This document shows, piece by piece, positions 1-54,081 of a DNA stretch of 54,081 nucleotides; position 1 is the first letter of the stretch, and every line of letters starts with the position of its first letter. A program made the translations under genes and the position numbers. The DNA is from Methanocorpusculum parvum. Its GTDB lineage: Archaea > Halobacteriota > Methanomicrobia > Methanomicrobiales > Methanocorpusculaceae. The DNA lies in contig SUTD01000007.1 of NCBI GenBank assembly GCA_015063085.1, positions 1 to 54,081 of the forward strand, read 5' to 3'. A model generated the notes under the pieces. The model searched no databases. It was not told the DNA's origin and saw only the letters and a program-made list of their open reading frames with translations.

Positions 1-1
1 C

Positions 2-274
2 TCCAAGATTATTGCAATCTGGTTCCCGATCATGGCCTTCGTTGCAACCGGATTTGAACACTGTGTTGCAAACATGTACTTCATCCCGGCAGGTATCATC
101 ACCAACATGATCACCGGCGGCGAAGCAGTTGCAGGCCTTGACTGGATTGGCATGTGGACTAACAACATTATCTGGGCAACCCTCGGAAACATTGTTGGTG
201 CAGTCATCTTCATGGCAATCGTCTACTACTTCTGCTACAAGTCTGAGATTTGTGCACTCTGCGAAGCAAAATAA
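2..274 (+). CDS. Formate/nitrite transporter family protein, C-terminal part (cut by window edge)
   Basis: This is the 3' end of a membrane channel gene whose start lies outside the window. The reading frame is open from base 2. The visible 90 residues contain the signature [13 protein letters not shown] of the FNT (FocA/NirC/FdhC) family, followed by a hydrophobic last helix (about residues 57-77 of the visible part) and a short Cys-containing tail. FNT proteins are pentameric channels for formate, nitrite or related small anions in the cytoplasmic membrane. In a methanogen, FdhC-type formate uptake is the natural reading, but formate dehydrogenase genes, if linked, would be upstream and are not visible. 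Confidence 0.85.
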
Positions 275-422
275 GGTGATACAGTAAGGGGGATTTCCCC
301 CATACCTCATATTCATCTTGGTTCTGTTTTTCCGGATTTTGTTTTTCTGTTTTCCTCTTGTCAGTTGATACTGAGTGGGGTACCCATTTGTATTTATGTG
401 ATAAAAGACAACCTTTATCCAC

Positions 423-2246
423 ATGTCTGAAAGCTACTCATGTGGTACATCCGACAAACCACTGCTCGGCTGTACCGTAGGACAACTCTTGAACAGCATC
501 GCGGCTAAATACCCGAACAACGATGCTCTAGTAGCCTTTCAGCAGAACCCGTACGGCAAAGCAGTCTTAAACGCATCCTTCTACACGAATGCGCATGAGG
601 CACTCGTCTCTGACGAGCCGAACAGCTACCGCGAGCCGTATACGATCGCCCCCGCATCGCTTTCCACTCCGGTTCTCCGCTATACATGGACGGAGTTCCT
701 GCAGGAAGTAAACAACCTTGCAAAAGGTCTGATGATGCTTGGTGTGGAACGCGGTATGCGTGTTGCCATCTGGGCTCTGAACTATGCTGAATGGATACTC
801 GTACAGTTTGCAACGGCTAAAATCGGTGCTGTCATGGTGAACATCAACCCGGCGTACCGCACGTTCGAGCTCGAGTATGCACTAAAGCAGTCCGAAGTCG
901 ATACCTTAATTCTTCAGGGCAAGTTCAAGACCTCTGATTATGTCGGCATGTTCTATGAAGCATGCCCGGAGGCATTCGAATGCAGACCGGGAAACATCAG
1001 ATCTGAGAAGTTCCCGTACCTGAGAAACGTTGTGTTCATGGGAGAAATCATCTACAACGGTATGTACCGCTGGAGCGAGATGATTGAGATGGGACGTATG
1101 ATCTCCGACTCCGAGCTCAAAGACCGCGAGGATTCAGTTGAGTTCGATGATGCATTAAACATCCAGTACACTTCCGGAACCACCGGTTATCCGAAGGGAG
1201 TTACCTTATCCCACCACTCGGTCTTAAACAACGGATTAATTATCGGTGACGGTATGGCCTTTACCGAGAACGACAAGCTCTGTATTCCGGTTCCGTTCTA
1301 CCACTGCTTCGGTATGGTCTTATCGAATATGGCCTGCGTGACGCACGGTACAACTATGGTTATCCCGTGTCCTGCATTCGATGCAGAGGCGGTTCTCCAC
1401 GCAATCGAGGCGGAGAAGTGTACGGCAGTCCACGGTGTTCCGACGATGTTTATCGCAGAGCTTGAGCACCCGAACTTTGATAAATACGATCTCTCCTCTC
1501 TGAGAACGGGAATTATGGCGGGCTCTCCGTGTCCGATTGAGAAGATGCGTGAAGTCGCAGATAAGATGTATATGAGAGATATCGTTATCGTCTACGGTCA
1601 GACCGAGACTGCACCGGGAGTTACGATGTCTACTACCTCTGACTCCTTAGAGCTTCGTGTATCCACTGTCGGCCGTGCCTTCCCGCACACTGAGATTAAG
1701 ATTATCGACCCGAAGACCGGAAGAATTGTTCCGTACGGCGAGACCGGAGAAATCTGTGCCAGAGGATACATGACTATGAAGGGTTACTACAACAATCCGC
1801 AGGCAACCCGTTTAGTCATTGACGAGAACCACTGGCTGCACTCCGGCGATCTTGGAACGATGGATAAGGATGGATACGTCAGAATGGTCGGCCGCTTAAA
1901 GGAGATGGTCATCCGCGGCGGAGAAAACCTGTATCCAAGAGAAATCGAGGAGTTCTTACACCAGCACCCGAAGATTTCGGATGTGTACGTTATTGGTGTG
2001 CCGGATGAGAAGTACGGTGAGGAGCTGTGTGCCTGGGTGAAGGTGGAAGATGGCATGTCCTTAACCGAAGATGAAATCCGTGCATTCTGCGACGGGAAGA
2101 TTGCCCGCATGAAGATTCCGCGGTACTACCGTTTCTGTGATACTTTCCCGATGACGGTCACCGGTAAGATTCAGAAAGGCGAGATGCAGAAGGTCTCGAT
2201 TGCCGAGCTTGGTTTAGAGAAGGCAGCAGAGATTAAGACTGCGTAA
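423..2246 (+). CDS. AMP-forming acyl-CoA synthetase (fatty-acid type)
   Basis: A 607-residue member of the ANL adenylating superfamily. It activates a carboxylic acid to acyl-AMP and then acyl-CoA in the cytoplasm. Visible core motifs are the phosphate loop YTSGTTGYPKG (about 249-259), YGQTETAPG (about 391-399), the SGDLG aspartate (about 474), the hinge GRLKEMVIRGGENLYP (about 490-505) and the catalytic-lysine motif TGKIQK (about 580-585). Overall it resembles medium/long-chain fatty-acyl-CoA synthetases more than acetyl-CoA synthetase, but the substrate cannot be read from sequence. It stands alone, with no obvious Shine-Dalgarno before the ATG. A T8 run starts two bases after the stop and probably ends the transcript. 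Confidence 0.9.
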   Translation: MSESYSCGTSDKPLLGCTVGQLLNSIAAKYPNNDALVAFQQNPYGKAVLNASFYTNAHEALVSDEPNSYREPYTIAPASLSTPVLRYTWTEFLQEVNNLAKGLMMLGVERGMRVAIWALNYAEWILVQFATAKIGAVMVNINPAYRTFELEYALKQSEVDTLILQGKFKTSDYVGMFYEACPEAFECRPGNIRSEKFPYLRNVVFMGEIIYNGMYRWSEMIEMGRMISDSELKDREDSVEFDDALNIQYTSGTTGYPKGVTLSHHSVLNNGLIIGDGMAFTENDKLCIPVPFYHCFGMVLSNMACVTHGTTMVIPCPAFDAEAVLHAIEAEKCTAVHGVPTMFIAELEHPNFDKYDLSSLRTGIMAGSPCPIEKMREVADKMYMRDIVIVYGQTETAPGVTMSTTSDSLELRVSTVGRAFPHTEIKIIDPKTGRIVPYGETGEICARGYMTMKGYYNNPQATRLVIDENHWLHSGDLGTMDKDGYVRMVGRLKEMVIRGGENLYPREIEEFLHQHPKISDVYVIGVPDEKYGEELCAWVKVEDGMSLTEDEIRAFCDGKIARMKIPRYYRFCDTFPMTVTGKIQKGEMQKVSIAELGLEKAAEIKTA

Positions 2247-2264
2247 CCTTTTTTTTCAGGGGAT

Positions 2265-2293
2265 GTGTCGAAGATTTCAGAAATTTTCGACAC
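2265..2293. repeat. 29-bp palindrome, copy 1
   Basis: The arms gtgtcgaagatttc and gaaattttcgacac pair over 14 positions around one central base, with a single G.T wobble. A near-identical palindrome lies 70 bp downstream. It could be an operator, an RNA hairpin at the end of the acyl-CoA synthetase transcript, or the remains of a small mobile element. Confidence 0.6.
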
Positions 2294-2334
2294 GTTGCCT
2301 CTGACATGTTCGAGCAGCGTACATATGTGTTCTG

Positions 2335-2367
2335 ATATGTCGAAGATTTCGTAAATTTTCGACATAT
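2335..2367. repeat. 33-bp palindrome, copy 2
   Basis: It is centred on 2351 with outer arms atatgtcgaag / ttttcgacatat. It shares the core gtcgaagatttc...aaattttcgac with the palindrome at 2265-2293 but differs at the centre and the outer two bases, so both halves changed together. That suggests selection for the dyad. Confidence 0.6.
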
Positions 2368-2700
2368 GGCAGGCGTTCAGTTCCCGCAACCTCTCTGCTC
2401 TCAGACGTGCCGGCGGCAGTTTTCTGTGGGTGCGGAGGTTGGTTTTTCTGTCTGCAAACTGCGGTATTTTGCGGTATTTTTTCTGAAAATCTGCGCCCGC
2501 AATAACGCCGTGAAAAAAAACGGTTTTACGGGCTTTTCTTGCGATTTTGTCTCCATTTATGAGTATTCGCTGTGACGCTGAGGCGGGTTATGCGATATGT
2601 TTATGTGTGCGGGGGGCCAACCTTCAGTTTATAGCATCCAGTAAGTGACAGGCTGTTTGATGACGGCTTGCTGCTTTTCTGAATCTTTCAAATCATCTAG

Positions 2701-4926
2701 ATGCGTGTGATGGCAGCGAAAGACGGTGTTCAGGGTAGAAGGCGGCTGAGGATTTTTGCAGCAGCGGTAGCTTTGGTGCTTCTCTGTGCGGTGTGTGTTG
2801 GAGGGGTGAGCGGGGCTGATTTGTATGTGGGTAATACTGCATCGACAGAATCTAACTGGTATACCAGTCTTGCTGATGCTGTAGATGCTGCAGGTTCTGG
2901 CGATACTATCATTATAACGGAAAATTATGTTATCAATGATCAGGTTATTCTCTCCAGCGAAAATATTGGTACAAATAGAAATCCCATTTATGCTACACGA
3001 GATATTACTATAACTAATGCCCCTGGTGTTGATGTTATTGTTAGTAGTGGTTTTGCACCGTTGACTTCTGGTAATAATGATGAGGTTGATACTCGTACTC
3101 TTTTCGTAATAAATGCAGGAACACTGACTCTTACTGCAAATCCTGCAGGAGGTACTCTCACATTTACTACGGGACATAATGGAAGAGCATTTGATGTAAA
3201 CTATGATGGAGCACGTTTTAATGGGGGTGATGGATTGGGTGCTACTCTTAAGATGGAAGATGGAGTGTGGATTTATCAATGCGGTTTTGATGACAAAAGT
3301 CTTGCCTCTACAAATAATGGCGGTGCTGTTTATGTGAGAACCGGTGGCAAGTTTGAGATGACTGGTGGTCGTATTTCTGAGAACTATGCTGGTTCTGGCG
3401 GTGGGGTTTATTTAGAAGAGAGTTGGTCATGGTGGGCGCAAAACGGAAACGGTAAGTTTGAAATGAGTGGGGGTATCATTACCGGCAATCATGCAATTAA
3501 TGTCGCCCAAGGTGATGACTGGGGCGGTGGTGTATGGGCTTCTGATATAGATGATTTTACATGGAACTATGGTGGTGTTATTGAAGGAAACACTGCAGAG
3601 GGGATTCCTAATTCAGCGAATCAGAAGGACTACAATGAGGTTTATCCATCTTATAATCCACCAGTAGCTCCCGAAACTCCGGATACTCCTGATACACCAA
3701 CTGTAATTTATCCAATATACGTCAAGAGTGCTACTAAGACGTATGATGGATACAAGACAGTGAAGCAGGCATATGATGATGCGAGACGTCAGGGAGAAAC
3801 TACGTTTACGATCTATATTCGTGAGAACTTCATACAAGGATATATTGATACTCCGGAGAATGGTGTTTTAGTAAAAGTCCTTGATACGGTGACGATTACT
3901 GATGAATCTACTGACATAACTGTTACAGTAATGCCGGATGGTAAATCTATTACTCTTGATCTGGTGGATAAGCTATTTACCGTTGGTGCTCACGGTTCAC
4001 TTATAGTTTCAGGAAATGGTGATGCAGATATTACTGTTACTGAAACATTTAATATGGAGGGTGGGGATAATAATGGCGGTTTTGTCCTGGTAAATGGCGG
4101 TTCGTTCACCCTTCAGACAGGGGCAACGCTCTCTTCCCTTAAAGCAGAGAATGGCGGAGCTGTCTATGTAAATTCCGGAACATGTACGCTTGCCGGTGGT
4201 TCTATTACTGGATGCAGTGCCTCTGTACATGGTGATGCAGTCTATGTTCACGATGGAACGCTTATAGTGGATAATTCCTTTACTATTCCTGCTGAGAACG
4301 ATATTTATCTCGCAGATGGTCAGGTAATCACTGTTACTTCAAACTATCAGGGAACAATAGGCAAGATCACTCTCTCCGGTTATTCAGAAGGACGAAATGT
4401 CATTGATATTTCAGCGAACACTGCTGTTTCTTCCGCAAAGTTTGTTCTGAATCCGGCTGATGCAAATCAGTATGAAGATATGCTTTTGAAGGTGAGTGAT
4501 TCGGAGAATGGAAAAATCTATCTGGAGTTAGGTGTCGATGTTCAGTTTACGATTCTTATTCCAGCCGCTCTGGAGCTTGACGGTGATACCTATACCGGTT
4601 CGATGAAAATTACTGCAGAGAAGGTTTTGATTCCGAAGGATGATGTTCTTCAAGTGACGGTTACGAGTCCGAATGACGGTTTTATTCTTATTCATTACAA
4701 GGATGCCGAAATCACCCTTCCATACACACTGAGTGTTGGCTCTCCTGATACTCCGCTTGGTGCGGATGGGGAGATTGCACGTTTTACCAAAGATGCATAT
4801 CAGGAGAAGCAGGCTCAGAATGCGGAACTTGCTGTTGAATTATATGCACGTCTTTCTGCAGAACCGAGATATGCCGGAGACTATACAGACACGCTGACGT
4901 TTACGGTGACTTATATTGATGGATAA
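2701..4926 (+). CDS. Secreted beta-helix adhesin-like surface protein
   Basis: A 741-residue exported protein. A basic N-terminus (GRRRLR) is followed by a hydrophobic signal stretch ending near VGGVSGA (about residue 38). Two right-handed beta-helix-type regions (about 110-310 and 410-590) carry repeated GGAVYV / GGKFEMTGGRISEN strand patterns. A Pro/Asp/Thr linker with PETPDTPDTP separates them near residue 330. The last about 130 residues form another beta domain ending in DTLTFTVTYIDG; a similar domain makes up most of the product at 5561. There is no C-terminal membrane anchor. Such polymorphic-outer-membrane-like repeats are typical of adhesin-like proteins in gut archaea and Firmicutes; a surface adhesion role is inferred. 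ATG at 2710 is an alternative start. It overlaps the next frame at TAATGGAGG. Confidence 0.75.
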   Translation: MRVMAAKDGVQGRRRLRIFAAAVALVLLCAVCVGGVSGADLYVGNTASTESNWYTSLADAVDAAGSGDTIIITENYVINDQVILSSENIGTNRNPIYATRDITITNAPGVDVIVSSGFAPLTSGNNDEVDTRTLFVINAGTLTLTANPAGGTLTFTTGHNGRAFDVNYDGARFNGGDGLGATLKMEDGVWIYQCGFDDKSLASTNNGGAVYVRTGGKFEMTGGRISENYAGSGGGVYLEESWSWWAQNGNGKFEMSGGIITGNHAINVAQGDDWGGGVWASDIDDFTWNYGGVIEGNTAEGIPNSANQKDYNEVYPSYNPPVAPETPDTPDTPTVIYPIYVKSATKTYDGYKTVKQAYDDARRQGETTFTIYIRENFIQGYIDTPENGVLVKVLDTVTITDESTDITVTVMPDGKSITLDLVDKLFTVGAHGSLIVSGNGDADITVTETFNMEGGDNNGGFVLVNGGSFTLQTGATLSSLKAENGGAVYVNSGTCTLAGGSITGCSASVHGDAVYVHDGTLIVDNSFTIPAENDIYLADGQVITVTSNYQGTIGKITLSGYSEGRNVIDISANTAVSSAKFVLNPADANQYEDMLLKVSDSENGKIYLELGVDVQFTILIPAALELDGDTYTGSMKITAEKVLIPKDDVLQVTVTSPNDGFILIHYKDAEITLPYTLSVGSPDTPLGADGEIARFTKDAYQEKQAQNAELAVELYARLSAEPRYAGDYTDTLTFTVTYIDG

Positions 4927-4940
4927 TGGAGGAGAAGAAA

Positions 4941-5534
4941 ATGACTGATGAGCAAGGAACTACAACAGAACCAATTACTGAACCAACAACTGAACCGAAA
5001 AATGAACAACCGCGTTCTGATAAGAAGTGGAAGATACTGGCAGGTATTTTAGCAGTACTTCTGATTCTTTGCGGAACATGGATAATCTGGGGCGGTGTGC
5101 CATTCTTCCCTGCCGCCGCCCCAAATGATGGCGGATCATCGTCGCAGGGAGGCGGGCTGGTGATTGATCCGAATGCCGGTGAGTATGTGAAACCGGAACG
5201 TGCTCCGGGAGTGACTATTCCCGGATTTGGCAGTATGACCATTCCGGCAAACACGAAAGAGCTCAAAGGTATTAATCTGTACAACCCGATTGAAAATGAG
5301 GGTTGGTATTATCTGACCTTCAAAATCTGTCTTTTAGACAAGAATGAGGAGGTTTCAGAAGTTTTATACGCATCACAGCTTGTCCCGCCGGGACAGTATC
5401 TGCAGGATATTACGATTTCCCGCGGACTTCCTGCCGGTACATACGATGCAGTGATGCAGATACAGCCGTATCGCATTGCGGACAAGAGTTCGACCAACAA
5501 TGCTGATTTGAGAATGACCATTATTGCAAAGTGA
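4941..5534 (+). CDS. Single-pass membrane-anchored surface protein of the adhesin cassette
   Basis: I place the start at ATG 4941 because a strong ribosome site (tggagga, 4927-4933) sits 7 bases before it. An earlier ATG at 4926 overlaps the previous stop and would add five residues. The 197-residue product has a Thr/Glu/Pro-rich cytoplasmic leader, one transmembrane helix (about 32-50, WKILAGILAVLLILCG), a Gly/Ser linker and an extracellular domain of about 120 residues containing PGFGSMTIPANT, YYLTFKICL, VPPGQYLQDITISRGLPAG and DAVMQIQPYR. From memory, the same motif order occurs in small Firmicutes surface proteins beside adhesins. Its function is unknown; it may tether or assemble the neighbouring secreted proteins. 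Confidence 0.75.
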   Translation: MTDEQGTTTEPITEPTTEPKNEQPRSDKKWKILAGILAVLLILCGTWIIWGGVPFFPAAAPNDGGSSSQGGGLVIDPNAGEYVKPERAPGVTIPGFGSMTIPANTKELKGINLYNPIENEGWYYLTFKICLLDKNEEVSEVLYASQLVPPGQYLQDITISRGLPAGTYDAVMQIQPYRIADKSSTNNADLRMTIIAK

Positions 5535-5560
5535 TGGTACAACTTATGGAGAAAGAAATT

Positions 5561-6121
5561 ATGAAGAAAGTATTAATGGCACTTCTGGGAATTGCACTGG
5601 TTATTTCGATGGCTGGTGTTGCATCTGCAGCTGAGATTGTCTGGGATAGTGAAGATCCCACTCATCAGGGTACAAGTGGAACGGTTATGGTTTCATTGAC
5701 ACTGGCACAGCATTATGTTGTGACTATTCCTGATGCTGTAGAAATTAAATATGGTGAAACAGTAGTGTTGGAAGATGCAGTGTTTGTGTCTGATTTAGTT
5801 ATTCCAGCTAACAAACTCTTCCAGATTCTTGTTAGCAGTGATAAAGGTTGGTATGTTGTAGATACTTCAAATAATAATAATAAACTCTCATACTCTATGA
5901 CGGTTATCGAGGAAAATGTGGCTGATATTATTTGCAGTCCATCTACAAGTGATGCTGGCTTACCGCCAATTTATGAAACACAGATGAATGTTCTCAATCA
6001 TCCAAAATTAGATCTCAAATTTGTTCTCCAGGGAATTGTCGAGAAGATGGGCGTCTATAATGATGAGATTACATTCACCGTAAAGATTGTTGATAAACCA
6101 ACAGCAACAACAACAACATGA
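5561..6121 (+). CDS. Small secreted beta-domain surface protein
   Basis: The open frame runs from 5531, but the ATG at 5561 gives a textbook signal peptide (MKKVLMALLGIALVISM...SAAE) preceded by ggag (5548-5551) at good spacing, so I use it. The mature part of about 160 residues has Ile/Val/Tyr-rich strands: VVTIPDAVEI, LVIPANKLFQILVSS and DEITFTVKIVD, then a Thr tail. This order matches the C-terminal domain of the large adhesin at 2701. The protein therefore looks like a free-standing copy of that module, possibly a subunit that polymerises or caps. No transmembrane anchor is present. A 12-bp hairpin follows 9 bp after the stop. Confidence 0.7.
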   Translation: MKKVLMALLGIALVISMAGVASAAEIVWDSEDPTHQGTSGTVMVSLTLAQHYVVTIPDAVEIKYGETVVLEDAVFVSDLVIPANKLFQILVSSDKGWYVVDTSNNNNKLSYSMTVIEENVADIICSPSTSDAGLPPIYETQMNVLNHPKLDLKFVLQGIVEKMGVYNDEITFTVKIVDKPTATTTT

Positions 6122-6130
6122 TTTACAACA

Positions 6131-6159
6131 AAAAAGTACAGAGTATATCTGTACTTTTT
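6131..6159 (+). terminator. Hairpin with T tract between surface genes
   Basis: Perfect 12-bp inverted repeat: aaaaagtacaga, loop gtata, tctgtacttttt. It lies 9 bp after the stop of the small secreted protein and 17 bp before the next start. It could terminate or attenuate transcription so that the stalk protein is made at a different level. Confidence 0.55.
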
Positions 6160-6175
6160 AACATTACTGTAATCA

Positions 6176-7105
6176 ATGGCATCTTCTATAGTTAGAATCC
6201 TTATCCTTGCTATAACAGTAGTTTTCTTTGTTACAATTCCTGCTGGAGCGGCAGACAACACACTCATTGAACTCACTGTCAGCGAAGTGTGTATCGAAGC
6301 AGATGACTCTGTAAAGAGACTTGGCTATACAGTAAATGGGGATAAGAATCTTGATAGGGTTATTGTATCATATAGCGATGTGGTAGTGGTAGACATTCCA
6401 TCACTTCCGGAAGGTATGGATTTGAAAACTACTGTTGTGGGTGGAGATGAACTAATTGGCTGCCCCTTATACTTGAGTGGTTTCCCACAGGATGAGGCAA
6501 TATCTATTAGAATCCAACTGTCTTTGATTGGAACTCCTGTTAATCCTCCAACACCAGATAATCCACCTTCTGGTGAAGAGCCTGGTTATCCGGATGCCCC
6601 TGATTATCCAGACACCCCGGAGACTCCATCAGAACCAGAAAACCCGCCAACAGACGATCCAGGAACTGATGAGCCAACAAATCCAGACACCCCCGGCTCT
6701 GACGAACCAAATCCAAATGAACCCTACACACCAATCCTGCCGCCCGCAGACAGCGTCTACAACCTCGCAGGATTCATCCCGCTTGGTGCAGGAGCACTTC
6801 TGCTGTTCCTTGCAATCTTCTGGAAACGTAAGGTTTACAGAATCCTGAATTCTCATGCAAAGAAGCACGGAGAAAAGCCTGAGAAGGAACATCTCAAAGA
6901 GATTGCAGACGCAATTATCAAGCTCGTCAGAGATGAAGGCAGGTATCCTGAGTGGAAGAAGAACAGTGATGTGGCAAAGCGTCTTTCGTCTGATATTGTA
7001 TCAGTCTTAGACGAAATGAATTACGCAAGAGCTGTCCCGCGTGGGGCTCTTGTTGCTGAGATTCTCAAAGCAGCAAAAGGCAGAATCAACAGACACCGGC
7101 TCTAA
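6176..7105 (+). CDS. Surface protein with Pro-rich stalk, C-terminal membrane anchor and cytoplasmic tail
   Basis: 309 residues. The N-terminal signal peptide (about 1-25, ending IPAGAA) is followed by a beta-rich domain of about 90 residues. Residues about 118-190 form a stalk made of Pro, Asp, Thr, Glu and Asn (for example PDAPDYPDTPETPSEPE). One transmembrane helix (about 195-215, GAGALLLFLAIFW) is followed by a Lys/Arg-rich tail of about 90 residues. The tail is predicted cytoplasmic and helical, and its length is unusual for a plain wall anchor, so it may contact internal partners. It is the last gene of the surface cassette. There is no clear ribosome site before ATG 6176. Function unknown. 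Confidence 0.7.
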   Translation: MASSIVRILILAITVVFFVTIPAGAADNTLIELTVSEVCIEADDSVKRLGYTVNGDKNLDRVIVSYSDVVVVDIPSLPEGMDLKTTVVGGDELIGCPLYLSGFPQDEAISIRIQLSLIGTPVNPPTPDNPPSGEEPGYPDAPDYPDTPETPSEPENPPTDDPGTDEPTNPDTPGSDEPNPNEPYTPILPPADSVYNLAGFIPLGAGALLLFLAIFWKRKVYRILNSHAKKHGEKPEKEHLKEIADAIIKLVRDEGRYPEWKKNSDVAKRLSSDIVSVLDEMNYARAVPRGALVAEILKAAKGRINRHRL

Positions 7106-7217
7106 GCCTGGTGTTTCTCTTTTTTTGTCTTTTCCGGTGCTGTTTTTTTGTCACTGGATATATTTAGAAAAAATGTGTTCGGTGTCAATCCCGGAAAACA
7201 TAATTCCAGAACAGGAT

Positions 7218-7320
7218 GTTTTGTAAACATGATTTCAAAACACACACTTATCTTAATGTTTTGTAATCATGATTTCAAAACTCATGATTCTCAAAAGTTT
7301 TGAAAGTATGTTTACAAAAC
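7218..7320. repeat. Three 24-bp GTTTTG...CAAAAC elements at 40/39-bp spacing
   Basis: Copies lie at 7218-7241, 7258-7281 and 7297-7320. The first two are direct and differ at one base (core taaacatgattt versus taatcatgattt); the third is the same element inverted with a few changes. Every copy starts GTTTTG and ends CAAAAC, so each is an imperfect dyad. The array ends 20 bp before a TATA-like aatatacta, as expected for operator sites of the ATPase gene at 7370. Confidence 0.75.
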
Positions 7321-7340
7321 ATTAATCCTCTCTCCCCGAC

Positions 7341-7349
7341 AATATACTA
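7341..7349 (+). promoter_or_regulatory. TATA box of the DUF4143 ATPase gene
   Basis: The sequence aatatacta is centred about 25 bases before ATG 7370. That spacing predicts a transcript beginning at or next to the start codon (leaderless), in keeping with the absence of a ribosome site. Confidence 0.5.
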
Positions 7350-7369
7350 ATCACAAACCCTGCAATATC

Positions 7370-8575
7370 ATGATACCGCGTGACCAGTACCTCAGTCAGC
7401 TTCTTGCCTTCAAAGATACTGACCTTATCAAAATCATAACCGGCATACGCAGATGCGGCAAGTCCAGCCTGCTCAAACTCTTCGAAGAACATCTGCGAAA
7501 CGAACAGGTTGCAGATGACCACATCATCCGTATAAACTTCGAATACATGGAGTATGACGACGTTCGGGATTACAAAACCTTCTACCGTCTCATAAAAGAA
7601 AAACTTCCAAAGACCGGGAAAACCTACATTCTCTTAGACGAAATACAGCAGGTAGAACACTGGGAAAAAGCTGTTCTCTCCCTCTCCCTCGAAGCTGATA
7701 CTGATATCTACATCACCGGCTCAAACGCATATCTGCTTTCCTCTGAAATTGCCACACTCATCTCCGGTCGGTATGTGGAAATCAAAATGCTTCCGTTATC
7801 ATTCAAGGAATACCTTCTCTTCAACCACCTTCCGGAAGGATGGACCAAAGAGGAAAAATTCAATCAATATCTCAAATTCGGCGGATTTCCGCTTGTTCCC
7901 TCTCTCCCGCAGGAAACCGGGGCGGTAAACGAATACTTAACCGGAATCTACCACTCTGTCGTCATCAAAGACATCTTAACCAGAAACAAAATCCGTGACA
8001 CGGACCTTCTGGAACGCATCATAAAATACGTAATCACCAATACCGGAAACTTCATCTCGCCAAGCAGCATCAGCGGATATCTGAGTTCCCAGGGCAAAGG
8101 AGAAAAAATCAACCATGTAACCATCTCCAGCTACCTCAATGCTCTGGAGAAAGCATATATTGTCTATTCAGTTCCGCGTTTTGACATCAGGGGAAAGGAA
8201 CAGCTCAAAAAACTTGCAAAGTACTATGCGGCAGACTCCGGTCTCTTCCACTTAATTGGGGGATATACCGGATCCAATGTAGGGCATGTTTTAGAGACGG
8301 TTGTCTATCTCGAACTCATCCGCCGCGGGTATACTGTTTCGGTTGGAAAATGGGCTGATATGGAGGTTGACTTTGTGGCGGTAAATCAGCAGGAACGTCT
8401 CTATGTTCAGGTTGCCTGGACGGTCATGGGTGACGGTGTTCTGGATCGCGAACTCAGACCGCTGCAGGAAATCGGAGACAACCATACAAAAATTCTGCTC
8501 TCGCTTGACAAAACATATCCCGTCAGCGAAGATGGCATCATTCTGAAAAATGTCATTGACTTCCTCTTAGAATAA
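7370..8575 (+). CDS. AAA-type ATPase with DUF4143 domain (copy 1)
   Basis: 401 residues. An N-terminal P-loop ATPase domain has Walker A GIRRCGKS (25-32) and Walker B YILLDEIQ (D90/E91), then SGRYVEIKMLPLSFKEY, the family signature. A winged-helix-like middle follows, and the end is a nuclease-fold-like DUF4143 region (VYLELIRRGY, MEVDFVAV, YVQVAW). In PD-(D/E)XK enzymes the last strand carries E-x-K; here it reads Q-V-A, so catalysis is doubtful. The cellular role of the family is not established. A close paralogue is at 21926-23140 (both start MIPR) and a more distant one at 24419-25786. Three operator-like repeats precede it. Confidence 0.85.
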   Translation: MIPRDQYLSQLLAFKDTDLIKIITGIRRCGKSSLLKLFEEHLRNEQVADDHIIRINFEYMEYDDVRDYKTFYRLIKEKLPKTGKTYILLDEIQQVEHWEKAVLSLSLEADTDIYITGSNAYLLSSEIATLISGRYVEIKMLPLSFKEYLLFNHLPEGWTKEEKFNQYLKFGGFPLVPSLPQETGAVNEYLTGIYHSVVIKDILTRNKIRDTDLLERIIKYVITNTGNFISPSSISGYLSSQGKGEKINHVTISSYLNALEKAYIVYSVPRFDIRGKEQLKKLAKYYAADSGLFHLIGGYTGSNVGHVLETVVYLELIRRGYTVSVGKWADMEVDFVAVNQQERLYVQVAWTVMGDGVLDRELRPLQEIGDNHTKILLSLDKTYPVSEDGIILKNVIDFLLE

Positions 8576-8577
8576 CG

Positions 8578-8601
8578 CTCCCGTCGAAAAAAGAAATTGT
8601 A
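8578..8601. repeat. 24-bp direct repeat flanking the AlbA_2 gene, left copy
   Basis: An exact match, over all 24 bases beginning ctcccgtcgaaaaaag, to 10259-10282. It begins two bases after the ATPase stop codon. On the minus strand it contains cttttttc downstream of the AlbA_2 gene and may serve as its terminator. Confidence 0.75.
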
Positions 8602-8639
8602 GAGGATTTCTAACGACCTCAATATAATTGAGTTTGAAT

Positions 8640-10175
8640 CTAAGACCGTAATCTATAGATTCTGTTTCTTCCGCTTCCCTGCGCCTCAATAATTCCCTCT
8701 TCCCGCATAACCCGCAGGATATCCCGTGTGCGTGAGGATTTAATACCGAGAACCTCTGCGAGAACTGCAGGAGAGGCAGACACATTATCGGTCAGATATT
8801 CAATAATAACCTCCCGCTGGCAGGCACCTGACATTCTTTCGGTATTTACCGCCGGTTTACCGCCGGTGTTTTTCGCCGGACTGGCGTTATCTCCAGTATT
8901 TACCGCCGGTTTACCGCCGGTATTTCTCGCCGGTTCCGCATTCTCTTCAGTATTTACCGCCGGTGTTTCCAATACTATTGTAATCCTGTCCGGTTCAAAT
9001 GACTCCGTAATTTCCGGGCAGTTCCACCCGTTTCTATCCCACACACGGTAAATATTCGGAATTCCGCTTCCGGCACGTTCTCCAATGTTTATCAGATTAA
9101 ACATCTTGATAAGAGCAGTATTTCGCGGATCGGAAACACCGCCGCTTTTTGCATCGGCAATATCAATCCGGAATCCTCCGGGATTTGCCATGGTGATTTT
9201 CTGCTCTTTTTTGATAATAACAACCCCGCGGCTTCCGTGATAGTCTGCATTCACCAGACAGTTTGCAAGAGCTTCGCGAATTGCACCATGTATCGCCGTA
9301 TCATCAATTCTCACCCCGCCTTCCAGCTTGAATGGGATTTTCAGATTCTCAACGAGTTTCTGGTATACTCTGAAATAGAAATCATAGAGATTTCCGCTCC
9401 AGTCTCCGGAGGTAGATACAATCCTGTCATTCCAGCGTTCATTCCCCTCTCCCTCTTCACGATAATCAAGGAAATAGTTGGGGAACTCTCTGACAATCTC
9501 ATATTCATGTCCAAACATGAGAAGACCTGCTGCTGTTGGGTGAAGCTTTCCATCATCACTGCGTCCCAGTGCTCCAAGCTTGTAGAGGAAGTCACAGTCA
9601 TCCAGTTCTTCCCAAACATGACCTGGTCTCAGAGAAGACATTCTGTTACGGTATCGTCTGATGCTGTCAGTATCAAAGACAGTTGTATCCATATTTTCGA
9701 GAACAAGCAAATCTTGACTTTTTGCTGCAGAATCACGAAACATTGCACTAATCTCTTCGCGGGTACATTTATAATCGCCCTCCCCGTTTCTTCGATAACT
9801 TCCTGAAAGAGGGTTCCCATCAAGGAAAACGGGTTTATCGTACCGCTCGGCCCGCGGGATAGTAATTGTTATGATTCGGCATCCGTTTGCTTCTACTATT
9901 TTTACATCCTTATCCGAGAGAATATTGACACTGACTTTTTTTGGATTATTGACTGTATCCCAGAACTCTTTGACCAGCAGTTCAGGATTTGGGAGATCTA
10001 TCGGGTGAAGACTTTTATCATGATTTTCCTCGACACCAAGCAGAATGATACCTCCAAGCGTATTAGCAAATGCTGAGTACGTCTCCCAGATACTTTTTGG
10101 AAGCCCGCCCAATGCCTTTTTGGCTTCAATACGGTTGTTCTCCCGATACTTTTCAAGGTGATTCAGGTCAATCAT
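8640..10175 (-). CDS. AlbA_2 (Schlafen-type) ATP-binding regulator with winged-helix tail
   Basis: 511 residues, often annotated as an RecG-like or AlbA_2-domain transcriptional regulator. The N-terminal AlbA_2/Schlafen-like fold includes EAKKALGGLP and TLGGIILLGVEEN (to about residue 125). A GHKL-like ATP-binding region follows (about 275-385: REALANCLVNADY, GERAGSGIPNIYR). Next comes a tandem-repeat linker (about 400-445) and a winged helix at the end (about 450-505: LAEVLGIKSSRTRDILRVM). The start is supported by an excellent ribosome site, ggagggg four bases before ATG. DNA binding is plausible; the target and physiological role are unknown. An exact 24-bp direct repeat brackets the gene, suggesting it arrived as a cassette. 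Confidence 0.8.
   Translation of the reverse strand: MIDLNHLEKYRENNRIEAKKALGGLPKSIWETYSAFANTLGGIILLGVEENHDKSLHPIDLPNPELLVKEFWDTVNNPKKVSVNILSDKDVKIVEANGCRIITITIPRAERYDKPVFLDGNPLSGSYRRNGEGDYKCTREEISAMFRDSAAKSQDLLVLENMDTTVFDTDSIRRYRNRMSSLRPGHVWEELDDCDFLYKLGALGRSDDGKLHPTAAGLLMFGHEYEIVREFPNYFLDYREEGEGNERWNDRIVSTSGDWSGNLYDFYFRVYQKLVENLKIPFKLEGGVRIDDTAIHGAIREALANCLVNADYHGSRGVVIIKKEQKITMANPGGFRIDIADAKSGGVSDPRNTALIKMFNLINIGERAGSGIPNIYRVWDRNGWNCPEITESFEPDRITIVLETPAVNTEENAEPARNTGGKPAVNTGDNASPAKNTGGKPAVNTERMSGACQREVIIEYLTDNVSASPAVLAEVLGIKSSRTRDILRVMREEGIIEAQGSGRNRIYRLRS
8842..8967. repeat. 54-bp in-frame tandem repeat inside the AlbA_2 gene
   Basis: The unit starting gtatttaccgccggt recurs at 8842, 8896 and 8950, exactly 54 bp apart; the third is partial. 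It encodes an 18-residue linker repeat (PAVNTEENAEPARNTGGK, then PAVNTGDNASPAKNTGGK) between the ATP-binding region and the winged helix. Copy number is likely to vary between strains. Confidence 0.85.
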
Positions 10176-10258
10176 GTCTCCCCTCCAATAGTTAACTATG
10201 TATCATTTCATCTGAGTTGATATAAACATGTGCCAGGATAATCCTCCCTGGAATCAAT

Positions 10259-10282
10259 CTCCCGTCGAAAAAAGAAATTGTA
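10259..10282. repeat. 24-bp direct repeat flanking the AlbA_2 gene, right copy
   Basis: Identical to 8578-8601. It lies directly downstream of the J-domain gene (minus strand) and probably is, or contains, its oligo-T terminator. The flanks of the two copies do not match each other, so the identity is confined to this element. Confidence 0.75.
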
Positions 10283-10283
10283 T

Positions 10284-10472
10284 TTAGTAATCTCTCTGCA
10301 GCAGCTCAAAAGCGGCCATTGCCTCTGCATACTCTTTTCTGAATGCCGGATTTTTGTCCGGGTGATACTTGTCGCGGAGATTTCTGAATGCAAGCGAGAG
10401 CTCACTGAAATCCGCAGATGCATCAACGCCTAAGACTTCATAGGCTCTCTCTTTTGTCATCGGTTCGACCAT
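10284..10472 (-). CDS. Stand-alone J-domain (DnaJ-like) small protein
   Basis: A 62-residue protein from the ATG at 10472; the frame stays open upstream to 10499, and another ATG at 10460 is possible. It consists almost wholly of a J domain: AYEVLGVDASADF (helix I), LRDKYHPDKNP with the invariant HPD (37-39), and EAMAAFELLQRDY. J domains stimulate Hsp70 ATPase. There is no Gly/Phe region, zinc-finger or C-terminal domain, so it is a type III J protein that could recruit DnaK to a specific client. It is transcribed alone on the minus strand. Confidence 0.7.
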   Translation of the reverse strand: MVEPMTKERAYEVLGVDASADFSELSLAFRNLRDKYHPDKNPAFRKEYAEAMAAFELLQRDY

Positions 10473-10556
10473 ACCAATACATACAGCATGCAAAGACAAA
10501 TAGATTCCTTTTCAGGCATCCATAAAAACATCCTCATCTCATTTTCAAGTCACAGC

Positions 10557-10567
10557 ACATATATAGG
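10557..10567 (+). promoter_or_regulatory. TATA box upstream of the symporter gene
   Basis: acatatatagg fits the archaeal TATA consensus and lies 78 bp before the GTG start, predicting a leader of about 55 nt that includes the ggagag ribosome site. Confidence 0.5.
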
Positions 10568-10644
10568 TAGTAAAACAAAGATTAACCTTATACCAACGCG
10601 CAGCTTTCCAGTGGTGTGGGGGGCAGCGTAAGGAGAGTATTACT

Positions 10645-12144
10645 GTGGATACAGGAACATTAGTTGGAATTTTAGCCGCGTTTATCATCTACTTCGGAGT
10701 GATGATTTATGCCGGTATCTACTACATGAAAAAGAACCAGACCTCCAGTGATTACATCTTAGGAGGTAGAAAACTTGGTAAATTCGTCTCGGCAATGTCT
10801 GCTGAGGCATCCGACATGAGCGGATGGCTTCTCTTAGGTCTGCCGGGAGTTGCATACTTAACCGGTCTTTCATCTGCTGGATGGACTGCAATCGGTCTTG
10901 CAATCGGTACTTACCTCAACTGGAAGTTCATTGCAAAGCGTCTTCGCGTCTACACCCACAAGGCAAAAGACTCTATTACTATTCCGGAGTTCTTCAAGAA
11001 CCGTTTCGGAGACAAGAAGGCATACACTTCGACTATCGCATCGATTTTCATTGTAATCTTCTTCATCGTCTACACTTCCTCTCAGTTTGCAGCAGGCGGA
11101 AAGTTATTCCACAACATCTTTGGAATTGACTACAGCGTTGCAATGTTCGTTGGAGCAATTATTGTTGTTGCATACACGTTCTTAGGCGGTTTCCGTGCAG
11201 TCTGTCTGACTGATACTATTCAGGCGGTTCTGATGTTCTTCGCACTTCTGCTCATCCCGATTGTTGCACTCTTCATGCTTGGAGACGGCGGAGCAGCACT
11301 TGGAACCCTTGACCCGAACATGTTCTCCCTCTTCCACGACCCGACAACCGGTGAGTTCATCTCTGTCTTCGTGATTGTCTCCGGTCTTGCATGGGGATTC
11401 GGTTACTTCGGTCAGCCGCACATTCTCCCGAGATTCATGGGTATTGCAAATCCTGAGGAAATTCCGCAGGCACGCCGCATTGCTATGGTCTGGGTCGTTA
11501 TCTCCCTTGCAGCAGCAATCTTCATTGGTCTTGTCGGACAGGTCTTCTTCAGCACTCCGCTCGCAGACTCCGAGACTGTCTTCATTGATATGACCGGAGG
11601 AGTTCTTGGAGCACTTCCGTTCCTTGCCGGTGTCATCTACTGTGGTATCCTTGGAGCTATCATGAGTACTGCATCTTCCCAGATGCTTGCAGCATCTTCT
11701 TCTATTGCAAAGGATCTTTTCAAGACCTTAATCAAGAAGGATGCAGATGACAAGCTTCTCTTCACTGTTTCCAGAATCAGTGTCTTACTTGTCGCAGCTG
11801 CCGCATTCACCATCGCTCTTGACCCGAACAGCTCTGTCTTTGGAATTGTTTCCTTTGCATGGGCAGGATTTGGATGTTCCTTTGGTTCCGTCATTTTAGT
11901 CGGTCTCTTCTGGAAGCGTATGAACTGGCAGGGTGCTCTCGCAGGTATTCTCGTTGGAGGTATCACCACTTTTGTCTGGTACTATCTTGTCACCCCAATC
12001 TTCCCGCTCTACGAGATGGTTCCGGGAGTTATTCTTTCACTCCTCGCAATCTTTGTTGTAACCAAGCTCACTTCTGAGCCGGACAAGGAAGTCCAGGACA
12101 CCTTTGACGAATACAAGGCCGAAATCGGCACTGAGAGAACATAA
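10645..12144 (+). CDS. putP: Sodium/solute symporter, PutP (sodium/proline) type
   Basis: 499 residues with about 13 predicted membrane helices, belonging to the SSS family. SAEASDMSGWLLLGLPG in the second helix matches the sodium- and proline-site region of bacterial PutP (Ser56/Asp57 here). LAASSSIAKDLFK in the later conserved helix is also typical. It would import proline, or a related solute, with sodium. The GTG start at 10645 is preceded by ggagag at normal spacing. Proline uptake may serve osmoadaptation or anabolism. A T7 run (12159-12165) after the stop suggests a single-gene transcript. Confidence 0.85.
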   Translation: MDTGTLVGILAAFIIYFGVMIYAGIYYMKKNQTSSDYILGGRKLGKFVSAMSAEASDMSGWLLLGLPGVAYLTGLSSAGWTAIGLAIGTYLNWKFIAKRLRVYTHKAKDSITIPEFFKNRFGDKKAYTSTIASIFIVIFFIVYTSSQFAAGGKLFHNIFGIDYSVAMFVGAIIVVAYTFLGGFRAVCLTDTIQAVLMFFALLLIPIVALFMLGDGGAALGTLDPNMFSLFHDPTTGEFISVFVIVSGLAWGFGYFGQPHILPRFMGIANPEEIPQARRIAMVWVVISLAAAIFIGLVGQVFFSTPLADSETVFIDMTGGVLGALPFLAGVIYCGILGAIMSTASSQMLAASSSIAKDLFKTLIKKDADDKLLFTVSRISVLLVAAAAFTIALDPNSSVFGIVSFAWAGFGCSFGSVILVGLFWKRMNWQGALAGILVGGITTFVWYYLVTPIFPLYEMVPGVILSLLAIFVVTKLTSEPDKEVQDTFDEYKAEIGTERT

Positions 12145-12158
12145 AAGTTCTCCAATCA

Positions 12159-12165
12159 TTTTTTT
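12159..12165 (+). terminator. Oligo-T terminator after putP
   Basis: A run of seven T about 15 bp after the stop codon, followed by more T-rich sequence, fits archaeal U-tract termination. Confidence 0.45.
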
Positions 12166-12263
12166 CTCTGTTTCTTTCTTTTAGCAGGCGCTTGCGCAAA
12201 AGTGAGTTTTTGTTGATATTTTGTTCACAGAGGGTTTTCTGTTTGTGAGGTGAATCTATTCGT

Positions 12264-12905
12264 ATGGAAAGGTACGTTTCAGAGCCGTATTCTCCGTATG
12301 ATTATGTTCGGCAGAACGCTCCGTATCCTGCTTATGATTCGTGGGGTGTTTTGAATGATGCTGAGCGGGATGCGGTTTTGTCGTTTCAGGATTTGGGAAG
12401 CCGTCAGGATTCGTGGACTGTAAAAGCTCCCGATCCGGTTCACATTAATTGTTCGATTGTTAATTCGTATTTGCGGTTTCCTGAATTTCATGCTTTGATG
12501 AGTAGGGATGATATTTGTCAGTGCGAGAGGCTAATTGCACTTTTGGATTCTGCTGTTTCGAAGAGTGTTTTACCTGGGGAGCTGAATGTGGTTCGCGGGC
12601 TTGCTGACCCGCGATGGATTTCTGAGTTCTGCGTTGGAGACACATATGTTGAAGATGGTTACGGAAGTTATTCTTTGTCAGTCGATGCAGCTTTGCGCTA
12701 TGCGCGGGTGAATGAAGAGGGAAAGATGGTGTTTCTTGCCCGTATTCTTGAAAAAGGGGAGAGGGCATTGTATCTGGGATCTAAGGAGGAGGAGATGCTT
12801 GTTGAACGTAGTTGTGAATATGTGGTTAAAGAGATTAGTCCTGTGGAAAAAGGGATTCTCTCTCCTGATACTGAGGCAATTGTTTATATCCTTCGGAGGA
12901 TATAA
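12264..12905 (+). CDS. Putative mono-ADP-ribosyltransferase (R-S-E class exoenzyme fold)
   Basis: A 213-residue soluble protein without a signal peptide or membrane helix. The three landmarks of the C3/VIP2-like ADP-ribosyltransferase fold appear in order: an arginine in NVVRGL (Arg111), an S-x-S strand in YGSYSLSVDAALRYA (Ser137-Leu-Ser139), and an E-x-E-hydrophobic loop in SKEEEMLVERSCEYVV (Glu175-x-Glu177). Two Glu in the last motif suggest arginine rather than asparagine or glutamine modification. The first about 100 residues are helical and unassigned. This would transfer ADP-ribose from NAD to a protein or nucleic acid; the target is unknown. A 51-aa frame follows 8 bp downstream. The assignment rests on motif reading and needs a profile search. 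Confidence 0.65.
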   Translation: MERYVSEPYSPYDYVRQNAPYPAYDSWGVLNDAERDAVLSFQDLGSRQDSWTVKAPDPVHINCSIVNSYLRFPEFHALMSRDDICQCERLIALLDSAVSKSVLPGELNVVRGLADPRWISEFCVGDTYVEDGYGSYSLSVDAALRYARVNEEGKMVFLARILEKGERALYLGSKEEEMLVERSCEYVVKEISPVEKGILSPDTEAIVYILRRI

Positions 12906-12913
12906 GATAAGTT

Positions 12914-13069
12914 ATGTATCCAACAACTATGGAGTATTGCCGATACACCGGACATCGGGAATTAACTGAGGAGGACAGGCGTGATGCACGCAGGATACGC
13001 GAGGGTTTCGAGCGCTGTTTCCTTCCGCCGGGTGTGAAGCTTACTTCGATGTCTGAGACTCAGGACTGA
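12914..13069 (+). CDS. Small ORF (51 aa) downstream of the ADP-ribosyltransferase
   Basis: It starts at ATG 12914, eight bases after the transferase stop, and ends in TGA before a T8 tract (13093-13100), so the two frames probably share one transcript. The product is highly charged: an Arg/Glu/Asp-rich helix (LTEEDRRDARRIREGFERC, about 17-35), then FLPPGVKLTSM and a short acidic end. A ggagg at 12895-12899 lies 14 bases before the start, rather far. I recognise no family. It could be an immunity or antitoxin partner, a chaperone, or a spurious frame. Confidence 0.45.
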   Translation: MYPTTMEYCRYTGHRELTEEDRRDARRIREGFERCFLPPGVKLTSMSETQD

Positions 13070-13092
13070 ATATCTGAATATTTTCTCCACTC

Positions 13093-13100
13093 TTTTTTTT
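13093..13100 (+). terminator. Oligo-T terminator after the ADP-ribosyltransferase pair
   Basis: A T8 tract 23 bp after the stop of the 51-aa frame and well before the ATP synthase promoter. Confidence 0.45.
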
Positions 13101-13225
13101 GGTTGTTGTGTTCTGAGGTAGTGGTTTTCGGTGTTTGGTATCTGGTGTTGTTTTGTGTGCTCACCTCCGGCTCGTCTAAGCGCCCTCACAGTGACAAAAA
13201 AAATCCGCCTCTTTTCCTCTCGCAA

Positions 13226-13235
13226 AATAATATAG
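13226..13235 (+). promoter_or_regulatory. TATA-like element for the ATP synthase operon
   Basis: aataatatag lies 82 bp before the first gene, predicting a leader of about 60 nt that includes the strong gaggaggg ribosome site. A second similar element, aataatatat (13290-13299), is too close to the ATG to give a transcript keeping that site. Confidence 0.45.
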
Positions 13236-13317
13236 TTCTCTGTGTTCACTCTCCACGAAAACCCCACATTAAAATATTCATAACACAGAATAATATATGC
13301 CGTGAGAGGAGGGTTGG

Positions 13318-13647
13318 ATGAAAACTGAGGTTCTGAAAAGCATTAAAGAAACCGAAGCAAAAAGTAAATCCACAATTCAGGCAGCAGAAAGCGCTGCAGA
13401 CCAGGCAATCGCCGCTGCAAAACTCGAAGCTGACAATCTGATTGCCAAAGCAACAACTGTTGCTGAGGATTACAAAAAGCAACGACTTTTAGATGCACGG
13501 AATGTAGCATTAACGAAGCACGAAGCCATTGTAAACCAGGGAAAGGCAGACGCCGCACACCTGATTACCGCAGGAACCAGCAAGCTCCCGCAGGCTGCAT
13601 CGTTATTCGTAGAGCGGTTTAAGGAGAAACTTCATGTTTCAGCCTAA
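13318..13647 (+). CDS. ahaH: A-type ATP synthase subunit H (AhaH)
   Basis: A 109-residue, Ala/Lys/Glu-rich, largely helical protein, as expected for the peripheral-stalk subunit H that pairs with subunit E to hold the head of the archaeal ATP synthase. A heptad-like pattern runs through most of the length (KSTIQAAESAADQAIAAAK). It is the first gene of the nine-gene operon and has a strong gaggaggg site before ATG. The following gene begins inside its last codons. The assignment rests on position and composition as much as on motif. Confidence 0.85.
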   Translation: MKTEVLKSIKETEAKSKSTIQAAESAADQAIAAAKLEADNLIAKATTVAEDYKKQRLLDARNVALTKHEAIVNQGKADAAHLITAGTSKLPQAASLFVERFKEKLHVSA

Positions 13648-15613
13648 GCCGATGACCCACCTGTTAGTTGCCGCAAGCAAAGAACAGATGGCGTCAGTTG
13701 TGACTGAATTATATCGTCACCGGGTATTCCACATCACAGATTTTGTCGATCAGGGCAAAGAAGGATATGAAGGAGTAAAACTTGGTGTTCCATTTGAGAA
13801 CGCAGGTCAGCTCTCCGCAGATCTTATCAAGATCCGTTCCATCGAGAACGTATTCCAGACTTCCCCAGGTACGCAATTCGACGTCCCAGTACGTCCTGCA
13901 GAAACGATTCGAGCTGCAATAAATAATGAACTTCCAAAGATTGACGCGGAAGTTAGCACGCTCACGGCAAAGCGTTCGAATGCAGAGACGAAAATACGCG
14001 AATGCGAACAGCGTATCAATGAACTCAAGCCGTTTGCGCTTGTACCGGTAGAACTTGACCTCTACCGCGGCTACGAAACTCTGGCAGTATATGCCGGATA
14101 CGTCGAAAAAGACATCGAATTCGCCTTCCCGAGCGAAAAATACTTCGCAGCAGGAAAAGACGGAAACTTCCTTGTCGCCTTCGTCGAATCCGCAAACGCC
14201 CAGGAAGCAGAAAAAGTACTCTCCGACGCCGGATTCATCTCCGTCTCTCTCCCAACCGAGACCGGAACCGTCCAGGCAGCAATCGACAAGTACAACACCG
14301 AGCTTACCCAGGCAAAAGCTGACTTAGCCGACGCAACCGCAAAAATCCTTGAAGCAAAGGCAAAATACGCAGACCTTCTCGCAGCATGCGACGAAGTTCT
14401 GTCTTGCGATGTAGAGCGTGCAGAGGCACCGCTTCGGTTCGCAACAACCGAAGAAGCATTCGTCCTTGACGGATGGGTCCCGTACGACGATGTTGCAAAG
14501 ATTGAAGCCGGCCTGACCCAGGCAACCGGCGGAAAAGTCTACGTCACCGTTGACGAAGACGAAATCAACTATGACGAAGTACCGGTAGAGTACAACAACC
14601 CATCGTTTGCAAAACCGGCCGAAGTCTTAATGGACTTATACGCACGTCCAAAATTCAAAGAATTAGACCCGACAATCATCTTATCGATCATGTTCCCGAT
14701 TCTCTTCGGTGTCATCGTCGGAGATGTTGGATACGGTCTCATCTACTTAGCGTTAGCTCTCGTCCTGCGCAAACTTCTCATGCGCATGGGAGAGATGGGC
14801 GCAAAAGCATTCAAGATCATTCTCGGATGCGGTATCTCAACCGTAATCTTTGGTCTTCTCTACAGTGAAATCTTCGGATTATCGCTGCCGTGGCACTCGA
14901 TTTTATTCTCGCGTCACCTTCCAATCGGAGGCGATCACTTACCGCAGGTTATGGACCTTCTCGTAATCTCCGTAGCCATTGGTGTCATCTACTTAACTAT
15001 CGGATGGATCTTCGGTATGATCAACCACGCAAGAATGGACCACAAAGGTGCACACAGAACAAAAGCAATCTGCGCAAAATTCGGATGGCTTGCAATGTTC
15101 TGGGGTATGCTCATTATTCTGTTCTCCCTTATTGACATTGGAACCTTCATCGCAGGAATCACTATCCCGCTTCCGAACTTAACCGTAATCGGACTTCCGC
15201 TTACCATCGTTGGAGCAGTTCTCTTTGTTCTCGGAGCAGTTTTCGTTGCTCGCGAAAACCCGCTTGACTTAATGGAAATCCCGACAAACCTTCTGTCACA
15301 CATGTTATCCTTCTGCCGTATTGCAGCAGTCGGTCTCTCATCTGTGGCAATCGCAATGGTCGTCAACTTCCTGGCAATGGAATTCTTCATTGGCCCGGCA
15401 ATTGCAGACTTCAGCGTTGTCGGTGTATTATTAATAATCGTCGGTGTCCTTGTCTTAATCATTGGACACGCACTCAACGTTGTTCTTGGTGTAATTGGCG
15501 GTGCACTGCACCCGGTTCGTCTTCACTACGTCGAATTCTTTACCAAATTCTACCAGGGCGGCGGTGTAATCTACAAACCTTTCGGACTTAAAAGAAAATT
15601 CTCGGAGGAATAA
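13634..15613 (+). CDS. atpI: A-type ATP synthase subunit I (membrane stator)
   Basis: 659 residues, the V-ATPase a-subunit homologue. The soluble N-terminal half (about 1-330) contains coiled segments, and the C-terminal half has about seven to eight membrane helices. Typical landmarks are DPTIILSIMFPILFGVIVGD at the entry to the membrane domain, and LLSHMLSFCRIAAVGLSSV, which carries the arginine facing the rotor carboxylate. The stator forms the ion half-channels. The ATG is preceded by aggagaaac and overlaps the end of the H gene by 14 bases, implying coupled translation. Confidence 0.95.
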   Translation: MFQPKPMTHLLVAASKEQMASVVTELYRHRVFHITDFVDQGKEGYEGVKLGVPFENAGQLSADLIKIRSIENVFQTSPGTQFDVPVRPAETIRAAINNELPKIDAEVSTLTAKRSNAETKIRECEQRINELKPFALVPVELDLYRGYETLAVYAGYVEKDIEFAFPSEKYFAAGKDGNFLVAFVESANAQEAEKVLSDAGFISVSLPTETGTVQAAIDKYNTELTQAKADLADATAKILEAKAKYADLLAACDEVLSCDVERAEAPLRFATTEEAFVLDGWVPYDDVAKIEAGLTQATGGKVYVTVDEDEINYDEVPVEYNNPSFAKPAEVLMDLYARPKFKELDPTIILSIMFPILFGVIVGDVGYGLIYLALALVLRKLLMRMGEMGAKAFKIILGCGISTVIFGLLYSEIFGLSLPWHSILFSRHLPIGGDHLPQVMDLLVISVAIGVIYLTIGWIFGMINHARMDHKGAHRTKAICAKFGWLAMFWGMLIILFSLIDIGTFIAGITIPLPNLTVIGLPLTIVGAVLFVLGAVFVARENPLDLMEIPTNLLSHMLSFCRIAAVGLSSVAIAMVVNFLAMEFFIGPAIADFSVVGVLLIIVGVLVLIIGHALNVVLGVIGGALHPVRLHYVEFFTKFYQGGGVIYKPFGLKRKFSEE

Positions 15614-15616
15614 AAA

Positions 15617-15871
15617 ATGGCAGTTGAAGCATTAATTACTGATATTGGAGCACAGGCAATCGGATCCGGACTTGCAGCAGTTGGTGCAGGTCTCGCAGTA
15701 GGTCTTGCAGGTATCGGTACCGGTGTTGGTGAACAGGGTATCGGAGCAGCAGCAGTCGGAGCAACCGCAGAAGACCGCGGAATGTTCGGTCTTGCACTTC
15801 TCTTCACTGTACTTCCAGAAACCGTCGTCATCTTCGGTCTCGTTATCGCACTGCTCATCATGTTCATCTAA
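15617..15871 (+). CDS. atpK: A-type ATP synthase subunit K (proteolipid c ring)
   Basis: 84 residues forming one helical hairpin. The Gly/Ala-rich first helix (IGSGLAAVGAGLAVGLAGIG) and the second helix with LPETVVIF place the ion-binding carboxylate at Glu68. The size is that of the ordinary single-hairpin c subunit, not the duplicated or triplicated forms known from some methanogens. Whether the coupling ion is sodium or proton cannot be settled by eye. It lies 3 bp after atpI. Confidence 0.93.
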   Translation: MAVEALITDIGAQAIGSGLAAVGAGLAVGLAGIGTGVGEQGIGAAAVGATAEDRGMFGLALLFTVLPETVVIFGLVIALLIMFI

Positions 15872-15886
15872 GCGGAGGCCGCTTAA

Positions 15887-16465
15887 ATGGGACTTGAGGT
15901 AGTAGTTGACGAAATCAAAGCGAAAGGCGATGCAAAAGCAGCCGCAATCAAAGCGGAAGCTGATGCTCAGGTCCAGGCTATCGTCAGTGAAGCAAACCTC
16001 CGTGCAGAGGAAATCAAACTCGCAGCAGAGAAAGACGCTGAAATTCAGGCTGAGCGTGTTGTAATCCGCGAAGTCGCAAGCGCAAACCTCGTTGTGAAGC
16101 GTGACCTCTTAAACGCACAAAAAGAGCTTCTTGACAAAGTCTATACCGCAGCAGCAGACGAGATTGCAAATCTTCCGGCTGAAGTCCACGCAAAGGCAGT
16201 ACGCGAACTCTTAAAGGAAGCTGCAAAGCAGATTCCGGAAGGAGTTGTTTACACCGGTGAGCGCGACGAAGCAGCAGCAAAGGCAGCAATCTCTGAGCTT
16301 AAGACCCTTTCCGGATTTACGTTTGGCGGAATCACCGCAATTAACGGCGGTGTCGTTGTTAAAAGCACTGATGGTCAGCTCACTCTTGACTTCTCTTACG
16401 AAACCTTCATGGGCGAAGTATGGGAAGCAAGCCTGAAAGACGCATCGGAAATCTTGTTTGGATGA
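15887..16465 (+). CDS. atpE: A-type ATP synthase subunit E (peripheral stalk)
   Basis: 192 residues. An Ala/Lys/Glu-rich helical N-terminal half (KAAAIKAEADAQVQAIVSEA) forms the stalk coiled coil with subunit H. The C-terminal globular half includes FGGITAINGGVVVKSTDGQL, typical of subunit E. A ggaggccgc site precedes the ATG. Confidence 0.93.
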   Translation: MGLEVVVDEIKAKGDAKAAAIKAEADAQVQAIVSEANLRAEEIKLAAEKDAEIQAERVVIREVASANLVVKRDLLNAQKELLDKVYTAAADEIANLPAEVHAKAVRELLKEAAKQIPEGVVYTGERDEAAAKAAISELKTLSGFTFGGITAINGGVVVKSTDGQLTLDFSYETFMGEVWEASLKDASEILFG

Positions 16466-16473
16466 GGTAAAAA

Positions 16474-17532
16474 ATGACAGAGGTATCGAGCGGTTCAGCC
16501 CCATACATCTATGTTTCAACCCGTATGAGAGTACGGAAGTCGAAGCTTATTCCAAGAGAAGAGTATCTTCGCATGTTAAACATGGGTCTTCCAGAGTTAA
16601 CCAGACTCGTGGAAGAAATGGAGTATAAACGCGAAATCGATGAACTTGCAGCTTCCTTTAGTGGAGTTGACCTCATTGAAAACGCCGTATCCTGGAATCT
16701 GGCAAAGGAATACCAGAGAATTATCGCTCTGGCTCCGGGAGAGATGAAAGGATTTACCCGAGATTACCTTCACAAGTGGGATATTCAAAACATTCTGACT
16801 ATCCTTCGAGGTAAGCAGCTTGGTCTTTCTGAAGGAAAGATTAAGGCTGTCCTTGTACCGGCTGGTGCACTTGACGCAGCAGCCTTAGACCGTATGATTG
16901 CCGAGTCTTCCATTGAAAGAGTTGTTGAGACTCTTCCGATTAAAGCAATCGCTGACATCTTAAGCGAAGGACTTCCGGCAGCTCTCGAATCCCGTTCTTT
17001 CGGCGATATCGAGAACGAGTTGTACAAGTATTACTATGCGACGCTTATTAAAGCGGCACGTGGCGGAATGAAAGGCGGTTTACCGTTCCTGAAATACGTC
17101 ATGTTCGAAATCGACATTAAAAACATCAAGAACCTCTTCAGAGTTCGTGCACAGGTTTCCAAGGAAGCTGACACACTGAGCCTCTGGATTGAAGGCGGAG
17201 CATTCAAAGCAGAAGAGCTTGAGCGCTTAACCACCGTTGAGAGCCTTGATGAAGTTGTTGATTCACTGAAGAAAAAGGTCAAAGTCGCTGTTCTTGCAGA
17301 TGCACTTGAAGAGCTTCGTGAGAAGAAGCCGGTCTACGCAATTGAGAGCACCTTAACCTCTGCCCAGCTTGGTCAGATGGATAAGATGTCCAAACGCAAC
17401 CCGTTCTCCATCTCCCCGCTTCTCGTGTACCTTGAACGGAAGAGATATGAGGTTGCCAACCTCCGTGCCCTTGCCCGCGGTAAGGAGTCCGGACTCAGCG
17501 CAGAAATCCTCGAAAAGTATCTGGTGATGTAA
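16474..17532 (+). CDS. atpC: A-type ATP synthase subunit C (V-type d homologue)
   Basis: 352 residues, all helical, the funnel-shaped subunit linking the central shaft to the c ring. Family-like features are [21 protein letters not shown] at the start, three similar helical bundle segments, and the terminal [16 protein letters not shown] motif. It sits 8 bp after atpE and one base before atpF. Confidence 0.92.
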
Positions 17533-17533
17533 A

Positions 17534-17836
17534 ATGGAGATTGCAGTAATTGGAAAGAAGGAGTTCGTCGTTGGATTCCAGCTTGCTGGTGTTCAGAAGA
17601 CCTACTCTGCTGAAACTCCGGAAAAACTCGCCGAGACTATCACGAAAGTGATTGAGGACGAAAACGTCGGCATCCTTGTGCTTCAGAACGCAGACCTTGA
17701 AACGCTTCCGCGTCGTCTGCAGGTAATCATTGAAAACTCCGTCCGCCCGACAATTGTCACCCTTGGCGGTCAGGAGGCTGGTCTCTCCCTGAGAGAGCGT
17801 ATTAAACGTTCGGTGGGTGTTGATCTGTGGAAGTAA
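17534..17836 (+). CDS. atpF: A-type ATP synthase subunit F
   Basis: 100 residues with the Rossmann-like fold of central-stalk subunit [21 protein letters not shown] at the start and a [12 protein letters not shown] strand later. It regulates and couples rotation through the head. Its last ten bases overlap the GTG start of atpA. Confidence 0.93.
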
Positions 17837-19572
17837 GTAACAAACCAGGTATTCTCAAACGCATTGCAGGACCTGTGGTCACTGCAGTTGACTTTGACGC
17901 ACACATGTATGATGTCGTCAGAGTCGGTAATGAGCAGCTGATGGGTGAGGTTATCAAAATCGATGGTGAGGATATCATCATTCAGGTTTACGAGTCAACC
18001 TCCGGCATTCGTCCGGGAGAGCCTGTCACAAATACCGGACTTTCGCTCGCAGTCGAGCTTGGTCCGGGACTGTTAACCAGTATCTACGACGGTATCCAGC
18101 GTCCTCTGGAAGTTCTTATCCAGAAGATGGGTAACTTCATTTCCCGTGGTGTTTCCGCACCAGGTCTCGATCACGAGAAGAAGTGGGACTTTGTTCCAGT
18201 CGTAAAAGTCGGTGATGAAGTAAAGCCGGGACAGGTTTTCGGAACTGTTCAGGAAACCCGCTCCATTCTGCACAAGATCATGGTTCCGCCAACCGCAAAG
18301 GGTGGAAAGGTTACCAAGATTGAAGCAGGTTCCTTCACTGTCGACGAAATCGTCATTGAGCTTGACTCTGACGAGAAATTCCCGATGATCCAGCGCTGGC
18401 CGGTTCGTGTCCCGCGTCCGTACGTCGAGAAGCACTCCCCGAGCATCCCGCTGCTCACCGGTCAGAGAATCTTAGACGGTCTCTTCCCGATTGCAAAGGG
18501 CGGAGCAGCAGCAATTCCGGGACCATTCGGATCCGGTAAGACTGTTACCCAGCAGCAGCTTGCAAAGTGGTCTGATGCAGATATCGTTGTCTACATCGGA
18601 TGCGGTGAACGCGGAAACGAGATGACCGAAGTTCTGACTGAATTCCCGGAGCTCGTCGACCCGAAGACCGGAAACTCTCTTATGGAGAGAACCACCCTTA
18701 TCGCAAACACTTCCAACATGCCTGTCGCAGCACGTGAAGCATCTGTTTACACTGGTATTACCATTGCAGAGTACTTCCGTGACATGGGATACGATGTCGC
18801 ATTAATGGCAGACTCCACTTCCCGCTGGGCAGAAGCAATGCGTGAAATCTGTTCCCGTCTCGAAGAGATGCCGGGAGAAGAAGGTTATCCGGCATACCTG
18901 TCCTCCAGACTTTCCGAGTTCTACGAGCGTGCAGGTTTAGTCGAGCCGCTCTCCGGCGGAACCGGATCTGTCTCCGTTATCGGTGCAGTTTCTCCAGCCG
19001 GTGGTGACTTCTCCGAGCCGGTTACTCAGAACACTCTTCGTATCGTCAAGGTTTTCTGGGCACTTGATGCAAGCTTATCCCGTAAGCGTCACTTCCCGGC
19101 AATCAACTGGCTGCAGTCCTACTCCTTATACATGGCTCAGCTTTCTGACTACTACGATGAGAATGTTTCTCCTGAGTGGAACCCGCTTCGTGCATGGTTC
19201 ATGGAGATTCTCCAGAAGGAAGCAGAACTTCAGGAAATCGTTCAGCTCGTCGGTTCCGATGCACTTCCGGAGAACGAACAGATTACCATCGAAGTTGCCC
19301 GTATGATCCGCGAACTGTTCTTACAGCAGAACGGTTTCGACCCGGTTGACACGTACTGTGACTTAGACAAGCAGCTTGACATGTTCAAGATGATCAAGAC
19401 CTACGCAGACCTTGCATACGCTGCACAGGCTGCAGGTGTCTCTCCGGCACAGATCTTAGCCGTCCAGGCAAAGAACGAGATGCCGCAGATTAAGTTCACT
19501 AAGGACTACAAGCCGGTCTTAGACAAGATCTACGCTGACATGGACAAAGAATTCAAAGCACTGAGGGCCTAA
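17827..19572 (+). CDS. atpA: A-type ATP synthase catalytic subunit A
   Basis: 581 residues. The nucleotide-binding P-loop is GPFGSGKT (232-239), preceded by the non-homologous insertion characteristic of archaeal/vacuolar A subunits (about residues 115-190). The DELSD-like region and [15 protein letters not shown] are intact, so the enzyme should be catalytically competent. The GTG start at 17827 overlaps the end of atpF. No intein interrupts the P-loop, although this is a known insertion site in other archaea. Confidence 0.96.
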
Positions 19573-19574
19573 AT

Positions 19575-20951
19575 ATGAAAGAATATAAGACAGTCTGTAA
19601 AATTGCAGGTCCGCTTGTCTTTGTAGAAAAGACTGAGCCGGTCAGCTATGAAGAACAGGTTTCTCTTGTTCTTCCGGACGGCACCATGAAGCGCGGTAAG
19701 GTTCTTGATACTTCCGAGGACCTCGTCGTCGTTCAGTGTTTCGAGTCCACTACCGGACTTGGACGTGACACTGGTGTCAGATTCCTTGGTGAGACCTTCA
19801 AGATGCCGGTTTCCAAGTCTATGCTTGGACGTATCTTATCCGGCGGAGGAAAGCCAATCGACGGCGGACCGGAAATCGTTCCGGAGAAGCGCCTCGAGAT
19901 TAACGGTGCAGCAATCAACCCGTATGCACGCGGTTCCCCGTCTGATTTCATCCAGACCGGTATTTCCACCATCGACGGTACTAACACTCTCGTTCGTGGT
20001 CAGAAGCTTCCGATCTTCTCCTCTGCAGGTCTGCCGCACAATGATATTGCACTGCAGATTGCAAGACAGGCAAAGGTTCCGGGATCCACTGAAGAGTTCG
20101 CAGTAGTCTTCGCAGCAATGGGTATCACCCGTGAAGAAGCAAACTCCTACATGGCTGACTTCGAGAGAACCGGTGCACTTGAGCGTGCAGTCGTCTTCTT
20201 AAACTTAGCAGACGATCCGGCTGTCGAGCGTACCGTTACTCCGCGTCTCGCACTCACCACTGCAGAGTACCTTGCATATGAGCTTGGATACCACGTTCTC
20301 GTTATCTTAACCGATATGACCAACTACTGTGAAGCACTCAGACAGATTGGTGCAGCACGTGAAGAGGTTCCGGGACGTCGTGGTTACCCAGGTTACATGT
20401 ACACTGACCTTGCAGAAATCTACGAGCGTGCAGGTGTCATTAAGGGTCTGAAAGGATCTGTTACTCAGATTCCAATCTTAACCATGCCGGGAGACGATAT
20501 TACTCACCCGATTCCGGACTTAACCGGATACATTACTGAGGGTCAGATCGTTATTTCCCCAGAACTTCACCGTAAGGGTATCTACCCGCCAATCAACGTT
20601 CTTCCGTCCTTATCCCGTCTGATGAACCTTGGTATCGGTAAGGGCTTAACCCGTGATGACCACAAGAAGGTCTCCGATATGCTCTACTCCGGTTACGCAG
20701 AAGGTGTTGATCTCCGCGGTCTCGTTGCTATCGTCGGTAAGGATGCACTCTCCGAGCGTGACCAGAAGTTCTTAGAGTTTGCAGACACTTTCGAGAACCG
20801 CTTCGTCCGTCAGGGCGCAGACGAGGACAGATCCATTGCCCAGACTCTCGACTTAGGTTGGGATATGTTCCAGGCACTTCCGGAGTCTGAACTCGAGAAG
20901 CGTATCGACCGTGATCTGATTAAGACCTACCACCCGAAATACCGGAAGTGA
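19575..20951 (+). CDS. atpB: A-type ATP synthase regulatory subunit B
   Basis: 458 residues, the non-catalytic partner of subunit A. It shows the beta-barrel N-terminus, [20 protein letters not shown] in place of a P-loop (as in all B subunits), and [16 protein letters not shown]. It forms the hexameric head with A. Two bases separate it from atpA. Confidence 0.96.
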
Positions 20952-20957
20952 TCGTCT

Positions 20958-21605
20958 ATGGCGCTTAATGTGAAGCCGACCCGTTCTGAACTTATCGCGC
21001 TGAAAAAGCGTATTAAGCTGTCCGAGCGAGGATATAAGCTTCTGAAAATGAAGCGCGACGGACTGATCCTTGAGTTCTTCAAGGTATTAGCGGAAGCTAA
21101 GGATCTCAAGAATGAGCTTGCTGAAAAGTATGCCCGTGCACAGGAAATGATTGCAATCGCAGAAACTGTCGAGGGTACTATCGGTGTTAAAGCTGCAGCT
21201 ATGGCTGCATCCGAGAACCCGGAGATTGACTTAAAGAGCAAGAACATTATGGGAGTGGTTGTTCCGAAGATTGAGTCGAAGAGTGTGAAGAAGTCTTTAA
21301 ACGACCGCGGATATGGTGTCATCGGCACCTCTGCCGCAATCGATGAGGCTGCAGAAGCATTCGAGGATTTAGTGGAGTGTATTATTCTCTCCGCTGAACT
21401 TGAAACGACTATGAAGCGTCTCTTAGATGAGATTGAAGGAACCAAGCGCCGTGTGAATGCCCTGGAGTTCAAAGTTATTCCGGAGCAGGTTGAGGCACGC
21501 AACTTTATTAAGATGCGTTTAGATGAGATGGAGAGAGAAGAACTCACCCGTCTGAAGAGAACGAAGAGCAAGTCTGCTGCAAAGGAAGCAGCAGAGACTG
21601 CATAA
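20958..21605 (+). CDS. atpD: A-type ATP synthase subunit D (central shaft)
   Basis: 215 residues. The long N- and C-terminal helices form the rotor shaft: LNVKPTRSELIALKKRIKLS at the start, with KRTKSKSAAKEAAET at the end. It is the last gene of the operon. Its stop codon is inside a perfect hairpin followed by T-rich sequence. Confidence 0.94.
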   Translation: MALNVKPTRSELIALKKRIKLSERGYKLLKMKRDGLILEFFKVLAEAKDLKNELAEKYARAQEMIAIAETVEGTIGVKAAAMAASENPEIDLKSKNIMGVVVPKIESKSVKKSLNDRGYGVIGTSAAIDEAAEAFEDLVECIILSAELETTMKRLLDEIEGTKRRVNALEFKVIPEQVEARNFIKMRLDEMEREELTRLKRTKSKSAAKEAAETA

Positions 21606-21725
21606 ATACACTAAAGTGTATTTCGCAGAGTTGGCTTGGAACCTCAGGGGGCTCTATTATGTAGGGTCCCAACCCGGGCCTCTCTTTTCGTATCTTTCTT
21701 GTTTTGTGATTTTTTTGTTTTTTTT
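21604..21725 (+). terminator. Hairpin and T tracts ending the ATP synthase operon
   Basis: A perfect 9-bp inverted repeat, aaatacact / agtgtattt with a 2-nt loop (21604-21623), overlaps the atpD stop. Two long T tracts (T7 and T8, 21710-21725) follow after GC-rich sequence. Together they look like a bipartite end of transcription. Confidence 0.5.
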
Positions 21726-21925
21726 CCGGCATATTCAGGGTCTGTCCCTGTTTCACTCGCCCAGACAGAGAAGATAGCTGCAACTCCGAATCCTTCCTGA
21801 TCACCAAATCCAATATGTCTAAACACAGTCTGCAGGATTCAGTTTCAACGGTCACTGATACTTCATGAAAGCCAGCTATTGTTAGTGGGTGTTATTCTCA
21901 GTCTTATCAAGCTTTGTGTGTGTTC
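21606..21925. other. 320-bp intergenic region between convergent genes
   Basis: It holds the terminator structures of the ATP synthase operon (to 21725), a GC-rich patch with gggtcccaacccgggcc, and about 200 bp in which I see no gene, RNA signature or repeat. The gene at 21926 ends here on the opposite strand. Confidence 0.5.
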
Positions 21926-23140
21926 TTACCATGAATCCATTAGCAGGAAATCTGCAATATGGACATGCCGTATCCCGTCGACTGTCCCTCCGGCAAGTTC
22001 ATCCATAGTCACCACATACTTTGGATAGTGATTATGAACTGCAAGAAGTGGTGCAAACTCCCGCTCACGTGTCTCATCAGAAAGAATCGCTCTTGCGACC
22101 TGAATATAAATTCTCTCACCGTTCTTCTCGGCAACAAAGTCAATCTCCCTCTCCCCGCTTTTACCAATATAAACATGATAATCACGGGAAATCAATTCCA
22201 GATAAACAATGTTCTCAAGCATACCGGAAATTTTCGTATCTCTAAATCCGAGTGCCGCAGAAATCAGAGATATATCACTGACATAATACTTTTCCAATGT
22301 CTTTAGCACGCGTTTCCCTGCCATATCATATCGGGAAACCCTGTGAATAACAAATGCCTCTTCCAGCATCCTGAGGTATTCATAGATAGTATTGACTGAT
22401 AACTGCCGGTTCTGACTTTTCAGAAAATCCGAGACACTCTTTGCGGAAAATATATTGCCGGTATTTTCGAATAAAAACAGAACAAGACGTTCGAACAATT
22501 CTGTATTGCGGAGATTATACCGCTGAATAACATCACGGAGAATCACGGAAGCATATATACCACTAACTACTGTCCGCCCTGCCTCCTCATCATACGGGAC
22601 TGCATGAAGAATCGGAAATCCTCCTTTTTTCAGATAGGAAATAAATGCCGCTTTGTAATCAGTCTGCATGGCACTCAGATGTTCTGCGAAAACCAGACTT
22701 TCAAAAAACGTGAGAGTTTGAATGGGAATTTCTACATACCTTCCGGCAAGATATGTGGAAAGTTCCGAAGAAAGGAGCCTGGAGTTGGAACCGGTTAAAT
22801 AAATATCTGCATTTCCTGCGGCAAGGAGTGAATTGACTGTTTTTTCCCAGTTTTCAACTTCCTGAATCTCATCAAGGAGAATGAAATATTTCTCATTTTC
22901 ATTCATCCTTTCGCGAAGATATTCATCGAGCAAGAGAGCATTAGTGAGTGAGAAGAAACGGCTTTCCTCGAAATTAATCCTTATGATATGATCATCTTTT
23001 ATTCCTTGAGATTTCAGTTCTTCTATGATTAATGTTAACAGAGCTGATTTTCCAGAACGCCTGATTCCGGTTAGAACTTTGATTACCGGATGATGCATGT
23101 GGGGGCGGATCTTTTGAATATATTTTTCACGCGGTATCAT
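21926..23140 (-). CDS. AAA-type ATPase with DUF4143 domain (copy 2)
   Basis: 404 residues, a close paralogue of the product at 7370: same MIPR start, Walker A GIRRSGKS (25-32), Walker B YFILLDEIQ (D91/E92), sensor-like DIYLTGSNSRLLSSELSTYL and YVEIPIQTLTFFES. The C-terminal nuclease-fold-like part reads EIDFVAEKNGERIYIQVAR and again lacks the E-x-K lysine. A TATA-like element on the minus strand (about 23159-23168) lies about 23 bases before ATG, predicting a leaderless transcript. Role unknown. Confidence 0.85.
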   Translation of the reverse strand: MIPREKYIQKIRPHMHHPVIKVLTGIRRSGKSALLTLIIEELKSQGIKDDHIIRINFEESRFFSLTNALLLDEYLRERMNENEKYFILLDEIQEVENWEKTVNSLLAAGNADIYLTGSNSRLLSSELSTYLAGRYVEIPIQTLTFFESLVFAEHLSAMQTDYKAAFISYLKKGGFPILHAVPYDEEAGRTVVSGIYASVILRDVIQRYNLRNTELFERLVLFLFENTGNIFSAKSVSDFLKSQNRQLSVNTIYEYLRMLEEAFVIHRVSRYDMAGKRVLKTLEKYYVSDISLISAALGFRDTKISGMLENIVYLELISRDYHVYIGKSGEREIDFVAEKNGERIYIQVARAILSDETREREFAPLLAVHNHYPKYVVTMDELAGGTVDGIRHVHIADFLLMDSW

Positions 23141-23380
23141 TGGTCGATTATAATATGTAAGTATAGGGGTAAATAGTTTGCCTCAACCTTGTGTGTTTCA
23201 CTCCATACTGAAAAAACTTTGAACACACCCAATAATATTCTTTTATGCAGTGAAACAAATTGTCCAAAGTAACTTGTCCAAATACGGTAACAAACTATCG
23301 ATACTATGCACAAAATTCGAAAAGCAGGAGTATCACAAACTCATTACGTATTAAAAAAAGAATATTGAAATCAGCCGCTT

Positions 23381-24241
23381 TTAGTAAGCGTCGCCGATTT
23401 TGGTCTCTTCCTGGAAGTCTGCAAGGAGCTTCTTGTAGACTGGTCCTGGAACACCTGCACCAATGGTTCTGCCGTCGATTTTGACGATTGCGCAGAGTTC
23501 TGCTGCAGTTCCGGAGACGATGACTTCATCTGCGGTGTAGAGGTCGAAGAGTCCAAGCTCGCAGATTTCTACTTTGATGCCGAGTTTTTCTGCGATACCT
23601 AAGAGGACAAGGCGGGTAATTCCTTTGAGGTTGTTGATGGTCGGCGGGGTGTAGAGGACACCGTCTTTGATTAAGTAGATGTTGTCTCCGGAACCTTCTG
23701 CGAGCTTTCCGGTTCTGTCGAGGAAGATTGCTTCGTCTCCTCCCTTATAGTTTGCCTCAATCTTTCCTAAGATGTTGTTTAAGTAGTTTAAGGACTTGAT
23801 GTTCGGCGGAAGAGAATCCGGAGTGTTTCTTCTGACACAGACGGTAACTCCGGTCATTCCGGTTTCATAGAGGTCACCGTACATTGCGCCCCACTCGGAT
23901 GCGGCACAGATGATGCTCGGCTTCTCGCACTTTCTCGGGTCAAGGCCCATGGTTCCCTTACCGCGGGAGATGATTGGGCGGATGTATGCGTTCTGGAGGT
24001 TGTTCTTTCTTAAGGTCTCCTTGATGATCTCTGCCATCTCGTCACGGGTGATTCCCGGCTCTAAGTCGATTGCCTTTGCAGAGTCAAAGAGGCGGTCAAC
24101 GTGTTCCTTGAGTCTGAATACTTTTCCGTTGTATGCGCGAATTCCCTCGAAAACACCGTCTCCGTAGAGGAAGCCGTGGTCAAAGATAGACACGGTTGCC
24201 TCATCTTCCGGTACAAAATTTCCATTGACGTAGACTAACAT
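23381..24241 (-). CDS. ilvE: Branched-chain amino acid aminotransferase
   Basis: 286 residues from ATG 24241. The open frame continues to 24328, but that extension has no family features, whereas [20 protein letters not shown] is the normal start. Class IV PLP aminotransferase motifs are [17 protein letters not shown], the PLP-lysine region [17 protein letters not shown], and [15 protein letters not shown]. It transfers amino groups between glutamate and the 2-oxo acids of Val, Leu and Ile in the cytoplasm. It stands alone between two ATPase genes, and no other branched-chain genes are nearby. Confidence 0.92.
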
Positions 24242-24371
24242 GCTTTCTATATTTGCTGTTGTGGAATATAGGGTTAACTCATTGGCTGAATCGTTGGGTT
24301 GAAGCGGATTCATCCGCTGAATACCCATCCATCATCTTTATCATCCCTGGAAACCTATGATAATATAATTC

Positions 24372-24420
24372 TGTGATTTTTATCACACAATTGTGTATAA
24401 TTATGTGAGGTGCATCACAT
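24372..24420. promoter_or_regulatory. Cluster of TGTGA-type dyads overlapping the start of ATPase copy 3
   Basis: Three dyads lie within 49 bp: TGTGAT-tttt-ATCACA (24372-24387), ACACAATTGTGT (24385-24396), and ATGTGA-ggtgca-TCACAT (24403-24420), which runs into the ATG. The repeated half-site TGTGA suggests cooperative binding by a homodimeric regulator that would block both initiation and the ribosome site. Confidence 0.6.
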
Positions 24421-25786
24421 GTTTCGGAAAGATATTGCCGCCCTTCGTGAGTGGAAGAACTCTGCAAACCGGAAACCTCTGATTCTCAATGGAATCAGAC
24501 AGGTTGGAAAAACTTGGCTTCTCAAAGAGTTTGGACGACTGGAATATGAAAATACTGTCTATGTAAACTTCGAAGAAAACCCTGCATTTGCCGAATTTTT
24601 CACCACATCCAAAGATGTTTCACGTATCATTGCAAATCTTTCCATGGCGTTTGCCGAACCCATCCGTCCGGAAACAACGCTTCTTATCCTCGATGAGATT
24701 CAGGAATGTCCTGCTGCATTAACTGCCCTCAAATACTTCTGCGAAAATGCTTCTGAGTACCATGTTGCTGCCGCGGGTTCGCTTCTTGGCATTATGCTTG
24801 CAAAACCTGCCTCATTCCCTGTTGGAAAGGTTGAATTTCTCACCATCCATCCACTCACTTTCACCGAGTTCCTGCGTGCAGACAATGCAGAAAATCTGGC
24901 ACGCTACCTCGAATCGATTGAGGACATTGAACCGATTCCTGCAGCATTTTTCCAGCCGCTCAACGAAAAACTCAAAATGTATCTGATAACCGGAGGGATG
25001 CCCGAAGCGGTTTTAGAATGGGTTTCAACTGGAGATATCATGCGTGCAGACAAAATTCTCTCACAGATTCTGCTGGCATATGAGCGGGATTTCGCAAAAC
25101 ACATGACGCCGAAAGACTTCCCGAAAGCCACTCTTATCTGGAACAGTGTGCCGTCTCAGCTTGCCAGGGAAAACAAAAAGTTCATCTACCGTGCCGTAAA
25201 GGAGGGAGCACGTGCCCGCGAGTATGAAGACGCGTTAACCTGGCTTTCTGATGCCGGACTCATCTATAAAATATTCAGAAGCAGCAAACCGGGACTTCCT
25301 ATCTCCGCCTATGATGATATTTCTGCATTCAAACTATATCTGGCTGATGTTGGTCTTCTTCGCTGCCTCTCCGGTCTGCATCCCTCGGCATTTTCCGAGG
25401 GAAGCCGGTTATTCTCCGAGTTCAAAGGTTCCCTTACGGAGAACTATGTGCTGCAGGCGCTCATCACCCAGTTTTCCTCTATTCCCCGTTACTGGGCAGT
25501 TGATAATCCGCATTATGAAGTGGATTTCCTGATTCAGTTTGAGAATCTGGTACTGCCTGTTGAAGTAAAAGCCGGAGAAAATGTAGCCGGACGCAGTCTG
25601 CAGAAGTATGCAGAACGGTTTTCCGAAGAAACACCGCTTCGAATACGGTTTTCCCTGCAGAATCTCACGCTTGACGGAAACCTACTGAATATTCCGCTTT
25701 GTCTGGCAGACTTATCCGGGAAATGTATCTCCCTTGCATTGAAGGGGAAAACCCCTTCTCTGCAGAGTATTGAAATTGAAAAATAG
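24419..25786 (+). CDS. AAA-type ATPase with DUF4143 domain, divergent subfamily (copy 3)
   Basis: 455 residues. I use ATG 24419, with aggtg six bases upstream; a GTG at 24410 would add three residues. Walker A is GIRQVGKT (25-32) and Walker B LLILDEIQE (D92/E93), followed by VGKVEFLTIHPLTFTEFL. The C-terminal part contains YEVDFLIQFENLVLPVEVKAG, a complete PD-(D/E)XK-like D...E-x-K set, unlike copies 1 and 2. It might therefore be an active nuclease, but family function is not established. Its codon use resembles the neighbours. It is preceded by a cluster of TGTGA dyads. Confidence 0.85.
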   Translation: MFRKDIAALREWKNSANRKPLILNGIRQVGKTWLLKEFGRLEYENTVYVNFEENPAFAEFFTTSKDVSRIIANLSMAFAEPIRPETTLLILDEIQECPAALTALKYFCENASEYHVAAAGSLLGIMLAKPASFPVGKVEFLTIHPLTFTEFLRADNAENLARYLESIEDIEPIPAAFFQPLNEKLKMYLITGGMPEAVLEWVSTGDIMRADKILSQILLAYERDFAKHMTPKDFPKATLIWNSVPSQLARENKKFIYRAVKEGARAREYEDALTWLSDAGLIYKIFRSSKPGLPISAYDDISAFKLYLADVGLLRCLSGLHPSAFSEGSRLFSEFKGSLTENYVLQALITQFSSIPRYWAVDNPHYEVDFLIQFENLVLPVEVKAGENVAGRSLQKYAERFSEETPLRIRFSLQNLTLDGNLLNIPLCLADLSGKCISLALKGKTPSLQSIEIEK

Positions 25787-25808
25787 GGGATTCTTGAATC
25801 CTCAAAAA

Positions 25809-26432
25809 TCAGGAGCGTTCTCCGTAGATACGCTTAATTTCGTATGCCTTTGCGGTCTTGCCCTTTCTCATCAGCATATTGCCTTTGCGAAGCTTAATCC
25901 GCACAACTCTGAACTGCTTTCCGGCAATTGCGGCAATCGAGTCAACCATATACTCGGTTTCTCCGTCGACCTGCTCGTAGAGCGGGATGGTTCGTGCTCC
26001 CTTGTTTACCGATGCGCTGATGATGACGAGGTCAACAAGCCGTGTCCAGAGGGTGTTGATTTTTTCTGCCGGCATCTTGTCGCGGCGTGCGTTGTTCTCT
26101 TCGATGGATAAGACCTCGACATTGTACGTCTCCTCACCTGCTTCTGCAACAAGGAAGTCGCCGACTCTGACCATCTCGCCCTCGATAAGTTCAATCTTTG
26201 CCGGAATCGACTCGCTTCCGTGGCTGATGATGGCCTTTACCATACAGGACTTCGGCTCCTTTAAGGTGATACGCATTGTGTGTCCGCACTCGACACACTG
26301 AACAACTGCCTCCGGCGGGTTTTTCAGGAATGCGAAGTCAGTCTCTTCTCCGCAGACGGGGCAGTCTAAAATGATGTAATCCTCATTTTCGAACTCCTCG
26401 TCGAACTCTTCGATATAGGTATCTGTATTCAT
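25809..26432 (-). CDS. HVO_0476-family zinc finger protein
   Basis: 207 residues. An acidic N-terminus is followed by a zinc ribbon with Cys24/Cys27 (CPVC) and Cys46/Cys49 (CVEC), then a basic beta-rich domain ending KGKTAKAYEIKRIYGERS. This is an archaea-only family (COG1326-like) of unknown molecular function; nucleic-acid binding is inferred from the ribbon and basic tail. It is divergent from hypD, sharing a 95-bp promoter region. Confidence 0.8.
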   Translation of the reverse strand: MNTDTYIEEFDEEFENEDYIILDCPVCGEETDFAFLKNPPEAVVQCVECGHTMRITLKEPKSCMVKAIISHGSESIPAKIELIEGEMVRVGDFLVAEAGEETYNVEVLSIEENNARRDKMPAEKINTLWTRLVDLVIISASVNKGARTIPLYEQVDGETEYMVDSIAAIAGKQFRVVRIKLRKGNMLMRKGKTAKAYEIKRIYGERS

Positions 26433-26494
26433 TTGCTCATATGTTGGTTGTAGAAGTAGAAATAATCCGCTTATCCCTGATTCAAGTCTAACGG

Positions 26495-26503
26495 CTTATA
26501 AAG
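26495..26503 (+). promoter_or_regulatory. TATA box of hypD
   Basis: cttataaag is centred 29 bases before ATG 26528, predicting a leaderless or nearly leaderless transcript. Confidence 0.5.
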
Positions 26504-26527
26504 TTCAAAGACATATAGTAGTGTACT

Positions 26528-27556
26528 ATGACGCTTGGCTCTGATATTGCAAAAACCCTCGCTCGTGTGGTTGACCGGGACATTCGCGTAATGCATGTCT
26601 GCGGAACCCATGAGGCAGCAATCGCAAAATACGGCATCCGCTCTGTTCTTCCGCCCCAGATGAAGATTGTTATGGGTCCCGGATGTCCTGTCTGCATTAC
26701 TCCGCAGGGAGAAATCGATGCAGCAGTCGAGCTTGCCGAGCGCGGATGCATTGTCTGTACCTACGGTGATTTACTCAGAGTTCCGGGAACCCGCAGCTCT
26801 CTGGAAAAGGTGAACGGAGATGTCAGAATCGTGCAGGGAATTACCAAGGCAGTCGAGATTGCCCGCGAGAATCCGGATAAGGAGGTTGCCTTTATCTCTG
26901 TCGGATTCGAGACCACAGTGCCGACGATTTCGGCAACTCTCATGACCAATCCGCCGGAAAACTTCAGCGTTCTTGTCTCCCACCGTCTTGTCCCGCCGGC
27001 AATGGAGTGGCTGATGGCTCAGGGCGAAGCATCCCTTGACGGATTTATTCTGCCGGGACATGTCTGTGCGGTTATGGGATATCATGAGTACGAGCAGTTC
27101 AAGGTTCCGCAGGTTGTTGCCGGTTTCGAGCCGGAGGATGTTCTCCTTGGTCTCTTGATGCTTGCCGAGCAGATTGAAAATGGCGAAGCAAAAGTCGAGA
27201 ATGCCTATCCGAGAGTTGTCACCCGCGAAGGAAATGTCAAAGCCCAGCGTCTGATGCATGAGGTTTTCACGCCGACCGATGTCGAGTGGAGAGGATTCCC
27301 GGTTATTCCGAAGTCCGGTCTGAAGTTAAAGCCGGAGTTTGAGCAGTACGATGCCCAGAAGAAGTTTGATCTTGTCTTCGAGAAGGTCACCAAGAAGGCA
27401 GGCTGTATCTGCGATCAGGTTCTCCGCGGAATTGCTGAGCCGACTGACTGTAAGCTCTTTGGAAAGGTCTGTACTCCGCGTGTGCCGGTTGGACCATGCA
27501 TGGTGTCACACGAGGGAGCATGCAGAATCTGGCATCAGTATAACCAGAGAAGATAA
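26528..27556 (+). CDS. hypD: Hydrogenase maturation protein HypD
   Basis: 342 residues. HypD works with HypC as the scaffold on which the Fe(CN)2CO unit of [NiFe] hydrogenases is built. Conserved elements are CGTHE (25-29), GPGCPVC (50-56), PGHVCAVMGY, and the C-terminal [4Fe-4S] cysteines in GCICDQVLRG, DCKLFGKVCTP and GPCMVSHEGAC. All key residues are present. hypC, hypE and other hyp genes are not adjacent. The TPR gene starts just after its stop. Confidence 0.95.
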   Translation: MTLGSDIAKTLARVVDRDIRVMHVCGTHEAAIAKYGIRSVLPPQMKIVMGPGCPVCITPQGEIDAAVELAERGCIVCTYGDLLRVPGTRSSLEKVNGDVRIVQGITKAVEIARENPDKEVAFISVGFETTVPTISATLMTNPPENFSVLVSHRLVPPAMEWLMAQGEASLDGFILPGHVCAVMGYHEYEQFKVPQVVAGFEPEDVLLGLLMLAEQIENGEAKVENAYPRVVTREGNVKAQRLMHEVFTPTDVEWRGFPVIPKSGLKLKPEFEQYDAQKKFDLVFEKVTKKAGCICDQVLRGIAEPTDCKLFGKVCTPRVPVGPCMVSHEGACRIWHQYNQRR

Positions 27557-27557
27557 T

Positions 27558-27890
27558 ATGACGTTTCACCCGACCAACAATCCCCTTTTCTGGCAGCAGA
27601 CGGCAGATGCCTGTTTTGCGCAGGAGCGCTATGAAAAGGCGGCAGAGGCATATCTGCGTATGGCAGAACTTGCGCCGAATGATGTCGATGCCTGGAAAGG
27701 CCGCGGGAAGGCTCTTTTTGCACTCGGACGCACGGCAGATGCCGCCGGGTGTTTTGAGCGCGCCCTTCTCCTTCTCCCGGATGATGAGGAACTCTTAACT
27801 CTGCTTGCCGATGCGCTGGATGTCTTGGGTGAGGCAGAGAAGAAAGCGGCATGTTTTATCCGTCTGGCCGAGCTTGAAGCGGAAAAATAA
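27558..27890 (+). CDS. Small TPR-repeat protein
   Basis: The larger open frame here extends back through hypD, but ATG 27558 (one base after the hypD stop) begins the real coding pattern. The 110-residue product consists of about two and a half tetratricopeptide repeats: ERYEKAAEAYLRMAELAPND, GKALFALGRTADAAGCFERA and DALDVLGEAEKKAACFIRL. TPRs mediate protein contacts. Tight coupling to hypD hints at a hydrogenase-maturation link, but that is inference. A T10 run follows. Confidence 0.75.
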   Translation: MTFHPTNNPLFWQQTADACFAQERYEKAAEAYLRMAELAPNDVDAWKGRGKALFALGRTADAAGCFERALLLLPDDEELLTLLADALDVLGEAEKKAACFIRLAELEAEK

Positions 27891-27898
27891 CGCACTTC

Positions 27899-27908
27899 TT
27901 TTTTTTTT
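27899..27908 (+). terminator. T10 terminator after hypD-TPR
   Basis: Ten consecutive T starting 9 bp after the stop codon, upstream of the next promoter. Confidence 0.5.
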
Positions 27909-27950
27909 CTGAGTCTGTTTTGCTTCCTCTCTGTGAGTGATAATAAGCTA

Positions 27951-27957
27951 TTTATAT
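27951..27957 (+). promoter_or_regulatory. TATA box of the PRC-barrel gene
   Basis: tttatat lies 29 bases (centre to ATG) before the PRC-barrel start at 27983, which itself lacks a ribosome site; leaderless expression is likely. Confidence 0.45.
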
Positions 27958-27982
27958 CAGAAGTTGAATATGATTCAGTATA

Positions 27983-28255
27983 ATGAACTGGCAGATCTCC
28001 CAGCTTTTCGGCATGAACGTGTATTCAGATAAGGCAGTTTATCTGGGTAAAGTAGAGGATGTAGTTTTAGACGTAACCAATAAGAAAGTCAGCGGTCTTG
28101 CTCTTACCAATGTCAACCGTGATGTAATCGATACGAAAAACTATACCGGAGTTATCATTCCCTACCGCATCGTTAAAGAAGTCGGAGACATTATCTTAAT
28201 TCGCCACATTCCGGGTGCATTCAAATCCGCGGAAGACCAGGTCTCTCTGGAGTAA
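27983..28255 (+). CDS. PRC-barrel domain protein
   Basis: A 90-residue single-domain protein: WQISQLFGMNVYSDKAVYLG, VEDVVLDVTNKKVSGLAL, then a GVIIPYRIVKEVGDIILI strand pair. PRC barrels occur in the RNA-processing factor RimM and photosynthetic reaction-centre H subunits. Stand-alone archaeal copies include the Haloferax cell-division proteins CdpB1/CdpB2, but I cannot say that this is an orthologue. The Thg1-like frame starts two bases after its stop. Confidence 0.8.
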   Translation: MNWQISQLFGMNVYSDKAVYLGKVEDVVLDVTNKKVSGLALTNVNRDVIDTKNYTGVIIPYRIVKEVGDIILIRHIPGAFKSAEDQVSLE

Positions 28256-28257
28256 GT

Positions 28258-29004
28258 TTGTATTCGGAGATGAAGGATCGGGAAATTTTTTCCCGCCTGA
28301 CCACTACTCTCCCGTTTATTCTGCGTCTTGACGGGAGGGCATTTCACACGTTTACGTCTGCGTATGAGAAACCGTTTGACGATCGTTTTTCTGCATGCTT
28401 TGTGAAGACTGCTGAATCGTTGTTTTCAGACAGCGGGCTTTCCCCGGATTTGGTCTATACGTTTTCTGATGAGATCAGTCTCTTTTTGCAAAAGCCGGTT
28501 TTTGACTGCCGGGTGGAGAAACTGGTCTCGGTCGCAGCAGCGCATGCTGCGTCTGCTTTTACGCTTGCAGCCGGGGCAAATCATCCGGTTTCGTTTGATG
28601 CACGAATCGTCCCCATCTCCCGCGATCAGCTTGTTCCCTATCTTGCCTGGCGGCAGGCGGAGGCATGGCGGAATCACATAAACGGTTACTGTCAGAAGCT
28701 GCTTACGGACAGCGGGCTTTCTGCAGCGCAGGCGCAGAGAAAACTTGACGGGATGAATGCCGGTGCTTTGCATGAGCTGGCATTTCAGGCAGGAATCAAT
28801 CTCGCATCCACTCCTGCCTGGCAGAGGCGCGGTATTGCGGTATATCGCGGGACTGTTCAAAAGATGGGGTATAATCCAAAAACCGGCGAGTCCGCGCCGG
28901 TCACCCGTAATGTTTCGGTCATCGACCGCGAGCTTCCGCTTTTCAAAACTCCGGCCGGACAGAACTGGGTGATGGAGAAAATCACTTCCCCCACAGATAT
29001 TTAA
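28258..29004 (+). CDS. tRNA(His) guanylyltransferase-like protein (Thg1/TLP family)
   Basis: 248 residues from a TTG at 28258, which has ggag five bases upstream; ATG 28270 is an alternative that removes four residues. The palm-domain signature is clear: FILRLDGRAFHTFTSAYEKP (Asp25, His30) and VYTFSDEISLFL (Asp71/Glu72), the metal-binding carboxylates of 3'-5' polymerases. Archaeal members add nucleotides to the 5' end of tRNA, either as G-1 addition to tRNA(His) or as template-dependent 5' repair. It is coupled to the PRC-barrel gene. Confidence 0.85.
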   Translation: MYSEMKDREIFSRLTTTLPFILRLDGRAFHTFTSAYEKPFDDRFSACFVKTAESLFSDSGLSPDLVYTFSDEISLFLQKPVFDCRVEKLVSVAAAHAASAFTLAAGANHPVSFDARIVPISRDQLVPYLAWRQAEAWRNHINGYCQKLLTDSGLSAAQAQRKLDGMNAGALHELAFQAGINLASTPAWQRRGIAVYRGTVQKMGYNPKTGESAPVTRNVSVIDRELPLFKTPAGQNWVMEKITSPTDI

Positions 29005-29029
29005 TGATGCAGAGACAAGGTAATAGATA

Positions 29030-30217
29030 ATGAGTGCGGCACGTACATTGATTCTCAGCGTTGACAGAGACGATGATGTCGGATATAAGGCAGGAGTGGA
29101 TACTCCGGCAATCGGCCGCGATGCCTGTCTGGATGCTGCGGTAAAGCTCGGTACTGCTGATCCTGAGGATTCTGACACGAATGCTATTTTCCAGGCGATT
29201 AAGACGTATGATGATGAGCTTGCGAAAGGCAGGGATGTGGAGGTTGCTGTCATCTCCGGAAATCACTTAAATATGCTCGAAGGAGACCGCAGGGTTGCGC
29301 GGCTTTTAGAGGAGGTCATCGAGAAGACCGGAGTTACTGAGTGTATTTTGATCTCCGACGGGGCAGAGGATGAGTATATCCTGCCAATTATTCAGTCCCG
29401 TTTGAAGGTCGCAGGTATTGTCCGGGTTGTTATCAAGCAGCTTCCGAATATTGAAGGAACGTATTATATCATAAAGAAGCTCATGAACGATCCAAAGATT
29501 GCCCGGACGTTTCTGGTTCCGCTCGGCGCTCTGCTTTTGATTGGCGCTTTGGCTGCTTTGTTCCTTCCGGGACTTTCTGCTTTCCTGGTGGTTGCGGGAA
29601 TTGTGGGTATCTATCTTCTGTTTAAGGGATTCGGTCTGGATGATTATATCGGCATGCTCTATCACGGCCTTGTCGATTCGCTGAAGAGCGGCAGGGTTTC
29701 TGCGGTATCATATATCGGTGCTGCGGTTCTTGTTCTTGCAGGTCTCATTTCCGGTCTGATGAGTATTGTTACGTATTATCCGAATACGGGAAATGTAGGT
29801 TTCCTCTACAATAGTATGACTTTCCTGTACGGTTCGCTTGTCTGGTTTGCTGCTGCAGCTCTGGTTGCTGCTGCCGGAAAGATTACGGATTCTATTCAGA
29901 ATAATCTGAGTGCTCTCTATCGTACGTTTGTGATTCCGTTCTTTGTTATCGCAATCGGTATGATGGGGTATGGTTTTCTTATTTATTTCCTGTCAATCTC
30001 TCCGTTAGAGCCGTTCCCGTTCACTTCAACCCAGGGAATTATTGCGATTATCGGGATGACGCTTGGAGGTCTTGCGGTTGCATCTTTGGGAATGTATTTC
30101 CGTCCGGTGTTCCAGAGAAAGATGGAGGCGCGTCAGGCGGTTAAACTTGCGCGTGAGGCGGCTGAGGCGGAGGGGGAGAAGACTGGTCAGCCGGTGTATC
30201 ATAAGGTTAAGTATTAA
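29030..30217 (+). CDS. DUF373 family membrane protein
   Basis: 395 residues. A soluble N-terminal domain (about 1-155) begins RTLILSVDRDDDVGYKAGVD, the archaeal DUF373 (COG2237) signature. About six membrane helices follow (about 160-370) and then a charged cytoplasmic tail. The Asp-rich start resembles nucleotide- or metal-binding folds, but no activity is known. The family is nearly confined to Euryarchaeota. A T7 run downstream ends the transcript. Confidence 0.85.
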   Translation: MSAARTLILSVDRDDDVGYKAGVDTPAIGRDACLDAAVKLGTADPEDSDTNAIFQAIKTYDDELAKGRDVEVAVISGNHLNMLEGDRRVARLLEEVIEKTGVTECILISDGAEDEYILPIIQSRLKVAGIVRVVIKQLPNIEGTYYIIKKLMNDPKIARTFLVPLGALLLIGALAALFLPGLSAFLVVAGIVGIYLLFKGFGLDDYIGMLYHGLVDSLKSGRVSAVSYIGAAVLVLAGLISGLMSIVTYYPNTGNVGFLYNSMTFLYGSLVWFAAAALVAAAGKITDSIQNNLSALYRTFVIPFFVIAIGMMGYGFLIYFLSISPLEPFPFTSTQGIIAIIGMTLGGLAVASLGMYFRPVFQRKMEARQAVKLAREAAEAEGEKTGQPVYHKVKY

Positions 30218-30291
30218 TTGTCCGGTTCAGCAGGACACCTCTCTTTTTTTAAACAGTAATCCTCTTGTATTTCCGCAGAGAATATAGATTC

Positions 30292-31440
30292 ATGGAATAT
30301 CGAACTCTTGGGAGAACCGGGCTTTCTGTTTCCGCTGTCGGTCTCGGCGGGGAGTGGCTTGCCGGGAAGTCGGCGGATGAGGTGTCTGCTGTTTTTGATG
30401 CGGCAATTTCTGCCGGTATGAATTATCTGGATTTGTTTATGCCGGAGCCGGAGGTTCGTTCGAATATCGGACAGGCTCTGTCCGGCAGACGGGAGAAGAT
30501 GCTGATTCAGGGGCATCTCTGTACGGTTTATGAGGACGGGCAGTATACGAGAACCCGCGATCTTTCGCAGACGAAAGCGGCATTTGAGGATTTGCTTTCG
30601 CGTCTGCAGACGGATTATGTGGATGTGGGGATGATTCATTATGTTGATTCCGCAGAGGATTATGCTGCGGTGTTTGAGAGTGATATTATCCGCTATGCGC
30701 TTTCGTTGAAGGAGGAGGGGAAGATTCGGTTTCTGGGGTTGAGTTCGCATAATCCGGATATTGCGCTTCGGGCGGTACGGACGGGGCTTATTGATGTGCT
30801 GATGTTTTCGATTAATCCGGCGTATGATTTTGAGGATTCGTCGACGGATATTTATGCACAGATTGAGTTTGCCGGACTAAAAGGTGACGGGATGCATCGT
30901 CTTAATTCTGCCCGGCAGGATTTGTACGGGTTCTGTGAGGCAGAGGGTGTCGGTATTGTGGTGATGAAGGCGCTTGCGGGAGGCCGGCTGCTTGATGCTT
31001 CCCAGTCTCCGTTTGGAAAGGCGCTGACGGTTTCCCAGTGTATTCATTATTCTCTGACGCGTCCTGGTGTGACTTCAGTTCTTGTCGGCTGTTCGTCTCC
31101 GGCGGAGGTTGAAGAGGCAGCTTTCTATTGTGCGGCTTCTGATGCTGAGCGGGATTATGCGTTTGTGTTTTCGGGAAATCCGCAGATTCAGACTGCCGGG
31201 AAGTGTATGTACTGCGGGCACTGTAAGCCGTGTTCGGCACATATTGATATTCCGGTTGTGTTCAAACTGTTGGATCTCGCTTTGGCGGCCGAGGAGACTC
31301 CGGAGACGGTTGCCGGGCATTATGCTTCTCTGGAGTATGATGCTGATGACTGTATCGAGTGTCATCTCTGCGAGAGAAACTGTCCGTTCGGGGTAAAGAT
31401 TGCGGAGCGGATGAGCCGTGCCAGGCGGGTTTTCGGGTAA
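30292..31440 (+). CDS. Aldo/keto reductase with C-terminal 4Fe-4S ferredoxin domain
   Basis: 382 residues from ATG 30292; the frame opens at 30265, but MEYRTLGRTGLSVSAVGLGG is the normal start. The TIM-barrel reductase part (about 1-275) includes MNYLDLFMPEPEVRSNIG and VDVGMIHYVD. The tail carries CMYCGHCKPC and CIECHLCERNCPF, enough cysteines for one or two iron-sulfur clusters. In this family the clusters probably couple electron carriers such as ferredoxin to carbonyl reduction; the substrate is unknown. A T-rich stretch follows the stop. Confidence 0.85.
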   Translation: MEYRTLGRTGLSVSAVGLGGEWLAGKSADEVSAVFDAAISAGMNYLDLFMPEPEVRSNIGQALSGRREKMLIQGHLCTVYEDGQYTRTRDLSQTKAAFEDLLSRLQTDYVDVGMIHYVDSAEDYAAVFESDIIRYALSLKEEGKIRFLGLSSHNPDIALRAVRTGLIDVLMFSINPAYDFEDSSTDIYAQIEFAGLKGDGMHRLNSARQDLYGFCEAEGVGIVVMKALAGGRLLDASQSPFGKALTVSQCIHYSLTRPGVTSVLVGCSSPAEVEEAAFYCAASDAERDYAFVFSGNPQIQTAGKCMYCGHCKPCSAHIDIPVVFKLLDLALAAEETPETVAGHYASLEYDADDCIECHLCERNCPFGVKIAERMSRARRVFG

Positions 31441-31574
31441 TTTTTCCTTTTTTTTGCGGAGCATCCTCTTCCTTAGAAAAAACAAAGACAAAAGAAAATC
31501 TCTGCCTCCATCGCCAACCTCTTCTCCCCTCTCTTTTGGCAGATATCAGAACTCAGCCTGCCGTATTTTGGATG

Positions 31575-31584
31575 ATTATATATC
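31575..31584 (+). promoter_or_regulatory. TATA box of pyrBI
   Basis: attatatatc lies about 45 bp before ATG 31625, so a short leader of about 20 nt is expected. A second AT-rich match (acatata, 31594-31600) is closer. Confidence 0.4.
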
Positions 31585-31624
31585 CCATCCGAAACATATA
31601 TTGTAACATCCAAGGCGCTCATCA

Positions 31625-32539
31625 ATGACTGTTAACCAGAAAAATATCCTATCTGTCCGTGACATGGAACGGGAAGAGATTGACAGACTCTTATCTGCTG
31701 CTGCTGAGTTTGACCGGGGAAACGGAACCGGTCACGAACTCGACGGAAAAATCCTTGCGGTGCTCTTCTTCGAACCGAGTACCAGAACCCGCATGTCCTT
31801 CTCGTCAGCCATGATGCGGCTCGGCGGAAAAATTCTGAACTTAGGCTCGGTTGAAGCAACCTCAATTGCAAAAGGCGAAACCCTGTCTGACACCATCCGC
31901 GTGGTTTCCGGATATGCCGATGCAATCGTCCTCCGTCATCCAAAAGAAGGAGCCGCACGCCTCGCATCTGAAGTCGCATCAGTCCCGGTCATCAATGGAG
32001 GAGACGGAGCCGGACAGCACCCGTCCCAGACACTGCTTGACCTCTACACAATCAGAGAATCAATGCCGCTTTCCAACATCGACATTGGCCTGCAGGGAGA
32101 CCTCCGCTATGGAAGAACCGTCCATTCACTGGCATTTGCCCTCTCCAAATATGATAATGTCAGAATCCACACCATAGCTCCCGAAGGACTGGACTTCCCC
32201 TCTTCCTTAAAGGCTGACTTATCCGAACTTGGCGTTGAACTCATCTGCCATGACGCAGTTGAAGAATGCCTTCCGGAACTTGATGTGCTCTATGTAACAC
32301 GTCTGCAGCGTGAACGGTTCCCGGATCCGGTTGCATTTGACAGTTATGCCTCCACATACCGTATCACACCGGAACTTCTCGAGAATGCAAAACCGAACAT
32401 GATTGTTCTCCACCCGCTTCCGCGAGTGGATGAGATCGACCCACGCGTTGATGCCCTGCCGTGCGCAAAATACTTCGAGCAGGCACACAACGGCGTACCT
32501 GTCAGAATGGCAATGTTAAACGAGGTGATGAAATCATGA
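31625..32539 (+). CDS. pyrB: Aspartate carbamoyltransferase catalytic chain
   Basis: 304 residues. The carbamoyl-phosphate motif FEPSTRTRMSF (Ser52-Thr-Arg-Thr-Arg56) and the C-terminal HPLPRVDEI are intact, as is the HPSQTLLDLYTI aspartate-domain helix. It catalyses the first committed step of pyrimidine synthesis, forming carbamoyl-aspartate. It overlaps pyrI by ATGA, so the two chains are made in step for the dodecameric holoenzyme. Confidence 0.96.
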   Translation: MTVNQKNILSVRDMEREEIDRLLSAAAEFDRGNGTGHELDGKILAVLFFEPSTRTRMSFSSAMMRLGGKILNLGSVEATSIAKGETLSDTIRVVSGYADAIVLRHPKEGAARLASEVASVPVINGGDGAGQHPSQTLLDLYTIRESMPLSNIDIGLQGDLRYGRTVHSLAFALSKYDNVRIHTIAPEGLDFPSSLKADLSELGVELICHDAVEECLPELDVLYVTRLQRERFPDPVAFDSYASTYRITPELLENAKPNMIVLHPLPRVDEIDPRVDALPCAKYFEQAHNGVPVRMAMLNEVMKS

Positions 32540-33000
32540 CCAAACCGGAAAAAACTCTGATGATTTCCCCGATTCAGCATGGAACGGTAATCGATCACAT
32601 CACTCCGGGTGAGGGGCTGACGGTCATCAGCATTCTGGGGATTACCCGCGGAACGGATGTGACGGTGACTGTCGCCTGTAATGTGGAAAGTTCCCGCGGC
32701 GGCAGAAAAGATATGGTAAAGATTGCCAACCGTGAGCTTGTCAAAGAAGAAGTTGACAAAATCGCCCTTGTCGCTCCGGATGCAACGATTAGTATCATCC
32801 GCGACTATCAGGTCGTTGACAAAAAACTGGTCGAGGTGCCGCAGGAAATCTCCGGTGTCATCACCTGTCCGAATCCAAACTGCATCACCAACACCAAAGA
32901 GCCGGTTCCAACAAAATTTGCCGCTCACTCCCGCGGATTCCGCTGCCGGTACTGTGATACCGTTATCTCCCGCGAGAAGGATATCGGAAACTATATCTAA
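32536..33000 (+). CDS. pyrI: Aspartate carbamoyltransferase regulatory chain
   Basis: 154 residues from ATG 32536, which overlaps the pyrB stop and follows gaggtga. The N-terminal nucleotide-binding domain starts LMISPIQHGTVIDHI; the C-terminal zinc domain has Cys111, Cys116, Cys137 and Cys140 (CPNPNC and CRYC). It binds CTP and ATP and transmits allosteric control to PyrB. The stop codon is followed at once by C and T7. Confidence 0.96.
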   Translation: MTKPEKTLMISPIQHGTVIDHITPGEGLTVISILGITRGTDVTVTVACNVESSRGGRKDMVKIANRELVKEEVDKIALVAPDATISIIRDYQVVDKKLVEVPQEISGVITCPNPNCITNTKEPVPTKFAAHSRGFRCRYCDTVISREKDIGNYI

Positions 33001-33008
33001 CTTTTTTT
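33001..33008 (+). terminator. CTTTTTTT terminator directly after pyrI
   Basis: The stop TAA abuts C plus seven T. The same arrangement follows the ABC binding-protein and ABC ATPase genes. Confidence 0.5.
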
Positions 33009-33063
33009 CTCAGGGTTAAACCCGCTGTCTTTATTAGAAGATAAAACCAAAATCTCTACTATT

Positions 33064-33104
33064 GAAGGACAGCTCCAGCCCTCTTCCGCTGGAATCGTTC
33101 CTTC
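33064..33104 (+). promoter_or_regulatory. Two-tier hairpin in the binding-protein 5' leader
   Basis: The outer stem gaagga/tccttc (33064-33069 with 33099-33104) encloses an inner stem tccagc/gctgga (33074-33079 with 33088-33093) with loop cctcttcc. It ends 6 bases before the gaggtg ribosome site at 33111, so it could influence translation or RNA stability. Confidence 0.4.
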
Positions 33105-33126
33105 TTTGATTGAGGTGTATTTTTAC

Positions 33127-33999
33127 ATGAAGAAATCAGTATTTGCAGTACTTGCAGTATTCCTCCTTGCCGTTCTCTTTGTCGGCGGAGTTTCTGCAGA
33201 GAAAGTCATCGCAGGCGTTGACGACCTTGCAGGTGCAAGGATTGGTGTACAGCTTGGAACTACTGGCGACATCTATGTTTCTGAAGAGTACGAAGGTGAT
33301 GAGGCAGGAACTATTATTCGTCAGTTTGATAAGTATTCAGACGCCATCCTGTCATTAAAAGCCAATAAAATTGATTGTGTTGTTGTCGATAATCTTCCAG
33401 CAGAAGAGTTTGTAGCCAAGAACCCGGACTTAATGATTCTTGATGAAGAATTTGCTGATGAGTATTATGCAATTGCTCTGAAGAAGGACAATCCATTAAC
33501 CGCAGAGATTAATGGTGCTCTTGCAAAACTGAAGGCAGATGGAACCATTGACCAGATTATCGAGAACTACATCGGTGACGATGATGTTAAGGGAACTATG
33601 CCGTACATCAAGAAGGATGTAGAACGCCCGAATGGTGTCATTGTCATGGCAACCAGTGCAGATTTCCCTCCGTACGAATACTATGATGGTGGAGAAATCG
33701 TAGGTATCGATGCAGACATTGCACAGGCAATCTGTGATGAACTTGGTTATGAGTTACAGATTAATAATGTGGTATTCAGTTCAATTATCACCTCTATTGC
33801 ATCTGGAAAAGCTGACATTGGACTTTCGGGAATCACAGTTACTGAGGACAGATTAAAGAACGTTGATTTCACTGATACTTATGCACATGCAAAGCAGGTT
33901 ATCATCGTCAAGAACCCTGAGGCAGCCGCATCACCGGCACCGATTCTCGGACTTCTTGCAGGTCTTGGAGTGGCAGCACTTGCCCTCAGAAGACTCTAA
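33127..33999 (+). CDS. Amino-acid ABC transporter binding protein with circularly permuted lobes
   Basis: 290 residues from ATG 33127, with gaggtg 10 bases upstream. The signal peptide (about 1-24, VFLLAVLFVGGVSA) is followed by the lobe that is normally second: VDDLAGARIGVQLGTTGDIY, VVVDNLPAEEFVAKNPDL, then AKLKADGTIDQIIENYIGDD (about 29-155). Only after that comes the normally first lobe: ATSADFPPYEYYDGGEIVGI, LSGITVTEDRLKNVDFTDTY (about 175-260). The tail (about 268-290) SPAPILGLLAGLGVAALALR resembles archaeal surface-sorting/anchor tails. It should capture a polar amino acid outside the cell and feed the permease at 34059. The order is a circular permutation of the SBP_bac_3 fold. Confidence 0.85.
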   Translation: MKKSVFAVLAVFLLAVLFVGGVSAEKVIAGVDDLAGARIGVQLGTTGDIYVSEEYEGDEAGTIIRQFDKYSDAILSLKANKIDCVVVDNLPAEEFVAKNPDLMILDEEFADEYYAIALKKDNPLTAEINGALAKLKADGTIDQIIENYIGDDDVKGTMPYIKKDVERPNGVIVMATSADFPPYEYYDGGEIVGIDADIAQAICDELGYELQINNVVFSSIITSIASGKADIGLSGITVTEDRLKNVDFTDTYAHAKQVIIVKNPEAAASPAPILGLLAGLGVAALALRRL

Positions 34000-34007
34000 C
34001 TTTTTTT
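34000..34007 (+). terminator. CTTTTTTT after the binding-protein stop
   Basis: It is identical in layout to the site after pyrI. Lying inside the ABC operon, it may act as a partial terminator that keeps binding protein in excess over permease and ATPase. Confidence 0.45.
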
Positions 34008-34058
34008 CAATACGATAAGTAACAATTATTATTGTCTCAGACATCCAATGGTATAGGA

Positions 34059-34856
34059 ATGTCTTTTGATTTTTCAAAGAAATCCGCGCTTCGGCCACTC
34101 ATTCTTGTCCTTGCCGTATTTCTTTTCATCTCGGTCGCAGCATCCCCTGCCGCAGCCGCGGACGGCAATTTTATTGATACGATTGTCGATAAGGTTTATG
34201 AGACCCTTATCGAAGACGACCGGTATCAATATCTCATAACCGGTCTGCAGAATACACTGATTATCACATTCTTCTCGCTGATTCTTGGATTGGTTCTTGG
34301 TGCTCTTATCGCAGTTGTTCGAACAGTCCACGACATGAAAGGAAAGCTGAAGCTTTTAAATCTCATCGCCCGCGGTTACTTAACCGTTATTCGCGGAACT
34401 CCGGTCTTAATTCAGCTGCTTATCATCTACTTCGTCATCTTTGCATCGGTTGATATTGCAATGGTTCCTGTGGCCATTGTTGCATTTGGTATGAACTCTG
34501 CTGCATACATTGCAGAAATCATCAGGGCTGGAATCAACGCTGTTCCAAAGGGACAGTTCGAGGCAGGTTCAAGTTTAGGTCTGCCGTTTGCAATCACCAT
34601 GATTACCATCATTCTCCCGCAGGCAATCAAAAATATCTTACCGGCACTCTGTAACGAAGGAATTGTACTCTTAAAGGAAACCTCGGTTTCCGGTTACATT
34701 GGTTTAACTGATTTAACCAGAGGTGGAGATATCATCCGCAGTCTGACCTATGAGGCATTCATTCCATATATTGTGGTTGCTTTAATCTACCTGACTGTGG
34801 TTGTTATCTTAACATACTTTGTAAAGAAACTGGAGGTGAAGTTAAATGCCAGCTAA
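34059..34856 (+). CDS. Amino-acid ABC transporter permease (HisM/GlnP type)
   Basis: 265 residues from ATG 34059; the frame opens earlier at a TTG (34032). The first helix (about 12-35) looks like a signal-anchor ending SPAAAADG. A loop and then five permease helices follow. The ATPase-docking EAA loop is [20 protein letters not shown]. The early [19 protein letters not shown] is typical of the HisM/GlnP family. It forms the polar-amino-acid channel with the ATPase encoded immediately downstream (overlap of 11 bp). Confidence 0.9.
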
Positions 34857-35589
34857 GGGAAAAGTCTTAATCGAAGTAAAAGGTCTTCGCAAAGCCTTCG
34901 GAGACAACGAAGTCTTAAAGGGAATTGACACAACAGTTCACGAAGGAGAAGTTATCGCAATCGTCGGACCTTCCGGATGCGGAAAGTCCACATTCCTTCG
35001 CTCATTAAATCTCCTTGAAGTCCCGACAGGCGGTCAGATTCTCTTCGAAGGAGTTGACATCACCGACAAATCGGTCAACATCAACAAGATGCGTGAAAAA
35101 ATCGGCATGGTGTTCCAGCAGTTCAACCTCTTCCCGAACATGACTGTCAAAGAAAACATCATGCTCGCACCAGTCCGCTTAAAGATCATGAGCAAGGAGG
35201 AAGCATCGAAGAAAGCTGACGAGCTCTTAAAGAGAATCGGACTTTCAGACAAAGCAGATGCAAGACCGCAGCAGCTCTCCGGCGGTCAGCAGCAGAGAAT
35301 CGCTATCGTCCGTTCTCTTGCAATGAACCCGGATGTCATGCTTTTCGACGAACCAACCTCCGCACTTGATCCGGAAATGGTCGGCGAAGTATTAAGCCTC
35401 ATGAAAGACCTCGCAGAATCCGGAATGACCATGATGATTGTAACCCATGAAATGGGATTCGCACGCGAAGTCGCAGACCGTGTCTTCTTCATCAATGACG
35501 GAGTAATCCAGGAAGAAAACACCCCGCAGGAGTTCTTCGCAAACCCGAAGAACCCAAGATTAAAAGAGTTCCTCTCCAAGGTTCTCTAA
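34846..35589 (+). CDS. Amino-acid ABC transporter ATP-binding protein (GlnQ/HisP type)
   Basis: 247 residues. It has Walker [10 protein letters not shown] (41-49), the Q-loop [13 protein letters not shown], the ABC signature LSGGQQQR, Walker [16 protein letters not shown] and the switch histidine in [13 protein letters not shown]. All are intact. It powers uptake through the permease at 34059. Its stop is followed by C plus T7. Confidence 0.95.
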
Positions 35590-35597
35590 CTTTTTTT
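35590..35597 (+). terminator. CTTTTTTT terminator after the ABC operon
   Basis: C plus seven T directly abutting the stop TAA, the third example of this arrangement within 2.6 kb. Confidence 0.5.
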
Positions 35598-35697
35598 AAC
35601 TCGCTTAACACCCAACAAAAAACCGCACTCTACTTACTGACTATATGCAGTTAGCAAGTGTTATTTATTTCAAAAATCCATTAATAGATACAGACCT

Positions 35698-36906
35698 ATG
35701 GACCGTGACTATCAACCAATCAACCTCAAAGATGTCTTAATCGAAATGAAAGACATCTCCGAACTTGCGGTTGATCTGGCTTACTCAGCAGTGCTTTTTG
35801 AAAGCAGTGCTATCGCTGACGAAGTAATCGAACTCGAAGAACAGATGAACGATCTGGTGTATCAGGCAAGAATCACCAGCATGATGAGCGTCAGGAGAAT
35901 CGAAGAGACTGAACCTATGAGCGGTCTCTTACAGCTTGCAGAAGCATCCCAGCGCATCTCAAACCACGCAGCAGACATCGGCAAAAACATCATGCGCCAT
36001 GTCTCCTTCCCGGCAAACTTACGCCGCGCCCTTCCGGACGCAGAAGAGGCAACCCACCGGACTGTTGTCATGCCGGGAAGTCCGCTTGACGGAGCACGCC
36101 TTGGAGACATCAAACTCCAGTCCGCAACCGGAATCCGCATCATCCTGATTCGCCGCATGCAGCAGAGAATCTACGACCCTGACAAACATGCCGTTCTTCG
36201 TGCAGGCGATGTCTTAATCGGCAGAGGTCCTGACTACGGATTCCCTGAACTGTGCAGACTTGCCGGTCAGCCGGAACCAAACGACGATGAAATCACTGCT
36301 GAGTCCATCAGCGACCTCGACCGTGCAGCACAGCTCATGATCGAGATGAAAAACATCAGCGAACTTGCAGTAGGACTTGCCTACTCCGCTCTCCTTCACG
36401 AAAACTTAGACCTCGCAAACGAAGTCGTAGCCTTAGAAGAAGAGCTTGACGAGATGCGTCTGCAGCTTGACCTCTGGACACTTCAGGCCGCCAAAAAGAC
36501 TGAAGATGTCGCAAGCCTTCGCGGAATGTTTTACATGTCCTCCTTTGCCGAGTCCATCTCGGACGCTGCATGTTCCATCGCTGATGTCGTCATCCGCGAA
36601 ATCGATGTCCCGCCAATCATCAAACGTATCGTTAGAGAATCCGACGAAGTCATATCCTGGGTCACGGTCACCAAGGGTTCTGCCTTAGATGGGAAATCCC
36701 TTGCGGAAAGTAAAGTCGGCTCTGTAACAGGCATGGTCATCATCGCCATAAAACACGAAAACCGCTGGATTTACCGTCCGAGCAGAAACGTTGTACTCCA
36801 CGCAGGAGACCTTCTCGTCTCCCGCGGCAGACGTGATGGAGAAGAAAAACTGTACGGCTTATGCGGTGCAGACATCGAAGAACTGGAAGAGTTCGAAGAG
36901 GAATAA
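35698..36906 (+). CDS. Duplicated PhoU / TrkA-C (RCK_C) regulatory protein
   Basis: 402 soluble residues made of two similar halves. Each has a PhoU-like helical part (LIEMKDISELAVDLAYSAVL and MIEMKNISELAVGLAYSALL) and a TrkA-C ligand-binding part (VVMPGSPLDGARLGDIKL...AGDVLIGRG and VTKGSALDGKSLAESKVG...AGDLLVSRG). Such proteins (COG3273-like) usually gate potassium channels or transporters, with the C domains able to bind c-di-AMP in some families. No channel gene is adjacent, so the partner is unknown. dacZ, a c-di-AMP synthase gene, is 6.5 kb away. Confidence 0.85.
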   Translation: MDRDYQPINLKDVLIEMKDISELAVDLAYSAVLFESSAIADEVIELEEQMNDLVYQARITSMMSVRRIEETEPMSGLLQLAEASQRISNHAADIGKNIMRHVSFPANLRRALPDAEEATHRTVVMPGSPLDGARLGDIKLQSATGIRIILIRRMQQRIYDPDKHAVLRAGDVLIGRGPDYGFPELCRLAGQPEPNDDEITAESISDLDRAAQLMIEMKNISELAVGLAYSALLHENLDLANEVVALEEELDEMRLQLDLWTLQAAKKTEDVASLRGMFYMSSFAESISDAACSIADVVIREIDVPPIIKRIVRESDEVISWVTVTKGSALDGKSLAESKVGSVTGMVIIAIKHENRWIYRPSRNVVLHAGDLLVSRGRRDGEEKLYGLCGADIEELEEFEEE

Positions 36907-36914
36907 ACATAAAC

Positions 36915-38756
36915 ATGACAGAAATTGTATACCGGCTTGGCCCGGGATGTGAAGTAGATGACGTTGCTGAAGGAAATGTCTACATGGGAAAAGTCCAGGG
37001 ATTCGCAACCTTTGGAACCTTCGTCCAGTTAAATGACAAGACCAAAGGTCTTCTCCACAAAAGCAACGTAAAGACCGAAAAGAAGGAACGCGATACCATT
37101 CTCGTCCTCGTCAACCAGATTCGCCCGAATGGAAACATCGACCTTCGCGAAGTAATCATGGAAGAGGGCAGCTACGAGACCAAACTGGTTTCCAAGAAAG
37201 TTGTAATCTCCAAGCTCAACGATCTGAAAAACAAACTGGGAAGAAACATCACTGTCGAAGCTGACGTTGTCCAGATTAAGCAGACGTCTGGTCCTACCAT
37301 CTTTACTGTATGCGATGAAACCGGAACCGAGGATGCTGCAGCATTCACCGAAGCAGGTGTCCGCTCTTATCCGGAAGTTCAGTTAGGCGATGTTGTCCGC
37401 ATCTTCGGCGAGTCCAACAAGAGAAACAATCAGGTTCAGATTGAAGTCTCCGACATGGTCATCTTAAGAGGCGAGGAAGCAGACACTGTCAGAGCACGCA
37501 TCAACCGTGCTTTAGAAGAGCGTGCAGAGCCGCCGGCAGATGTCGAGCCCCTTGTTGACTCCGAGGTTCTTCGTGCTCTTTGGCCTGAGATGAGAAAGCT
37601 TGCAAAAATTGTCCGCCGTGCTGTTTTAACGCAGCAGCCGATTATCCTCCGCCACCATGCAGATGCAGACGGTATCTGTGCGGCAGTATCAGTCGAGACC
37701 GCAGTTCTCCAGTACATCAGAGAAAACGGAGGAGATCCGGACATGGACAACTTCCTCTTCAGAAGATCCCCGTCCAAGGCTCCGTTCTATGAGATTGAGG
37801 ATGTCACCCGCGATCTTGACATGATGCTCAAAGACAATGTCCGCTTTGGTCAGAAATTCCCGCTTATCCTGTTAATGGATAACGGTTCGACCGAGGAGGA
37901 CATGCCGTCTTACAAGATGACTGAGGTCTACAACCTTGATGTTATCGTAGCAGACCACCACCACCCGGATGACACAATCGACAAGTACCTGCTTGCCCAC
38001 GTAAACCCGTACCATGTCGGCGGAGACTTCGGCGTTACTGCTGGTATGCTTGGAACCGAAATCGCCCGTCTCATCTTCCCGGGAATTGAAAAGAAGATTC
38101 TCCACTTCCCGGCTGTTGCAGGAGTCGCCGACCGTTCCGAAGCTCCGGAACTTCAGCAGTACCTTAGCTTAATCGAAGGCAAGTACACAATCGATGAGTG
38201 CCGCGATATGGCTCTTGCCCTGGATTACGAGCAGTACTGGCTCAGATTCAACGACGGACGCGAGATTGTCAAGGACATCTTAAACATCAACAACGCTGAA
38301 GACCGTCACAACCGTTTAGTTGCTCTCTTAGTCGAGGAGGCAAACGCTGCAATCAATGAGCAGGTTGAGACGATGATGCCGCACGTAAAAGAACAGGTGT
38401 TAGAGTCCGGAGCCCGTCTCTTCCAGGCTGACGTTGAGATGTTTGCCCACCGTTTCACCTTCCCGCCGCCGGGTAAATCCTCCGGCGAAGTTCACGATGT
38501 CCTCTGCCACAAGTACGAAGGCGAGCCAATCGTGACATTAGGTCTTGGCCCTGACTTTGCTGTCATTCGTTCCCGCGGTGTCTTAATGAACATTCCGCAG
38601 ATGGTTCGCTCCATGCGCGATGAGATGCCGGGAGCAGGCATTTCCGGCGGAGGTCACCTCGTTGTCGGCAGTATCAAGTTTGTTGAGGGCATGCGGTCTG
38701 AGGTTATTGCCAAGATGATTGAGAAGATCTCCGAATTCGGTGTTGAACAACTCTAA
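36915..38756 (+). CDS. Archaeal RecJ-like DHH phosphoesterase with S1/OB domains
   Basis: 613 residues from ATG 36915; the open frame starts inside the previous gene. An S1-like RNA-binding domain (about 20-70: GNVYMGKVQGFATFGTFVQL) is followed by an OB-fold (about 100-185) and then the DHH catalytic core with RHHADADGICAAV, ILLMDNGSTEEDM and VIVADHHHPDD. The DHHA1 region near the end has GISGGGHLVVGSI. These are manganese-dependent nucleases or phosphodiesterases; the S1+OB architecture (COG1107-like) suggests RNA or single-stranded DNA. Catalytic residues are present. Confidence 0.88.
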   Translation: MTEIVYRLGPGCEVDDVAEGNVYMGKVQGFATFGTFVQLNDKTKGLLHKSNVKTEKKERDTILVLVNQIRPNGNIDLREVIMEEGSYETKLVSKKVVISKLNDLKNKLGRNITVEADVVQIKQTSGPTIFTVCDETGTEDAAAFTEAGVRSYPEVQLGDVVRIFGESNKRNNQVQIEVSDMVILRGEEADTVRARINRALEERAEPPADVEPLVDSEVLRALWPEMRKLAKIVRRAVLTQQPIILRHHADADGICAAVSVETAVLQYIRENGGDPDMDNFLFRRSPSKAPFYEIEDVTRDLDMMLKDNVRFGQKFPLILLMDNGSTEEDMPSYKMTEVYNLDVIVADHHHPDDTIDKYLLAHVNPYHVGGDFGVTAGMLGTEIARLIFPGIEKKILHFPAVAGVADRSEAPELQQYLSLIEGKYTIDECRDMALALDYEQYWLRFNDGREIVKDILNINNAEDRHNRLVALLVEEANAAINEQVETMMPHVKEQVLESGARLFQADVEMFAHRFTFPPPGKSSGEVHDVLCHKYEGEPIVTLGLGPDFAVIRSRGVLMNIPQMVRSMRDEMPGAGISGGGHLVVGSIKFVEGMRSEVIAKMIEKISEFGVEQL

Positions 38757-38807
38757 CCGAGTTTCTTTTTTTTATTTGCTGTGTTAATTTACATCCTGTA
38801 ACAGAAA

Positions 38808-38816
38808 CTATATATA
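38808..38816 (+). promoter_or_regulatory. TATA box of the DUF7123-like gene
   Basis: ctatatata is 36-44 bases before ATG 38852 and predicts a short leader containing the gaggtaa ribosome site. Confidence 0.5.
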
Positions 38817-38851
38817 CACATATATCATATATTTACTAGAGGTAAGTCACA

Positions 38852-39118
38852 ATGACTGAACCCAAGACATTACTCGAAAGATACAACGATACTCAGTCTA
38901 AAATTCTTGGATACTTAAAGGCAGGCGTTGCCAAAGGAAGTAAGTTCTTCAAGGCAAAATATATCGCAAAAGACCTTGGCCTTTCTTCAAAAGAGGTTGG
39001 AACCAATCTTGCCATTCTCTCACAGATTTGTGATGACTTAGAAATCTCCCGCTGGAGTTATTCCAACAGTACCACGTGGATGGTTACTTCCAAAGAGGAA
39101 GAGCCGGTTACTGTATAA
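38852..39118 (+). CDS. Small winged-helix protein (DUF7123-like)
   Basis: 88 residues. The segment FFKAKYIAKDLGLSSKEVGTNL forms a helix-turn-helix core followed by a SRWSYSNSTTWMV wing. The pattern matches the archaeal DUF7123 family as I remember it from haloarchaea; its role is unknown but DNA binding is likely. It has its own strong TATA box and a gaggtaa site, so it is probably well expressed. Confidence 0.7.
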   Translation: MTEPKTLLERYNDTQSKILGYLKAGVAKGSKFFKAKYIAKDLGLSSKEVGTNLAILSQICDDLEISRWSYSNSTTWMVTSKEEEPVTV

Positions 39119-39201
39119 TTGCAAATCCCCCTTGATATTCCCGCATGCGTCTCATGCAATACTACACCTCCTTTTTTAACTGTTGATAAAAAGAGATAGT
39201 G

Positions 39202-39327
39202 TTATTCTTCTTTTCTTCCTTCCTCTTCCATCTTTGACACAGTTTTTATCATCTTCGAAAACTGTGCAGATGTTGCGGTCTCCTGCTTTCCGCAGAACCA
39301 CTCAAGAAATCCTTTCCAGAAACTCAT
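39202..39327 (-). CDS. Small ORF (41 aa) overlapping the hef stop codon
   Basis: On the minus strand, ATG at 39327 overlaps the hef TGA in the arrangement ATGA, with gggagg five bases upstream: a near-ideal coupled ribosome site. The product begins MSFWKGFLEWFCGKQE and ends with an acidic/basic run (KMEEEGRKEE). There is no known family and no close frame competitor. Translational coupling suggests an accessory peptide of Hef or of the replication-fork machinery, but this is inference. Confidence 0.5.
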   Translation of the reverse strand: MSFWKGFLEWFCGKQETATSAQFSKMIKTVSKMEEEGRKEE

Positions 39328-41603
39328 TTTTCCTCCCAGGTTTTTACTGCCGTAGAGACAATTGCTGCGGCAGTTTTTTCTCCAATTCCTTTGACAGCCA
39401 TAAGCTCTTCTTTCGATGCGGAAAGAATACGCCGAAGCGTTCCAAACTCGCGAAGCAGTTCCCGTCCTGCCTTTGGCCCCACATCCGGGAATGCAGTTAG
39501 GATGTAGAGCAGGGCGTCATTTGCGCTTCGTGAATGTTTCGCTGAATGCTTCGACCGCTCTGCATACTCTCCGCCTTCCTCGCGGCGTGCGAATGCGTAA
39601 ATCATCTCTGCGGTTTCCTGTGCATCCTTTGTAAACAGCAGGGAAACATCATAGTCTGCCGCGATAGATGCAAGCGTGTTGCGGATGGCATTTGGATGAA
39701 TGTTTCTTACATCATAGAGGTCAGCGATACTTCCTCCCTCAACAATCATCACCGGACGGATGGCTGAATCCGCTAATGCTTTTACCTGGCCGAAAAGGTC
39801 GCGGTCAACTAAAGTATCCACAAAGTCCTGAATCGTTTTCCGCTCGATTAAGACGCGGCCTACAGAATAATCGCCTGCCGGAAGATGTTCGAGATGGATT
39901 TTTGCCCCGAGATTGCTGAGGTGCTCCGGGACTTTTGCCTGCATCTCGCGGTTGTCAACAGTAATCGACAGCGCTTCTTCATCATCGTCTGCCGGTTTGT
40001 TTAAGACCAGATCAGCTAAGGTCTGCTGACCGGAAACTCCGTATGATGCCTCGCCTGCCGCAGGAACAGTGAAAAGCTTTGTCGGGACTTTTCCGCTGCG
40101 CATCGCAGAAACCCCTTTGAGCATCTGCTTTTCTTTGGCATTGGAAACCCAGCGGAAGGTTTCGTCAGCCGTGCCCTTGGTGATTAAGACAATCACCTTT
40201 CCGGAGGTGTTTCTGCCGGTTCTTCCCTTCCGCTGAATGCTTCGAACCTCGGACGGCACGGATTCATAGAAGACAACAAGGTCGGTTGCAGGAATATCCA
40301 GACCTTCCTCGCCCACAGACGTTGCAACAAGAACCGAGTACTCGCCTTCGCGGAACTGGCGGATTGCCTCAATCTGCTGTTTCTGCGAGAGACCTTTTTC
40401 GCTGTCGCGGGAAGCCTGACCTACGAAACGCCGTGCGGTGATTCCTGCATCATTTAGATAATCGACTAACATCTGAACCGAATCGCGGTAGGTCACGAAC
40501 ACAATAATCTTCGAATCCGCAAACTCGGTCATCTGTTCCTGAACGATTCTAACAACTGCATCCGCCTTCGGATGGAGTTCTTTTGTCCAGGTCTCGGAAA
40601 GCGTGAGAAGCCGCTGGAAACGATTGTCTGCACAGATTCTCTGCGAAGCCTTGCTTCCCCCGCCCTGGCCTTCGGTCTGGAGTCTGAGAAGGTATGCCCG
40701 AAGCGCTGTTGAGCCCTGCGACTCGGCAAGCATTACCCCGTGCTTTATCTTCATCAGCTCGGCATGCACAGAGATTGCGGTATATGTAGTCTTGTCCTTC
40801 TCCTGCATCCGCATCTGAATCTGTGCGCGAAGAGCATTCAAGGCCTTCATCGAAAGGGCTTCTCTTCTCGGCACACGGTACCCCATGTCGCCAAGCTTCG
40901 TGAGACGGTCATCCAAGAGACTGTTTAAGACCGACACCGCAAGCCACAGGTCTTCGGGGAGTTCCAAAGTCATGTACTCCAGATCTCTCTCGTGAACATA
41001 CGGCCTGACGTCTGCGTCCGTTTCCACACGGCTTTCGACTGAAGTAATCGATAAGTGTTCGCAGATTTCTGCAACATGTTCCGGGTCTGAACCGGGAGAT
41101 GCCGTCATTCCAAGAACCAGTGGCGAGGCCGCTGTCTCGTTGTATCTGCGTCCGATAAAGACATACGCATAGTTTCCAACGGTTCGGTGACACTCATCAA
41201 CGATTAAAAGCGAGACATCTTTTAGGTCATAGCGTCCTGCAATCAAATCGTTTTTGATGACCTCAGGAGTGGCTACTACGAACCGCGCTGAGTTCCACAT
41301 CTCAACACGCTTCGGAGATGCGGCAGAACCGGTAAACATCACAACATCTCCTTCGCCTAAGAGGAGATTTTTGGAAAAATAGCGTAAGTGCTGCTCAACC
41401 AGCGGTTTGGTTGGAGCAAGCATCAGGATTTTGCCCGAATCAATCCGGGCAGCCGCAACAAGTAAGGCAACAGCCGTCTTGCCCATACCGGTTGGAAGAA
41501 CGACTAAGGTGTTTGCAGACAGCGCACTGTCTGCAATCGCGGTCTGGTATGACCGTGCCTCAATCGTATTCTCCGGAATATTTTTGCGGCTTATGTAACT
41601 CAT
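39324..41603 (-). CDS. hef: Hef: fork-specific helicase fused to XPF-type nuclease
   Basis: 759 residues. The N-terminal superfamily 2 helicase has PTGMGKT (37-43), the DECH box in LLIVDECHRT, SAT-like MTASPGS and QRKGRTGRN (motif VI). The C-terminal nuclease domain has ITVDNREM, VLIERKTIQDFVDTL (the ERK-x3-D motif) and a helix-hairpin-helix end (DVGPKAGRELLREF, VKGIGEKTAAAIV). Hef processes stalled replication forks and is the archaeal relative of FANCM/XPF. Both activities look intact. It starts one base after the glyS stop. Confidence 0.95.
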   Translation of the reverse strand: MSYISRKNIPENTIEARSYQTAIADSALSANTLVVLPTGMGKTAVALLVAAARIDSGKILMLAPTKPLVEQHLRYFSKNLLLGEGDVVMFTGSAASPKRVEMWNSARFVVATPEVIKNDLIAGRYDLKDVSLLIVDECHRTVGNYAYVFIGRRYNETAASPLVLGMTASPGSDPEHVAEICEHLSITSVESRVETDADVRPYVHERDLEYMTLELPEDLWLAVSVLNSLLDDRLTKLGDMGYRVPRREALSMKALNALRAQIQMRMQEKDKTTYTAISVHAELMKIKHGVMLAESQGSTALRAYLLRLQTEGQGGGSKASQRICADNRFQRLLTLSETWTKELHPKADAVVRIVQEQMTEFADSKIIVFVTYRDSVQMLVDYLNDAGITARRFVGQASRDSEKGLSQKQQIEAIRQFREGEYSVLVATSVGEEGLDIPATDLVVFYESVPSEVRSIQRKGRTGRNTSGKVIVLITKGTADETFRWVSNAKEKQMLKGVSAMRSGKVPTKLFTVPAAGEASYGVSGQQTLADLVLNKPADDDEEALSITVDNREMQAKVPEHLSNLGAKIHLEHLPAGDYSVGRVLIERKTIQDFVDTLVDRDLFGQVKALADSAIRPVMIVEGGSIADLYDVRNIHPNAIRNTLASIAADYDVSLLFTKDAQETAEMIYAFARREEGGEYAERSKHSAKHSRSANDALLYILTAFPDVGPKAGRELLREFGTLRRILSASKEELMAVKGIGEKTAAAIVSTAVKTWEEK

Positions 41604-41604
41604 T

Positions 41605-43332
41605 TTACAGAGCGTTTTCGAAGGTGAGCTTGCCCTTTAAGAGCAGTGGAATCTTTGCGACGACGTCTTCCATCTTGCCTCTAATCTGCTGCATGGAGTC
41701 ACGGTCACGGAGGGTGACGGTTCCGTCTTCTTTGGTGTCATAGTCGACAGTGATACAGAACGGAGTTCCGACTTCGTCCTGTCTTCTGTAACGGCGGCCG
41801 ATTGCTCCTGCGTCATCGTATTCGGTCTGGAGACCTTCTGCCTGGAGGTCTAAGACGAGTTTTCTTGCAATCTCGTCCATACCGTCTCTTGCCATGAGCG
41901 GAAGAACTGCAACCTGAACCGGAGCGACACCGTTCTTGAACCGCATAACGGTTCTGGTCTCTCCGTCTGCAACATCTTCAGAGTATGCGTGCTCTAAGAC
42001 CATGTAGCAGATACGGTCGATACCATAGGATGGTTCGATGACGTGCGGCATGACATCTTCACCGAAGACATCAACCATCTCGTCTTTGACGGTGTACATC
42101 TCAGGTGCGACAAGGATTTCCTCTCCGTCGACAGTGACGCGGATACCTTCCTCGGTCGGCTCTGCGGATGCCATTGCTTCGGCAACAGCCTTTGCTTTTC
42201 CGCGGAAGACCGGGCCCATCTTTCCATAGTTCGGGACGATTGCCTTGTGGTGAACCTTCTTCGGCTCCGGGTACTGGACGAAGACGGTGTTCTTCTGTCC
42301 GGAGACTGCGGCGTGTGCCTTTAAGTCGTAGTTGGTTCTGTCTGCAATTCCGACAATCTCGACCCAGCCGAAGCGGTCGGAGAATGCTTCTGCATCCCAG
42401 CAGTCGGTTGCGTAGTGTGCACGCTCGTCAGGCATGTGCTGACGGAATCTGATCTTCTCCGGGTTGAATCCGACGGTGGTTAAGATATCGTGAGTCATTG
42501 CAACGTAGTATGCAACGTACTCGTTTGCGATGATTCCCTCGTCAACTGCCTGGCGCATGGTTCTGACAACTGCCGGCTCATCCTTTTCCTGCTGTGCGAT
42601 TCCGCAAAGCGGCATGGAGTAGTCTGCGTAGCGGAAGAACTGCGGGTGGTCTTTTTCCTCCGGGTGGACGAAGATTTCTGCTTCTGCCTGGGTGAATTCT
42701 CTCAGGCGAATCATTCCCTGACGCGGGGAGATTTCATTTCTGTAGGACTTTCCAATCTGGACTGCACCAAACGGCAGGTGGTCGCGATAGAATCTCAGAA
42801 GTCTTGGGAAGTCGACGAACATTCCCTGTGCAGTTTCCGGTCTTAAGTATCCTTTTCTCTGTCCCCCCGGGCCAATGGAGGTGGTAAACATTAAGTTGAA
42901 GTCGAAGACCTCGACGTCTCCTAAGACTTTGTTACATGCCGGGCACTCCTTGTCGAGTAAGACATCGTGGAGTTCTTCTTTGGACATGGTTCCTGCATGC
43001 GGAATTCCGAATGCTTCTGCGACGTGGTCTGCACGGAGGAATTCCTGGCAGTGCGGGCACTGGAACATTTTGTCGGAGAAGCCTCCAACGTGTCCGGATG
43101 CAACGTAAATCGGCTCGATACCGACAGTCGGGCACTCGATTTCATAGTATCCTTCCTGGACAACGTAGAAGTTTCTCCAGATATTTTCGATACGGCGTTT
43201 GAGCATTGCGCCAAGCGGACCGTAGTCGATGAATCCAGCGACAGATCCGTATATTTCAGAAGACGGCCAGACGAAACCTCTTCTTCTGGCGAGTTCCATT
43301 ACTTTTTCGTAAGTATCTTCGTATTCGGCCAT
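41605..43332 (-). CDS. glyS: Glycyl-tRNA synthetase, archaeal/eukaryotic class II type
   Basis: 575 residues. It charges tRNA(Gly). Class II motifs include YRNEISPRQGMIRLREFTQAE (motif 2 region) and the C-terminal SYGIDRICYMVLE (motif 3). A zinc-knuckle-like CPHC and CPAC pair lies in the N-terminal half (about residues 91-138), and the anticodon-binding domain starts at about APVQVAVLPLMAR. The length and the single-subunit layout are normal for archaea. It is the first gene of a run with hef. Confidence 0.95.
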   Translation of the reverse strand: MAEYEDTYEKVMELARRRGFVWPSSEIYGSVAGFIDYGPLGAMLKRRIENIWRNFYVVQEGYYEIECPTVGIEPIYVASGHVGGFSDKMFQCPHCQEFLRADHVAEAFGIPHAGTMSKEELHDVLLDKECPACNKVLGDVEVFDFNLMFTTSIGPGGQRKGYLRPETAQGMFVDFPRLLRFYRDHLPFGAVQIGKSYRNEISPRQGMIRLREFTQAEAEIFVHPEEKDHPQFFRYADYSMPLCGIAQQEKDEPAVVRTMRQAVDEGIIANEYVAYYVAMTHDILTTVGFNPEKIRFRQHMPDERAHYATDCWDAEAFSDRFGWVEIVGIADRTNYDLKAHAAVSGQKNTVFVQYPEPKKVHHKAIVPNYGKMGPVFRGKAKAVAEAMASAEPTEEGIRVTVDGEEILVAPEMYTVKDEMVDVFGEDVMPHVIEPSYGIDRICYMVLEHAYSEDVADGETRTVMRFKNGVAPVQVAVLPLMARDGMDEIARKLVLDLQAEGLQTEYDDAGAIGRRYRRQDEVGTPFCITVDYDTKEDGTVTLRDRDSMQQIRGKMEDVVAKIPLLLKGKLTFENAL

Positions 43333-43425
43333 GTGTGTATAGTTATGGATTTTGTAAAGTAATTAACTATCCTATAGGGAGGGTTGAAAATAGAACGTAT
43401 GCCGAAGCGTTTGTATCAAAAAAAA

Positions 43426-44232
43426 TCAGAACTCAATTCGGACATCAGTCCGGATGTGAGCAACTACTTTTCCGTGGGCGAAGATTCTGATAATGCCGCC
43501 GGACTCAGACACAACTACACCAACTGAGGGAGTTACCTTCGTAATGGCTGCAGTTGCCAGGTGGCGTCCGCCAAGACCGCTTTGCAGATTCACATCCCTG
43601 CTGTCTGCATCCAGATACCGTCCGGCTGCCTCCACAATGCCGTCACGGTTTACGATAAACACTCCGTCAAGCTGTGAGAACTCTTTGACACTCTCCCAGT
43701 TCGACCGCTCCAAAATATTGCGGACCTCTGCCGGGTGGCCGGCGTACGGGTTTAGCACACCCTGATGAGACCAGCGCTTCAGTTCTTCAATATCTCCAAT
43801 GATAAATGCCGTTCCAATCGCCCGTCCCTCGCGGCCGTCATGGGCAATCTCTAAAGCAAGAGAGAGAATCGAGTGGATAACATCCGGCTCGACAATCTCG
43901 GAAAGTGCCTCTGCGGTAAACTCCGTGTTCGTTGCCTCTAACTCATAAATCAGAATTGCATACGGGAATGCGGCAACAACCGTACCATGATTTTCCTTCG
44001 TTAAGATGCGGTACTGAACAACCGCATCGATGATGTGGTTTGAACAGTAATCAAGAAGAGCCACCATCGAGCCGTCACGAAGGATATCCGGCTGGATATC
44101 AGCAACGTGCACGGTCGGGGTGTCGAGCTTTAAATCATACTCCTTTGGAAGGAAAGAGATGATTGCGAGTGCATCCACGCTCTTTGCCAGAGCGTCTGCA
44201 GAACGAAGCAGGGTACGGTTTTTGGTTGTCAT
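43426..44232 (-). CDS. dacZ: Diadenylate cyclase DacZ (c-di-AMP synthase)
   Basis: 268 residues. The N-terminal pyruvate-kinase-like alpha/beta domain (about 1-140) is typical of archaeal DacZ. The C-terminal DAC domain has the DGA-type motif as LDGVFIVNRDG (Asp189-Gly190) and the RHR-type motif as GLGGRHLATAAIT (Arg223-His224, with Leu at the third position). It makes c-di-AMP from two ATP, the second messenger tied to potassium and osmotic balance. The start shares one base with the sucD stop (TGATG), so translation is coupled to succinyl-CoA synthetase. It is the last gene of the kor-suc run. Confidence 0.85.
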   Translation of the reverse strand: MTTKNRTLLRSADALAKSVDALAIISFLPKEYDLKLDTPTVHVADIQPDILRDGSMVALLDYCSNHIIDAVVQYRILTKENHGTVVAAFPYAILIYELEATNTEFTAEALSEIVEPDVIHSILSLALEIAHDGREGRAIGTAFIIGDIEELKRWSHQGVLNPYAGHPAEVRNILERSNWESVKEFSQLDGVFIVNRDGIVEAAGRYLDADSRDVNLQSGLGGRHLATAAITKVTPSVGVVVSESGGIIRIFAHGKVVAHIRTDVRIEF

Positions 44233-45113
44233 CAGAATAATTCCTTTACAAGACCGGGGATTTCAGATGGTCTGGTTGCAGTCGGGATGCCGAAGGAACG
44301 TAAGCGTTCAATCTTCGAAGCTGCGTCGCCTTCGCCTCCTTCAACGATTGCTCCGGCATGTCCCATGCGTTTCTCTTTCGGAGCGGAAACTCCTGCGATG
44401 TAGGAGACAACCGGGATTCCTAAGTCCATGGCACGCTTTGCTCCTTCGAGCTCTAAGTTGCCGCCGACCTCTCCCATTAAGACGATTGCACGGGTTCTGC
44501 CGTCAGCGTGGAAGGTGTCAACAACATCAGCGAATGTCTGGCCGATAATTGCATCTCCTCCGATTCCGATAATTCCGGACTGACCAAGACCTGCCGCGGT
44601 CAGCTCGGAGATGACCTGATAGGTCAGCGTTCCGCTGCGGGAGACAACACCGATGTCTCCTTTCATACAGAGGTTTGCCGGAATGATACCAAGCTTGCAC
44701 TCATCCGGAATCATCATTCCCGGACAGTTCGGGCCGATAACTTTGGAGCCGCATTTTTCAGCGTATGCTACAGCACGCATCACATCATGGACAGGGATGT
44801 GCTCAGTAATCGTCACAATCGTCGGGATTCCTGCATCCGCGGCCTCCATAATTGCATCTCCGCATCCTGCACCCGGAACAAAAATAACCGAGGCTCCAAT
44901 GTCATGTTTGTCAACAGCGTCTGCTACTGTGTTGTAGACCGGAACACCGAAGACCTCCTGCCCTCCTTTGCCCGGAGTCATTCCTGCAGTAACCCCGGCA
45001 CCTCCGACTGCCTTTGCATACTCGTTCATTAAATTGATGTGGAATCTTCCCTGGGAGCCGGTTGCTCCCTGAACAAGAATTTCGGTTTCCTTTCCTGCGT
45101 AAATCATCTGCAA
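44232..45113 (-). CDS. sucD: Succinate--CoA ligase alpha subunit
   Basis: 293 residues. The CoA-binding Rossmann start ILVQGATGSQGRFHINLMN and the phosphohistidine loop KRMGHAGAIVEG are present, as is PNCPGMMIPDE. With SucC it interconverts succinate and succinyl-CoA at the cost of a nucleotide triphosphate. In this context it supplies succinyl-CoA for the ferredoxin-linked 2-oxoglutarate synthase encoded upstream. It overlaps sucC by ten bases. Confidence 0.95.
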   Translation of the reverse strand: MQMIYAGKETEILVQGATGSQGRFHINLMNEYAKAVGGAGVTAGMTPGKGGQEVFGVPVYNTVADAVDKHDIGASVIFVPGAGCGDAIMEAADAGIPTIVTITEHIPVHDVMRAVAYAEKCGSKVIGPNCPGMMIPDECKLGIIPANLCMKGDIGVVSRSGTLTYQVISELTAAGLGQSGIIGIGGDAIIGQTFADVVDTFHADGRTRAIVLMGEVGGNLELEGAKRAMDLGIPVVSYIAGVSAPKEKRMGHAGAIVEGGEGDAASKIERLRSFGIPTATRPSEIPGLVKELF

Positions 45114-46189
45114 ACCTCCACTGCTGCACGAATTGCTTCATCCATTGTTGGAAGCATTAAGTAGTTGTTCTCTTCAAGGAGTTTCTTTCCTTCTGCTTCG
45201 TTGGTTCCGGCAATTCTGACGATAATTTTCTGTTCAACTCCTGCTTCGATGATTCCTTTGGCAACCTCGTCGCAGCGGGTGATTCCGCCAAGGAGGTTTA
45301 CGACAATTACTTTAACCCCGGGCATTGAAGCAACAAGTTTTACCGCGTGGCAGACACGCTCTGCATCAGCTCCGCCTCCGACATCGAGGAAGTTTGCGGC
45401 CTTTCCTTCGTAGTAGGCAATGATGTCCAAGGTTGCCATGGTAAGGCCTGCACCGTTTCCGATAACTCCAATCTCACCGTCGAGCTCGACATAAGAGAAG
45501 CCGTGTTTTTCTGCTTCCTTTTCGCGCTCGGTTAAGTCGCGGTTCTCTGCGATTCCCTGGCGGGAAAGTGCGTTGTCGTCGAGGATTATCTTGCCGTCTG
45601 CAGCGATAATTCCCTTCGGGGTTGCAACGAGCGGGTTGATTTCGACAAGGATTGCATCCTTTTTGATGAAGACTTCAAAGAGCTTCTTGACGATTGCGCC
45701 AATCTCTTTTGGAGCAGTTCCAATTACATTGCGGACAACAAAGTCCGGGAGAACAGTAAAGGACGGGTCAACGGAGATTCTTCGAAGTGCCTCCGGACGC
45801 TCTTTTGCGAGAGTTTCAATCTCGACACCGCCTTCTTCAGAGAAGAGAATGACCGGGCGTTTCTTCGAGCGGTCGATTGTAATACTTACGTAGTACTCGT
45901 GGGTGATTTCGAGAGCTTCTTCGACCAAGACCTTTTCGACCGGCAGCCCTTTAATCAGTTTGCCGAAGAGTTCCGCGGCTGTTGCGTCAACCGTTGCTGC
46001 ATCTGCCGGAAGAATTCCTCCCGCTTTGCCGCGTCCGCCGACATCAACCTGTGCCTTTAAGACAACTTTTTCTGCAACGCGGGAGAGTGCACCTGCTGCA
46101 GCGTCTGCGGATTCAATCAGTTCACTGTTCGGAGTCGGGATTCCTGCATCCCGAAAAATCTGTTTTGCCTCATATTCACGGAACTTCAT
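45104..46189 (-). CDS. sucC: Succinate--CoA ligase beta subunit
   Basis: 361 residues with an ATP-grasp N-terminal domain (MKFREYEAKQIFRDAGIPTP, then VLKAQVDVGGRGKAGGI). The ligase domain has GAGLTMATLDII, GGGADAERVCHAV and LLGGITRCDEVAKGI. It pairs with SucD. It overlaps the end of korC by four bases. Confidence 0.95.
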   Translation of the reverse strand: MKFREYEAKQIFRDAGIPTPNSELIESADAAAGALSRVAEKVVLKAQVDVGGRGKAGGILPADAATVDATAAELFGKLIKGLPVEKVLVEEALEITHEYYVSITIDRSKKRPVILFSEEGGVEIETLAKERPEALRRISVDPSFTVLPDFVVRNVIGTAPKEIGAIVKKLFEVFIKKDAILVEINPLVATPKGIIAADGKIILDDNALSRQGIAENRDLTEREKEAEKHGFSYVELDGEIGVIGNGAGLTMATLDIIAYYEGKAANFLDVGGGADAERVCHAVKLVASMPGVKVIVVNLLGGITRCDEVAKGIIEAGVEQKIIVRIAGTNEAEGKKLLEENNYLMLPTMDEAIRAAVEVCR

Positions 46190-46719
46190 AACTGTTTCCT
46201 CACAATCTCGCGGCCAATGGCGAGAGCTTTCTTGTTTGCTTCCTCGGTTCCCTTCGGCACACTGTCGAGGACTGCGTGTTCTAAGGATTCGTAATCAATG
46301 ACGCCTGTTGCTTCCATTAAGGCGCCGAGCATGATAACGTTTGCAAAGACCGGCTTTCCAAGCTGTGCTTTGGCTTCAGCGGTTGCCGGCACTTCCAGGC
46401 AGACACAGCAGGGACGGCTTGTGACGTATCCCGGATCAACGAGCATTAATGCGTTGTTTGCTGCCTTGCAGCCGTATTTGTCATATGCCGCCTGGGACAT
46501 AATGACAAAGGTCTCCGGCTCGGTTACCTTCGGATAGTGGATTGGCTCGTCAGAGATGATGACAGCCGATGCAGAAGCTCCGCCTCGTGCTTCCGGTCCG
46601 TAGCTCTGCGTCTGAACAACGTGTTTGTCTGCGTAGAGTGCTGCGGCTCTTCCTAAGATGACTGCGGCAGTGATGATACCCTGACCGCCAAGTCCGGAGA
46701 ATCTGATTTCGTGTCTCAT
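46186..46719 (-). CDS. korC: 2-oxoglutarate:ferredoxin oxidoreductase gamma subunit
   Basis: 177 residues. The start MRHEIRFSGLGGQGIITAAV and the segment VQTQSYGPEARGGASASAVI define the gamma domain of 2-oxoacid ferredoxin oxidoreductases. It is a structural partner for the TPP-containing subunits. The gene overlaps korB by four bases. Confidence 0.94.
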   Translation of the reverse strand: MRHEIRFSGLGGQGIITAAVILGRAAALYADKHVVQTQSYGPEARGGASASAVIISDEPIHYPKVTEPETFVIMSQAAYDKYGCKAANNALMLVDPGYVTSRPCCVCLEVPATAEAKAQLGKPVFANVIMLGALMEATGVIDYESLEHAVLDSVPKGTEEANKKALAIGREIVRKQL

Positions 46720-47507
46720 TCTTTCACAACCCCCAGCGGCGGGTTTGCCCGGCGGACGAACTCGCCGACGATGAATTTGCCCGGCTCAAGCGGGATGCCT
46801 GCTGCAGCATCGCGGTCAGCCTTGTTCTTTTTGACAGCATTGTTCTTGAAGACATCAATCATCTGTGTCGGCTGTCTGAGTTTGTTCTTGTTTCCGTATG
46901 CGGTCGGGCACTGAGCCAGGACTTCGATGAAGGCAAGTCCCGGTGTCTCCAGTCCGGTACGGATAGCTTCGGTGAGTTCTTTGACGTGGAAGGAAGTCCA
47001 GCGGGCTACGTAGTTTGCTCCTGCAGCTTCTGCGAGTCTGCAGAGGTCAAACGGCTGCTCCTGCATTCCGTACGGAGTGGTTGTGGTAATCGAGCCCTTT
47101 GGAGTACACGGGCTTCCCTGTCCGCCGGTCATTCCATAGATGTTGTTGTTCATGCAGACAACCGTTATGTCAATGTTTCTTCTGCATGCGTGAATGAAGT
47201 GGTTTCCTCCGATTGCCGAGCAGTCACCGTCTCCGGTAAAGACGATGACATGCTGCTTGGGCTTTACCAGTTTGACACCGGTTGCAAAAGCGAGTGCCCT
47301 TCCGTGGGTTGTATGCAGAGAATCTGCTGCCGTGTATCCTCCGGCACGGGATGAACAGCCGATTCCGGATACAAAGGTCGTCTCGTTGATATCATATCCA
47401 AGGGCGTCAACTGCGCGAAGGGTTGCATTCAGGATTGTGCCGTTTCCGCATCCTGCACAGTAGATGTGCGGAAGTCTGTCCTGACGGTACCAGTCCTCTA
47501 ATGTCAT
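46716..47507 (-). CDS. korB: 2-oxoglutarate:ferredoxin oxidoreductase beta subunit (TPP-binding)
   Basis: 263 residues. CAGCGNGTILN carries cluster ligands and TPP contact residues; GDGDCSAIGGNHFIHACRRN with NNNIYGMTGGQ forms the TPP and magnesium site. It catalyses the ferredoxin-linked carboxylation or decarboxylation between succinyl-CoA and 2-oxoglutarate. It overlaps korA by four bases. Confidence 0.94.
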   Translation of the reverse strand: MTLEDWYRQDRLPHIYCAGCGNGTILNATLRAVDALGYDINETTFVSGIGCSSRAGGYTAADSLHTTHGRALAFATGVKLVKPKQHVIVFTGDGDCSAIGGNHFIHACRRNIDITVVCMNNNIYGMTGGQGSPCTPKGSITTTTPYGMQEQPFDLCRLAEAAGANYVARWTSFHVKELTEAIRTGLETPGLAFIEVLAQCPTAYGNKNKLRQPTQMIDVFKNNAVKKNKADRDAAAGIPLEPGKFIVGEFVRRANPPLGVVKE

Positions 47508-48637
47508 AAGCGAACCTCCGTGACCGGGCGGGTGGCAGTTTCTGCGGCCGCTGCTGCAGTCTTTAGTTCATCAACCGTGTGGAGTGCTCCGCCGAGTTTT
47601 GGCGCGGTGATGATTTTGACGTTGGTGTACTGTCTGACCTCTTTTGCAATCTGACCTAAGTTCATCTCAGGAACTATGAATGCTTTGGCATTTTCGAACT
47701 GCTCTAAGCAGTGGTCGGGGAACGGCCAGACGATTCTGAGATTTAAGTGTCCGTATTTTCCCGGTTCGTCTTCTAAGAGCTGGCGAACAGTTCTGGTCGG
47801 TGCTCCGTAGGAGATGAAGACAATTTCTGCTTCCGGATTTACGATGTCCACATCTGTTAACTCAAGCCGGTGCTGTTCTATTTTGTCGACCTGACGGCGA
47901 ACCATTGCCTCATGAAGCTCTGCTGAGTCAGTTGCCGGGTAGCCTTTTTCATTGTGGGTGAGACCGGTGATATGAATATTGTGTCCGTTTCCAAATGTTC
48001 CAAATCCCGGGATGCCGTTTTCATCCGGTTCGCACGGGAGTTCTCCTGCTTTTAATTCACGGCGGGGGATGATTTCGACATTCTCGCGGAGGAGGATTTT
48101 TTCTCTCATGTGTCCAATGGTTTCATCAGCCATTAAGAAAACCGGCGTTCTGAAACGGTCTGCGAGATTAAATGCTTTGACTGTTAAGTCGAACATTTCC
48201 TGAACAGATGACGGGGAGAGTGCTATGATGCTGTAATCTCCGTGGCTTCCGTATCTGGCCTGCATCATATCTCCCTGTGCCGCCATAGTCGGCTGTCCGG
48301 TGGACGGTCCTCCTCTCTGGACGTTTACGACAACGCACGGAGTTTCGGTGATTGCGGCATATCCGATATTTTCCATCATCAGAGAAAATCCAGGACCAGA
48401 TGTTGCGGTCATGGTGCGAGCCCCTGCCCAGCTTCCTCCAACGATTGCAGCCATGCTGGCGAGCTCATCTTCCATCTGAACGAATGTTCCGCCGACTTTC
48501 GGAAGGCGTGCTGCCATTCTCTCTGCTATTTCAGTGGACGGGGTGATTGGGTATCCGGCGAAGAATCTGCATCCGGCAGCAATCGCTCCCTCTGCGCATG
48601 CAGTGTTTCCATTGTAGAATTCAGTTTTTCCGGTCAA
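47504..48637 (-). CDS. korA: 2-oxoglutarate:ferredoxin oxidoreductase alpha subunit
   Basis: 377 residues from a TTG start at 48637, which overlaps the korD stop and has ggag eight bases upstream; the frame is open further but that part overlaps korD. The pyrimidine-binding domain starts GKTEFYNGNTACAEGAIAAGC and contains FFAGYPITPSTEIAERMA, a kor/vor alpha signature. Arg/Thr residues that favour 2-oxoglutarate over pyruvate cannot be judged by eye; the sucCD neighbours support kor. Confidence 0.93.
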   Translation of the reverse strand: MTGKTEFYNGNTACAEGAIAAGCRFFAGYPITPSTEIAERMAARLPKVGGTFVQMEDELASMAAIVGGSWAGARTMTATSGPGFSLMMENIGYAAITETPCVVVNVQRGGPSTGQPTMAAQGDMMQARYGSHGDYSIIALSPSSVQEMFDLTVKAFNLADRFRTPVFLMADETIGHMREKILLRENVEIIPRRELKAGELPCEPDENGIPGFGTFGNGHNIHITGLTHNEKGYPATDSAELHEAMVRRQVDKIEQHRLELTDVDIVNPEAEIVFISYGAPTRTVRQLLEDEPGKYGHLNLRIVWPFPDHCLEQFENAKAFIVPEMNLGQIAKEVRQYTNVKIITAPKLGGALHTVDELKTAAAAAETATRPVTEVRL

Positions 48638-48906
48638 TATTCTATCTCCACGTTCTTTGGTTCGAAGGGTTTTTCTTCCACCCATGAGATTGCCTGGTCA
48701 GGGCAGATCATCTGGCACATGCCGCAGAGCTGTCTGCCGTAAACCTTCTGAAGACGGCAGTTGGTGCATCGTTCCGGACGGTCTAAGACCGGAATCACGT
48801 ATCCCCGGATTCCGGGTTTGCTTCCTTCCTGGAAGATGCGGTAAGGACATACTTTGGTACAAAGATTGCAGCCCTTGCAGCGGTGTTCATTGATTACGAG
48901 CTTCAT
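48634..48906 (-). CDS. korD: 2-oxoglutarate:ferredoxin oxidoreductase delta (ferredoxin) subunit
   Basis: 90 residues with two ferredoxin cluster motifs. The first is Cys10, 13, 16, 20 (CKGCNLCTKVCPYRIF). The second is widened: Cys47, Cys50, then Cys61, 64, 68 (CTNCRL...LCGMCQMICPDQAI). It passes electrons from the TPP site to ferredoxin. It is the first gene of korDABC-sucCD-dacZ; a TATA-like element (forward gcttatattatgtg, about 48918-48931) lies a little over 20 bases upstream. Confidence 0.92.
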   Translation of the reverse strand: MKLVINEHRCKGCNLCTKVCPYRIFQEGSKPGIRGYVIPVLDRPERCTNCRLQKVYGRQLCGMCQMICPDQAISWVEEKPFEPKNVEIEY

Positions 48907-49044
48907 TATTAATACTGCTTATATTATGTGATGTTAAATGCCTAAAAGTATTCCTTGTTGGATGCGGTATGCAGGGAGTTGGGACTGCTGCAGGATGCAG
49001 AATTTCTGCGGAAAGTTATATACCGCGCAAATCAGAGAAAAAAA

Positions 49045-49665
49045 TCAGGATTTGTTAAGCGGGGAGATGACGCTTAACTTGAGGTAGATTTCAGTCATTT
49101 CTTCCGGCGTTTCGCGCTGGTCTTTTTCGAGCCATGTCTGGAATACGCGGTAGTGAGAGGAGTTGACGTATTCACGCAGGTAGTCTTCCGGGACGCTGAA
49201 TTTTCTGGCGAGACCTGCGTAGTTGATGTGCTGGGAAAAGACTTCGTTCCAGAGGAGATCTTTCATGCGCTGCTGAAACTCCGCATCTCCTTTTTTGCCG
49301 AATAATGCACGCATGACTGTGAGGTTTTCTTCGCAGTAGGTAAACAGCCGGATGACGCGTTCTTTTACGGCATCGGTTTTGAAGGGGATTCTTCCCGGGG
49401 TTAATGCAGAGAGGAGATCGGCTTTGATTTTCTCTTCGAATGCGTTGAGAAGAGAATATTTGTCGTCATAGTGCTGATAGAATGTTCCGCGGCTGACGTC
49501 AGCTCTTGCGGTGATGTCTTTTACGGATATTGCATAGAATCCGATTTCGGAGACGAGGTCGATGAAGGCTTCGGTGATTGCGGTTTCAGTTCTGATGAAC
49601 CGGATATCGTTTTTGTTGGCGTTCACTTTCACGATTTCTGTATGATATATTGTGCACGGGAGCAT
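49045..49665 (-). CDS. TetR-family transcriptional regulator
   Basis: 206 residues from ATG 49665; the frame stays open to 49833 but the extension is unlike the family, and GTGs at 49632 or 49626 are alternatives. The helix-turn-helix (about 48-68) is VKDITARADVSRGTFYQHYD, a textbook TetR pattern. The C-terminal ligand domain is divergent. A 16-bp inverted repeat overlaps the start and may be its own operator. The target is unknown; the korD operon and the secreted-protein gene are both next door. Confidence 0.8.
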   Translation of the reverse strand: MLPCTIYHTEIVKVNANKNDIRFIRTETAITEAFIDLVSEIGFYAISVKDITARADVSRGTFYQHYDDKYSLLNAFEEKIKADLLSALTPGRIPFKTDAVKERVIRLFTYCEENLTVMRALFGKKGDAEFQQRMKDLLWNEVFSQHINYAGLARKFSVPEDYLREYVNSSHYRVFQTWLEKDQRETPEEMTEIYLKLSVISPLNKS

Positions 49666-49678
49666 AAAATGTTTTATG
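49663..49678. promoter_or_regulatory. 16-bp inverted repeat at the TetR gene start
   Basis: CATAAAA-TG-TTTTATG forms two 7-bp arms separated by two bases and covers the presumed start codon. This is the expected location and size for a TetR-type autoregulatory operator. Confidence 0.4.
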
Positions 49679-49795
49679 ACACTGCGTCTATTTTCCGGAT
49701 TTGCCCAGAGTTGGGGTATTGATTGGGGGATGTTTTGTATGCCGGAAAACCTTCTCCCGGGTTTTCGAAAACAGAGAAAAATAGTGATGAAAAAA

Positions 49796-50293
49796 TTATG
49801 CCGTCTGCCAGACGGCAGAGGCTGTGGATTCATACTCGGTAAGTGTTATGACATCTCCCGGATTTCGGATTTCACCGTAGATTTCCCATCCGGAAAAGAC
49901 ATATCCGTCCGCTCCGGAAAATCTGCATCCGGGAATGATCCATTTTGGATCTTTCACTCCGGAAAAGAACGGAGTCTCATACGGCATTCCAACTCCGTAA
50001 TCTCCCGGGGAGAATGCAACTTTGTACAGATAGAAAACTTCCGGCTCTTCCTTTAATGCATGGACAAACGAGGCAAAAAGCCCCATTTTGTCATCGCCGA
50101 ATCTGTCCTGGAAGATAAACTTCACTACCATATAGTGCGGAACCGGTTCAATCAGAACCTCGGTACTTATTTTACAGTCCTCAACCGGTGCGGGGCTGAT
50201 TGGTGCCTGACTGACTTGCATATCTTCTGCAGCGGCAGCTCCGGCAAAGGCAGCCAGAAGAAACACTGCAAGCACAAAAAGCATCTTCTTCAT
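49796..50293 (-). CDS. Secreted protein of unknown function
   Basis: 165 residues with a clear signal peptide (MKKMLFVLAVFLLAAFAGAAAA). The mature protein is beta-rich and has an acidic start. The final part (FSGWEIYGEIRNPGDVITLT...SAVWQ) resembles the Listeria-Bacteroides (InlB B-type) repeat GW...G..ITL...AvW. No membrane anchor is present. It might be a small surface or cell-wall-associated protein; no function is claimed. Confidence 0.65.
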   Translation of the reverse strand: MKKMLFVLAVFLLAAFAGAAAAEDMQVSQAPISPAPVEDCKISTEVLIEPVPHYMVVKFIFQDRFGDDKMGLFASFVHALKEEPEVFYLYKVAFSPGDYGVGMPYETPFFSGVKDPKWIIPGCRFSGADGYVFSGWEIYGEIRNPGDVITLTEYESTASAVWQTA

Positions 50294-50334
50294 ATGATAG
50301 TACTGTGCAGTACTCAGATAAAAAATATCTGCCG

Positions 50335-50934
50335 TTACTTTCGAAGTGCCGCAAACATCTTCTCGGCTGCGGCAAGCTCCTCGCGGGTATTCACATTAAA
50401 CGCTAATCCCGGTTCGTGCAGAAGGACAGCTTCTTCCTCCTGAACTTCGGAGACAAAAGCCCCGGTTAAAATGTTCAGTGCACACGGTGTTGCTGCAACT
50501 CCGCCGATAACTTCACGGTAGCGGGGGAGCATTCCGTACTCTTCGCAAAGAGAGATTGGAATCCAGGTGGAACATGCCGGCTTTCCGGAGGTCAGGTGCG
50601 CCTCCCGGACAGAGTGAATAATCTCTGCGGTAAGGCAGGGAATATCTGCTGCTGCCGTAAACAGCGGCCCTTCTTCGCCTGACATCATTACTGCCTCGCA
50701 CATGTCCTCCACATATCCGACACCCTCGGTATCAATACATTCGATGTCGTTTGCCCGGCAGAAGTTCCGGGTAAACGGTGTCTTGTGCGAAGTCACCACG
50801 ACCGGCTCCACTCCTGCTTCACTGAATGCATCAATCACCCAGGAAAGCATTGGGCGGTTTGCAACCGTTACGAGTGCTTTTTCCCCGAGCCGGAGCCGTG
50901 AGCCTTCGCCCCCTGCCAGAATCAGTGCAAGCAT
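50335..50934 (-). CDS. cobY: Adenosylcobinamide-phosphate guanylyltransferase (CobY type)
   Basis: 199 residues with the MobA-like nucleotidyltransferase start LALILAGGEGSRLRLGEKAL and the metal-site aspartate in FTAAADIPCLTAEII. Archaeal CobY attaches GMP to adenosylcobinamide phosphate in cobamide synthesis. The assignment over MobA or another transferase rests on the overlapping upstream cobD, which belongs to the same pathway; the two frames overlap by 13 bases. Confidence 0.8.
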   Translation of the reverse strand: MLALILAGGEGSRLRLGEKALVTVANRPMLSWVIDAFSEAGVEPVVVTSHKTPFTRNFCRANDIECIDTEGVGYVEDMCEAVMMSGEEGPLFTAAADIPCLTAEIIHSVREAHLTSGKPACSTWIPISLCEEYGMLPRYREVIGGVAATPCALNILTGAFVSEVQEEEAVLLHEPGLAFNVNTREELAAAEKMFAALRK

Positions 50935-51911
50935 TCGGCAAGTGCCTCCAGCACACGACAGTTCTTCTCTCTTGTCTCAACCGATACCCGGATGCACTCC
51001 GGAAGCTCAAACGATGTGCAGTCGCGAACAGACACTCCCTTCTCCAGCATTGCAGCGCAGACTGTCTCTGCCGGACGGTTCAGCTGTATCGTAATGAAGT
51101 TCACCTGCGATGGGTAGCAGGAAAGCCCGAGTTTTCCAAGCTCTTCGATATACCAGTTCCGCTCAGCAGTAATCTTCGCTGCAGACTCTTTGAGCTCTTC
51201 GTAATGGTCGAGTGCTGCCATCGCATACTGTTCTGCAAATGCATTTACTGTCCACGGGGTTCTTGCTGTCTCGATTTTCTCAATCAGCTCAGCATCGCCG
51301 AAGCCAAATCCGAACCGGATGCCGGGCACTGTGAAGCATTTCGTAATTGAACGCATCACAAAGAGGTTTTCTGATCTGATGTCTGCGATTGACTCATCCT
51401 TTTCTGCAAGCTCCATGAATGCCTCATCCACAAAGAGCATGGATGAATTATCCTCTGCTTCCTTTAAGCGATTTACCATCTCAGCGCGCGGAGTAAGAAT
51501 GCCGGTCGGGTTGTTTGGATTGCAGATAAACCGGATATCGGCCGGCGCATGCTGTACAACCGTTTTTCCGGCAAGTCTGGCTGATAAGCCGTACTCGCCG
51601 AATGTCGGCATATCAATTCTGCATGTTTTGCCGTCTGTTACTTTGCAGAATACGCGGATAATCTCCGCAGAGCCGTTTCCAACGCAGATTTCCTCAACGT
51701 CTCTGCGGAACACCGAAGCGATTTTTTCCTTGAGCTCGGTGTAGGAATCATCCGGATATACGGCTAAATCCTCATGATTATACGCGCAGGGAAACTCTGG
51801 GACAAACGGGTTCATACTCGCGCTTACATCTAACAGCGCATCGCCGAAACGTCTGCGCATCTCCTGGATTTTCCCTCCGTGAACGGCCTTTTTGGGGAAT
51901 TCTGACGGCAT
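50922..51911 (-). CDS. cobD: Threonine-phosphate decarboxylase CobD (histidinol-phosphate aminotransferase fold)
   Basis: 329 residues, a fold-type I PLP enzyme: HGGKIQEMRRRFGDALLDVS, FICNPNNPTGIL, the PLP lysine in RSITKCFTVPGIRFGFG and a C-terminal IRVSVETREKN. CobD decarboxylates L-threonine phosphate to aminopropanol phosphate for the cobamide tail. The short HisC-like form and the coupling to cobY support CobD over HisC, though the two are hard to separate by eye. Confidence 0.82.
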   Translation of the reverse strand: MPSEFPKKAVHGGKIQEMRRRFGDALLDVSASMNPFVPEFPCAYNHEDLAVYPDDSYTELKEKIASVFRRDVEEICVGNGSAEIIRVFCKVTDGKTCRIDMPTFGEYGLSARLAGKTVVQHAPADIRFICNPNNPTGILTPRAEMVNRLKEAEDNSSMLFVDEAFMELAEKDESIADIRSENLFVMRSITKCFTVPGIRFGFGFGDAELIEKIETARTPWTVNAFAEQYAMAALDHYEELKESAAKITAERNWYIEELGKLGLSCYPSQVNFITIQLNRPAETVCAAMLEKGVSVRDCTSFELPECIRVSVETREKNCRVLEALAECLH

Positions 51912-52010
51912 TGCTTGCTATATTATTGTTCTTCCTCTCTCTTATATCCTCTCAGTCTTACAGACGGCAGTGCAGATATTCGTTCCGCAGTGCTTCTGCG
52001 TGGCCGATAC

Positions 52011-52020
52011 CTTTATAATA
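52011..52020 (+). promoter_or_regulatory. TATA box of the cdrS-ftsZ operon
   Basis: ctttataata predicts transcription from about 52040 and thus an 85-nt leader containing the GTCAG array. Confidence 0.55.
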
Positions 52021-52055
52021 TCAGAAGTACAATTATGTTTTGTCCAAAACAGGAT

Positions 52056-52115
52056 GTCAGTCAAACGTCAGATGTGTGTCAGACAAATGTCAGACAAATG
52101 ACTGACGCATGTCAG
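52056..52115 (+). promoter_or_regulatory. 11-bp-periodic GTCAG array upstream of cdrS-ftsZ
   Basis: GTCAG starts at 52056, 52067, 52078, 52089 and 52111, with exact steps of 11, 11, 11 and 22; the missing phase (52100) holds the degenerate gactg and overlaps an inverted CTGAC. The unit gtcagacaaat is tandem-exact from 52078 to 52099. One unit per helical turn on one DNA face is the pattern bound by arrays of ribbon-helix-helix dimers, such as the regulator encoded next. Confidence 0.75.
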
Positions 52116-52127
52116 ATTGGAGTTATT

Positions 52128-52319
52128 ATGGACCGAATTACAATCCGCTTACCCCCGCAGCAGGTAGAAATGCTTGAGAGACTGGTAGAAATTGGTGAGT
52201 TCCCCTCAGTTTCTGAAGCAGTACGGTATGCTGTGCGCGATTTTCTTTCTCAGAAGAGTGACCGGATTATACGGGACAGTGATTCAATCTCTACCTTTGA
52301 CATGGGAATCAACTGTTAA
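52128..52319 (+). CDS. cdrS: CdrS-like ribbon-helix-helix regulator
   Basis: 63 residues from ATG 52128, with ggag 5-6 bases upstream. The structure is one DNA-contacting strand (DRITIRLPP, 2-10), helix A (QQVEMLERLVEIG), the FPSVSEAVRYAVRDFL helix B, and a short tail (SDSISTFDMGINC). This is the size and pattern of euryarchaeal CdrS, the regulator that precedes ftsZ2 in Haloferax. It lies 17 bp before ftsZ in the same transcript and probably controls the operon through the GTCAG array. Confidence 0.8.
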   Translation: MDRITIRLPPQQVEMLERLVEIGEFPSVSEAVRYAVRDFLSQKSDRIIRDSDSISTFDMGINC

Positions 52320-52336
52320 ATCAGGGGTGTTAAAAA

Positions 52337-53494
52337 ATGCAGAGTATTATTAACGAAGCACTGAAAAACGCAGAACTCGAGAAAGGAATGCAGACTACCT
52401 CCATCGTCGACGATGAGGACATGCTCGGACAGCCGAGAATTGTCATCGTCGGATGCGGTGGTGCTGGAAACAACACTATCAACCGTCTCCACAACATGAA
52501 GGTCGGCGGTGCTGAGACTATCGCAATCAACACCGACAAGCAGCACCTTGACATGATTCAGGCAGACAAGCGCGTTTTAATCGGAAAATCCTTAACCCGC
52601 GGTCTTGGTGCAGGAGGATTCCCGGATGTCGGACGCCGTGCAGCAGAGATGGCACGCCCGACCTTAGAAGAGCTCTTAAAGGACGCTGACCTTGTCTTCG
52701 TCACTGCTGGTATGGGCGGCGGAACCGGTACCGGATCTGCACCGGTTGTTGCACAGATTGCAAAGGAGCACGGAGCAATTGTTATCGCAATGGTTTCCTA
52801 TCCGTTCCAGGTTGAGCGTGCAAGAATGCTCAAAGCAGAAGACGGTCTTGAGGCAATGCGCCAGGCAGCAGACTCTGTTATCGTTCTCGACAACAACAGA
52901 CTCAAGAACTTTGTTCCAAACCTCCCGCTCGGTCAGGCATTCTCTGTCATGGATCAGATTATCTCTGAGACCGTTAAAGGAATTTCCGAGACCATCACTG
53001 AGCCGTCCTTAATCAACATCGACTACGCAGATGTCCGTGCCATCATGAGCAAGGGCGGTCTTGCAGTCATGCTCATTGGAGAGTCCAAGCAGCAGAACAA
53101 GGCAGAGTCTGTCATCCGTGACTGTCTCGCACACCCGCTCCTCGACATCGACTTCAGAGGTGCAACCGGAGGTCTTATCCACATCACCGGAGGAAACGAC
53201 TTAACTCTGCACGATGCAGAAGAGATTGCCCAGCAGCTCACCTATGAGCTCGACCCGCACGCAGATGTCATCTGGGGCGCGCGCGTTAGAAAGGACTTCG
53301 AAGGAAAAGTCTCTGTCATGGCAATCATGACCGGTATCCACAGCCCTCAGATTATTGGCGGAAGCTCTGAGCCGAGAGTTATCGGAAGATCTCAGCCGCA
53401 GGTTCACCAGTCCTACACCGCTCCAACACCAACCTCTCACGCAAATCCGGAACCGATCCGCACCAGCGGCGGTAACTTTGACTGGATTATCTAA
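52337..53494 (+). CDS. ftsZ: Cell division protein FtsZ
   Basis: 385 residues. A polar N-terminal extension is followed by the GTPase core [16 protein letters not shown] (35-50), the tubulin signature GGGTGTGS (127-134), the [14 protein letters not shown]-type switch region and the T7-loop [12 protein letters not shown] flexible tail ends NFDWII, a terminal pattern like that of archaeal FtsZ2. It polymerises into the division ring. With CdrS directly upstream, this is most likely the FtsZ2 class. A series of hairpins follows the gene. Confidence 0.94.
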
Positions 53495-53888
53495 GGTCAT
53501 AGTCTTTACCAGGACACATCAGTCATACACCAATATACAGGATTCACATCAATACAATATCCGGGGGAATACACCGCCCCCAAAATCACCTGATATGCGA
53601 AGAAATGGAAGAGCTTCGCATACACCCACCCCGTTTTGCGGGGTTGGCCGCAGCTGTTTTTACAATATATTTAAATTCTTAAACCGCCTTTAATTATAGG
53701 AAAGTCGTACATCTGATGGTTTGACAAAAACCAGTGAGATGGTAAACCGGTATGGGAGTCTGAATACACGTATTGAAAAGTTGAACTTGTTTTTCCTTCA
53801 TTATTCAGTATTTTGTATCTAAGATAACCGCGCCGTAACTCTGTATCACTGGAAACCCTCAGACGACTACTCAGGAAAGGTAAGAACG
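53495..53888. other. 394-bp intergenic region: three hairpins, promoter and long leader
   Basis: Three stems follow ftsZ: GGGGG/CCCCC (53563-53581), TATGCGAAG/CTTCGCATA (53594-53622), and CCCCG/CGGGG with loop ttttg (53629-53643), the last followed by T5 at 53656-53661. A strong TATA-like aatatattta (53664-53673) predicts a transcript from about 53695. The next frame starts only at 53889, leaving a leader of about 190 nt with a small TGGTTT/AAACCA stem and no obvious frame. It could be a 5' UTR or a separate small RNA. Confidence 0.5.
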
Positions 53889-54081
53889 TTGACCGAAGAT
53901 CTTGTCGAAAAGAGAAAAACACTTCTTGAACAGTCTGAAGAACACAAAGCAAAGCGCAATGAGTTAAACGCACAGGCAAGCCAGTTTGCTCGCGAGAGAA
54001 ACGAGTTAAACAACGCAACCCGCCAGTTTGTCGAGGATGCTCAGAAGAACAAAGAGCTCCGTGACCAGTCTAACCACGATG
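53889..54081 (+). CDS. COG1340-like coiled-coil protein, N-terminal part (cut by window edge)
   Basis: From TTG 53889, with aggtaag upstream, the frame is open to the window end (64 residues visible). The product is a continuous charged helix: TEDLVEKRKTLLEQSEEHKA, KRNELNAQASQFARERNELN and FVEDAQKNKELRDQSNHD. This is the typical N-terminus of an archaeal coiled-coil family, sometimes mislabelled phosphoserine phosphatase. Function unknown. Downstream of ftsZ it might be linked to cell architecture, but that is speculation. Confidence 0.75.
   Translation, partial: MTEDLVEKRKTLLEQSEEHKAKRNELNAQASQFARERNELNNATRQFVEDAQKNKELRDQSNHD

Follow-up and report, generated by a model that had tools for sequence, protein, structure and literature searches.

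The leader of the cdrS-ftsZ2 operon in Methanocorpusculum parvum carries six consecutive 11-bp units that most likely form a tandem operator for the cooperative autorepression of the operon by the ribbon-helix-helix (RHH) protein CdrS, a reading in which we infer the binder, its cooperativity and the repression from comparative sequence analysis. It is favored because the grid of units is conserved among relatives and because the same pair of units precedes ftsZ1 in haloarchaea, at a site mapped for CdrS in Haloferax. The window, that is, the whole stretch of DNA analyzed, comprises 54,081 nucleotides.

The array lies in a 216-bp intergenic region flanked by a divergent aminotransferase gene (50922-51911, minus strand) and cdrS (52128-52319), and occupies the leader from the TATA-box side to the Shine-Dalgarno sequence. 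A sequence-only reading of this DNA had listed GTCAG at 52056, 52067, 52078, 52089 and 52111, at multiples of 11 bp, between a TATA box at 52011-52020 and the regulator start. These five positions and their single phase modulo 11 were correct when rechecked on the window sequence, and the TATA box itself was backed by conservation in 13 aligned sequences, but the array has six units rather than five and its unit is TGTC-N-GACA rather than GTCAG. The 11-bp unit is the pseudo-palindrome TGTCNGACA, and the six copies (52054-52119, 66 bp) have all their centers on one grid, including an inverted copy at 52098 that was absent from the earlier list. In archaea, transcription generally starts some 25 bp past the TATA box, which gives the predicted start region below. 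The features of the leader and of the two genes are as follows.

52011..52020, plus strand: TATA box of the cdrS-ftsZ2 promoter (tttataatat), with T/A columns invariant in 13 aligned sequences.
52036..52042, plus strand: predicted transcription start region, placed by this distance of about 25 bp from the TATA box.
52041..52045, plus strand: TGTCC adjoining the predicted start site, lying off the 11-bp grid and unchanged in all 13 aligned sequences.
52054..52064, plus strand: unit 1, ATGTCAGTCAA; in relatives GTC is perfect in 59/73 and GAC in 54/73.
52065..52075, plus strand: unit 2, ACGTCAGATGT; weak in relatives (GTC 23/82, GAC 8/82).
52076..52086, plus strand: unit 3, GTGTCAGACAA; in relatives GTC 76/85, GAC 70/85.
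52087..52097, plus strand: unit 4, ATGTCAGACAA; in relatives GTC 28/87, GAC 63/87; co-varies with unit 5.
52098..52108, plus strand: unit 5, ATGACTGACGC, in inverted form; in relatives GTC 25/87, GAC 35/87.
52109..52119, plus strand: unit 6, ATGTCAGATTG, abutting the Shine-Dalgarno sequence; in relatives, where it is defined as the last good site, a choice that bears on the first figure, GTC 87/87 and GAC 26/87.
52119..52122, plus strand: Shine-Dalgarno sequence GGAG, similar in 13 aligned sequences.
52128..52319, plus strand: cdrS, encoding a 63-aa RHH protein (ATG at 52128; Pfam RHH_1, PF01402).
52337..53494, plus strand: ftsZ2 (ATG at 52337; Pfam Tubulin and FtsZ_C).

The perfect units of the window are 3 and 4, which differs from the order of strong and weak units in relatives. 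Among the 13 aligned sequences the six heptamers were free of gaps, while the preceding spacer, from TGTCC to unit 1, varied in length.

Dinucleotide shuffling of the 216-bp region (5000 shuffles) never produced four or more same-phase copies of any one pentamer, at any period of 8 to 14 within 67 bp, against five observed; three copies were reached in 126/5000. GTCAG by itself was not rare in the whole window (131 occurrences against 110.9 expected, with 5/100 shuffles as high), so that the signal is the phasing. A chance repeat was ruled out by shuffles of this region and of the relatives' upstream sequences. A coding extension, through the TTG frame that crosses the window array, was likewise rejected, as an in-frame stop codon interrupts the last 90 nt ahead of the ATG in 82/97 non-haloarchaeal upstreams.

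The genes behind the array were assigned to the cdrS-ftsZ2 pair, cdrS sitting directly upstream of ftsZ2 in the window. CdrS matched RHH_1 with 28.5 bits (cut-off 20.5), and a profile of the window protein retrieved haloarchaeal CdrS encoded beside an FtsZ frame. The window FtsZ clustered with cdrS-linked haloarchaeal FtsZ (FtsZ2) with a support of 100/100, on a branch with 11 cdrS-linked FtsZ (four methanogen, seven haloarchaeal) on one side and for which the tool warned of long branches. A frame with FtsZ motifs lay downstream of cdrS in 39/39 genomes of families f2-f6 and in 20/20 from the wider phylum. The strand that makes DNA contacts in RHH proteins, here presumed to be R3-x-T5-x-R7, was present in 12/12 aligned methanogen and 8/8 haloarchaeal CdrS. 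Among proteins of solved structure, those closest in sequence were two CopG/Arc/MetJ-type antidote proteins, uninformative on the site. By eye, an aminotransferase-like frame, the counterpart of the divergent window gene, was kept divergent from cdrS in four further loci (L301, L302, L183 and L188).

The phasing extended to relatives of the window. A CdrS match was found in 213/232 genomes of the class, and 47 CdrS relatives, taken from one genome per species, came from Methanocorpusculum, Methanocalculus, Methanoculleus and their kin. The upstream set comprised the window, these 47, 39 of 40 genomes of families f2-f6 (L096, in which the gene pattern found no cdrS, was left out) and 20 from the wider phylum, 107 rows in all, of which 99 are non-haloarchaeal and a few of family f3 duplicate earlier ones. 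When sites with at least 5/6 bases of GTC-N-GAC were paired at distances of 8-99 bp, 683/796 pairs in the 99 non-haloarchaeal upstreams were exact multiples of 11 bp, whereas shuffled upstreams gave a mean of 9 pairs with 0.6 on the grid. At least three sites on one grid were present in 95/99 upstreams against 0/1980 shuffled sequences; the other four (L043, L086, L087 and L094) had two on-grid sites only. Conservation of array and spacing upstream of cdrS, which had been named as the check on the sequence-only reading, is thus strongly borne out. Near-duplicates contributed little, with 82 distinct 66-bp arrays among 86 Methanomicrobiales rows.

From first to last good site, exactly six units were counted in 71/87 Methanomicrobiales rows and three to seven in the others; the number is nearly constant, and the earlier proposal that FtsZ dosage is set by copy number is speculation. 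By eye, eight to nine same-phase units were seen in groups f7 and f24 and about five in f28. The center base of the 166 perfect units (among 503 in Methanomicrobiales) was A in 86, T in 69, G in 9 and C in 2, and the linkers between units were 83% A+T. This two-fold symmetry around a free center base is what would be expected of a site for a dimer on double-stranded DNA. With the search made solely in the stretch upstream of the array, a TATA-like hexamer was found before it in 83/85 rows (two had no match), the distance from TATA start to first site being 39-45 bp in 69/85 rows with a mode of 41 (33 rows). The last good heptamer ended 10-16 bp before the ATG in 76/87 rows.

The link to CdrS comes from haloarchaea. 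ChIP-seq in Haloferax volcanii placed CdrS at 18 sites and yielded a symmetric motif; one of the sites is at -50 of ftsZ1 (PMC8406309). Because that report gives the motif only as a figure, we examined ftsZ1 upstreams from seven haloarchaeal genomes, chosen by FtsZ_C family and regardless of motif. Within about 250 bp before ftsZ1, GTCNGAC-N4-GTCNGAC was found in 7/7 genomes at 10 or more of 12 bases, exactly in four (L197, L198, L200 and L203), and it is the same unit with the same spacing as in the methanogen cdrS array. The pair lay 48-51 bp before the start region in 6/7 genomes and at 106 bp in the seventh (L199), and in 6/7 directly preceded a GGGGAAA-type, A+T-rich box. From this position in haloarchaeal genomes other than Haloferax itself, we infer that the ChIP motif is GTCNGAC-N4-GTCNGAC. 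Upstream of dacZ, another Haloferax ChIP target, a site of at least 10/12 was found in 3/16 haloarchaeal genomes, a weak result for which some starts were unsure. Haloarchaeal codon use favors GTC and GAC, which makes a reversed pattern a poor control there, and spacing was therefore used as well: in 14 haloarchaeal genomes the exact pair occurred 50 times with an N4 gap (reversed control 2) and 17 times with N5. Four exact 11-bp-spaced pairs were also seen in haloarchaea (L219, L231, L246 and L248) upstream of three bactofilin-domain genes and one volactin gene, and CdrS-type sites may join several cytoskeletal genes in these organisms.

The haloarchaeal cdrS promoters themselves carried a different site, GTAAGAC-N4-GTCTTAC, in place of the GTCNGAC pair, exactly once and at cdrS in 8/10 genomes and absent in two. 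Only 13/92 site pairs in haloarchaeal cdrS leaders (in eight leaders) were on the 11-bp grid, the long-range phasing being lost. By eye, several leaders (among L156-L163) also had single GTAAGAC or GTCTTAC heptamers, off the grid, both upstream of the TATA box and near the ribosome-binding site. Just upstream of haloarchaeal cdrS, 7/7 loci encoded CdrL, an RHH protein with zinc ribbons whose first strand reads K-I-T-F-R (K-x-T-x-R in 7/7) against R-x-T-x-R in CdrS. The one reproducible CdrL site reported from ChIP in Halobacterium lies upstream of cdrS-ftsZ2 (PMC7439475), and CdrL presumably binds GTAAGAC-N4-GTCTTAC itself. By extension, the methanogen array might chiefly bind some other DNA-binding protein, as CdrL does at the haloarchaeal promoter. 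We consider this very unlikely: CdrL is reported from Halobacteria only (PMC7439475), the methanogen unit agrees with the site before haloarchaeal ftsZ1 rather than with the CdrL-type site, and the regulator gene directly behind the array is cdrS in the leaders examined.

That the element might instead act in the RNA leader, with units forming a hairpin before the Shine-Dalgarno sequence or binding an RNA-binding protein, is quite improbable; it was retained as a lesser alternative on account of the covariation between units 4 and 5. Their complementarity, the strongest of 15 unit pairs tested with up to 5 shifts, was 6.94 against 6.45 of 11 upon family-wise permutation (0/300), a permutation that leaves relatedness in place; unit pairs 1-5 and 1-4 also stood out (0 and 1 of 300 permutations, respectively). 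One units-4/5 position was Watson-Crick paired in 62/82 leaders against 36 expected, stems of at least 7 occurred at the unit 4/5 junction in 15/82 against 0-4/82 at other junctions, and RNA z-scores ranged from -1.5 to -8.3 in 17 leaders. The Halobacterium cdrS-ftsZ2 operon is, in addition, described as probably under post-transcriptional control (PMC8303175). Self-complementary units, however, yield hairpins by construction. A period of 11 bp would also be superfluous for an element acting in RNA, and haloarchaeal ftsZ1 has the same pair of units ahead of its TATA-like box. An RNA fold was rejected as the main explanation, since leader folds differed from species to species and covariation within the genus was weak (RNAalifold covariation term -0.46, two-sided change in 3/18 pairs). 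The units-4/5 covariation, which runs partly by family, could reflect an RNA hairpin or a symmetric dimer-of-dimers site. Very long inverted repeats were seen by eye at units 4/5 (equivalent to 52087-52108 of the window) in some species, for example in L016, L089 and L090.

The putative tandem operator appears to have few counterparts elsewhere in methanogen genomes. GTCAG-N6-GTCAG occurred at two places in the window's genome beyond the three in the array, the reversed control also giving two, and no pair with zero or one mismatch was found outside the cdrS array in this assembly, which is about 80% complete; the regulon that the sequence-only reading expected from other arrays in the genome was thus not found. 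In a scan of 18 methanogen genomes that allowed up to one mismatch, 66 pairs were counted against 108 for the reversed-pattern control, and a genome-wide regulon in methanogens was rejected for want of an overall excess. In the two genomes that belong to the same genus as the window, nine pairs were counted against none in the control; four of them lay in the cdrS array, and of the other five the one examined (L294) lay within a reading frame. Exact pairs were present in 57/231 genomes of the class; among 20 stretches around such matches, four were cdrS again (L174, L181, L183 and L188), two lay at a conserved small gene (L170 and L171) and at least six fell inside long reading frames (L169, L177, L178, L180, L185 and L187). 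On the counts from the 18 genomes and from the window's genome, methanogen CdrS may be close to a dedicated autoregulator.

A paired CdrS-type site was nevertheless seen upstream of a conserved 106-aa gene (EIYQAQVIRNFFDTITGTDRNLTRIYMC...) in L170 and L171 (family f5, exact) and in L293 (family f6, one mismatch), before the TATA box by eye; the gene has no convincing Pfam family and is the best candidate for a second target in methanogens. Genome G207 (L295 and L296) had three GGCAGAC-N4-GTCTGAC sites, two of them some 4 kb away from cdrS, and those seen shortly precede CTTTATA boxes, a possible lineage-specific regulon. Three genomes of genus g32 (L172, L173 and L182) share an exact pair close to the same two genes.

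In the mechanism that we propose for the array, one CdrS dimer would occupy each 11-bp unit on the two-fold pseudo-palindrome GTC-N-GAC. With a spacing close to one turn of the helix, neighboring dimers would line up along a single face of the DNA and bind cooperatively, with better units seeding weaker ones. The filled complex would reach from about 12-18 bp past the predicted start as far as the ribosome-binding site, blocking initiation or early elongation of cdrS-ftsZ2, and the resulting steep negative feedback would hold CdrS and FtsZ2 constant. The position of the array between TATA box and start codon, from which alone its effect was judged, is consistent with repression, archaeal factors sited downstream of the TATA box being described as usually repressive (PMC8406309). 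Upstream of a TATA box, as at the two-unit site of haloarchaeal ftsZ1, CdrS could activate instead.

CdrS is described as an activator in haloarchaea (PMC8406309, PMC7439475), and the array might accordingly bind it as a positive or mixed autoregulator, or serve as a titrating sink, instead of binding it as a simple repressor. In Halobacterium, ftsZ2 is not activated when cdrS is missing (PMC7439475), and in Haloferax 15/18 CdrS sites map 41-110 nt before a start site, a placement read by those authors as activation (PMC8406309); a multi-unit array could also titrate CdrS dimers. The methanogen array, by contrast, follows a TATA-like hexamer in nearly every row examined (83/85, as above), the usual place of repression (PMC8406309), and a role other than simple repression is in our view rather unlikely. 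The sequence-only reading had further taken it as known that CdrS controls cdrS-ftsZ2 in Haloferax, which the two papers do not show: cdrS is not among the 18 sites in Table 1 of the ChIP-seq report (PMC8406309), and in Halobacterium the protein mapped at the cdrS-ftsZ2 promoter is CdrL (PMC7439475).

These results bear on how archaea set the level of FtsZ, the CdrS experiments considered here being haloarchaeal. If correct, the proposal supplies a precise operator present in a methanogen order and outside it, and a recognition unit common to methanogens and haloarchaea. It would also suggest a possible evolutionary switch between self-control through a CdrS array in methanogens and control by CdrL through a changed half-site in haloarchaea, where CdrS would have been freed for several promoters.

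Tandem operators of RHH proteins are a known kind, to which the array would belong on sequence grounds; for CdrS it appears new within the open-access literature searched, in which no report of such an array was found. In MetJ, CopG and the omega repressor, RHH dimers bind side by side on short sites, although those operators have other repeat lengths and sequences than the methanogen array. RHH proteins recur in archaeal cell-cycle control, as in aCcr1 and SegB (PMC12284271, PMC7617429). The closest system is haloarchaeal CdrS of Haloferax volcanii and Halobacterium salinarum (PMC8406309, PMC7439475), which shares the orthologous RHH protein, the same cdrS-ftsZ2 operon and, before ftsZ1, the 11-bp-spaced GTCNGAC pair; haloarchaea, however, have mostly pairs before several genes, whereas methanogens have a six-unit array behind the TATA box of the cdrS promoter itself. 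The CdrL-type site of Halobacteria resembles the array in lying downstream of the cdrS-ftsZ2 TATA box and in its two heptamers 11 bp apart, but differs in having TAC for GAC, another RHH protein and no long-range 11-bp phasing.

The order of iterated sites, small DNA-binding adaptor and tubulin-like filament gene also resembles plasmid segregation cassettes. By this analogy, the array and CdrS might form a chromosomal parC- or tubC-like scaffold in which at least six dimers on one DNA face would offer their tails to FtsZ2 or some other partner, linking the chromosome or replication state to the division ring; we regard this as a long shot. Of the parC-type traits, the cdrS-ftsZ2 locus has the tandem 11-bp repeats and an RHH gene, the product of which is their putative binder. 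In the actin-type partition locus of plasmid R1, ParR-parC likewise joins an RHH protein with direct repeats of 11 bp around the promoter and with a filament-forming NTPase encoded in the operon, and ParR represses that promoter, as is only proposed for the CdrS array. Unlike parC, the methanogen array is chromosomal, its partner FtsZ2 is tubulin-like, and its units are palindromic, with inverted copies tolerated.
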